37,491 nucleotides of DNA from NCBI GenBank assembly GCA_019115225.1, contig DXEA01000108.1, positions 1-37,491 of the forward strand, given 5' to 3'. Positions 1 to 37,491 of the stretch are shown here, one piece after another. Below the pieces are notes generated by a model, which worked only from the letters and a program-made list of their open reading frames with translations, was not told the origin of the DNA and made no database searches. Source of the stretch: Candidatus Evtepia faecigallinarum (GTDB taxonomy: Bacteria; Bacillota; Clostridia; Oscillospirales; Oscillospiraceae). Positions within the stretch are counted from its first letter, which is position 1. Each line of letters opens with the position of its first letter. The position numbers were made by a program, and so were the translations under genes.

Positions 1-865
1 CACCGAAGATGCCGGTGGGCTTGACCAACAGGATGACGATCAGAAGGACAAAGGTAAACGCGTCGGAGAATTCCGTCAAGCCCATGCCCTTGATGATGTT
101 TTCACAGATACCGATGATAAAGGCACCGATCACCGCCCCGGGCACCGAACCGATGCCGCCGAAGACCGCCGCCACGAAGGCTTTCAGGCCGGGCATGGCG
201 CCGGAGGTGGGGATGACCGAGTTGTAGTTGGTAAAATACAGCAGGGAGCCGATGGCCGCCAGGAAGCAGCCGATGACAAAGGTCATGCTGATGACGTTGT
301 TGATCTTGATGCCCATGAGCTCACTGGTCTCAAAATCCCGGGACACGGCCCGCATGGCCATGCCCACCTTGGTCTTTTTGATCAGCATCACCAGCACGAT
401 CACCAGCAGGATGGTCAGGAAGGGGGTGATGATGGTGACCATGGTGGTGGTGGCAGAGCCGATGGTGACCTGCTTGGACAGGAAGGGGATGGAGGGATAG
501 ATCTGGGGCAGACCGCCGGTGAAATACAGGGCGCAGTTCTGCAGCAGATAGGACACGCCGATGGCGGAGATCATTACCGACATACGGGGCGCCGAGCGCA
601 GGGGCTTATAGGCCACCTTTTCGATCAGCACACCCAGCACCACCGTCACCACCACCACCAGGACGATGGAGATGTAGATGGGCAGGGAGGCCGTGGCATA
701 GACCATGACCAAGCCGGCCACCATGAACACGTCGCCGTGGGCGAAGTTGATCAGGCGGAGGATGCCGTAGACCATGGTATAGCCAATGGCAATCAGCGCA
801 TACTGGCCGCCGACAGAGATGCCGGAGAGTAAGTAAGGCAGATTGGCAGACAAGAATTCAGACAT
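1..865 (-). CDS. livH: Branched-chain amino acid ABC transporter permease (LivH family), 3' end truncated by window edge
   Basis: Minus-strand translation from ATG at 865: MSEFLSANLPYLLSGISVGGQYALIAIGYTMVYGILRLINFAHGDVFM..., typical LivH N-terminus; next to a substrate-binding protein gene. Confidence 0.9.
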   Translation of the reverse strand, partial: MSEFLSANLPYLLSGISVGGQYALIAIGYTMVYGILRLINFAHGDVFMVAGLVMVYATASLPIYISIVLVVVVTVVLGVLIEKVAYKPLRSAPRMSVMISAIGVSYLLQNCALYFTGGLPQIYPSIPFLSKQVTIGSATTTMVTIITPFLTILLVIVLVMLIKKTKVGMAMRAVSRDFETSELMGIKINNVISMTFVIGCFLAAIGSLLYFTNYNSVIPTSGAMPGLKAFVAAVFGGIGSVPGAVIGAFIIGICENIIKGMGLTEFSDAFTFVLLIVILLVKPTGIFG

Positions 866-997
866 TGCGGTCTCTTCTCCTTCTCTCTTTATTTTTTGGG
901 AGCGCATCGATCCGTTTCCCAGAAACGGAGGGTCCTGCGGAACGCATGGACACGTTCCCCGCACAGATTGGCTGGGGCAGGAGTACCCCTCTGCAAT

Positions 998-1031
998 TGT
1001 GGCGGGGGCACGGTCTGTGCCCCCGCCACAA
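998..1031 (-). promoter_or_regulatory. GC-rich intercistronic hairpin between livJ-like and livH
   Basis: ttgtggcgggg...ccccgccacaa 11-bp stem extended by cac/gtg with one bulged base; no T-tract on the minus side. Confidence 0.5.
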
Positions 1032-1083
1032 TACAGATCAGACATTCATTGGGGCTGTATCAGCAATTGGTACAGCGCAGGAC

Positions 1084-2322
1084 TCACTCGGCAGCCTCAG
1101 TAGTGTCGCCGCCAGCGGCAGAGTCCACGCCCTGGACGGTGACGAACTTCCACACGCCGTTGGCAGTATCGGCCTGCTTGACGAAGGCGCTGTCACGCTT
1201 GGCATCGCCCTGTTCGTCAAAGGCGATCTCGCCGGTGATGCCGGTGTAGGTCACGCCGGGCAGGGCGGCCATGACGGCGGCGGGATCGGTGGAGCCGGCG
1301 GCCTTGAGGGCCTCCAGAGCGGTGTAGTAGGCGTCATAGCCCATGACGGAGACAGCGGCGATGATGTCGTTGCCGCCGTTGTTGGTCAGGTTGGTGCTGT
1401 CGGCGTTGATCCACTCCTTGAAGCTCTTCTCAAACTCCGCGTTGCCGCCCTCAGCATAGAAGGTGGTCACATAGATGTCCAGATCGGTGCCCTCGGCAGC
1501 GCCCAGGATAACGTTGGAGTCCCAGGTGTCAGAGGCCAGCAGAGGCATCTGGATGCCCTGGGAGGCGGCCTGCTTGACAATCAACTGGGCGTAGCTGATG
1601 GAGGTGGGGGCAAAGATCACGTCGGCGCCCTGATTCTTGGCGTTGGTCAGGTAGGACGTGAAGTCGGAGTTGTTGGCGGGGAAGGACTCGGTGACGCACT
1701 CCATACCCATGCCCTCAGCAGCCTGCTTGAAGTAGTTCATCAGGCCCTGGTCATAGTCGTTGCCCAGCTGGCCCAGGCAGTAGACCTTCTTGGCGCCCAG
1801 CTCTTCCTTGGCGAAGTTGGCCAGAACGGTGCCCTGGAAGGGATCCAGGAAGCAGATGCGGAAGTAGTGGCTGTTGCCCTCGGTGATCTGGGGGTTGGTG
1901 CAGGTCACGCCCACGGCGGGCACGCCGGCCTGCTCAAAGGTGTCGGAAGCGGCGATGGACACGCCGGAGCCATAGGAGCCGAGGATGATGGACACGTTCT
2001 TGGAGATCAGGGTGCTGGCAGCGGAAACGGCCTTATCGTTGGAGGACTCGTTGTCCACCACTTCCAGCTTGACGTTGTAGGTCTTGCCGCCGATGTCCAC
2101 GGTGGGGGTCTCAGAGTTGGCATACTGCATGCCCAGGACCTCCTGCTTGCCGCCGGCGCCGTTGTCGCCGGACAGGGGCTCGAAGACACCGATGACGACG
2201 GTATCGCCGGATGCAGAGCTGTCGCTCCCGGACTCGTCCCCACTGGGTTCTGCGGGGGTGCCGCAGGCGCACAGAGCAAAAGCCATGCAGCCGGCCAGCA
2301 GAAGTGCAAGAATCTTCTTCAT
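1084..2322 (-). CDS. livJ: Branched-chain amino acid-type ABC transporter substrate-binding lipoprotein
   Basis: MKKILALLLAGCMAFALCACG lipobox signal, VVIGVFEPLSGDNGAGGKQEVLGMQYA periplasmic-binding fold; upstream of livH. Confidence 0.88.
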   Translation of the reverse strand: MKKILALLLAGCMAFALCACGTPAEPSGDESGSDSSASGDTVVIGVFEPLSGDNGAGGKQEVLGMQYANSETPTVDIGGKTYNVKLEVVDNESSNDKAVSAASTLISKNVSIILGSYGSGVSIAASDTFEQAGVPAVGVTCTNPQITEGNSHYFRICFLDPFQGTVLANFAKEELGAKKVYCLGQLGNDYDQGLMNYFKQAAEGMGMECVTESFPANNSDFTSYLTNAKNQGADVIFAPTSISYAQLIVKQAASQGIQMPLLASDTWDSNVILGAAEGTDLDIYVTTFYAEGGNAEFEKSFKEWINADSTNLTNNGGNDIIAAVSVMGYDAYYTALEALKAAGSTDPAAVMAALPGVTYTGITGEIAFDEQGDAKRDSAFVKQADTANGVWKFVTVQGVDSAAGGDTTEAAE

Positions 2323-2396
2323 TTTATTTCCTCCTTTTGTAGTTGTCGCCGCGTCCATCTAAGACGGACTAATGTACGCAGCTGACCTTGCCATAT

Positions 2397-2425
2397 AGTT
2401 TACTATAAATCCCCCCGCTTTGCAA
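2397..2425 (-). promoter_or_regulatory. Candidate sigma-A promoter of livJ-like gene
   Basis: Minus strand TTGCAA-17 nt-TAAACT. Confidence 0.4.
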
Positions 2426-2459
2426 CTTTTTTTTGCGCCTTATGCAACTTTTCCCCCAC

Positions 2460-5216
2460 TTATTCCATCACCTCCACGGCGCTGCCGCCGCCGGGGGTTT
2501 TGGTGACCACGATCTGCCGGTCCACCCGCTGCTTCAGGGCGGCCACATGGGAGATGATCCCCACCAGCCGCTGCCCCTCCGCCAGGGTCATCAGGGTGCG
2601 CACCGCCTGCTCCAGGGCCTCGTCGTCCAGGGAGCCGAAGCCCTCGTCCACAAATAGGGCGTCCAGTCCCCTGCCCCCGGCATAGGCCTGCATCTCGTCT
2701 GCCAGCCCCAGGGCCAGGGCCAGGGAGGCCTGGAAGGACTCGCCCCCGGAGAGGGTTTTTACGCTCCGCTTGCCCCCCTCATAGTGGTCCAGCACATCCA
2801 ATTCTAAGCCACTGCGGACCCGCTGGTCCTCGGCGGCCCGGCGGCGGCAGAGCTCATACCGCCCTCCGGTCATCTTCATCAGGCGCAGGTTTGCCCGGGT
2901 CAGGATGCGGTCAAACCAGGTCATCTGGACATAGGTCTCCAGGGTCACCTTGTCCTTGCCGGTGACCATGCCGTTGGCGGTGTTGGCCAAAGACCGGACC
3001 GTGGTCCAGGAGGCCATGGCCTGCTGCCACCGGAGATACGCCTCCTGCAAGGCCTTGTAGGCCCGGCGGTTGCTCTCATGGCGGGGCAGCAGCCCTTCCG
3101 TCTGGGTTTTAATCTGCCGCAGCTGCTGCTGACAGCTCTGGTGCCGGGCCAGCAAGTCCGGCAGATCCGCCCCCTCCCCTGCCGGCACCTGCTCGGCCAG
3201 GGCTTTGACCCGGGCGGCGGCCTGCCCGGCCTGGCGGCAGCTGTCCTCCCAGGTCTTTTGTGCCTGGGCAAGTGCGGCCTGGCCCGTCTCAAAGTCCCGC
3301 TGACAGGCCTCCAGGTTCTCCTTGGCCTGCTGCTGGGTGTCAAATTCCAGGGCGGCATCCTGCTGCCGGAGCTGCTCGGCCAACGATGCCAGACGGCTGC
3401 TCAGGGCAGCTGCGCCGGTCTCCCCCTGGCGCACCTGCTCCTGGGCCTCCATTCGTTCCTGGGCCAGCAGCGGGCGGCGGGCCAGAAGGCCGGCACGGCG
3501 GTCCTTGTCTGCGGACAGCTGTATGCTTTCCTCTTCCAACGTATGGCGGGATTCCTCCTGGTCCCGGCGGGCCTGGGCAAGGCGGGCAGACAGTTCCCCG
3601 GTCCCCGCCGGACCAAAAAGCCCTGCCCCCCGCCAGGCCCCCTCTTCCTCCAGGGCCCGCTGCCGCTCCCGCAGCGCGGCGGCGGCTTCGCTGGCCTGCC
3701 GTGCTGCTTCTTCCGCCTGCCGGGTCTTTTCCTTCTCCCGGTCCAGTTCCTCCCGGCTGGGCACCTCCTGCGTCAGTCTGGCAGGGTTTGGGTGCTGGCG
3801 GGAGCCGCAGACCGGGCAGGCCTCCCCCTCCTGGAGGAACGCAGCCAGATAGCCCGCTTGTCCATCCAAAAATGCCCGCTCCAACGTGGTGTACGCCTGC
3901 CGCAACCCTTCGGCCCGGTCCGCTGCCCGGCCATAGTGCGCCAGCGCTTTCCGAAGGTCCTCGGACAGGCGTTCCCCCTTTTCCAGACACTCTGCCAGCT
4001 GGTCCAGCTCCTGCTGCCGGCGGTCCAGGGCCTGCCGGCGGCCGGTCAGGGCTGCCTCCCGTTCCGGCAGCCCCTCAGAGGCAGCCAGGGCAGCCGTCAA
4101 TGCCTCTTCCTCCTCCGCCAGCGCGGACAGCACGTCCTCCGCCTGGCTCTGCCTGCTGCGCAGCTCTTCCAGCTCTTTGGCCGTCCGGGCGTACGTCTGG
4201 CGCAGGGTTTCCCGGGCCTCATAGGCCGGCAGCTGCTGGCGGCGGGCGGTGATCTCTTCGCCCAGCTGCGCAAGCCGGGGGGCCTCCTGCTGGGCTTCGG
4301 TCAGTGCCGCTTGCTGCTGCTGTGCCAGGTTTTCCGCCGCAGCCAGTGCTTCCCGGGCCTGGTGCAGCTCCCGGGCCAGGCGCTGTGCGGTTTCGGCCTG
4401 GCCGATCTGCCGGGCAAGCTGTTCCCCTTCCCGTTTTTGTTCCTCTTCCTGCCGGCGCAAATCGGACAACGCCTGCGCTTCCTCTTTGAGAAAATGGGCC
4501 AGCAGGGCCAGGGTTTCCTGGTCTGCCAACGCTGCGGCTTTTTGCCAGGCTTCCTCCTGTTCCGCCGGGGGCTGGACGCTCTCCAAGTGCTGACGGATGC
4601 TTTGCTCCAGGGTTTCACAGGTCTTTTTTTCCTGGACGGCCGCCTCCCGCAGGGCGTCCTGGAGCTGCTGATAGGGGCCGGTGTGAAAGATTTCCCGAAA
4701 GATCTTGCTCCGCTCCTCCGTCCGGGCCAGGAGCAGCTGCAAAAATTCCCCCTGGGCGATCATGGCCACCCGGCCAAACTGTGTCCGGTCCAGACCGATC
4801 AGCTCCGTCACCGCCTGGGTGACCTCCCGGGCTCCGGTGACCGGGGGCTGGCCGTCGGGATAGGTCAGCTGGGCATCGGCCTTTTCCGTCACCAGCTTAT
4901 TCCCCCGCTTGGCCGGGCGGAGGTACTCCGGGTTCCGGCGCACCGTATATGTCTTTCCCCGACACTGAAAGGTCAGCTGGGCAAAGGTGGGCCGGTCCTC
5001 CCTGGCCAGGGTGCTGCGGAGCATGGCCGGCTCCCGGCTGCTGCCGCTGGCCTGGCCGTACAGGGCAAAGGTGATGCCGTCGAACAACGAGGTTTTTCCC
5101 GCCCCGGTGTCCCCGCAGATGAGATACAGTCCCCCTTGGCCCAGGCGGGAGAAATCCACGGTGATCTCGTCTGCATAGGGGCCGAAGGCGGAAAGGGTCA
5201 GCTGCAATGGTCTCAT
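2460..5216 (-). CDS. sbcC: SbcC-type exonuclease/ATPase subunit
   Basis: MRPLQLTLSAFGPYADEITVDFSRLG.GGLYLICGDTGAGKTSLFDGITFALYG Walker A; central CPVCGS zinc hook; C-terminal TLSGGESFQASLALALGLADEMQ. Confidence 0.95.
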   Translation of the reverse strand: MRPLQLTLSAFGPYADEITVDFSRLGQGGLYLICGDTGAGKTSLFDGITFALYGQASGSSREPAMLRSTLAREDRPTFAQLTFQCRGKTYTVRRNPEYLRPAKRGNKLVTEKADAQLTYPDGQPPVTGAREVTQAVTELIGLDRTQFGRVAMIAQGEFLQLLLARTEERSKIFREIFHTGPYQQLQDALREAAVQEKKTCETLEQSIRQHLESVQPPAEQEEAWQKAAALADQETLALLAHFLKEEAQALSDLRRQEEEQKREGEQLARQIGQAETAQRLARELHQAREALAAAENLAQQQQAALTEAQQEAPRLAQLGEEITARRQQLPAYEARETLRQTYARTAKELEELRSRQSQAEDVLSALAEEEEALTAALAASEGLPEREAALTGRRQALDRRQQELDQLAECLEKGERLSEDLRKALAHYGRAADRAEGLRQAYTTLERAFLDGQAGYLAAFLQEGEACPVCGSRQHPNPARLTQEVPSREELDREKEKTRQAEEAARQASEAAAALRERQRALEEEGAWRGAGLFGPAGTGELSARLAQARRDQEESRHTLEEESIQLSADKDRRAGLLARRPLLAQERMEAQEQVRQGETGAAALSSRLASLAEQLRQQDAALEFDTQQQAKENLEACQRDFETGQAALAQAQKTWEDSCRQAGQAAARVKALAEQVPAGEGADLPDLLARHQSCQQQLRQIKTQTEGLLPRHESNRRAYKALQEAYLRWQQAMASWTTVRSLANTANGMVTGKDKVTLETYVQMTWFDRILTRANLRLMKMTGGRYELCRRRAAEDQRVRSGLELDVLDHYEGGKRSVKTLSGGESFQASLALALGLADEMQAYAGGRGLDALFVDEGFGSLDDEALEQAVRTLMTLAEGQRLVGIISHVAALKQRVDRQIVVTKTPGGGSAVEVME

Positions 5217-6349
5217 GGCTCTCCCTCCCAGATCTCCTCCATCAGGTGCTTTAAAAATTCCTCCTGGGCCTGGCCCATGGGCTGGTTGTTCTGCAGTTGG
5301 TAAAACTCCCGGAACAGGTCCAGGGGGGACCGCTCCTCCGGCCGCAGGGCCCCCGTCACCTCTTCCGTGGACTGGGTGCGCAGGTTGTCATAGCTGAGCT
5401 TGAGCAGGTTGGGATAGATCACCCGCAGCTTTCCCGCCGCGCCGGGGATCTCCTCCTCGTCGGTGAGAATCACATGCAGATAGTCCTCCTGGCCGCCCCC
5501 CTGGTAGAAAGAGCGGGCGGTGACCTCCTCATAGCTTCCCCGGACCTCCCGCATGTCCCGCAGCGGGGTCAGGGAGATGAGGTCCACCATCACATCCCCC
5601 TTTTGCCCCAACGTGACCAGGGTGGCCGATTTCTCCTGCCTGCTCTCGGAAAAGGAGTATTTCAGGGGGCTGCCGCAGTAGCGCACCGTCTCCCGCCCCA
5701 CCCACTGGGGGCCGTGGAGATGCCCTAATGCCACATAGTCAAAGGGGGCAAAGAGCTCCCCGGGGATCTGGTCCAACCCCCCTACCGAGAGTTCCTCTGA
5801 CTCACAGGTGAGGCCCCCCGTGACAAACTGGTGGGCCAGCAGCACATTGCGCCCTGCCGGGTCCACCTGCCACTGGTCCAGCGCCCAGGCCACCGCCTGG
5901 GCATAGGTGAGAAATTCCTCCTCGGGATACTCGTGGCGCACCAGGACGGGCTTCAGATAGGGCAGCAGGTAGAAGTTCACCGGCCCATACTCGTCCTCCA
6001 GGCGCACCGGCGGCCGGGGGCCCTGATAGCGGGCCGCCAGGTGGATGCCCTCCCGGTCCAGCAGGCGGGTGGCAAAGTCCAGCCGCTCCGGAGAGTCGTG
6101 GTTGCCGCTGATGGCCAGCACCGGGATGCCCAGCCGGGACAGTTCTGTCAAAAATTCGTCCAGCAGGCGCACCGCCTGGGCCGGGGGGATCGGTTTGTCA
6201 TACAGATCCCCCGCCAGCAGCAGGGCATCCACCTGAAAGGCCCGGGCCACCTGCAAAATCTTTTGCAGCATGTCCCGCTGGTCCTCCAGCAGGGAGACCT
6301 CCCCCACCCGCTTGCCTAAATGCAGGTCAGACAAATGGAGCAGTTTCAT
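5213..6349 (-). CDS. sbcD: SbcD-type exonuclease subunit
   Basis: MKLLHLSDLHLGKRVGEVSLLEDQ..., GDLYD, GNHDSPERL metallophosphoesterase motifs; 4-bp overlap with sbcC. Confidence 0.95.
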   Translation of the reverse strand: MKLLHLSDLHLGKRVGEVSLLEDQRDMLQKILQVARAFQVDALLLAGDLYDKPIPPAQAVRLLDEFLTELSRLGIPVLAISGNHDSPERLDFATRLLDREGIHLAARYQGPRPPVRLEDEYGPVNFYLLPYLKPVLVRHEYPEEEFLTYAQAVAWALDQWQVDPAGRNVLLAHQFVTGGLTCESEELSVGGLDQIPGELFAPFDYVALGHLHGPQWVGRETVRYCGSPLKYSFSESRQEKSATLVTLGQKGDVMVDLISLTPLRDMREVRGSYEEVTARSFYQGGGQEDYLHVILTDEEEIPGAAGKLRVIYPNLLKLSYDNLRTQSTEEVTGALRPEERSPLDLFREFYQLQNNQPMGQAQEEFLKHLMEEIWEGEP

Positions 6350-6388
6350 GGCATCCTCCTTCTCATAGGCCGGGTCCCGGCCATGGAA

Positions 6389-6419
6389 AAACGGCATGGC
6401 CGTGTGTGCCATGCCGTTT
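6389..6419 (-). terminator. Intrinsic terminator after ridA
   Basis: AAACGGCATGG/CCATGCCGTTT stem followed by T-run on minus strand. Confidence 0.6.
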
Positions 6420-6436
6420 GGGGTCTGTGCAGGGGA

Positions 6437-6808
6437 TCACTTCGCCGCGATGACCTCGATCTCCACCAGGGCGTCCTTGGGCAGGCGTGCCACGGCGAAG
6501 CAGGAGCGGGCGGGCTTGTGGTCCTTGAAGTACTGGGCATAGATCTCGTTGAACAGGGAGAAATCCTCCATGTTCTTCAGATAGCAGGTGGTCTTGACCA
6601 CGTTGTCCAGGGTCAGGCCATCTGCCTTGAGGACCGAGATGACGTTCTCCAGGGCCTGGACCGTCTGGGCGGCCATGGAGTGGGCCAGGGCGCCGGTATC
6701 CGGGATGAGGCCCAGCTGGCCGGAGGTAAAGACCAGACCTCCCACCGCCACAGCCTGGGAGTAGGGGCCGATGGCCGCAGGTGCTTTGTCAGTGTGCAGG
6801 ATTTCCAT
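6437..6808 (-). CDS. ridA: RidA family enamine/imine deaminase
   Basis: MEILHTDKAPAAIGPYSQAVAVGGLVFTSGQLG...; C-terminal DALVEIEVIAAK. Confidence 0.93.
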   Translation of the reverse strand: MEILHTDKAPAAIGPYSQAVAVGGLVFTSGQLGLIPDTGALAHSMAAQTVQALENVISVLKADGLTLDNVVKTTCYLKNMEDFSLFNEIYAQYFKDHKPARSCFAVARLPKDALVEIEVIAAK

Positions 6809-7082
6809 GTGATACGCTTCCTTTCTGTTTGGTTTCCATCCATTATGTTCCCCGTGCCCTGAAGGGGGTAGCGCGTGCAGGGCCCGTTGATCTCTCGTGC
6901 AGGCTGCCGGGGTTCCGGTCTGGCAGCGGCTGAGTTAATTCTACCTTACCTTTCCCACCAGCGCAAGCACCATTGGCGTCTCTTGCAAAACCTTGGAGAG
7001 GGAGACAAAAGCCTCCGGCCTTTCCCCGGTCCCTTTTTTCATTCTGACGAGAATTTTTCCTCCCCTTCCCCCTCTCTTTCCC

Positions 7083-7112
7083 TTGTCTGTCCCCCGGGCC
7101 CTGTGCTACAAT
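7083..7112 (+). promoter_or_regulatory. Candidate promoter of proC
   Basis: TTGTCT-18 nt-TACAAT. Confidence 0.4.
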
Positions 7113-7199
7113 GGGGACAGCGCAGACCACAGCGGCCGTTTTTTCTCCATGCACAAACGGCCGCCTGCAAAAGAATTCAGCGAAACAGGAGGGAGTTCC

Positions 7200-8000
7200 A
7201 TGCAGTATACCTTCGGCCTCATCGGCAGCGGCAACATGGGCGGCGCCATCGTCCGGGCCGTCAGCCGGACCACCAAGGACGGCATCCTGGCCGACCACTT
7301 CCCCCAGCGGGCCCAGGAGCTGGCCCAGGAGCTGGACCTGGCCGCCGGGGACAACGAGACCGCCGCCCGGGAAAGCCGCTATCTCTTCCTGGGGGTCAAG
7401 CCCCACCTGATGGGGGACATGCTCTCTGCCATCGCCCCGGTGCTGGCCGGACGGCAGGAGGTCCCCGTGCTGGTGTCCATGGCCGCCGGGCTGACCATCG
7501 CCCAGATCCAGGACATGGCCGGCCGGGACTATCCCGTCATCCGCATCATGCCCAACACCCCCGTGGCGGTGGGCCAGGGGGTGGTGCTGTATCACACCAG
7601 CCCCAACGTCACCCAGAAGCAGACCCAGGACTTTCTGCATCTGATGTCCCAGGCCGGCCAGCTCTTCCCCATCGACGAGAGCTTGATGGATGTGGGGGCG
7701 GCAGTCTCCGGCTGCGGCCCGGCCTATGTGTATCTGATGCTGGACGCCATGGCCGATGGCGGCGTGGCCTGCGGCCTGCCCCGGGCCGACGCAGTGAAGT
7801 ACGCCGCCCAGACCATCATCGGCGCTGCCCAGATGGTCCTGACCACCGGCAAGCACCCTGACCAGCTGAAAAACGAGGTGTGCAGCCCCGGCGGCAGCAC
7901 CATCCAGGGGGTGCGCACCCTGGAGCAGCGGGGCGTGCGGGCAGCCATGATGGACGCCGTCATCGCCGCCTGCGAGAAAAATGCCGCCCTGGGCAAATAA
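7200..8000 (+). CDS. proC: Pyrroline-5-carboxylate reductase
   Basis: MQYTFGLIGSGNMGGAIVRAV; C-terminal EVCSPGGSTIQGVRTLEQRGVRAAMMDAV signature; upstream RBS aggaggg. Confidence 0.95.
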   Translation: MQYTFGLIGSGNMGGAIVRAVSRTTKDGILADHFPQRAQELAQELDLAAGDNETAARESRYLFLGVKPHLMGDMLSAIAPVLAGRQEVPVLVSMAAGLTIAQIQDMAGRDYPVIRIMPNTPVAVGQGVVLYHTSPNVTQKQTQDFLHLMSQAGQLFPIDESLMDVGAAVSGCGPAYVYLMLDAMADGGVACGLPRADAVKYAAQTIIGAAQMVLTTGKHPDQLKNEVCSPGGSTIQGVRTLEQRGVRAAMMDAVIAACEKNAALGK

Positions 8001-8019
8001 AATCCCCCACACCACGGAA

Positions 8020-8058
8020 AACACCCCACTTGCCGTCAGGGAAGGCAAGTGGGGTGTT
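8020..8058. terminator. Hairpin between convergent proC and PAP2 genes (probable bidirectional terminator)
   Basis: Perfect 15-bp stem aacaccccacttgcc/ggcaagtggggtgtt. Confidence 0.6.
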
Positions 8059-8064
8059 GCTGCG

Positions 8065-8634
8065 TTATGATGGTCGTTGTGTCCTGCCGCCCTTTGGCCA
8101 GTGGGGGGATATCCATTTCTCAAATCCCTTCACCGCCAGCCAGCCGCACAGGCTGCCCACGATGACGCCTCCCAGCACGTCCGTGGGGAAATGGACGTAC
8201 AGATACAGCCGGGAGAAGGCGATGAGCACCGCCAGCACCAGGGCCGCCCACCGGCCCCGCCAGTGCCGGAGGAAGAGGACCACCACCGTCGCAAAGGACG
8301 CCGAGGTGTGGCCCGAGGGGAAGGAGGGGTCCCGGGGACAGGGGATGAGGAGCTGGACCGCCTGGTTGAGCTCACAGGGGCGGATGCGGTCCACCCCGTT
8401 TTTCAGCAGCAGGTTGCACAGGATCAGGCTCAGCAGCAGGGCCAGCAGCACCTGCAGACCGGTGCTCCGCTGGCCCCGATGGAAGAGGAGGATGCCCAGC
8501 CCCAGGGCGATCCAGAGCATCCCGCCGTTGCCCAGGCTGCTGACAAAGGGCATAAAGACATCCAAAAAATCAGTGTGGCAGTGGGCTGCGATCCAATCCA
8601 GAATCCCCAGCTCTGCCACGGACAGGGCGTACAT
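8065..8634 (-). CDS. Phosphatase PAP2 family membrane protein
   Basis: KNGVDRIRP, PSGHTS and SRLYLYVHFPTDVLGG PAP2 motifs. Confidence 0.9.
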   Translation of the reverse strand: MYALSVAELGILDWIAAHCHTDFLDVFMPFVSSLGNGGMLWIALGLGILLFHRGQRSTGLQVLLALLLSLILCNLLLKNGVDRIRPCELNQAVQLLIPCPRDPSFPSGHTSASFATVVVLFLRHWRGRWAALVLAVLIAFSRLYLYVHFPTDVLGGVIVGSLCGWLAVKGFEKWISPHWPKGGRTQRPS

Positions 8635-8700
8635 CCCACCGCCTCCCTTCCATGCAATGCTGCCCCATTGTAGCACAGCCGGGCAGCGGGCGCAAGGGGG

Positions 8701-9783
8701 TCAGCAGTCGGGCAGGGCCTGGATCTCCTGCCACAGCCGGTGGGTACACTCCTCGCTGTGGGCAAAGTCCACGTGGGGGCGATAGAGGGCCTCCAGCTGG
8801 TCGTGGCGGGCCTTGGCCTGGGCCAGATGCCCTAACCCCTCCGCCATCAGTTCCTGGGCCTTCCGCTCTGCCTCCCGCAGCTGTCCCCGCTCTGCCTGCC
8901 AGGCGGTCTTTTCCACCAAGCTCTGGGTGCGGATGGTGCGCAGGTCTGTCAGCCTTTCCAGGGGCCCCGTTACAAAGGCCAGGGAGAGTTCCGGGACCAG
9001 CAAGTGCTCCAGCCGGTCCGGCTGCTCTGGGCAGGGGCAGCTGATGACCTCATAGCCTCCCGCCAAGAAGCCCTGCTCTAAGTGGGCCAGCAGGGTCCCC
9101 CCCAGGCCGCAGTCGTCCCGCAGCTCATAGCCCCGCTCACACAGGGCCCCCACCGTGTCCTCCAGCAGCAGCCGCCCCTGGCAGGTGGGCCCGCCCAGAA
9201 AGCGCAGGCGGCGCTTGCCGGGGCCGGAGCGGGTGGTCTTGCACTCCCGGGCCAGCAGACTGGCGGCCCGCTTTTCGGCCTTGGCCAGGGTCTCGTCGGT
9301 GTGCAGGGCGGCCCAGCTGCGGCGGCGGACCATCAGGGCCTGGCTGATGCAGCGGGTGGCCTTGGGGTAGCAGCTGCGATAGGCCTGGGTGGCGGCGATG
9401 ATCTCCTCCCGCAGGGGGAAGAGGGCCTGGCGGTCATAGCCTGCCCCCAGGTCCACATAGTGGCCGGTGGCCCCGGTGTAGTCGGGGTCCATCCGGTGAG
9501 GGGCGGTACCGTCGGCCAGGGCCACCCCCTTTTGGGGCAGATAGATCCCGTCCAGGGAGTCCGGGTCCCCGGAGCAGCGGATGTACTCCACCGTCCACCC
9601 CGCCTGCCGGGCCTTTTGGGCAATGCGGTGCATGAGGGTGGATTTGCCGCAGCCCGCCCCGCCCTTGATGGCGTAAAAGGCCTGGATTTTTGTCTGGTCC
9701 ACCCACTGGTCATAGAGGGATGCAAACCCCTGGGCACTGTTGGCGCCCAGGAAAAACTGGATGCCGTGTAATGCTTCTGCCAT
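8701..9783 (-). CDS. P-loop ATPase resembling the PRK06851 family
   Basis: GGAGCGKSTLMHRIA Walker A; second half with degenerate loop GGPTCQGRLLL. Confidence 0.7.
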   Translation of the reverse strand: MAEALHGIQFFLGANSAQGFASLYDQWVDQTKIQAFYAIKGGAGCGKSTLMHRIAQKARQAGWTVEYIRCSGDPDSLDGIYLPQKGVALADGTAPHRMDPDYTGATGHYVDLGAGYDRQALFPLREEIIAATQAYRSCYPKATRCISQALMVRRRSWAALHTDETLAKAEKRAASLLARECKTTRSGPGKRRLRFLGGPTCQGRLLLEDTVGALCERGYELRDDCGLGGTLLAHLEQGFLAGGYEVISCPCPEQPDRLEHLLVPELSLAFVTGPLERLTDLRTIRTQSLVEKTAWQAERGQLREAERKAQELMAEGLGHLAQAKARHDQLEALYRPHVDFAHSEECTHRLWQEIQALPDC

Positions 9784-9850
9784 ATCTTGTCCTCCCAACA
9801 TCAAGTGGTCTGCTCCAGTCTATGCCCTTTCGCGCCCTTTTGTCCCTCCT

Positions 9851-10120
9851 TCACAGCCAGTCTTCCACAATGTCCCTCAGCGTACAGGGCGTCACGCCCC
9901 CGGCCACCAGCAGGGCCGCCAGCTCCTCCACCCGTTCCGGCCGGACGGTGATGTCCTCCACCTGGGCCCGCTCTCCCGTCTGGACCAGGGTGACGCTGAC
10001 CCCATAGCTCTCGCAGGCCAGGGGCGGCGGCAGGGTGCGGACGATGACCCGATACTCACAGGTCGCTGGCCGGCCGATCTGGTTACTAAGATCGACCTGG
10101 CCGATGTATAGCTCTCTCAT
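9851..10120 (-). CDS. Small conserved protein, DUF6514-like
   Basis: MRELYIGQVDLSNQIGRPATCEYRVIVRTL...YGVSVTLVQTGE...; 89 aa with TPCTLRDIVEDWL tail. Confidence 0.6.
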   Translation of the reverse strand: MRELYIGQVDLSNQIGRPATCEYRVIVRTLPPPLACESYGVSVTLVQTGERAQVEDITVRPERVEELAALLVAGGVTPCTLRDIVEDWL

Positions 10121-10410
10121 TTCTCTTCCTCCTAAGAATTCGTCTCATTTTGTAACCTTTTGTGACACTATTGTAATATCAAACGCTTTTCTTGGAAAGG
10201 ATTTTCGTTCGTGTTGTTTCGACAGGAAGGCCCTCGTTGCTCCCGGATGCGGGAAATGGCGACGGCTTTTTGGGGGGCAGCAGGCACAACCGTGTCGAAT
10301 TTCCCTGGCTTTGGGGGAGAAAATTCCCCTTGTTTTCCAGAGTTTTCCAACCCCCTCCCCTGCTGTCGCGGGCCGGCGCGAAAAAACTTGGAAAGTTTTT
10401 TCATTTTGGA

Positions 10411-10439
10411 TTGACAACAGGGGGCGGCTGTGGTAATAT
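10411..10439 (+). promoter_or_regulatory. Candidate promoter for tRNA-Ser pair
   Basis: TTGACA-17 nt-TAATAT upstream of tRNA. Confidence 0.65.
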
Positions 10440-10474
10440 AATTCCTGCATCTAACCAGGGGCTGCCCCGCACAC

Positions 10475-10558
10475 GGAGAGATGTCCGAGCGGTTTAAGGA
10501 GCTGGTCTTGAAAACCAGTGACCCGAAAGGGCCGTGGGTTCGAATCCCACTCTCTCCG
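10475..10558 (+). tRNA. tRNA-Ser (TGA anticodon), CCA encoded
   Basis: ggagaga/tctctcc acceptor, ctggtcTTGAaaaccag anticodon arm, long variable arm, ggttcgaatcc T arm. Confidence 0.95.
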
Positions 10559-10588
10559 CCAACCATACCATATACCTGCAAAGGATCT

Positions 10589-10677
10589 GGAGAAGTACCC
10601 AAGTGGCCGAAGGGGCTCCCCTGCTAAGGGAGTAGGGCGTGTTGAGCGTCGCGAGGGTTCAAATCCCTCCTTCTCCG
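10589..10677 (+). tRNA. tRNA-Ser (GCT anticodon), CCA encoded
   Basis: ggagaag/cttctcc acceptor, ctccccTGCTAAgggag anticodon arm, long variable arm, ggttcaaatcc T arm. Confidence 0.95.
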
Positions 10678-10686
10678 CCAAGGAAA

Positions 10687-10720
10687 AGCCTTGAACCGCA
10701 ATGGTTCAGGGTTTTTCTCT
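10687..10720 (+). terminator. Candidate terminator after tRNA-Ser genes
   Basis: tgaacc-gcaat-ggttca stem followed by gggtttttctctttt. Confidence 0.5.
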
Positions 10721-10865
10721 TTTCCCATCAGATGAATTTTTTGCACACGAAATTGCACACGGCCGGGAACGATGCCCGGGCCTTTTTTTGCCCCCCGCCC
10801 TTGGGCCGTTGCCTTTTGCCGCCGGGTGGGGTAGAATGGAGAAAATCTCCCGAAGGAGGGATACC

Positions 10866-11573
10866 ATGACAGCAGGATGCCAGAGCATCCGGGAAACCCT
10901 CGTTTCCCTGGCCGACCCGGCCTACCGGGCCTTTCACAGCAAACTCATGCCCACCGTAGACCCGGAGAAGATCCTGGGGGTGCGGGTCCCCCAACTGCGG
11001 AAACTGGCCAAGGAGCTGACCGGCACCCAGGCCGCAGCGGAATTTCTCCGGGACCTGCCCCATGGATATTATGACGAGGACAACCTCCACGGCTTCCTCA
11101 TCGCCGCCGGGAAAGATTTTACCCAGGTACTGGACCAGCTGGATCGGTTCCTCCCCTATGTGGACAACTGGGCCACCTGCGACCTCATCAGCCCCAAGGT
11201 TTTCAAAAAACATCTCCCGGAGCTGGAGGGGAAGATACCAACTTGGCTGGCAGCGGAGGCGGAATACACCGTCCGTTTCGGCCTGGGCACCCTGCTGGGG
11301 TTCTATCTGGACGACGCCTTCCGGCCGGAGCATCTAGAATGGGCCGCAGCACTCAGACGGGAGGAATACTACATCCGCATGATGGTGGCCTGGTACTTCG
11401 CCACCGCCCTGGCCAAGCAGTACGGCCACGCCCTGCCCTATCTGGAAGAAGGCCGGCTGGACCTTTGGACCCACAACAAGACCATCCAGAAAGCCGTGGA
11501 GAGCACCCGCGTCTGCCCCGAACACAAGGCCCATCTGCGCACCCTGCGCCGAAAGAAGGACAGCCTGCCATGA
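10866..11573 (+). CDS. DNA alkylation repair (AlkD-like HEAT repeat) protein
   Basis: ILGVRVPQLRKLAKEL, YYDEDNLHGFLIA, VDNWATCDLISPKVFKKH, YYIRMMVAWYFATALAKQ, WTHNKTIQKAVES motifs. Confidence 0.9.
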   Translation: MTAGCQSIRETLVSLADPAYRAFHSKLMPTVDPEKILGVRVPQLRKLAKELTGTQAAAEFLRDLPHGYYDEDNLHGFLIAAGKDFTQVLDQLDRFLPYVDNWATCDLISPKVFKKHLPELEGKIPTWLAAEAEYTVRFGLGTLLGFYLDDAFRPEHLEWAAALRREEYYIRMMVAWYFATALAKQYGHALPYLEEGRLDLWTHNKTIQKAVESTRVCPEHKAHLRTLRRKKDSLP

Positions 11574-11923
11574 CCACCAGAGAGGAAGCCATCCGGGCCT
11601 GCCTGGCCCTCCCCTTCGCCTATGAGGACTACCCCTTCCACGACCCCAACTGGACCGTCCTGCGGCACCGGGAGAACCAGAAAATGTTCGCCGCCGTCTA
11701 TGACCACCAGGGGGCCGTGTGGATGAACCTGAAGGCGGAACCCCTGGCGGGGGATTTCTGGCGGCAGCAGTACCCGGCCATCGTGCCCGCCTATCACATG
11801 AACAAGAAGCACTGGATCAGCGTCATCCTGGACGGCTCCCTGGCCGATGAGATCATCGTGGCCCTGATCCAGGACAGTTTTTCCCTGACTGCCCCTAAGA
11901 AACGGGGCAGTCGCGACCTGTGA
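11570..11923 (+). CDS. MmcQ/YjbR family protein
   Basis: REEAIRACLALPFAYEDYPFHDPNWTVLRHRENQKMFAAVYDH...VWMNLKAEP; ATGA overlap with preceding gene. Confidence 0.85.
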   Translation: MTTREEAIRACLALPFAYEDYPFHDPNWTVLRHRENQKMFAAVYDHQGAVWMNLKAEPLAGDFWRQQYPAIVPAYHMNKKHWISVILDGSLADEIIVALIQDSFSLTAPKKRGSRDL

Positions 11924-11941
11924 GGAAGGAGGAATCCCCCC

Positions 11942-12979
11942 ATGCTGGCATACACCTATCTCGCCCCAGGCACCTTTGGCCTGACCGAAAAGCCCCGCCC
12001 CCGGCTGCAGCACCCCCGGGACGCCATCGTCCGGGTGACCCTGTCCAGCATCTGCACCAGCGACCTGCACATCAAGCACGGGGCGGTCCCCCGGGCGGTG
12101 CCGGGGATCACCCTGGGCCATGAGATGGTGGGGGTGGTCCAGGAGACCGGTTCCCAGGTCACCAACCTCTCCCCCGGTGACCGCGTGGCGGTGAACGTGG
12201 AGACCTTCTGCGGCCAATGCTTCTTCTGCCGCCGCGGCTTTGTGAACAACTGCACCGACCCCAACGGCGGCTGGGCCCTGGGCTGCCGGATCGACGGCGG
12301 CCAGGCCGAGTATGTGCGGGTACCCTATGCCGACCAGGGGCTGTCCAAAATCCCCGATTCCGTTTCCGACCGGCAGGCCCTGTTTGTGGGGGACCTGCTC
12401 TCCACCGGCCTGTGGGCCGCCGACCTGTCCCAGGCGGGGCCGGAGGACACGGTCCTCCTCCTGGGGGCCGGCCCCACGGGGGTGTGTACCCTGGCATGTC
12501 TGCTGCTGCGGGCGCCCAAAGGGGTCATCGTCTGCGAGCCCGACCCCCAGCGCCGGGCCTTCGTGCAGGCCCACTTCCCCCAGGTGCGCACCACCACGCC
12601 GGACCAGGCCCTCTCCCTGGCCGCCGCAGTGAGCGGCCACGGGGGCGCGGACGTGGTCATCGAGGCCGCCGGCGGGGAGAACACCTTCGACCTGGCCTGG
12701 CAATGTGCCCGGCCCAACGCCGTGGTGGTGCTGGTGGCCATGTACGACAAGCCCCAGGTTCTCCCCCTGCCGGACATGTATGGCAAAAACCTCACCTTCA
12801 AAACCGGCGGGGTGGACGCCTGCCGGTGCGGGGAGCTGCTCTCCCTCATCCAGGCGGGGCGCCTGGACACCACCCCCCTCATCACCCACACCTTCCCCCT
12901 GTCCCGCATCCAGGAGGCCTATGACCTCTTTGAGCAGCGACAGGACGGGGTGATCAAAGTCGCCATCGAGCCCGTTTAA
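11942..12979 (+). CDS. Zinc-dependent alcohol dehydrogenase (MDR family)
   Basis: LGHEMVGVVQETGS, structural zinc loop CGQCFFCRRGFVNNC, GAGPTGV nucleotide-binding motif. Confidence 0.9.
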   Translation: MLAYTYLAPGTFGLTEKPRPRLQHPRDAIVRVTLSSICTSDLHIKHGAVPRAVPGITLGHEMVGVVQETGSQVTNLSPGDRVAVNVETFCGQCFFCRRGFVNNCTDPNGGWALGCRIDGGQAEYVRVPYADQGLSKIPDSVSDRQALFVGDLLSTGLWAADLSQAGPEDTVLLLGAGPTGVCTLACLLLRAPKGVIVCEPDPQRRAFVQAHFPQVRTTTPDQALSLAAAVSGHGGADVVIEAAGGENTFDLAWQCARPNAVVVLVAMYDKPQVLPLPDMYGKNLTFKTGGVDACRCGELLSLIQAGRLDTTPLITHTFPLSRIQEAYDLFEQRQDGVIKVAIEPV

Positions 12980-12999
12980 CCGCCCAATGGGCAGAGAAG

Positions 13000-13032
13000 A
13001 GCGAGACCCCTGCCGGGGCCTCGCTTTTTTGC
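13000..13032 (+). terminator. Intrinsic terminator after alcohol dehydrogenase
   Basis: agcgag(a)cccc-tgcc-gggg(c)ctcgct followed by ttttttgc. Confidence 0.7.
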
Positions 13033-13058
13033 TGCCGTGTCTTGTTCTAACAGAAATT

Positions 13059-13955
13059 TTACGCTCCGTACAATTCCTGTTCCGTCACGCACTCCGCCTT
13101 GATCCTGCCCACCAGGGTTTGCAGGGCATCCACCACATGGGGGCGGATGTCTCCCCCCACCAAAACGGTCATCATGTCGTCCCCCACCTGCAGCCTTCCC
13201 TCGTTCAGCCAGACCCGCACATAGTAAATTCCGGGCAGGCGATAGGTCTCGGCAATGAGGGTCTTTAAGGTCTCCCTCTCATAGGAGAGCACCAGTCCCG
13301 TCACATCGGCGGCACTCTCGTCCCCCTGGCGCACCTTTGCCCTGGCCGTCCGGCGGACCGTGCCGTTGTGGGCCAGATACATCCCCACCTTGGGGGCGTC
13401 GGGATGGGCCTTGGCCTCCCGGAGCCACTGGTCCAGGGAGGGGGCCTTGGGGGATGCCGGCTCCGCCGCGCAGTCCGCGGAACCGCTGCCCAACAGCATC
13501 TCCACCCCGTGCCGGATGGGGTCAAGCACGGCCAGGAGGTTTTCCTTGGCGGCCTTCTCACTCCCCGGCAGGTTCACGATAAGGGTCCTCCCCCGGATTC
13601 CCGCCTCAGCCCGGGACAGACAGCCCCGGGGGGTCACTTTCCTGCTCTCGGCCCGCATGGCCTCCGGCAGCCCCGCCGCCCGGCGGGAGATGACAGAGAG
13701 CGTGGCCTCCGGGGTCACATCCCGGGGGGAAAAGCCCGTCCCCCCTGTGGTCAGCACCAGTGGGATCTTCTCCTCATCGGCGCAGCGGATCAGCTCCGTC
13801 TGGATGAGCTCCAGCTCGTCCGGGAGGATGCTGGTGTGCACCACCTCCCAGCCCCGGCTCTCCAGCAGGGCGCAGACGGCCGGGCCGCTGGTGTCTGTCC
13901 GCTCCCCCCGGGCCCCTTTGTCGCTGACGGTAATGACTGCGGCAGTGTACTTCAT
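13059..13955 (-). CDS. Fused MogA/MoaB-type molybdopterin-binding domain plus MoaE-like C-terminal domain
   Basis: N-term AAVITVSDKGARGERTDTSGP...LVLTTGGTGFSPRDVTPEAT; C-term GMYLAHNGTVRRTARAKVRQG...LPGIYYVRVWLNEGRLQVGDDMMTVLVGGDIRPHVVDALQTLVGRIKAE. Confidence 0.8.
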   Translation of the reverse strand: MKYTAAVITVSDKGARGERTDTSGPAVCALLESRGWEVVHTSILPDELELIQTELIRCADEEKIPLVLTTGGTGFSPRDVTPEATLSVISRRAAGLPEAMRAESRKVTPRGCLSRAEAGIRGRTLIVNLPGSEKAAKENLLAVLDPIRHGVEMLLGSGSADCAAEPASPKAPSLDQWLREAKAHPDAPKVGMYLAHNGTVRRTARAKVRQGDESAADVTGLVLSYERETLKTLIAETYRLPGIYYVRVWLNEGRLQVGDDMMTVLVGGDIRPHVVDALQTLVGRIKAECVTEQELYGA

Positions 13956-14917
13956 TCTTCCTCGTCCTTTCTATGATAATCCCCATGGACCCCGCCGGTC
14001 TTTTCCACCAAGCGGATGTCCCGGATGACCATGTCCCGCTGGACCGCCTTGCACATGTCATAGACGGTGAGGGCGGCGGTGCTGGCGGCGGTGAGGGCCT
14101 CCATCTCCACCCCTGTCTTTCCGCCACAGGTGACTTTTGCGCGGATCTCCACGCACAGGTCCTCCTCATTGAGCTGCAAGTCCAGGTCCACCCCGTCCAG
14201 CAGGATGGGGTGGCACAGGGGGATCAGGTCCGGGGTCCGCTTGGCCCCCATGACCCCGGCGATCTGGGCCACGGTGAGCACGTCTCCCTTTTTCATCCCG
14301 CCGCTGCGGATCAGATCAAAGGTCTCCCGGTTCACCTGCACCCGGGCGGCGGCCACGGCGGTGCGGCGGCTTTGGGGCTTTTCCCCCACGTTGACCATCC
14401 TGGCCCGCCCCTGGTCATTGAAGTGTGTAAAGTCTTCCCGGTTCTTTCCCATAAATTCCAAAATCTCCTCAATATCATCAAACCCGAATTTGGGGCAGGA
14501 ACAGGAAATTTCCTCGTCGGTCACCACCGCCGCATAGCGGCTGACCCCATGGGGAAACCCCTTCCCCACAGCGGCCCGGGACAGGCCGATCTGGGGAAAG
14601 GTCCCGTTGTCCTTATACCCCTCCACCAAAATCAGGTCCACCTCATGGACCCGGGCCAGCACCTGGTCAAAGTCCAGGCTGCGCCTCTCCACCAAAGCGG
14701 TCTGGTCCGCCGAGGAGATGAGGGAGACATCTGCCCCCGCCCGGGTATAGCGCCAGGTGTCCTTGCCCTCCCGGTCCATGGAAAAGGCGTGGCCGTCGTG
14801 CTTGACCACCGCCACCCGCAGTCCTTTCTCCTTCAGCCGGCGGACCAATTTTTCGATCAGTGTGGTCTTGCCCACCCCGGAATAGGCGGCAAAGCCAATG
14901 ACGGGAATTTCGTTCAT
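13952..14917 (-). CDS. Fused MobB (GTP-binding) and MoaC (cyclic pyranopterin monophosphate synthase)
   Basis: N-term IPVIGFAAYSGVGKTTLIEKLVRRLKEKGLRVAVVKHDGHAF; C-term LIPLCHPILLDGVDLDLQ...KTGVEMEALTAASTAALTVYDMCKAVQRDMVI. Confidence 0.92.
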   Translation of the reverse strand: MNEIPVIGFAAYSGVGKTTLIEKLVRRLKEKGLRVAVVKHDGHAFSMDREGKDTWRYTRAGADVSLISSADQTALVERRSLDFDQVLARVHEVDLILVEGYKDNGTFPQIGLSRAAVGKGFPHGVSRYAAVVTDEEISCSCPKFGFDDIEEILEFMGKNREDFTHFNDQGRARMVNVGEKPQSRRTAVAAARVQVNRETFDLIRSGGMKKGDVLTVAQIAGVMGAKRTPDLIPLCHPILLDGVDLDLQLNEEDLCVEIRAKVTCGGKTGVEMEALTAASTAALTVYDMCKAVQRDMVIRDIRLVEKTGGVHGDYHRKDEEE

Positions 14918-14918
14918 G

Positions 14919-15872
14919 TTACCCTCCGATGGCGTTCATCTGCCGCCCGGCACCGCTGGGCTGCTCCGGGCTGAGCCCGTTGTGGCAGGCGGGTTTTTCC
15001 AAAATGGCCCGGCGCAGCCGGGCGGTCATCCCCGGGGCATCCAGCCCCTTGAGGTCGTACTCGGCGCCGGAATGGAGACAGGTTTTCACCTTGCCGTCGG
15101 CCGTCAGGCGGATGCGGTTGCACCGGGCACAGAACCGGTGGCTGACGGGGCTGATGAGGCCGATGTTTCCCTGCCCTCCCGGCAGGCGGTAGAGGCGGGC
15201 CACCCCGCCGTCCTCCCCGGCGGGCTCCAGCTGGGGCAGGGCCTCCAGCACCTTCTCATTGCTGACCATAGCCCCCCGGCCGAATTCCCTGCCGTCCACC
15301 ATGGGCATGAGCTCAATGAAGCGCACGTCCAGGGGATAGGCCAGGGTGAGGGCAGCCAGGGCGCCGATCTCGTCGTCGTTGAAGCCGCCGATGAGGACGG
15401 TGTTGAGCTTCACCCGCCCAAACCCGGCGCTCAGGGCCGCTTTGATCCCCCGGATGGCCTGATAAAACTCGTCCCGCCTGGTGATATAGGCATATTTCTG
15501 CGGGTCCAGGGTGTCCAGGCTGATGTTGAGCCGCTGGACCCCCGCCTCCCGCAGGGGGACCGCCAGCCGGGGCAGGAGGGTCCCGTTGGTGGTGAGGCAG
15601 ACCTCCTGGATGCCCTCAATCCGGCTGACCTTTTCACAGATGGCCAGGAGGTTCTTCTTCACCAGCGGCTCCCCGCCGGTAATGCGCACCTTGCGGATGC
15701 CCAGGGCAGCGGCGGCCTCCACCGCCCGGACCATCTCCTCCTGGGTCAGCATCTCCTCATGGCGCTTTTTGCAGATCCCCTCCTCGGGCATGCAGTAGCG
15801 GCAGCGCAGGTTGCACCGCTCCGTCACCGACAGGCGGAGATAGTCGATCTCTCTTCCAAACGCGTCCTTCAT
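14919..15872 (-). CDS. moaA: GTP 3',8-cyclase (radical SAM)
   Basis: TERCNLRCRYCMPEEG CxxxCxxC; second cluster FCARCNRIRLTADGKVKTC; C-terminal GG. Confidence 0.95.
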   Translation of the reverse strand: MKDAFGREIDYLRLSVTERCNLRCRYCMPEEGICKKRHEEMLTQEEMVRAVEAAAALGIRKVRITGGEPLVKKNLLAICEKVSRIEGIQEVCLTTNGTLLPRLAVPLREAGVQRLNISLDTLDPQKYAYITRRDEFYQAIRGIKAALSAGFGRVKLNTVLIGGFNDDEIGALAALTLAYPLDVRFIELMPMVDGREFGRGAMVSNEKVLEALPQLEPAGEDGGVARLYRLPGGQGNIGLISPVSHRFCARCNRIRLTADGKVKTCLHSGAEYDLKGLDAPGMTARLRRAILEKPACHNGLSPEQPSGAGRQMNAIGG

Positions 15873-15873
15873 C

Positions 15874-16890
15874 TCAGTACCTTCCAAACGTGCAGTTGGG
15901 CCAGTGGCAGGGCTTGCACAGCTGGCACAGGCCCCCGTCCCCCAGGGAGATCAGGTCCCCCTTGGTCAGCCGTTCCCCGGCAAAAATCTGGGGCAGGAGG
16001 ACATCGAAGATGGTGGTGGGCAGGCTGATGGCCGCCCCAGGCACCCCCAGAATGGCCGTGTTGTCCAGATAGGCCACCAGGGTCATGTTCCCCGGCTGGG
16101 CGGGCACCCCGTGGCTGATGATCTCCGCCCCCATGCGGCGGATGGCGCCGGGGGTGAGGTCGTCGGGGTCCACGGACATGCCGCCGGTAAAGAGCAGCAG
16201 GTCCGCCCCCATGGCCCGGTAGTTCTCCCCGGCGGCGGCGATCATCTCCAGGTCGTCATCGCACAGGGTGACCCCCAGGATTTCCGCCGGATACGCTTTC
16301 AGCTTTTCCCGGACCACCGGCTCAAACTTGTCCTGGATCCTGCCGTGGTAGACCTCGCTGCCGGTGACGATCACCCCCACCTTCCGGTGGCCATAGGGAC
16401 ACAGGCGCAGCAGGGTCCTCCCCTGGCAAAGCTCCTCCGCCCGGCGCAGCTGTTCCTCCTGGGTCACCAGGGGCACGATGCGCAGGGAGGCCAGCCGGGC
16501 CCCCGCCTCCACGGGATAGTGGTCGGGCAGGGTGGTGATGGTGATGTCGCCGATGGCATTCAGCTCCCGGAGCAGCCCGGTGTCCACCCGCAGCATCCCC
16601 CGCTCCCGGGCGGTCAGCACCATCTTCCCCTCACTGGGGCCGGTATAGCTGGCATTGTCCGGCTGACACAGGGCGGCCAGGCGCCGGGCGGCGTCCTCCT
16701 CGTGGACCTCCCCTGCCGCCGCCTCCCACACATACACCGTTTTCTTGCCAAAATCCAGCAGACGGGGAATGTCCTCCGGGCGGATGCGGTGGCCCCGGCG
16801 GAAGGCCGGGCCCTTAAAGCCGTCATACATGGCAGTGACGTCGTGGCACAGCTCCATGCCCACAGCCTCTTCTACCTTCACTTTTTTCAT
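15874..16890 (-). CDS. Molybdopterin-binding protein (MoeA-related)
   Basis: VGMELCHDVTAMYDGFKGPAFRRGHRIRPEDIPRLLDFGK; FTGGMSVDPDDLTPGAI, GVPGAAIS. Confidence 0.85.
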   Translation of the reverse strand: MKKVKVEEAVGMELCHDVTAMYDGFKGPAFRRGHRIRPEDIPRLLDFGKKTVYVWEAAAGEVHEEDAARRLAALCQPDNASYTGPSEGKMVLTARERGMLRVDTGLLRELNAIGDITITTLPDHYPVEAGARLASLRIVPLVTQEEQLRRAEELCQGRTLLRLCPYGHRKVGVIVTGSEVYHGRIQDKFEPVVREKLKAYPAEILGVTLCDDDLEMIAAAGENYRAMGADLLLFTGGMSVDPDDLTPGAIRRMGAEIISHGVPAQPGNMTLVAYLDNTAILGVPGAAISLPTTIFDVLLPQIFAGERLTKGDLISLGDGGLCQLCKPCHWPNCTFGRY

Positions 16891-18101
16891 AGATAAAAAC
16901 CCTCCAGCACGGTGCCGGCGGGGACGGGGCCGCTGCCGGCGGGAATGAGCGCCATCACGTCACAGCCGATGGCACTGGACAGGACCACATTCCCCTGCTC
17001 GGCGGACAGGTCCATATACACCCGGCCCTCCTCCAGCACCAGCTTCCCCCGCAGGAAGCGGGTTTTGGGACTCTTTTTCCCAAACCCTTCCCGCAGGGTC
17101 ACCAGGATCGTCCGAGGGATGGGGGCGCGGTGGCCGGCCAGCCGGCGCAGGGCGGGCAGGGCGATGGCGGAAAAGTTGGTCAGGGCCGAGGCCGGGTTCC
17201 CGCTCAGACCACACACCGGCTTTCCCTCCCGCACCCCATAGGCGCAGGCCATCCCCGGCTTCATGTCCACCCCCCGGAAGAGGAGCGCTGCCCCCGCCGC
17301 CTCCATGGCCTCCGGGGTCACGTCATAGTCTCCCACGGACACGCCCCCGGTGGTCACCAGGGCGTCACAGGTGTCCAGGCCCGTCCGGATGCCCTCGGCG
17401 ATCTCCTCCTTCCGGTCCCCGGCGATGCCCAGATACACCGGCTGGCAGCCCAGGGCGGTGAGGGCGGCCTCCAGCATGGCCCGGTTGGAGTTGCGGATCT
17501 TGCCCGGGCCGGGGGTGTCCTCCGCCTCCACCAGCTCGCTGCCGGTGGAGAGGATGCCCACCCTGGGCTTTTGGAACACCACAGGGGCAGCAATCCCCTG
17601 GGCGGCCAGGGTGCCCGCCAGGCCGGGGTCGATGACCGTCCCCTGCCGGGCCAGCAGTTCCCCCTGCCGGATGTCCTCCCCCGCCCGGATGAGGTTGCTG
17701 CCCGGCTTCACCGGGCGGCGGAGGGTCACATGGTCTGCGTCAAAGGAGGTGTCCTCAAACTTCACCACCCCATTGGCCCCCCGGGGGATCTGGGTGCCGG
17801 TAAAGACCTTCGCGGCGGTGCCCGGTTCTACCGTCCTGGCCGGCACCGCCCCCGCCGGGACCTCCTCCAGGATGGTCAGGGTCACCGGGTGCTCCGGGGC
17901 CGCCCCCTGGGTGTCCTCCCCCCGCAGGGCGAAGCCGTCATAGGGGGAGCGGTCAAACAGGGGCACATTCTCCCGGGCCGCCAGGTCCTGGGCCAGGACC
18001 CGCCCCCCGCACAGGGAGAGGGGGACGGTCTCTCCCCCCACAGGCCGGACGCACTCCAGCAGCAGCTGCCGGGCCCGCTCAAATGAGATGTTTCGTTCCA
18101 T
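16887..18101 (-). CDS. moeA: Molybdopterin molybdenumtransferase
   Basis: FDRSPYDGFALRG, TGTQIPRGANGVVKFED, STGSELVE, TTGGVSVGDYD, GLSGNPASA; SD ggagg upstream of ATG 18101. Confidence 0.95.
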   Translation of the reverse strand: MERNISFERARQLLLECVRPVGGETVPLSLCGGRVLAQDLAARENVPLFDRSPYDGFALRGEDTQGAAPEHPVTLTILEEVPAGAVPARTVEPGTAAKVFTGTQIPRGANGVVKFEDTSFDADHVTLRRPVKPGSNLIRAGEDIRQGELLARQGTVIDPGLAGTLAAQGIAAPVVFQKPRVGILSTGSELVEAEDTPGPGKIRNSNRAMLEAALTALGCQPVYLGIAGDRKEEIAEGIRTGLDTCDALVTTGGVSVGDYDVTPEAMEAAGAALLFRGVDMKPGMACAYGVREGKPVCGLSGNPASALTNFSAIALPALRRLAGHRAPIPRTILVTLREGFGKKSPKTRFLRGKLVLEEGRVYMDLSAEQGNVVLSSAIGCDVMALIPAGSGPVPAGTVLEGFYL

Positions 18102-18103
18102 GT

Positions 18104-19147
18104 TCACGCCTCCAACAGTAAGATAGATCTTTGGGGCAGGTGGATGGTCACCTGGTCTGCCCGCAGGCGCTGCCAGGTCTCCTTGTCCACCTCCCAGCCG
18201 ATGGGCTGGTTTTCCTCCCTCCCCACGGGGCAGACCATGACGGTGAAGGAGAAGGGATTTTCGATCTCCTCCACCACCTGGCAGCGGAAGGTGTTTTCCC
18301 CCTCCCCCGGGCGGATGTCGTGCATGCGGATGCCCAGATACGCGGCCCGGCCGTCCTCGCCCGCCACCGTCAGGTCCATGCCCCAGTGGAGCGCCCGGAC
18401 CCGGCCGTCCCCCAGCCGCTGCAGGGGGGAGATATTCTTGCAGCCGGTGAGCACCGCCCCGGCCCGGGTCTTCGGCTGGGCAAAGACGGCCTGCTTGGCG
18501 CCCACAACGTCAAGCTTTCCCTCCTGCATCACGGCGATGGACTGGGCCATGCGAAAAACCTCGTCCCGGTCGTGGGATACCAGGAGGACGCTTTTGCCAA
18601 ACTGCCGGATCACTTCCCGCATCTCCCCCTCCAGCCGGAAACGCAGATGGCTGTCCAGGGCGGAGAAGGGCTCGTCCAGCAGCAGAATTTGAGGGTCAGA
18701 TACCAGCACCCGGGCCAGGGCCGCCCGCTGCTGCTGGCCCCCGGAGAGCTGGTGGGGCAGACGGCCGGCCAGTTCTTCCAGGCCGAAGCGCACCAGCATC
18801 TCCTCCACGGCCCGGTTCCGCTTTTCCTTGTCCGGCTCCCGCCGGGCCCCGGCCCGGAGATTCTGCAGCACCGTCATGTTGGGAAAGAGGGCGTAGTTCT
18901 GAAAAACCACCCCCACCCGCCGCTGCTGGGGGGGCAGGTCGATGCCCCGGGCAGAGTCGAACACCGTCCGGCCGTCCACCACGATGCGGCCCCGGTCGGG
19001 GCGCTCGATGCCCGCGATGCACTTTAGGGTCATGCTCTTGCCGCACCCGGAGGCCCCCAGCAGGGCCAGGGTCTCATCCCCGGCCTGGAAGGCCACTTCC
19101 AGATGAAAGCTGCCCAACCGCTTTTCGATCTCCACAGACACGGACAT
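18104..19147 (-). CDS. modC: Molybdate ABC transporter ATP-binding protein
   Basis: LGASGCGKSMTLKCIAGIERPDRG, LSGGQQQRAALARVLVSDPQILLLDEPFSALD; downstream of modB. Confidence 0.93.
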   Translation of the reverse strand: MSVSVEIEKRLGSFHLEVAFQAGDETLALLGASGCGKSMTLKCIAGIERPDRGRIVVDGRTVFDSARGIDLPPQQRRVGVVFQNYALFPNMTVLQNLRAGARREPDKEKRNRAVEEMLVRFGLEELAGRLPHQLSGGQQQRAALARVLVSDPQILLLDEPFSALDSHLRFRLEGEMREVIRQFGKSVLLVSHDRDEVFRMAQSIAVMQEGKLDVVGAKQAVFAQPKTRAGAVLTGCKNISPLQRLGDGRVRALHWGMDLTVAGEDGRAAYLGIRMHDIRPGEGENTFRCQVVEEIENPFSFTVMVCPVGREENQPIGWEVDKETWQRLRADQVTIHLPQRSILLLEA

Positions 19148-19148
19148 C

Positions 19149-19832
19149 CTACCGCCTCCCTCCCGCCGCCCCGGCGGTCCGGCGCTTTTCCAAAAAATTC
19201 ACCGCCAGCAGCACCACGCAGGAGATGGCCATGTTCACCAGCACCCACCGGAAGGCCAAGGCGTCATCGTTGGTCCGCCAGAGCTGGTAGACGGTGGTGG
19301 AGATGGTGGCCGTCCGGCCGGGGGTATAGCCGGCAATCATACTGGTGGCCCCGTACTCCCCCAGGGCCCGGGCAAAGGAGAGGACAGTGCCCGCCAGGAT
19401 ACCCTGGCGGCAGCAGGGCATGCGGATGCGCCAGAAGATATAGGCATTGGACAGCCCCAAGCTCTGGCCCGAATAGGCCAGGGTCTCATCGAAGGACTCA
19501 AAGGCCCCCCGGGCCGTGCGGTACATGAGGGGAAAGATGACCACTGCCGTGGCAAAGATAGCCGACCACCAGGTCATGGTCAGCTTCAAATCAAACATCT
19601 CCAGAAACCAGGCCCCCACAGGCCGCTTGGGCCCCAGCAGGCGCAGCAGCAGATAGCCCACCACCGTGGGCGGCAGGACCAGGGGGAGGGTCAGGATCAC
19701 ATCCAGCAGACCCTTGAGCAGCCGGGGGGCTTTGGCGATGTAGTAGGCCGCAAAGATCCCCGCAAAGAAAATGATCCCCGTGCTGATGCCTGCAATGCGC
19801 AGGGAGTTATAGAGGGGAAACCAGTCCAACAC
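19149..19832 (-). CDS. modB: Molybdate ABC transporter permease
   Basis: LPLVLPPTVVGYLLLRLLG, FARALGEYGATSMIAGYTPGRTATIS. Confidence 0.95.
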   Translation of the reverse strand: MLDWFPLYNSLRIAGISTGIIFFAGIFAAYYIAKAPRLLKGLLDVILTLPLVLPPTVVGYLLLRLLGPKRPVGAWFLEMFDLKLTMTWWSAIFATAVVIFPLMYRTARGAFESFDETLAYSGQSLGLSNAYIFWRIRMPCCRQGILAGTVLSFARALGEYGATSMIAGYTPGRTATISTTVYQLWRTNDDALAFRWVLVNMAISCVVLLAVNFLEKRRTAGAAGGRR

Positions 19833-19890
19833 AATCCCGCCTTTCTGCCTTGGGCGAGAGGGTTTGCCCTCTCACCCCGGGTATCCTTCC

Positions 19891-20736
19891 TCAGCCGATG
19901 GGGGTAAAGCCCACTTCTGCAAAGACCTCGTCCCCCGCCTCACTGGTGAGGTAGCTGAGGAAATCCTTCGCCGCCTGGGGGTTCTTGGAGACCTTCATCA
20001 CCGCCGCCGGATAGACCACCTGGCCGCACATCTCGGCAGTGGCGGTGTCCACCACGGTGAGGTGGTCGGAGAAGGCGTCGGTCTGATAGATGATGCCGCA
20101 GTCCACGGCCCCCTCGGTGACCTGGGTGGTCACCTCCTTGACGTTGGAGCCGTAGGTGATGCAGCCGGCCTGGGCCAGCGCCTGCTCGTCCAGGCCGAAG
20201 TAGGCAAAGATCTTCTGGGTGTACTGGCCCACGGGGACGTCGGCGTTGCCCATGGCCAGCAGAATGGTGCCCACCTCCAGGCCAGCGGCCAGGTCCTCAT
20301 AGGATTGGATGCCCGCAGGGTTTCCCTCGGGGACCGCCAGGGCCACCTTGTTTTCCAGAATGTCCAGCCGGGTGCCCTCCAAGACAAAGTCCAGCCCCTC
20401 GGTGTTGACAGAGGGATCGGCGGTGATGTCCAGCTGGTCCATCTGCTTCTGGCCGGCGGAGAGGAAGAGGTCCACGTCCGCCCCCTCCTGGATCTGGGTT
20501 TTCAGGGTGCCGGAGGAGTCGAAGTTGAAGACCAGGCTCACGTCAGGGTGCTCGGCCATGTAGGTCTCCCCCAGCTCGGTGAGGGTCTCGGTGAGGGAGG
20601 CGGCGGCAAAGACGATGAGCTCGGTCTTTTCCTCCTGAGCTGTGTCGTCGCCGGTGGCGGCATCCTGGCCGCTGCCGCAGGCGGTCAGGGACAGGGCCAG
20701 CGCAGCGGCCAGGAGCAGGGTAAGTGTCTTTTTCAT
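19891..20736 (-). CDS. modA: Molybdate ABC transporter substrate-binding protein
   Basis: MKKTLTLLLAAALALSLTACG lipobox; ELIVFAAASLTETLTELGETY..; SD aaaggag 10 nt upstream of ATG 20736. Confidence 0.93.
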   Translation of the reverse strand: MKKTLTLLLAAALALSLTACGSGQDAATGDDTAQEEKTELIVFAAASLTETLTELGETYMAEHPDVSLVFNFDSSGTLKTQIQEGADVDLFLSAGQKQMDQLDITADPSVNTEGLDFVLEGTRLDILENKVALAVPEGNPAGIQSYEDLAAGLEVGTILLAMGNADVPVGQYTQKIFAYFGLDEQALAQAGCITYGSNVKEVTTQVTEGAVDCGIIYQTDAFSDHLTVVDTATAEMCGQVVYPAAVMKVSKNPQAAKDFLSYLTSEAGDEVFAEVGFTPIG

Positions 20737-21127
20737 GGGTTTCATTCTCCTTTGGTTGATTTTTTCGGAGAATGCCGCTATCATAGGACTGTTGGGGTAC
20801 CGTGCAGCGGTATTCTCCAATTTTTATGGGAAACGGCCGAGCTCGCACCTCGGTCGTTTTCCTTTTTTGTCTTTTCCCCGGCGGGAAAACAGAAAGGATC
20901 GCCTTGAGCAAAGTCAAAGCGATCCTTGGGTACGCCAAACTGCGCGTGAAACCCCAAAAGTTCCACACGGCAGGGATCGTTTCCTTTCTCAAATACGGAG
21001 TACCGCGCCATTTCTGGACCTGCGGTATGGGCCCTCCCACGGGAGGGCCGGCCAGGCAGCCATGGACCAAGTCTTTAGGCCGCGGGGCATCGGAAACAGG
21101 ATGGAATTGTCACCCGCCGGGCCGTCC
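20737..21127 (-). promoter_or_regulatory. Long structured 5' leader of modA (candidate regulatory RNA)
   Basis: ~390 nt without convincing CDS; hairpins at 20767-20818, 20835-20855, 20894-20927; arm ATTCTCC complementary to both the upstream arm and the modA SD. Confidence 0.5.
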
Positions 21128-21841
21128 TCAGGGGACGACCCAGTGGGGGCAGGTGTAAAGGTTAAAACTCTCCTCCCGGGCAAAGCCGATGAGGACCATC
21201 TCCCTCTCCTCCGCCGCCTGGCAGGCCAGGTCGGTGGGGGCAGAGCGGGCGATGATGGCCCCGCAGCCCATGCGCCCGGCCATGGAGACGATCTCGTGGG
21301 AGACCCGGCCGCTGAAGACCAAGATGGTCCCCGCCATGGGGAACTTCTCCCGCAGGCAGGCCCCTGCCAGCTTTTCCAGGGCGCCGTGGCGGCTGACATC
21401 CTCCCGGCGCAGGAGAATGGTCTCCTGCCGGGCCAGGGCGGCGGTGTGCACGCCCCCGGTGCGGCGGAAGAGTCCCGCCCCTGCCTCCAGGCCGGCGGCC
21501 AGGGTGAGGACCTGGGAGGCCCGCAGCAGAAGGGGTTCTCCCTCCTCCCGGACCGGCGGGGACAGCGGGCGGAGAACCGCTTCCATCCGTCCCTCCGCCG
21601 GGAGAACCCGCAGCTGGGCCACCTCCTCTGCCCGGCAGATGGTACCCCGGAAAAAGAGGATGCCCAGGGCCACCTCTTCCAGCTCCCAGGGGGAGCAGGC
21701 AAAGGTGTCTGCCTCCTCCCCGTTCACTATCAGGCGCCAGTTGGTCTCCTTGACCAGGTCCCGGCTCTGGGGCTGGAAGGCGCCCTTTTCATAGGCTAGG
21801 ATGCGCCGGGAGGCGGCGCGGTCCTCGGTCAGTTTCTCCAT
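21128..21841 (-). CDS. fdhD: Formate dehydrogenase accessory sulfurtransferase FdhD family
   Basis: RLIVNGEEADTFACSPWELEEVALGILFFRGTI, RTGGVHTAAL, SGRVSHEIVSMAGRMGCGAIIARSAPTDLA. Confidence 0.88.
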   Translation of the reverse strand: MEKLTEDRAASRRILAYEKGAFQPQSRDLVKETNWRLIVNGEEADTFACSPWELEEVALGILFFRGTICRAEEVAQLRVLPAEGRMEAVLRPLSPPVREEGEPLLLRASQVLTLAAGLEAGAGLFRRTGGVHTAALARQETILLRREDVSRHGALEKLAGACLREKFPMAGTILVFSGRVSHEIVSMAGRMGCGAIIARSAPTDLACQAAEEREMVLIGFAREESFNLYTCPHWVVP

Positions 21842-21845
21842 CTGT

Positions 21846-24563
21846 TTACTGGGCGGGCTGGGCGTCCAGCTTGGACAGGCGGACGGCGCAGACCTTGTAC
21901 TCGGGGGTACTGGAGATGGAGTCCAGGGAATTGTTGGTCAGCCAGTTGGCCCCGTCCATGTAGTGGAAGGGCATCCACACCTCGCCGGGCCGGGTCTTGT
22001 TGGAAACCTCGGCGCGGGCGGTGATCCGTCCCCGGCGGGAGGAGAGGGCCACAATCTCCCCGTCTGTGATGCCCAGCTCTTCCGCGTCCTTGGTGTTGAC
22101 CTCCACGAAGTTGTCATTGGCCATCTCCATCAAACCGGCGGTGCGCTCGGTCATGGCGCAGGCGTTGTAGTGATAGAGGATGCGCCCGGTCATCATCACC
22201 AGGGGATATTCCTCATCCGGCAGCTCCGAAGAGGGCACATAGGGGGCGGGCCGGAAATAACCCAGCCCACGGGAGAACTTGCCCACGTGCATGATCTCCG
22301 TGCCCGGATGGTCCGGGCCCAGGCAGGGCCACTGGAGCCCCCGTCCGCCCACCTCTTCGCTGTCCAGGCGGGCATGGCTGATGCCGGCAAAGGAGGGCAC
22401 CAGGGAGGCGATCTCGTCCATGATCTGGGCGGCGGTGAGGTGGGGCTGGGGATAGCCCATGCGGTTCATGATCTCGGTAAAGATCCAGGTATCCTCCTTG
22501 GCCTCTCCCTGGATGGTGACCGCCTTGCGCACCCGCTGGACCCGGCGCTCGGTGTTGGAGAAGGTCCCCTCCTTCTCGGCATAGGAGATGCCGGGCAGGA
22601 TCACATCGGCCATCTTGGCCGTCTCGGTCATAAACAGGTCGTCCACTACCAGGAAGTCCAGATGCTCTAAGCACTCGATCACATGGGCGGTGTTGGGGTC
22701 GGTGCGGACGGGGTCCTCGCCGAAGATGAACAGGCCCTTGATCTCGCCGGTGAGCATTTTGGGGAAGCAGTCGGTGGCCTTGACCCCCTCCTTCTCCGGC
22801 AGGGAGATGTGCCAGGCGGCCTCAAACTTCTCCCGCATCCCCGGCTGGGCCAGGGCCTGATAGCCGGGATACTTTGCCGGGTCGGCCCCCATGTCGCAGG
22901 CCCCCTGGACGTTGTTCTGGCCCCGGATGGGGTTGACGCCGCAGCCGGGCCGGCCCAGCTTGCCCACCATCATGGCCAGGTTGGACAGGGACATGACCCC
23001 CTCCGTGCCGGTGTGGTGCTCGGTGACCCCCAGGCAGTAGATGATGGGGGCCTTATCGGCGGTGGCATACATCCGGGCGGCCTCCCGGAGCATGTCCGGG
23101 TCGATGCCGCAGATCTCGGCCACCTTTTCCGGGGGATACTCCATGGCCAGGTCCTTCATGGCCTGGAAGTTCTCCGTGCGCTGGGCGATAAACTCCCGGT
23201 CCTCCAGGCCCTCGGTGAGGATGACGTTCATCATGCCGTTGGCAAAGGCCACGTTGGTGCCCGGACGGAGCTTGAGGTGGATGTCGGCGTCCTTGGCCAG
23301 GTCGATCTCTCGGGGGTCGGCCACGATGAGCTTGGCCCCCCGCTGCACCGCCTGCCGGATCTGCATCCCCAGCACGGGGTGGGCGTGCTCGGGGTTTGCC
23401 CCGATGAGGAGGATCACATCCGACTGCCGGGTGATGTCCTGGATGGTATTGGTCATGGCGCCGGAGCCCAGGGTGGTGGCCAGACCCGCCACGGTGGGGG
23501 CATGGCAGACCCGGGCGCAGTTGTCGGTGTTGTTGGTGCGGAAGACGGTGCGCACCATCTTCTGGAGCATATAGATGTCCTCGTTGCAGGACCGGGCGCA
23601 GGCAAAGCCTGCCAGGCAGTCGCCCCCGTGGGTGTCCCGGAGCTGGGTGAACCGCTGGGCCACCAGGTCCAGGGCCTCATCCCAGCCGGCCTGGCGGAAT
23701 TGGCCGGTGGCCTGGTCCTTGATGAGGGGATGGCGCAGCCGGTCAGGGCTGTCCACAAAGTCGAAGGAGCCGCTGCGGCCCTTCACGCACAGCAGGCCCT
23801 GGTTGGCGGGGCCGTTGGCCCCCTCGCAGTCCACGATTCTGCCGTCCTTGACGATCAGGTCCATCTGGCAGCCTGCCCCGCAGTGGGGACAGGTGGTGCG
23901 CACCCGCTCCACCTCCCAGCTGCGGTAGTCCTTTCTGCGCTTTTCCACCAAAGCGCCGGTGGGACATGCCTGGGCGCAGTTGCCGCAGGACTCGCAGAGG
24001 GAGTCCTCCCAGCCCGCGCCGAAGGGGGGATGAATGAGGGTATAGGGGCCGGCCTTGCCCAGCTCGATGGCGTGGCGGCCGGTGGCGTGGGCACAGGTCA
24101 TCACGCACCGCTGGCAGTGGATGCACTTGCTGTGGTCATAGGACAGGAAGGGGTGGTCCTCCACCTTCTTGCGGCCCAGCTCCTGGCGGCCGGCGGCGGA
24201 GTGGGTGTGCTCCACCCCGTATTCCTGACAGTATTTCTGCAGCTGACAGCTGCCGTTGCCCTCGCAGCTGAAGCAGTCCAGGTTGTGTTCTGATAACAGC
24301 AGGTCCAGAGCCATCCTCCGGGCAGCGAGGATGCGGGGGGTGTTGGTGGAGACCACCATCCCCTCCTTGGCCTTGGTGTTGCAGGCGGGGACCAGGGGAT
24401 CGGTCCCTTCCACCTCTACCACACACAGTCTGCACGATCCGATGTCGCTGATCCCCTCCAGATAGCAGAGGGTGGGGATGGCAATGCCCGCGGACCGGGC
24501 GGCCTGGAGGATGGTAGCGCCTTCCTCGATGGTCACAGTTCTTCCGTCGATGGTCAAAAGCAT
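21846..24563 (-). CDS. fdhA: Formate dehydrogenase-like molybdopterin oxidoreductase alpha subunit, Cys type, with N-terminal 2Fe-2S/4Fe-4S domains
   Basis: N-term NuoG-like GSCRLCVVEVEG, CIHCQRCVMTC, CESCGNCAQACPTGAL; CPHCGAGC; CARVCHAPTVAGL; GVNPIRGQNNVQGACDMG. Confidence 0.93.
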   Translation of the reverse strand: MLLTIDGRTVTIEEGATILQAARSAGIAIPTLCYLEGISDIGSCRLCVVEVEGTDPLVPACNTKAKEGMVVSTNTPRILAARRMALDLLLSEHNLDCFSCEGNGSCQLQKYCQEYGVEHTHSAAGRQELGRKKVEDHPFLSYDHSKCIHCQRCVMTCAHATGRHAIELGKAGPYTLIHPPFGAGWEDSLCESCGNCAQACPTGALVEKRRKDYRSWEVERVRTTCPHCGAGCQMDLIVKDGRIVDCEGANGPANQGLLCVKGRSGSFDFVDSPDRLRHPLIKDQATGQFRQAGWDEALDLVAQRFTQLRDTHGGDCLAGFACARSCNEDIYMLQKMVRTVFRTNNTDNCARVCHAPTVAGLATTLGSGAMTNTIQDITRQSDVILLIGANPEHAHPVLGMQIRQAVQRGAKLIVADPREIDLAKDADIHLKLRPGTNVAFANGMMNVILTEGLEDREFIAQRTENFQAMKDLAMEYPPEKVAEICGIDPDMLREAARMYATADKAPIIYCLGVTEHHTGTEGVMSLSNLAMMVGKLGRPGCGVNPIRGQNNVQGACDMGADPAKYPGYQALAQPGMREKFEAAWHISLPEKEGVKATDCFPKMLTGEIKGLFIFGEDPVRTDPNTAHVIECLEHLDFLVVDDLFMTETAKMADVILPGISYAEKEGTFSNTERRVQRVRKAVTIQGEAKEDTWIFTEIMNRMGYPQPHLTAAQIMDEIASLVPSFAGISHARLDSEEVGGRGLQWPCLGPDHPGTEIMHVGKFSRGLGYFRPAPYVPSSELPDEEYPLVMMTGRILYHYNACAMTERTAGLMEMANDNFVEVNTKDAEELGITDGEIVALSSRRGRITARAEVSNKTRPGEVWMPFHYMDGANWLTNNSLDSISSTPEYKVCAVRLSKLDAQPAQ

Positions 24564-24580
24564 CGTTCCTCCTCCTTTCC

Positions 24581-26428
24581 TTACTTGTCTGCGGCGTTGT
24601 GGGCGCCTTCCAGCTTCCCGCAGCCGAACACATCACAGCGCAGGCACCGGGAGCACTCCTGCTGGGCCTCCTCGGGGCTCATGGGACATTCCACTTCCTC
24701 AAAGTCCAGCTTGCGCAGGTAGGCGGGGCGCTCCTGGATGTTCACCCGCCCGGTGGGCACCCGGAGATTGGGCCGGGCCTCGGGGGCGGCAACGTCGCAG
24801 GGGAGTTTATGGTGGTAGCCCAGATACTCATCAATGGCGTTGGCTGCCACCCGTCCGGCGGCAATGGCCTGGATGGCGGTGGCAGGGCCGGTGGCGCAGT
24901 CGCCGCCCACAAAGACCCCGGGCATGGACGGGACCGCCGTGTCCCGCTCACTCTGGAACACCCGCCGCTGGGCGGGCATACCGAACTGCTCAAAGGGTTC
25001 GCTGACGATATCCTGTCCCACGGCCACCAGGATGACATCACAGGGGATGCGCACCTCTGCCTTGGACACTGCGTCCACCGGGGCGGGCCGGCCGTCCCGA
25101 TAGGGGCCGGTCATCTGGGGCTTGACCCACAGGGCGGTGCAGTTGTTGTTCTCGTCCTTCTCGATCCAGGAGGGGGCCTGGAGAGTAATCAGCTCCACCC
25201 CCTCCATCACCGCCGACTCGATCTCCGAGTCCAGGGCGGTCATGTCCTCCCGCCGCCGGCGGTAGGCGATGCGCACGGCAGCGGCGTTGCAGCGCAGGGC
25301 GCTGCGGGCGGCGTCCATGGCCACGTTGCCCCCGCCGATGACCGCCACGGTCTTGCCGGTGTAGTCGGGCTTTTTGCCATGGCCGATGTCATCGAGCATC
25401 TCCACGGCGGAGTAGATGTGGTTGGCGTCCATCCCCTCCAGCCGGAGGCTCTTGCCCGCCTGGGCCCCGATGGCCACCAGCATGGCGTCATACTCGGCCC
25501 GGACAGACTCGATGGACACGTCCCGTCCCACCTGGGTGTTGTATTTCACAGAGATGTTGCCGGTGGAGAGGATGGCGTTGACATCCTGGTCCAGCCGGTC
25601 CTTGGGGAAGCGGTAGTTGGGGATGCCGTACATGAGCATACCGCCCAGGCGCTCCTTCCCCTCAAAAATCGTCACCTGATGCCCCATGAGGGACAGGAAA
25701 TAGGCCGCCGTCAGCCCGCAGGGGCCGCCGCCGATGACCGCCACCTTCTTGCCGGTGAGGGGATTTGCCTTGGGCACCTGGACCTGGTCGGCAGGGACCT
25801 GGTCCACGGCGTACTTCTTGATCCCCCGGATGTTGATGGCGTCGTCGATGAGGTTGCGCCGGCACCGCTCCTCACAGGGGTGCTCGCAGACCATGGCGCA
25901 GGCGGTGGGCAGGGGGTTGTTCTGGCGGATGAGATTGATGGCCGCGGCATAGTCCCCGTTGCCCACATGGGCCACATAGCCGGGCACATCCACATGGGCG
26001 GGGCACATGGCCGTGCAGGGGATCTGCTGCTCCTTGGCCCCCGCGCTGGCCCCGGTCTCGATGTAGCTGATGTACTCCTCCCAGAAGGTCTCCAGGCCCT
26101 CCAGCACTTCCGTGGCCGCCTGATAGCCGATGGCGCAGTCCGCCGTATCCCGGATCATGGCGGCCAGCTCCTTCATCTGCTCCAGAATGGCCACGGTGGC
26201 CTTCCCGGACAGGATGGCGGAGAGCATGGCCTCCAACTGCCGCAGGCCGTCCCGGCAGGGGACGCACTTGCCGCAAGTCTGGCTTTTGGAGGCCTGCAGC
26301 AGAGCCATCTGGACGGTGACAGGACAGACCCCGGGAGGATAGATCCTCGTCTTGGCGGAGAACTTGGAAAGAAAGTGCTCGATCCTGACGTCCTCACTGT
26401 TGCGATCTGCAAGATAGATCTTACTCAC
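24581..26428 (-). CDS. NuoF C-terminal [4Fe-4S] domain fused to GltD/NfnB-like FAD-NAD(P) oxidoreductase (FDH partner), GTG start
   Basis: TCGKCVPCRDGLRQLEAML (NuoF-like); CAMVCEHPCEERCRRNLID, VAVIGGGPCGLTAAYFLSLMGHQVTIFEG, VAVIGGGNVAMDAARSALR, VFVGGDCATGPATAIQAIAAGR. Confidence 0.85.
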   Translation of the reverse strand: MSKIYLADRNSEDVRIEHFLSKFSAKTRIYPPGVCPVTVQMALLQASKSQTCGKCVPCRDGLRQLEAMLSAILSGKATVAILEQMKELAAMIRDTADCAIGYQAATEVLEGLETFWEEYISYIETGASAGAKEQQIPCTAMCPAHVDVPGYVAHVGNGDYAAAINLIRQNNPLPTACAMVCEHPCEERCRRNLIDDAINIRGIKKYAVDQVPADQVQVPKANPLTGKKVAVIGGGPCGLTAAYFLSLMGHQVTIFEGKERLGGMLMYGIPNYRFPKDRLDQDVNAILSTGNISVKYNTQVGRDVSIESVRAEYDAMLVAIGAQAGKSLRLEGMDANHIYSAVEMLDDIGHGKKPDYTGKTVAVIGGGNVAMDAARSALRCNAAAVRIAYRRRREDMTALDSEIESAVMEGVELITLQAPSWIEKDENNNCTALWVKPQMTGPYRDGRPAPVDAVSKAEVRIPCDVILVAVGQDIVSEPFEQFGMPAQRRVFQSERDTAVPSMPGVFVGGDCATGPATAIQAIAAGRVAANAIDEYLGYHHKLPCDVAAPEARPNLRVPTGRVNIQERPAYLRKLDFEEVECPMSPEEAQQECSRCLRCDVFGCGKLEGAHNAADK

Positions 26429-26492
26429 AGGTGCTTCATCTCCCTCTTTTCAATCGATTCGCCCAACCCACAAGGCTGGCCGGTAGGTTCAC

Positions 26493-26525
26493 AAAATTTT
26501 TTCAATTTTATCACTTTTTCCAGCA
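26493..26525 (-). promoter_or_regulatory. Candidate promoter of FDH genes
   Basis: Minus strand TTGCAC-17 nt-TAAAAT. Confidence 0.35.
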
Positions 26526-26604
26526 AAGTGCAAGTATTTTGCCGGGAAGCACAGGAATAATTTGTACTTTTACTCCCCTTTTCCTCAGTCTGTAAATGCC
26601 CGGC

Positions 26605-26627
26605 GGACAAAGGGCGCCCCTTTGTCC
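26605..26627. promoter_or_regulatory. 23-bp perfect palindrome in the divergent FDH/mobA promoter region (candidate operator)
   Basis: GGACAAAGGG-CGC-CCCTTTGTCC, 1 nt from the mobA -35 box. Confidence 0.5.
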
Positions 26628-26628
26628 A

Positions 26629-26658
26629 TTGACTTTATTCGCCCGCTGTCCCTATAAT
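26629..26658 (+). promoter_or_regulatory. Promoter of mobA
   Basis: TTGACT-18 nt-TATAAT. Confidence 0.6.
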
Positions 26659-26705
26659 GGACCTATGGGAACGCCAGCCAAATCTGCAGGACGGGAGGGA
26701 GCGTC

Positions 26706-27290
26706 ATGGCAATTTCCCCAAACACATGCGGCGCCGTCATTCTGGCCGGCGGCGCCTCCAGGCGCATGGGCCGGTGCAAGGCCTTGCTACCGGTGGACGG
26801 CCAGACCATGCTGGCGCGGACCCGGGCCCTCCTGACCGGCTTTGACGAAGTCCTCCTCTCCGCCAACAATCCGGCGCTGGAGAGCGACCTGGTCCGGGTG
26901 GCGGACCGCTGGCCCGATGCCGGGCCCCTGGCGGGGCTCCACGCGGCCCTGTGCCGGACGAAGAAGGATGCCCTGCTCTGTCTGCCCTGTGACCTGCCCC
27001 ACCTCTCCCCTGCCGTGCCCCGGCTGCTGCTGGAGGCCATGCCGGAGGAGGCCGCGGTCCTCATCTGCCGGGACAGCACCGGGCGCCTGCACCCCCTGTG
27101 CGGCATTTACCGCACCTGTGTGCTGCCGGTGCTGGAGGACTGTCTGCGCCGGGGTGAGCACCGGGTGATGGCCTTCGTGGCCCGACTCCCCTACGCCTGT
27201 GTGGATACCGGGGACATCGTCCCCGACCAGGTCTTTTTCAACATGAACACCCCGGAGGACTACCGCCGCGCCGTACAGGAGGGCCGGTGA
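26706..27290 (+). CDS. mobA: Molybdenum cofactor guanylyltransferase (MobA family)
   Basis: CGAVILAGGASRRMGRCKALLPVDGQTML; LPCDLPHLSP; NMNTPEDY. Confidence 0.92.
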   Translation: MAISPNTCGAVILAGGASRRMGRCKALLPVDGQTMLARTRALLTGFDEVLLSANNPALESDLVRVADRWPDAGPLAGLHAALCRTKKDALLCLPCDLPHLSPAVPRLLLEAMPEEAAVLICRDSTGRLHPLCGIYRTCVLPVLEDCLRRGEHRVMAFVARLPYACVDTGDIVPDQVFFNMNTPEDYRRAVQEGR

Positions 27291-27371
27291 CCCCGTCTGC
27301 CCAACCACATCCGCCACAGCTTGTCCCCCCAAGCCTTTGACCTGCCGGGCCGGACGAGCTGCGGTGGATTT

Positions 27372-28331
27372 TTAATCTGTCTTGCCCGCGCGGTGCTGGA
27401 TGAGCTGGGCGGCGATAGAAACGGCGATCTCCGCCGGGGTCCGCCCTCCCAGGGGCAGGCCGATGGGGGTGGTGATCCGTTCCAGCTCTTTGGGCGAGAC
27501 CCCCATGGCCTCCAGGGCGGCAAACGACGCCTGAGCTTTCTTCTTGCTGCCCATGACCCCGATGTAGCCTGCCGGGGTACGGAGAACCTGCTGCTGCACC
27601 AGCAAGCTGCTCTCGTGGTCCCGGGTCATGATGCACACATAGTCGTCCTTCGTCAGGGTCACCTGGTCCTCGATCCGATCAAAAGAGATCAGCCGAACCT
27701 CCTTGGCCTGGGGAAAGCGTTCTTTGCGGGCAAATTCCGGCCGGTCCTCCAGCACCACGCAGGCAAACTCCAAGGGCCGGAGCACCGGGACCAGTGCCTG
27801 GGCCACATGGCCCCCGCCGAAAAGATAGACCCGGTCGGGGCGGTAGAGCTGCTGATGGAACCAGGGCTTGCCGCCGATGCGGGTGATGCCGGGGGACCCG
27901 GGCAGGCCGGGCTCCCGATGGAGGGTCAGTTCCCCCTCCTCCAGGGGAGTGAGCAGCCAGAGGGGGGCGTCAGCGGCCAGGCCCTCTTCGGCCTCCCGGC
28001 ACAGAGCCAGGACCCTCTCGTCTCCCCCTTGCAGGGGCAGGAAATGGACCGTCACCTGTCCGCCGCAGCCGGGGGCAGCGCCGTCCTCCTGGGCCAGTGT
28101 CATGGTCCGGGGCTGGGGGCAGGGAGAGCGAAGCAGCTCCCCCGCGATCTCGATACAGTGCCCCTCCACGCTGCCGCCGCCGATGGTGCCGGCCAGCAGG
28201 CCCTTGCTGCCTGCCAGCATCCGGGCTCCCGGCTTCCGGGGGGTGACGCCGGCGGTTTCAAGAATGGTCACCAGGACCACCCCCTCCCCCCGGGAAAGGG
28301 TGTCGCTGATGTGCTGGAACAATTCTCTCAT
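27372..28331 (-). CDS. XdhC/CoxI family molybdenum-enzyme maturation protein
   Basis: VLVTILETAGVTPRKPGARMLAG..GTIGGGSVEG; YLFGGGHVAQALVPVL; YVCIMTRDHESSLLVQQQVL; YIGVMGSKKK; PIGLPLGGRTPAEIAVSIAAQLI. Confidence 0.92.
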   Translation of the reverse strand: MRELFQHISDTLSRGEGVVLVTILETAGVTPRKPGARMLAGSKGLLAGTIGGGSVEGHCIEIAGELLRSPCPQPRTMTLAQEDGAAPGCGGQVTVHFLPLQGGDERVLALCREAEEGLAADAPLWLLTPLEEGELTLHREPGLPGSPGITRIGGKPWFHQQLYRPDRVYLFGGGHVAQALVPVLRPLEFACVVLEDRPEFARKERFPQAKEVRLISFDRIEDQVTLTKDDYVCIMTRDHESSLLVQQQVLRTPAGYIGVMGSKKKAQASFAALEAMGVSPKELERITTPIGLPLGGRTPAEIAVSIAAQLIQHRAGKTD

Positions 28332-28387
28332 GGATGATCCTTCCTCTCTGTTTCGCTCCTGTTCTGGTATCCCTTCGATTGGGTAAA

Positions 28388-28426
28388 AGCGCGGCTTGGA
28401 AGCCCTTGGGACTTCCAAGCCGCGCT
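28388..28426 (-). terminator. Terminator between cotJC-like remnant and xdhC
   Basis: Perfect 15-bp stem agcgcggcttggaag/cttccaagccgcgct with flanking T-run on either strand. Confidence 0.65.
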
Positions 28427-28471
28427 GGTTTTTCCGGGCTTATTCTGCCGCGGCCCCGTCGGGGGTCCGCC

Positions 28472-28690
28472 TTACTTGCTGTAGTGGTCGAAAGCAGGGT
28501 TGGTATAGTAGACGTTTTTCTTGTCCAACTGGTCCCGCACCTGCTGCAGGGCACTGCCAAAGCGCTGGAAGTGGACGATCTCCCGCTCCCGGAGGAAGCG
28601 GATGACGTCGGTGACGTCGGGGTCGTCCTTGGCCAGGCGGAGGATGTTGTCATAGGTTACACGGGCCTTTTGCTCTGCTGCAATCACCGA
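28472..28690 (-). pseudogene. cotJC: 3' fragment of CotJC-like (manganese catalase family) spore coat gene
   Basis: IAAEQKARVTYDNILRLAKDDPDVTDVIRFLREREIVHFQRFGSALQQVRDQLDKKN, the C-terminal part of the family; the N-terminal two-thirds are absent and replaced by recombinase sequence. Confidence 0.75.
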
Positions 28691-28735
28691 AGGATAACTC
28701 AACCCTGTTTTTATCAACAAACCGTCATGTTTTCG

Positions 28736-30301
28736 TTAGAAATTCCAATGAATTTCAACCGGAACGTCTTTCGTTCCCGGAATGCGCTTGCCCACCGAGA
28801 TGTAGTCAATGAGCGTCTCGACCACCTCTCGGGTCAGGTAATCCAGGTTGGTATACTGCTCGATGAGCTCCCGGCGGTTGTCCCCTGCCGCGATTTTTTC
28901 CTCCAACTGATCTAACTGTTTCTCCGTCTCCACGACGACGCGCTCCAGGCGGGTGCGCTCGGCGGAAAAGCCTTTTGACAACTCCGCAAAGTCCCCTTCC
29001 GAAATCAGCCCCCGCACCTTGTCCATATAGAGCTCCCGAATCCCCTTGGCGTACTCCTCGATCTTTTTCTGGTAGACGGCAAGGTCTGTGCGCAGTCGGG
29101 CTTTTTGCTCCTGCAGGTTTTCACAGAATTCGATGTTTCGTTCCAGCTCGTCCCTGTCCAGGTACTCTGCCGAGAGGCGGTTCAGCTCCTCCATCACAAG
29201 CTGCTCCAGCTTATCCACGGCGATAAAGGAGCCGATGCAGGCGTCCTTGGCGATGTGGCGGTTGGCGCATTGCAGATAGTGCTTTCCGCCGCGCTTCGGT
29301 GAGGTCTTGCCCGACCGCATCGTGTCTCCGCAGTTGGCGCAGCGGGCCTTTTTGGCAAACAGACCGATGGTACCAATGTCAAAGGGCTTGGCCCGCTGGG
29401 CCACCAGCGCCTGGACTCTGTCCCACAGTTCCCGGTCGATGATGGGCTCGTGGGTTCCCTCCACCCGGTACCACGCCTCTTTGGGGCGGGGTCGGTTCTG
29501 CTTGGTCTTGTAGGATACGCTGCCATACTTCCCCTGCACCATATTGCCAATATAAATCTCATTGGTGAGCATGTTGGAAATGGCAAAGTATTTCCACAGG
29601 GTACTGTTTTTCTTCTTCGGCTGCTGGTAGCGCAGCCCGTGCAGGCGCTTATACTCCGTCGGGTTGGGGATGCCCCGGTCGTTGAGCAGCCGGGCAATCG
29701 CCGTCTTGCCATAGCCCTGGGAAAAAAGGGTAAACACCTCCCGGACCACGGCTGCTGCCTCCTCGTCGATGATGAGATGTCCTTTCTGGTCCGGGTCCTT
29801 CTGATAGCCATAGAGGGCGAACGCCCCGATATGGAACCCGTTTTTCCGGCGGTTGGTCAGAACGCTGCGGATGTTGTCCGACATGTCCTCCAGATACCAC
29901 TCGTTGACCAGGCCGTTGATCTGCCGGGATTTTTTGTTGCCCTTATTCGCAGTATCGGCGTTGTCGACGATGCTGATGAAGCGGATGCCCCAGATGGGGA
30001 ACAGACCATGGATGTACTTTTCCACCAGCTCCAGCTCGCGGGTAAAGCGCGACTGGGTTTTGCACAGGACAATGTCAAATCGGTGCTGCTCGGCGTCCTG
30101 CAACAAGCGGTTAAACTCCGGGCGGCGCCGGTCTGCGCCGGTGTAGTCGTCGTCGCTGTATACGTTGTAAAGCTCCCACCCCTGTTCCATGGCGTATTGC
30201 AGCAGCATCGCCTTTTGGTTTTGAATGCTGCCTGAGTCATCGGTTTCAAATTGCTTGTTCCGATCTTCTTCGGATAAGCGGCAATAGATTGCTACTTTCA
30301 T
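28736..30301 (-). CDS. Large serine recombinase (resolvase + recombinase + zinc-ribbon domains)
   Basis: VAIYCRLSEEDRNKQFETDDSGSIQNQKAML; YSDDDYTGADRRRPEFNRLLQDAE; TQSRFTRELE; zinc ribbon ARCANCGDTMRSG...YLQCANRH; coiled-coil C-terminus. Confidence 0.95.
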   Translation of the reverse strand: MKVAIYCRLSEEDRNKQFETDDSGSIQNQKAMLLQYAMEQGWELYNVYSDDDYTGADRRRPEFNRLLQDAEQHRFDIVLCKTQSRFTRELELVEKYIHGLFPIWGIRFISIVDNADTANKGNKKSRQINGLVNEWYLEDMSDNIRSVLTNRRKNGFHIGAFALYGYQKDPDQKGHLIIDEEAAAVVREVFTLFSQGYGKTAIARLLNDRGIPNPTEYKRLHGLRYQQPKKKNSTLWKYFAISNMLTNEIYIGNMVQGKYGSVSYKTKQNRPRPKEAWYRVEGTHEPIIDRELWDRVQALVAQRAKPFDIGTIGLFAKKARCANCGDTMRSGKTSPKRGGKHYLQCANRHIAKDACIGSFIAVDKLEQLVMEELNRLSAEYLDRDELERNIEFCENLQEQKARLRTDLAVYQKKIEEYAKGIRELYMDKVRGLISEGDFAELSKGFSAERTRLERVVVETEKQLDQLEEKIAAGDNRRELIEQYTNLDYLTREVVETLIDYISVGKRIPGTKDVPVEIHWNF

Positions 30302-30343
30302 TTTCCTATCTCCTCAAAGATAAGAACAAGCGCCCTCCATTGG

Positions 30344-30372
30344 ATGATACCATAAAAGAGAGCGCTTGTCAT
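30344..30372 (-). promoter_or_regulatory. Candidate promoter of the recombinase flanked by an inverted repeat
   Basis: Minus strand ATGACA-17 nt-TATCAT; ACAAGCGC/GCGCTTGT arms at 30362-30369 and 30326-30333. Confidence 0.45.
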
Positions 30373-30518
30373 TATTGTTGTGCCGGGGTGGCTGCCTTGT
30401 TCCGCTCCATCCGGTTGATGAGCTCGATCCATTTTTGCGTGAACTGCGCTTTGGACGTCGTGCTTTCGCCGCCTTTGAACACACTGCAAACGCGCTTCAC
30501 CGGTTCCCGGTTTTCCAT
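30372..30518 (-). CDS. Small 48-aa element protein of unknown function
   Basis: MENREPVKRVCSVFKGGESTTSKAQFTQKWIELINRMERNKAATPAQQ; strong G-rich SD aaggggggt before ATG. Confidence 0.6.
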   Translation of the reverse strand: MENREPVKRVCSVFKGGESTTSKAQFTQKWIELINRMERNKAATPAQQ

Positions 30519-30539
30519 GCGGTACCCCCCTTTCAAAAT

Positions 30540-31230
30540 GGCTGACTCACTATATGAACGACAGCAGGGCCGTGATGACAAAAAAGCGGAACCGCTGTCC
30601 TCGTCCCATCCCACCGGATGAAACACCTTGCGCCGCAAATACCTTGTCGCGCAACGTCTCACCTCCGACACAGGAAGGACGGTCAGCCCGTCCGGCCTGT
30701 TCTGTGCCCATCTTCCAAAATGGGTTCTGACCGGCACGGGCTGCCGTCGCTTCCCTTCTGATGCAATCCATGATGTGCCGTATTCTCAGGCGGCAGGACC
30801 GCCCTACTGCTCACCCCCGGCACGGGAGTATGTGAGCCCGTCCTGGCAGCAGACGCCGGAAAACCAACGGAAGGTGAACCGCGGGTGACTAAGCCGCGCA
30901 CGCCATTCCCATCGTAGTCCACATTGACCCAGCGGGTTCGGGATAGTTCGGTTATCCCCCGTTGAGGGTCTCAGGTCGCGTCCCCGGCGCTGCCGGCACC
31001 GGGTAACAGGTTGGCGGTGGATCGCTCGTGCCTTGGATGGTGCTGGGGAGAACAATATCACCTCCTCTCCCCTCTCCCAGCCCACCGGCAGTCCTGGCGT
31101 CCGCCCCTGTGTCGCTCGCCCCAACGGGTCTTGGAACTCACATACCGAGATGAACGGGCTTGCCCGTTGTTTGTCGAAGTGCAAAGAGACTTAAAAACCT
31201 CTCATTGATTTCCCCGTTGGGAGGGCAGGT
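30540..31230 (-). ncRNA. Hairpin-dense region without convincing CDS (candidate structured RNA or leader)
   Basis: Nested stem-loops at 30679-30747 and 30926-30970, hairpins at 30789-30803 and 31153-31168; ORFs here have no recognisable domain. Confidence 0.4.
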
Positions 31231-31242
31231 TTGAACCGCTTT

Positions 31243-31695
31243 TCAGGAATTTTCGTCCAACAAAGCCCGCAATTTTTCCAGCAGCGCCTTCTTCCGCCGC
31301 CGAAATGTGGTTTGCGCCAGGTGCAGGGCGGCGCTGGCCTCCCGTTCGGATTTCTCCAGCACATAGAGCTGGTAGATGATTCCCCGCTCCTGGGGGGACA
31401 ATTTGCCCATCAGTTCCTGCATCCAGAGGGACGACACCACCGTCTCCTCCAGCGTGGGACCTTGGGCGGCAAATTGACGGTCCCCTTCCAGCAGGCGGTC
31501 ATAGGAGTCCTCCCGGCTGGGGGTGAAGGTTGCGGTCCGGGCCGCCTGATCGCAGACAAACTTTTCCCGCTTCAGATCATGGAGAAAATATTCCTCCTTC
31601 CGGGCATAGTGGCGATATTCCCGATATACCTCTTCGCTGACGGGCACAGCCTGTCCGTCTATGTAAAGATAGAATTGTTTTTGTTGCTCACTCAT
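31243..31695 (-). CDS. Sigma-70 region-4-like/ICE-type regulatory protein
   Basis: MSEQQKQFYLYIDGQAVPVSEEVYREYRHYARKEEYFLHDLKREKF...; C-term LSPQERGIIYQLYVLEKSEREASAALHLAQTTFRRRKKALLEKL (HTH). Confidence 0.8.
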   Translation of the reverse strand: MSEQQKQFYLYIDGQAVPVSEEVYREYRHYARKEEYFLHDLKREKFVCDQAARTATFTPSREDSYDRLLEGDRQFAAQGPTLEETVVSSLWMQELMGKLSPQERGIIYQLYVLEKSEREASAALHLAQTTFRRRKKALLEKLRALLDENS

Positions 31696-31702
31696 AGCGT
31701 TA

Positions 31703-31744
31703 CCTCCGAAAGTTTGAAAAAGTGGATTTTCAAACCCTCGGAGG
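31703..31744 (-). promoter_or_regulatory. Hairpin occluding the Shine-Dalgarno of the sigma-like gene
   Basis: Minus: CCTCCGA-ggg-TTTGAAAA-tccact-TTTTCAAA-ctt-TCGGAGG, with CGGAGG 7 nt before ATG 31695. Confidence 0.65.
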
Positions 31745-31852
31745 CGGAGAGCGGCAGCCGGGACAAAAACGACAATTTTTCCCGCAAATCTCTCTGATTT
31801 CCCTAAAACCAGAGACTTTCCCGCCAATTCGCTGAGCCGCTGCAAAAAAGAA

Positions 31853-31912
31853 TCGACGGTATTCTCCGCTGCTCGCCAAAAACGGACGGCGAATCTCTGA
31901 GAATATCGTCGA
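31853..31912 (-). terminator. Distal terminator-like hairpin
   Basis: Minus TCGACGATATTCTC/GAGAATACCGTCGA then TTCTTTTTT. Confidence 0.5.
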
Positions 31913-31922
31913 AAAAAAAGGA

Positions 31923-31954
31923 AGGCGCAGACAGCACGTCGGCTGTCTGCGCCT
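31923..31954 (-). terminator. Intrinsic terminator after the SLH protein gene
   Basis: Minus AGGCGCAGACAG-ccgacgtg-CTGTCTGCGCCT then TCCTTTTTTTT. Confidence 0.8.
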
Positions 31955-31999
31955 GAAAAATTGATGCTGGAGGGTATCCCCCCGGCGAATTAAACCAAG

Positions 32000-34900
32000 T
32001 TACCTCATCCCATATTCCTCACAGAATCGCATGAGCATGGTGGCCACTTGGGCCCGGGTGGAATTGCCCTGGGGCGCCAGCGTGCTTTCCGTCACGCCCT
32101 CGATGATGCCCGCGCCGCAGGCCCACTGCATGGCGGGGATGGAGTACTCGCTGACCGCCTGGGCATCGGTGTAGGAGAGGATGTTGGTATCCTCGCCCAC
32201 GGACACATCATAGCCCTTGGCCTGGGCATAGCGGTAGAGAATCGTCGCCAACTGTTCCCGCGTGATAGCGTCGTCGGGGCCGAACTTGCCGTTACCGTAG
32301 CCGCCCACAATGCCCTGGGACGCCGCCCAGGTCACGGCGTCAAAGTACCATGCGCCGTCCGCCACATCGTTGAAGGTACCACCGCCACTGGCCGTAGGCT
32401 GGCCCTCCATATTGTAGACGATCTGGCAGAGCTGCGCCCGGGACAGGTCATCATTGGGGCCAAAGAGGTTGTCCCCGTACCCGGCCATCATGTCGTGGCG
32501 GTAGACATAGGCCACGGCGTCCCAATACCATGCGCCCGCTGTCAGGTCGGTAAAGGGCAGCTCATGGCTCTTATCGTCCAGCACAAGGGCGTACTGGCTG
32601 GCGTGGTCAAAGGGCAGGGCCACATTGCCGTCCTCGTCCACCAGGGCGGCGGTCTGGAAGGTCATCGCCCCCGCGCTCTCGTCGTAGCGGTACAGGTTCG
32701 CCCACAGGCCCTCATTTTCCGCGCCCAGGGGGGCTGTCAGCGTCAGGACAAAGCCGAATTCCCCGTCGTGGGCCAGGGTGATCTGCACGGTACCGATCTC
32801 CCCCGTGATGGCGTTGATGAGATCCACGGGGATGGTAGTGGTGTTCATGCTCACGCCCATGTCCAGGTCGGTGAGGACGGCATCCGCCGCAATGTCCAGG
32901 CCGTAGATGGTCCAGTCCACCTCGCCGTCCAGGTGCAGGACCAGCGTCACATCGCGGCCTGACAAGGTCTCAAAGACCTCCTTGTCCAGCTTGGTCTGGC
33001 TTGGCTTGAGGGTGATCTCCACGGTGTCCCCGTCCTTGGCGGCCTTGATCTTGTTGATCAGCTGCTGGCTCACCGTGAGGGTGGGGCGGCCGCCGGAGGA
33101 CACGGGCTCCCATTTGGCCCAGTATGCCACGTCCCCGATGGCGTCGGCGGGGATGGCTGTCACCGGGTCCCCACCCAGTTCTTCATTGTCATACCAGCCG
33201 GCGAAGGTATAGCCCCGGCGGGTGACATCGGTGGGCAGCACCGCGCCCACGCCGTAGGTGTAGCTGGTGACATTCTCCCCCTCGGCAATGGCGCCGCTGT
33301 TGGGGTTGAGGGTGACAGCGTAGGTGTTGACGGTCCACTTGGCATAGTAAATCTTGTTTCCGATGTCGGTGTCGGTGATGGCAGTGACGGGGCTGCCGGA
33401 GAAGTCCGCGCTCTCGTACCAGCCGGCGAAGGTATAGCCCCGGCGGGTGACCTCGGTGGGCAGCGCCGCGCCCACGCCGTAGGTGTAGCTCGTAACGTCC
33501 TTGCCCTCGGCAATGGTGCCATCGTTGGGGTGCAACGTAACGGTATAAATATTGGCCGTCCACTGGGCGGTGAAGGTGGTGTCGGCGGTGATGGTCGCCG
33601 TGGCCCCCGGCTCATAGGTTTTACCGCCGCCACTCCAGAGGAAGGTGTAGCCGGGTTTGATTTCCGTCGCATCAGGGAGGGTGAAGGTGTCGCCGGAGTT
33701 GTAGTAGCCTTTGACCTCGTCCTCAACGGTGACCCGATAGACCGCGCTGTGGGTGCTGGCCAGCACCGGAAAATTGTCCGTGCCCAAGGTCTGCCGCCAG
33801 GGACCGTTTTCCTGCTCACTGTTCAGCAGCCACGCCACCTCGCCGGAGGCGAATTGCTCGGCGGTTTTCTTCTCGGCTCCGGTGGCGTTGCTGTCGTTGC
33901 CGATGCCATTGATGCTGCTATTTATGCCCTCGAGCCAGTAGCAGTTGGAGATGGAGGCGTTGCCGTTGGAGTAAACCTCGTTCCCCCCGCATACGCCGCC
34001 CACATTAACTTTAAAATTGTCGTTTCCGTCGCCGGACACGTTGCCGGTGCTATAACAGTTGGTGATGATGGCGGTGCCGCCGTTGGCGGCATAGTTATAC
34101 CCGCACACGCCGCCCACATCAACAACTCTATCGCCGAATATAGATATAAAATCGCTGTCACCGGACACGTTGCCGGTGCTATAACAGTTGGTGATGATGG
34201 CGGTGCCGCCGTTGGCGGCATAGTTATACCCGCACACGCCGCCGGGAGTGCCACCCGTCACGTTGCCGGTGCTGTAACAGCTGGTGATGGAGCCACCGTC
34301 GTTACTTCCACACACGCCGCCGGGAGTGCCGGCCTCCACGTTGCCGGTGCTGTAACAGTTTGTAATGGAGCTCAGGTTCTCCCCGCACACGCCGCCGGTA
34401 TAGCAGTCCCCATTCGTCACGTTGCCGGTGTTGTAACAGTTGGCAATAGAGCCAGCGTTCTCCCCACACACGCCACCCAAAGTGCAATCCCAACCGGTTA
34501 CGGCGTTGGTGTTGTAGCAGTTGGTGATGGAGCCAGAGCCAAAGTTCCGTCCGCACACACCGCCAGCACAAACGTTACCATCGCCGGCGCCGAACACGTT
34601 GCCGGTGCTGTAACAGCTGGTGATGGAGCCATCGTTCCGCCCGCACACGCCGCCAACATAAATATTAGTGCTGGCTGATTGTTCATCCTCCACAAAGCCG
34701 CTAAAACTGCAGTTTTCAATCGTGCCCAGGTTAACTGCGCACACGCCGCCGACACCATATGCAAAGAAATTTACTCTGGCATCCACCCCCGCATAGCTGT
34801 CTTCGAGCTTGAGATTTTTCACTACACCGCCGGTGCCAATTTGGCCGAACAGACCGGCGTAAAAACTGTTACCCTTGTAATACAGCCCGCGGATGGCGTA

Positions 34901-37291
34901 GCTCTTGCCGTCGAAAGTACCATTGTAAGGAACTATCTCCGTACCAATGGGAGAGGCCCACAGGCGGAACTGGCTGCCGTCACCGTTGAGTTTGAAGTCT
35001 TCCGTCAGCACATTTTGATTGATGGAGATGTCCGCCGTCAGCTCGGCGTCAGCAACGGCGTTTTGTGGCACCTCATTTCCAATAATGCTGCTATCCCCAT
35101 TCACCAGACCCGCAAACCAGTACAGCTGTCCGGCATTGCCGATCTGATAGACGCCGTTTTGCAGGGTGGCCGGTTGGCATACACCGCAGCCACAGAATCC
35201 TTCTGTATCGTAGTGGTGCTCTATGAATTGTTCGTAGCCCTCACCGGTATAGTGTACGATTCCGTGCGTGCTGTCGAGGGTGGGAGAGGGGTCCTTTTCC
35301 GAGCCCTCCAAATTCTGCCGCCATGTATCATTCACCTTTTCACCATTCAGCAGCCACGCCACCTCGCCGGAGGCGAATTGGTCGGCGGTTTTTTTTGCCG
35401 TGGCTTCGCCGTTACCATTGCCAATGCCGCTGCTGGCGGTGTCTTGGAGCCAGTAGCAGTTGGTAATTAATGAGCCGTCACCATAATTGCTAGTGTCCTG
35501 TCCGCACACACCGCCCACATTATCATTACCATTACCGCTCACAGCGCCGGTGTTATAGCAGTTGACGATTGCGCTATTGCTCTCCCCGCACACGCCGCCC
35601 ACATTGCCAGTACCGCTCACAGTACCGGTGTTATAGCAATTGATGATGGTGTCTCCGTCGTTCAACCCGCACACGCCGCCCACATTGCCGCTGCCGCTCA
35701 CAGTACCGGCACTGGAACAGTTGGTGATTCTGGTGGTATCGCCGGCAGTGCTGGAGCCATAGTTCCACCCGCATACGCCGCCCACATTGCCGCTGCCCGT
35801 CACGGTGCCTTCAACCCGACAGTTTTCGATATAGCTATCACCGTCGATATTTGCCCCACACACACCGCCGATATTGACCGTTCCAGTGGTGCTTGTTTTA
35901 CCCGACAGATAGCAGTCTTTCAGTGTGACATTTTTCACCGTGCCGCTTTTAACGCGGCCGAACAGGCCAACATAGACATCGGAATCAGCAACCGTCTCGT
36001 TGATGTCGCAATACAGCCCGAAGATGATATGGTTCTGACCATCAAAAATGCCGGTGTAGGCAACGCTGCCATCCTTGCCGATGGGCGTCCACGCATGTGC
36101 CGGGGACCCGTTGAGTTTGCCGTCTGCCGTCAGCACGTTCTTGTTGATGGTGATGTCCGCCGTCAGCACGGCGTGGGCGGCGGTGTTTTGCGGTGTGCCA
36201 TCGCCCAGCTTGCCATTCACCAGCCCGGCGAACCAGTAGAGCTGTCCAGCGTTGCCGATCTGATAGACGCCGTCGTCCTTCTGTGCGGCCTGATAAAATA
36301 GACCACCGCCTTCTGGGCCGAACCCGTTTTCATACTTTAATTCCACATTTTCATATTTTTGTGTGCTGCTTATAATAACGACAAAACCGTGTGTCTCGTC
36401 TAAGATGGGAGTAGCGTCTCCGCCATTGCCCAAAGTCTGCCGCCACGGACCGTTAATCTGGCCCTGATTCAGCAGCCATGTTACCTCGCCCGAGGCGAAT
36501 TTCTCGGCGGTTTTGGAGGCGACTTCCTCGACTGTGCCTTCGTCGAAGCCAACGCTGCCTCCTGAAGAATCGTTGGCGAGCCAGTAGCAGTTCGTTATCT
36601 TACCATCTATGTAGTCTATCTCTTCTTCGCCGTCATCGTAGGAGTAGCGCCCGTTATACCCGCACACGCCGCCGACATAACTGCCGCTGCCGGTCACGCT
36701 GCCGGTACTGTAGCAGTTCGCTATCGTTCCGCAGTTATACCCGCACACGCCGCCGAGGTTATCGCCGCCGTTCACCGTGCCGCTGAAGCTGCAATTTTCT
36801 ATCCTGCCATACACGTCTATATATCCGCACACGCCGCCGATGTAATTGCCGTTGCCGGTCACAGCGCCGGAGACACTGACGTTCTTCACCATGCCGTCCC
36901 GAAAGTCACCGCCGACATAGCCGAACAGGCCGGTATAGTCGCTGGTGCTGTTGTTAACGTTCAACCCGCTGATGGTGTGACCCTGGCCGTCGAAGGTGCC
37001 GATGTAGGCATTGGATTCGTCTTTGCCGATGGACGTCCACTGGATATCGGCAAGGTCGATGTCCGCCGTCAGCACGGCACAGGCAGAGGTGTCTTGCTGT
37101 GTGTCGGTGCCGATGATGTTCGCATCGCCGTTGACCAGCCCGGCGAACCAGTAGAGCTCCTCTGCGCTGCTGATCTGGTAGGGGTCTTCCGCCGTGCCAG
37201 TGCCCTCAGGGGCCGCCGCCAGGGCGGTGACGGTGAGCAGGCCCAGCAGCAGGCCAGCGCAGAACAGCAGGCGTATCAGTCGTTTTGTCAT
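32000..37291 (-). CDS. Giant secreted S-layer-anchored protein: signal peptide, three GLUG-repeat modules, InlB B-type repeats, three C-terminal SLH domains
   Basis: MTKRLIRLLFCAGLLLGLLTVTALAA signal; repeated GGVCGxNxGxIxNCYxTGxV; YTFAGWY repeats; FTDL..WYWDAVAYVYRHDMMAGYG / FNDVADGAWYFDAVTWAASQGIVGGYG SLH motifs; SD ggagg before ATG 37291. Confidence 0.92.
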   Translation of the reverse strand: MTKRLIRLLFCAGLLLGLLTVTALAAAPEGTGTAEDPYQISSAEELYWFAGLVNGDANIIGTDTQQDTSACAVLTADIDLADIQWTSIGKDESNAYIGTFDGQGHTISGLNVNNSTSDYTGLFGYVGGDFRDGMVKNVSVSGAVTGNGNYIGGVCGYIDVYGRIENCSFSGTVNGGDNLGGVCGYNCGTIANCYSTGSVTGSGSYVGGVCGYNGRYSYDDGEEEIDYIDGKITNCYWLANDSSGGSVGFDEGTVEEVASKTAEKFASGEVTWLLNQGQINGPWRQTLGNGGDATPILDETHGFVVIISSTQKYENVELKYENGFGPEGGGLFYQAAQKDDGVYQIGNAGQLYWFAGLVNGKLGDGTPQNTAAHAVLTADITINKNVLTADGKLNGSPAHAWTPIGKDGSVAYTGIFDGQNHIIFGLYCDINETVADSDVYVGLFGRVKSGTVKNVTLKDCYLSGKTSTTGTVNIGGVCGANIDGDSYIENCRVEGTVTGSGNVGGVCGWNYGSSTAGDTTRITNCSSAGTVSGSGNVGGVCGLNDGDTIINCYNTGTVSGTGNVGGVCGESNSAIVNCYNTGAVSGNGNDNVGGVCGQDTSNYGDGSLITNCYWLQDTASSGIGNGNGEATAKKTADQFASGEVAWLLNGEKVNDTWRQNLEGSEKDPSPTLDSTHGIVHYTGEGYEQFIEHHYDTEGFCGCGVCQPATLQNGVYQIGNAGQLYWFAGLVNGDSSIIGNEVPQNAVADAELTADISINQNVLTEDFKLNGDGSQFRLWASPIGTEIVPYNGTFDGKSYAIRGLYYKGNSFYAGLFGQIGTGGVVKNLKLEDSYAGVDARVNFFAYGVGGVCAVNLGTIENCSFSGFVEDEQSASTNIYVGGVCGRNDGSITSCYSTGNVFGAGDGNVCAGGVCGRNFGSGSITNCYNTNAVTGWDCTLGGVCGENAGSIANCYNTGNVTNGDCYTGGVCGENLSSITNCYSTGNVEAGTPGGVCGSNDGGSITSCYSTGNVTGGTPGGVCGYNYAANGGTAIITNCYSTGNVSGDSDFISIFGDRVVDVGGVCGYNYAANGGTAIITNCYSTGNVSGDGNDNFKVNVGGVCGGNEVYSNGNASISNCYWLEGINSSINGIGNDSNATGAEKKTAEQFASGEVAWLLNSEQENGPWRQTLGTDNFPVLASTHSAVYRVTVEDEVKGYYNSGDTFTLPDATEIKPGYTFLWSGGGKTYEPGATATITADTTFTAQWTANIYTVTLHPNDGTIAEGKDVTSYTYGVGAALPTEVTRRGYTFAGWYESADFSGSPVTAITDTDIGNKIYYAKWTVNTYAVTLNPNSGAIAEGENVTSYTYGVGAVLPTDVTRRGYTFAGWYDNEELGGDPVTAIPADAIGDVAYWAKWEPVSSGGRPTLTVSQQLINKIKAAKDGDTVEITLKPSQTKLDKEVFETLSGRDVTLVLHLDGEVDWTIYGLDIAADAVLTDLDMGVSMNTTTIPVDLINAITGEIGTVQITLAHDGEFGFVLTLTAPLGAENEGLWANLYRYDESAGAMTFQTAALVDEDGNVALPFDHASQYALVLDDKSHELPFTDLTAGAWYWDAVAYVYRHDMMAGYGDNLFGPNDDLSRAQLCQIVYNMEGQPTASGGGTFNDVADGAWYFDAVTWAASQGIVGGYGNGKFGPDDAITREQLATILYRYAQAKGYDVSVGEDTNILSYTDAQAVSEYSIPAMQWACGAGIIEGVTESTLAPQGNSTRAQVATMLMRFCEEYGMR
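34032..34114. repeat. 83-bp exact direct repeat, copy 1 (inside GLUG region)
   Basis: ccggacacgttgccggtgctataacag...cgcacacgccgcc; identical to 34161-34243, offset 129 bp. Confidence 0.95.
34161..34243. repeat. 83-bp exact direct repeat, copy 2
   Basis: Identical to 34032-34114; 129-bp (43-codon) period. Confidence 0.95.
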
Positions 37292-37422
37292 GTCGAACCT
37301 CCTTCGCACTTGCAGAGGGATGCTCCCCTGGTGTCACCCTTCCCAGAACGCAAAAATCCCCTCGCAACAGTTTTTTCGTTCTGTTGTCACATGATTGCCG
37401 CGGGAACACGACCTTTGTCCCT

Positions 37423-37451
37423 ATTATACACGAACAGACCAAAATCGACAA
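37423..37451 (-). promoter_or_regulatory. Promoter of the SLH protein gene
   Basis: Minus TTGTCG-17 nt-TATAAT. Confidence 0.55.
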
Positions 37452-37491
37452 ACAGTTTTTCCCCAAAATTGCATACAGACATAGGAAAGCA

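Follow-up and report, generated by a model that had tools for sequence, protein, structure and literature searches.

The closest described counterpart of the locus reported here is canT, a Tn916 RNA that is encoded between orf8 and xis and without which transcription does not pass the terminator T1 (Wirachman and Grossman, PMC11658703). Experiments showed canT to be cis-acting, orientation-specific and processive on foreign terminators; a second copy does not complement in the same way, and the RNA is dispensable for excision, acting on transcription (PMC11658703). Its authors reported complex predicted folds in 2024, found activity hard to read from them and gave no further sequence or structural analysis; no mention of NusB or boxA was found in their text (PMC11658703). 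boxA, to which NusB and NusE bind, is the basis of rRNA antitermination in Escherichia coli (PMC4807359).

The window, i.e. the entire stretch of 37,491 nucleotides that was analysed, contains a hairpin-dense region which, judged from comparison of homologous sequences, is part of a large conserved RNA predicted to be transcribed from the minus strand. The region is probably the template of a cis-acting antitermination RNA of the canT type, which would act as a leader and let transcription proceed through the recombinase gene.

Gene order and architecture of the RNA

The order in the window is sigma-like gene, RNA, 48-aa ORF, terminator-like hairpin, serine recombinase and element end, with the following individual features:

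31913–31954, minus strand: terminator-like site upstream of the sigma-like gene
31243–31695, minus strand: sigma-70 region-4-like gene (weak Pfam match), upstream of the RNA
31168–31182, minus strand: boxA-like RNA start GCACTTCGACAAACA (family consensus GCACCTTGAAAAACA)
31153–31168, minus strand: hairpin directly after boxA, in a boxB-like position
31136–31146, minus strand: 5′ arm of the long-range helix P1 (covariation)
31087–31101, minus strand: conserved block GACGCCAGGACTGCC, the family block CGCCAWGAC, common to Tn916 canT
31021–31034, minus strand: conserved block AAGGCACGAGCGAT, with GAGCGA common to Tn916 canT
30926–30970, minus strand: hairpin within the core, present in MFE folds of the region
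30879–30899, minus strand: hairpin GCGCGG..CCGCGG (GGCAG/CTGCC in relatives)
30827–30837, minus strand: 3′ arm of P1 (covariation)
30775–30823, minus strand: terminal stem-loop T1 (GTGCCG/CGGCAC) with inner hairpin T2 (30788–30804), which covaries
30678–30748, minus strand: strong 3′ hairpin, its position kept in relatives, its sequence not
30616–30665, minus strand: 3′ domain with final GGTGTTTCATCC, conserved in many members
30372–30518, minus strand: 48-aa ORF in the tnpW position of related elements, itself without a family match
30316–30370, minus strand: terminator-like hairpin with a U-rich tail before the recombinase gene (z −7.1)
28736–30301, minus strand: large serine recombinase
28674–28681, no strand: element end with core GCAGCAGA, common to contig C153, within an Mn-catalase gene

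The 48-aa ORF was not recognized by NCBIfam. A tblastn survey of the homologous loci showed that a sigma-like or DeoR/HTH_11-like gene precedes the RNA in most loci with sufficient contig. The downstream modules consist of a parB-like gene with DUF6551, DUF6870 and up to three serine recombinases; of DUF6870 with recombinases; of xis-int; of parA; or of an ORF in the TnpW position with a recombinase. All identified immediate neighbours of the RNA are encoded on its strand. In the window, the regulatory genes of the element adjoin a gene for a surface-type protein of 1769 aa, with repeats of the GLUG, Listeria-Bacteroides and SLH types (32000–37309, minus strand). The window additionally contains a Moco (molybdenum/tungsten) riboswitch (20965–21107, minus strand, 43.5 bits).

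The sole Mn-catalase (cotJC-type) gene found in the source genome (G000) is present as four pieces on four contigs, at positions 28674–28690 of the window and on contigs C54, C190 and C153 (L196, L195, L193). Joining the pieces at the short cores shared at the junctions (CCGGA, GGTAC and GCAGCAGA) would yield an intact frame; serine recombinases adjoin the junctions on C190 and in the window. Three intervening elements apparently reside in this one spore-coat-type gene. The opposite end of this element appears to lie on C153, after the Mn-catalase piece, and to begin with a co-directional pair of Phd/YefM antitoxin and ParE toxin.

The RNA is approximately 400–600 nucleotides long, with a core that runs from the boxA-like sequence through the terminal stem-loop (approximately 31182–30775) and a 3′ part that reaches at least approximately position 30616. 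The initial annotation had delimited a hairpin-dense unit at 30540–31230; a structured unit is indeed located there, with both of the proposed ends slightly too wide. One of its suggestions, a large structured RNA without recognizable coding, is borne out by the homologs, in which no reading frame is consistently open and in which conserved blocks are accompanied by compensatory changes in the stems P1, T1 and T2. The Rfam scan that it had recommended was performed with Rfam 15 and gave no match for the window RNA at strict or permissive thresholds, riboswitch and ornate RNA families included, nor any match in twelve homologous loci at strict thresholds. A circularly permuted group II intron was set aside, no Rfam match being found.

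All four hairpins that had been noted previously are present in the sequence. The first folds at 30678–30748 with −40.8 kcal/mol (z −6.2, with none of 200 shuffles equally stable), and most homologs have a strong hairpin of other sequence at the matching place. The second (30926–30970) is found within the MFE folds of the region, while the two simple hairpins correspond to T2, the terminal hairpin (30788–30804), and to the stem directly after boxA (31153–31168). The amount of pairing had been regarded as unusual for a spacer, which applies only moderately to the stability of the whole region (z −2.4 for the minus strand and −2.8 for the plus strand, 20 shuffles each). Since these values are moderately below those of the shuffles, folding energy alone cannot decide, and the comparative evidence is decisive. 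One homolog (L058) has approximately 100 extra nucleotides inside a loop of the core and was therefore matched as two pieces.

The best-supported feature is P1, a helix of 11–13 bp that closes the core, with arms approximately 210–330 nt apart and G-U pairs tolerated. Among 26 distinct arm pairs from clostridial and Tn916-type members, 250 of 260 positions form standard pairs, a count that is inflated because the register was picked as the best helix sequence by sequence; the median score is reached by shuffled arms only 1.3% of the time, and none of 20,000 permutations of the partners pairs as well as the real arms. The arms are wholly different between lineages with pairing kept (AGTATGTAAG/CTTACATACT, AGTATCCAAG/CTTGGATATT, AGTGTAGAGA/TCTCTACACT and AGTAATCGAA/TTCGATTGCT). 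For P1 and the terminal stem-loop, 19 distinct sequences display two-sided changes in 15 of the 22 tested pairs, with 47 double-sided cells versus 8.9 in shuffles, and pairing drops to 27–38% in slid registers. An unsupervised scan for covariation among all pairs of positions in 28 cores was underpowered and produced no pair with E below 1; the covariation claim therefore rests on the named helices.

Homologous loci and relation to Tn916 canT

A search for homologous spacers had been suggested in the initial annotation, and at least approximately 45 homologous loci, counted after removal of chance matches, were found in Clostridia and Tn916-type elements. Nucleotide search gave matches in seven of 401 genomes of the same family (the window's own included). 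A covariance model of the core matched 10 of 396 order-level genomes; in class-level and phylum-level samples, its only match was the window itself. Among the ten matches of this model, one (L148) was judged a chance match and another (L145/L168) is a truncated copy of the RNA; L064 was also judged a chance match. Further loci were obtained by running conserved-core patterns on viral contigs and genome contigs, where most of the genome-contig matches listed were due to chance and one stem-variant pattern had zero matches in viral contigs. The Lachnospiraceae members come from the contig scan. The member loci span chromosomes, metagenome-assembled genomes and contigs filed as viral. The window RNA has no DNA match in the phage or plasmid collections; L016 and L161 have none in the plasmid collection, and L010 has one unannotated match in the phage collection. 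A second copy of the RNA was not found in the source genome. One 21-kb contig (IMGVR_UViG_2558309122_000007) contains two RNA copies with different neighbours (L016 and L152).

The family RNAs start with GCACCTTGAAAAACA or close variants, corresponding to a boxA of host type, and the copy in the window is two to three bases away from the consensus. The region upstream of 16S and the 16S–23S spacer are the expected places of boxA. Since no 16S gene was found in the source genome, the comparison was made with the rRNA of relatives. The rRNA leaders and spacers of related genomes contain TGCACCTTGAAAAC or GGACCTTGAAAA, and the same boxA sequence occurs upstream of 16S and in the 16S–23S spacer (TGCACCTTGAAAACTGAAC, GGACCTTGAAAATTAAAC). 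Genome G408 holds both the RNA and the rRNA boxA, with ACCTTGAAAA common to the two. The AT-rich member L184 has TGTTCTTTGAAAATTGAATA and carries TGTTCTTTGAAAA, as does Tn916. Additionally, the ICE-like element of G408 contains a second boxA-like sequence, TGTACCTTGAAAAAAG, between the RNA and parA (L161:12760–12850). In the sigma-type loci (for example L161, L147 and L149), a TATATAG(TGA)GAGGG-like motif and a small hairpin recur between the sigma-like gene and boxA; they may represent a promoter recognized by the sigma-like protein.

The canT region of a Tn916-type element (L185) contains TGTTCTTTGAAAACTGAATA, CCGCCATGAC and GAGCGAT, as well as a P1 helix (AGTAATCGAATA/TGTTCGATTGCT) with 243 nt between its arms. 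A covariance model of 22 clostridial 5′ domains, with the window in the training set and zero Tn916-type sequences, matches canT at L185:1461–1567 with 22.1 bits (E 1.6e-5 over 34 kb, full scoring). The same model also matches five sister Tn916-type elements, each on the strand and at the location expected, with L188 lowest at 13.1 bits; control scores are at most 13.1 bits for unrelated loci and at most 7.5 bits for rRNA boxA sites; on L191, the match is of boxA size only. The top seven matches of the reverse covariance model, built from seven Tn916-type RNAs only, are clostridial members at known places, namely L149 (33 bits, E 4e-5), L184, L147, L181, L169, L162 and L182, and rRNA boxA sites rank next; the window is absent from this match list. 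Homology to Tn916 canT was thus found for the family, and the window RNA, judged by these models, is related to canT by way of intermediates and can be placed in the canT family. The position of the RNA also agrees with that of a canT: regulatory (orf7/orf8-like) genes lie on one side, the recombination module on the other, and all share one strand.

Proposed action and alternative explanations

We infer Nus binding, polymerase contact and read-through in the window's element. A nascent minus-strand transcript would start upstream of approximately position 31182 and expose a boxA resembling that of host rRNA, a site that NusB–S10 and other Nus proteins would bind. The RNA would fold into a body closed by P1, with the conserved stem-loop behind it, remain with RNA polymerase and confer resistance to terminators. 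Transcription would then run on through the 48-aa ORF, the hairpin at 30316–30370 and the recombinase gene. In the excised circle, it would cross the joined ends into genes of the opposite element end, which is the logic reported for Tn916.

The size and complexity of the RNA resemble those of ornate RNAs, its boxA opens a long untranslated RNA, and the downstream gene module differs among elements. These properties would also fit a stand-alone structured RNA that functions in trans or in a ribonucleoprotein, with boxA merely shielding its own untranslated synthesis from Rho. This explanation is unlikely, given that an identified recombination or partition module is located directly downstream on the same strand, and that the homologous canT acts in cis, with a second copy that does not complement in the same way (PMC11658703).

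The initial annotation had also considered an attenuating leader controlling the recombinase. A leader on the recombinase operon comes close to the present interpretation; however, processive antitermination of the canT type is better supported than attenuation. An attenuator or riboswitch-like leader, which would keep recombinase expression low in the absence of a ligand or protein signal, is consistent with the leader position and with the terminator-like hairpin immediately before the recombinase gene. This hairpin, however, is distant from the conserved core, the core showed no alternative pairing with the terminator, the core is kept in relatives with other modules, and Rfam riboswitch models gave no match, making such a leader very unlikely.

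The third suggestion, a cis-acting DNA site, is not supported because the pairing evolves as that of one RNA strand and is accompanied by a boxA and by co-oriented identified genes. The proximity of parB or parA in many elements would agree with an oriT, replication origin or partition site, as would the ability of single-stranded oriT DNA to fold; yet an 11–13 bp helix over 210–330 nt with G-U tolerance, a host-type boxA and co-orientation are traits of RNA, no iteron-like repeats were found, and canT is dispensable for excision and acts on transcription (PMC11658703), so that a DNA site is highly improbable. A degenerate coding sequence or chance GC-rich spacer, as might be read from the GC-rich composition and from chance open frames in single genomes, can be dismissed in view of the conserved blocks, the covariation and the frame breaks among homologs.

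Comparison with known systems

Antitermination of the canT type, the interpretation preferred here, can be compared with several described systems. Like the rrn boxA and lambda nut leaders, the RNAs of the family open with a boxA and, in most members, a short hairpin after it; window-type RNAs differ in that they continue into a body of approximately 400 nt with a long-range helix. We know of no N-like protein for window-type RNAs. The put RNA of phage HK022 and the EAR RNA of Bacillus eps exert RNA-based processive antitermination, the function proposed for the window RNA; to our knowledge, they are different RNAs with no described relation to it, the comparison being through the Rfam scan alone. 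The conAn system of pLS20 (ConAn1 protein and conAn2 RNA), likened by description only, resembles the proposed system in antitermination of a long conjugative-element operon and differs in that a protein partner is needed (PMC8955417). The ornate RNAs GOLLD, ROOL and OLE are similar in size, complexity and bacterial hosts (PMC12286853), whereas the window RNA is distinguished by the lack of an Rfam match, by boxA and by its leader position in an operon.

canT already exemplifies the kind of system proposed here. canT and the window-type RNAs have in common a boxA-like start, the closing helix P1, the CGCCAWGAC and GAGCGA blocks, and a location on the same strand between sigma/HTH-like genes and the recombination module. 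Unlike canT, the window-type RNAs are longer, contain a hairpin after boxA, a T1/T2 stem-loop behind P1 (a counterpart of which was not seen after P1 in Tn916 canT) and a 3′ domain, and precede serine recombinases, parB or parA besides xis-int. Neither Rfam nor the literature searched, which lay largely outside subscription journals and preprints, contained the clostridial branch, its extra domains, the boxA or the covariation-supported architecture.

These RNAs may constitute a superfamily across Tn916, Tn5397-/Tn1549-like and gut-clostridial elements (with serine recombinases or parB), in which boxA recruits the host rRNA antitermination machinery and the large folded domain locks polymerase in a terminator-resistant state, a proposal that could as readily prove wrong as right. 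If true, elements with very different modes of integration would rely on a single RNA device to link excision with the expression of their genes. For canT-type RNAs, the comparative set supplies a covariation-supported closing helix, conserved blocks and boxA, and thus permits precise mutants that address how the RNA makes polymerase ignore terminators. It also suggests that Tn916-/Tn1549-type resistance elements and many elements of gut commensals have one switch in common, by which the genes of the element are silenced while it is integrated.
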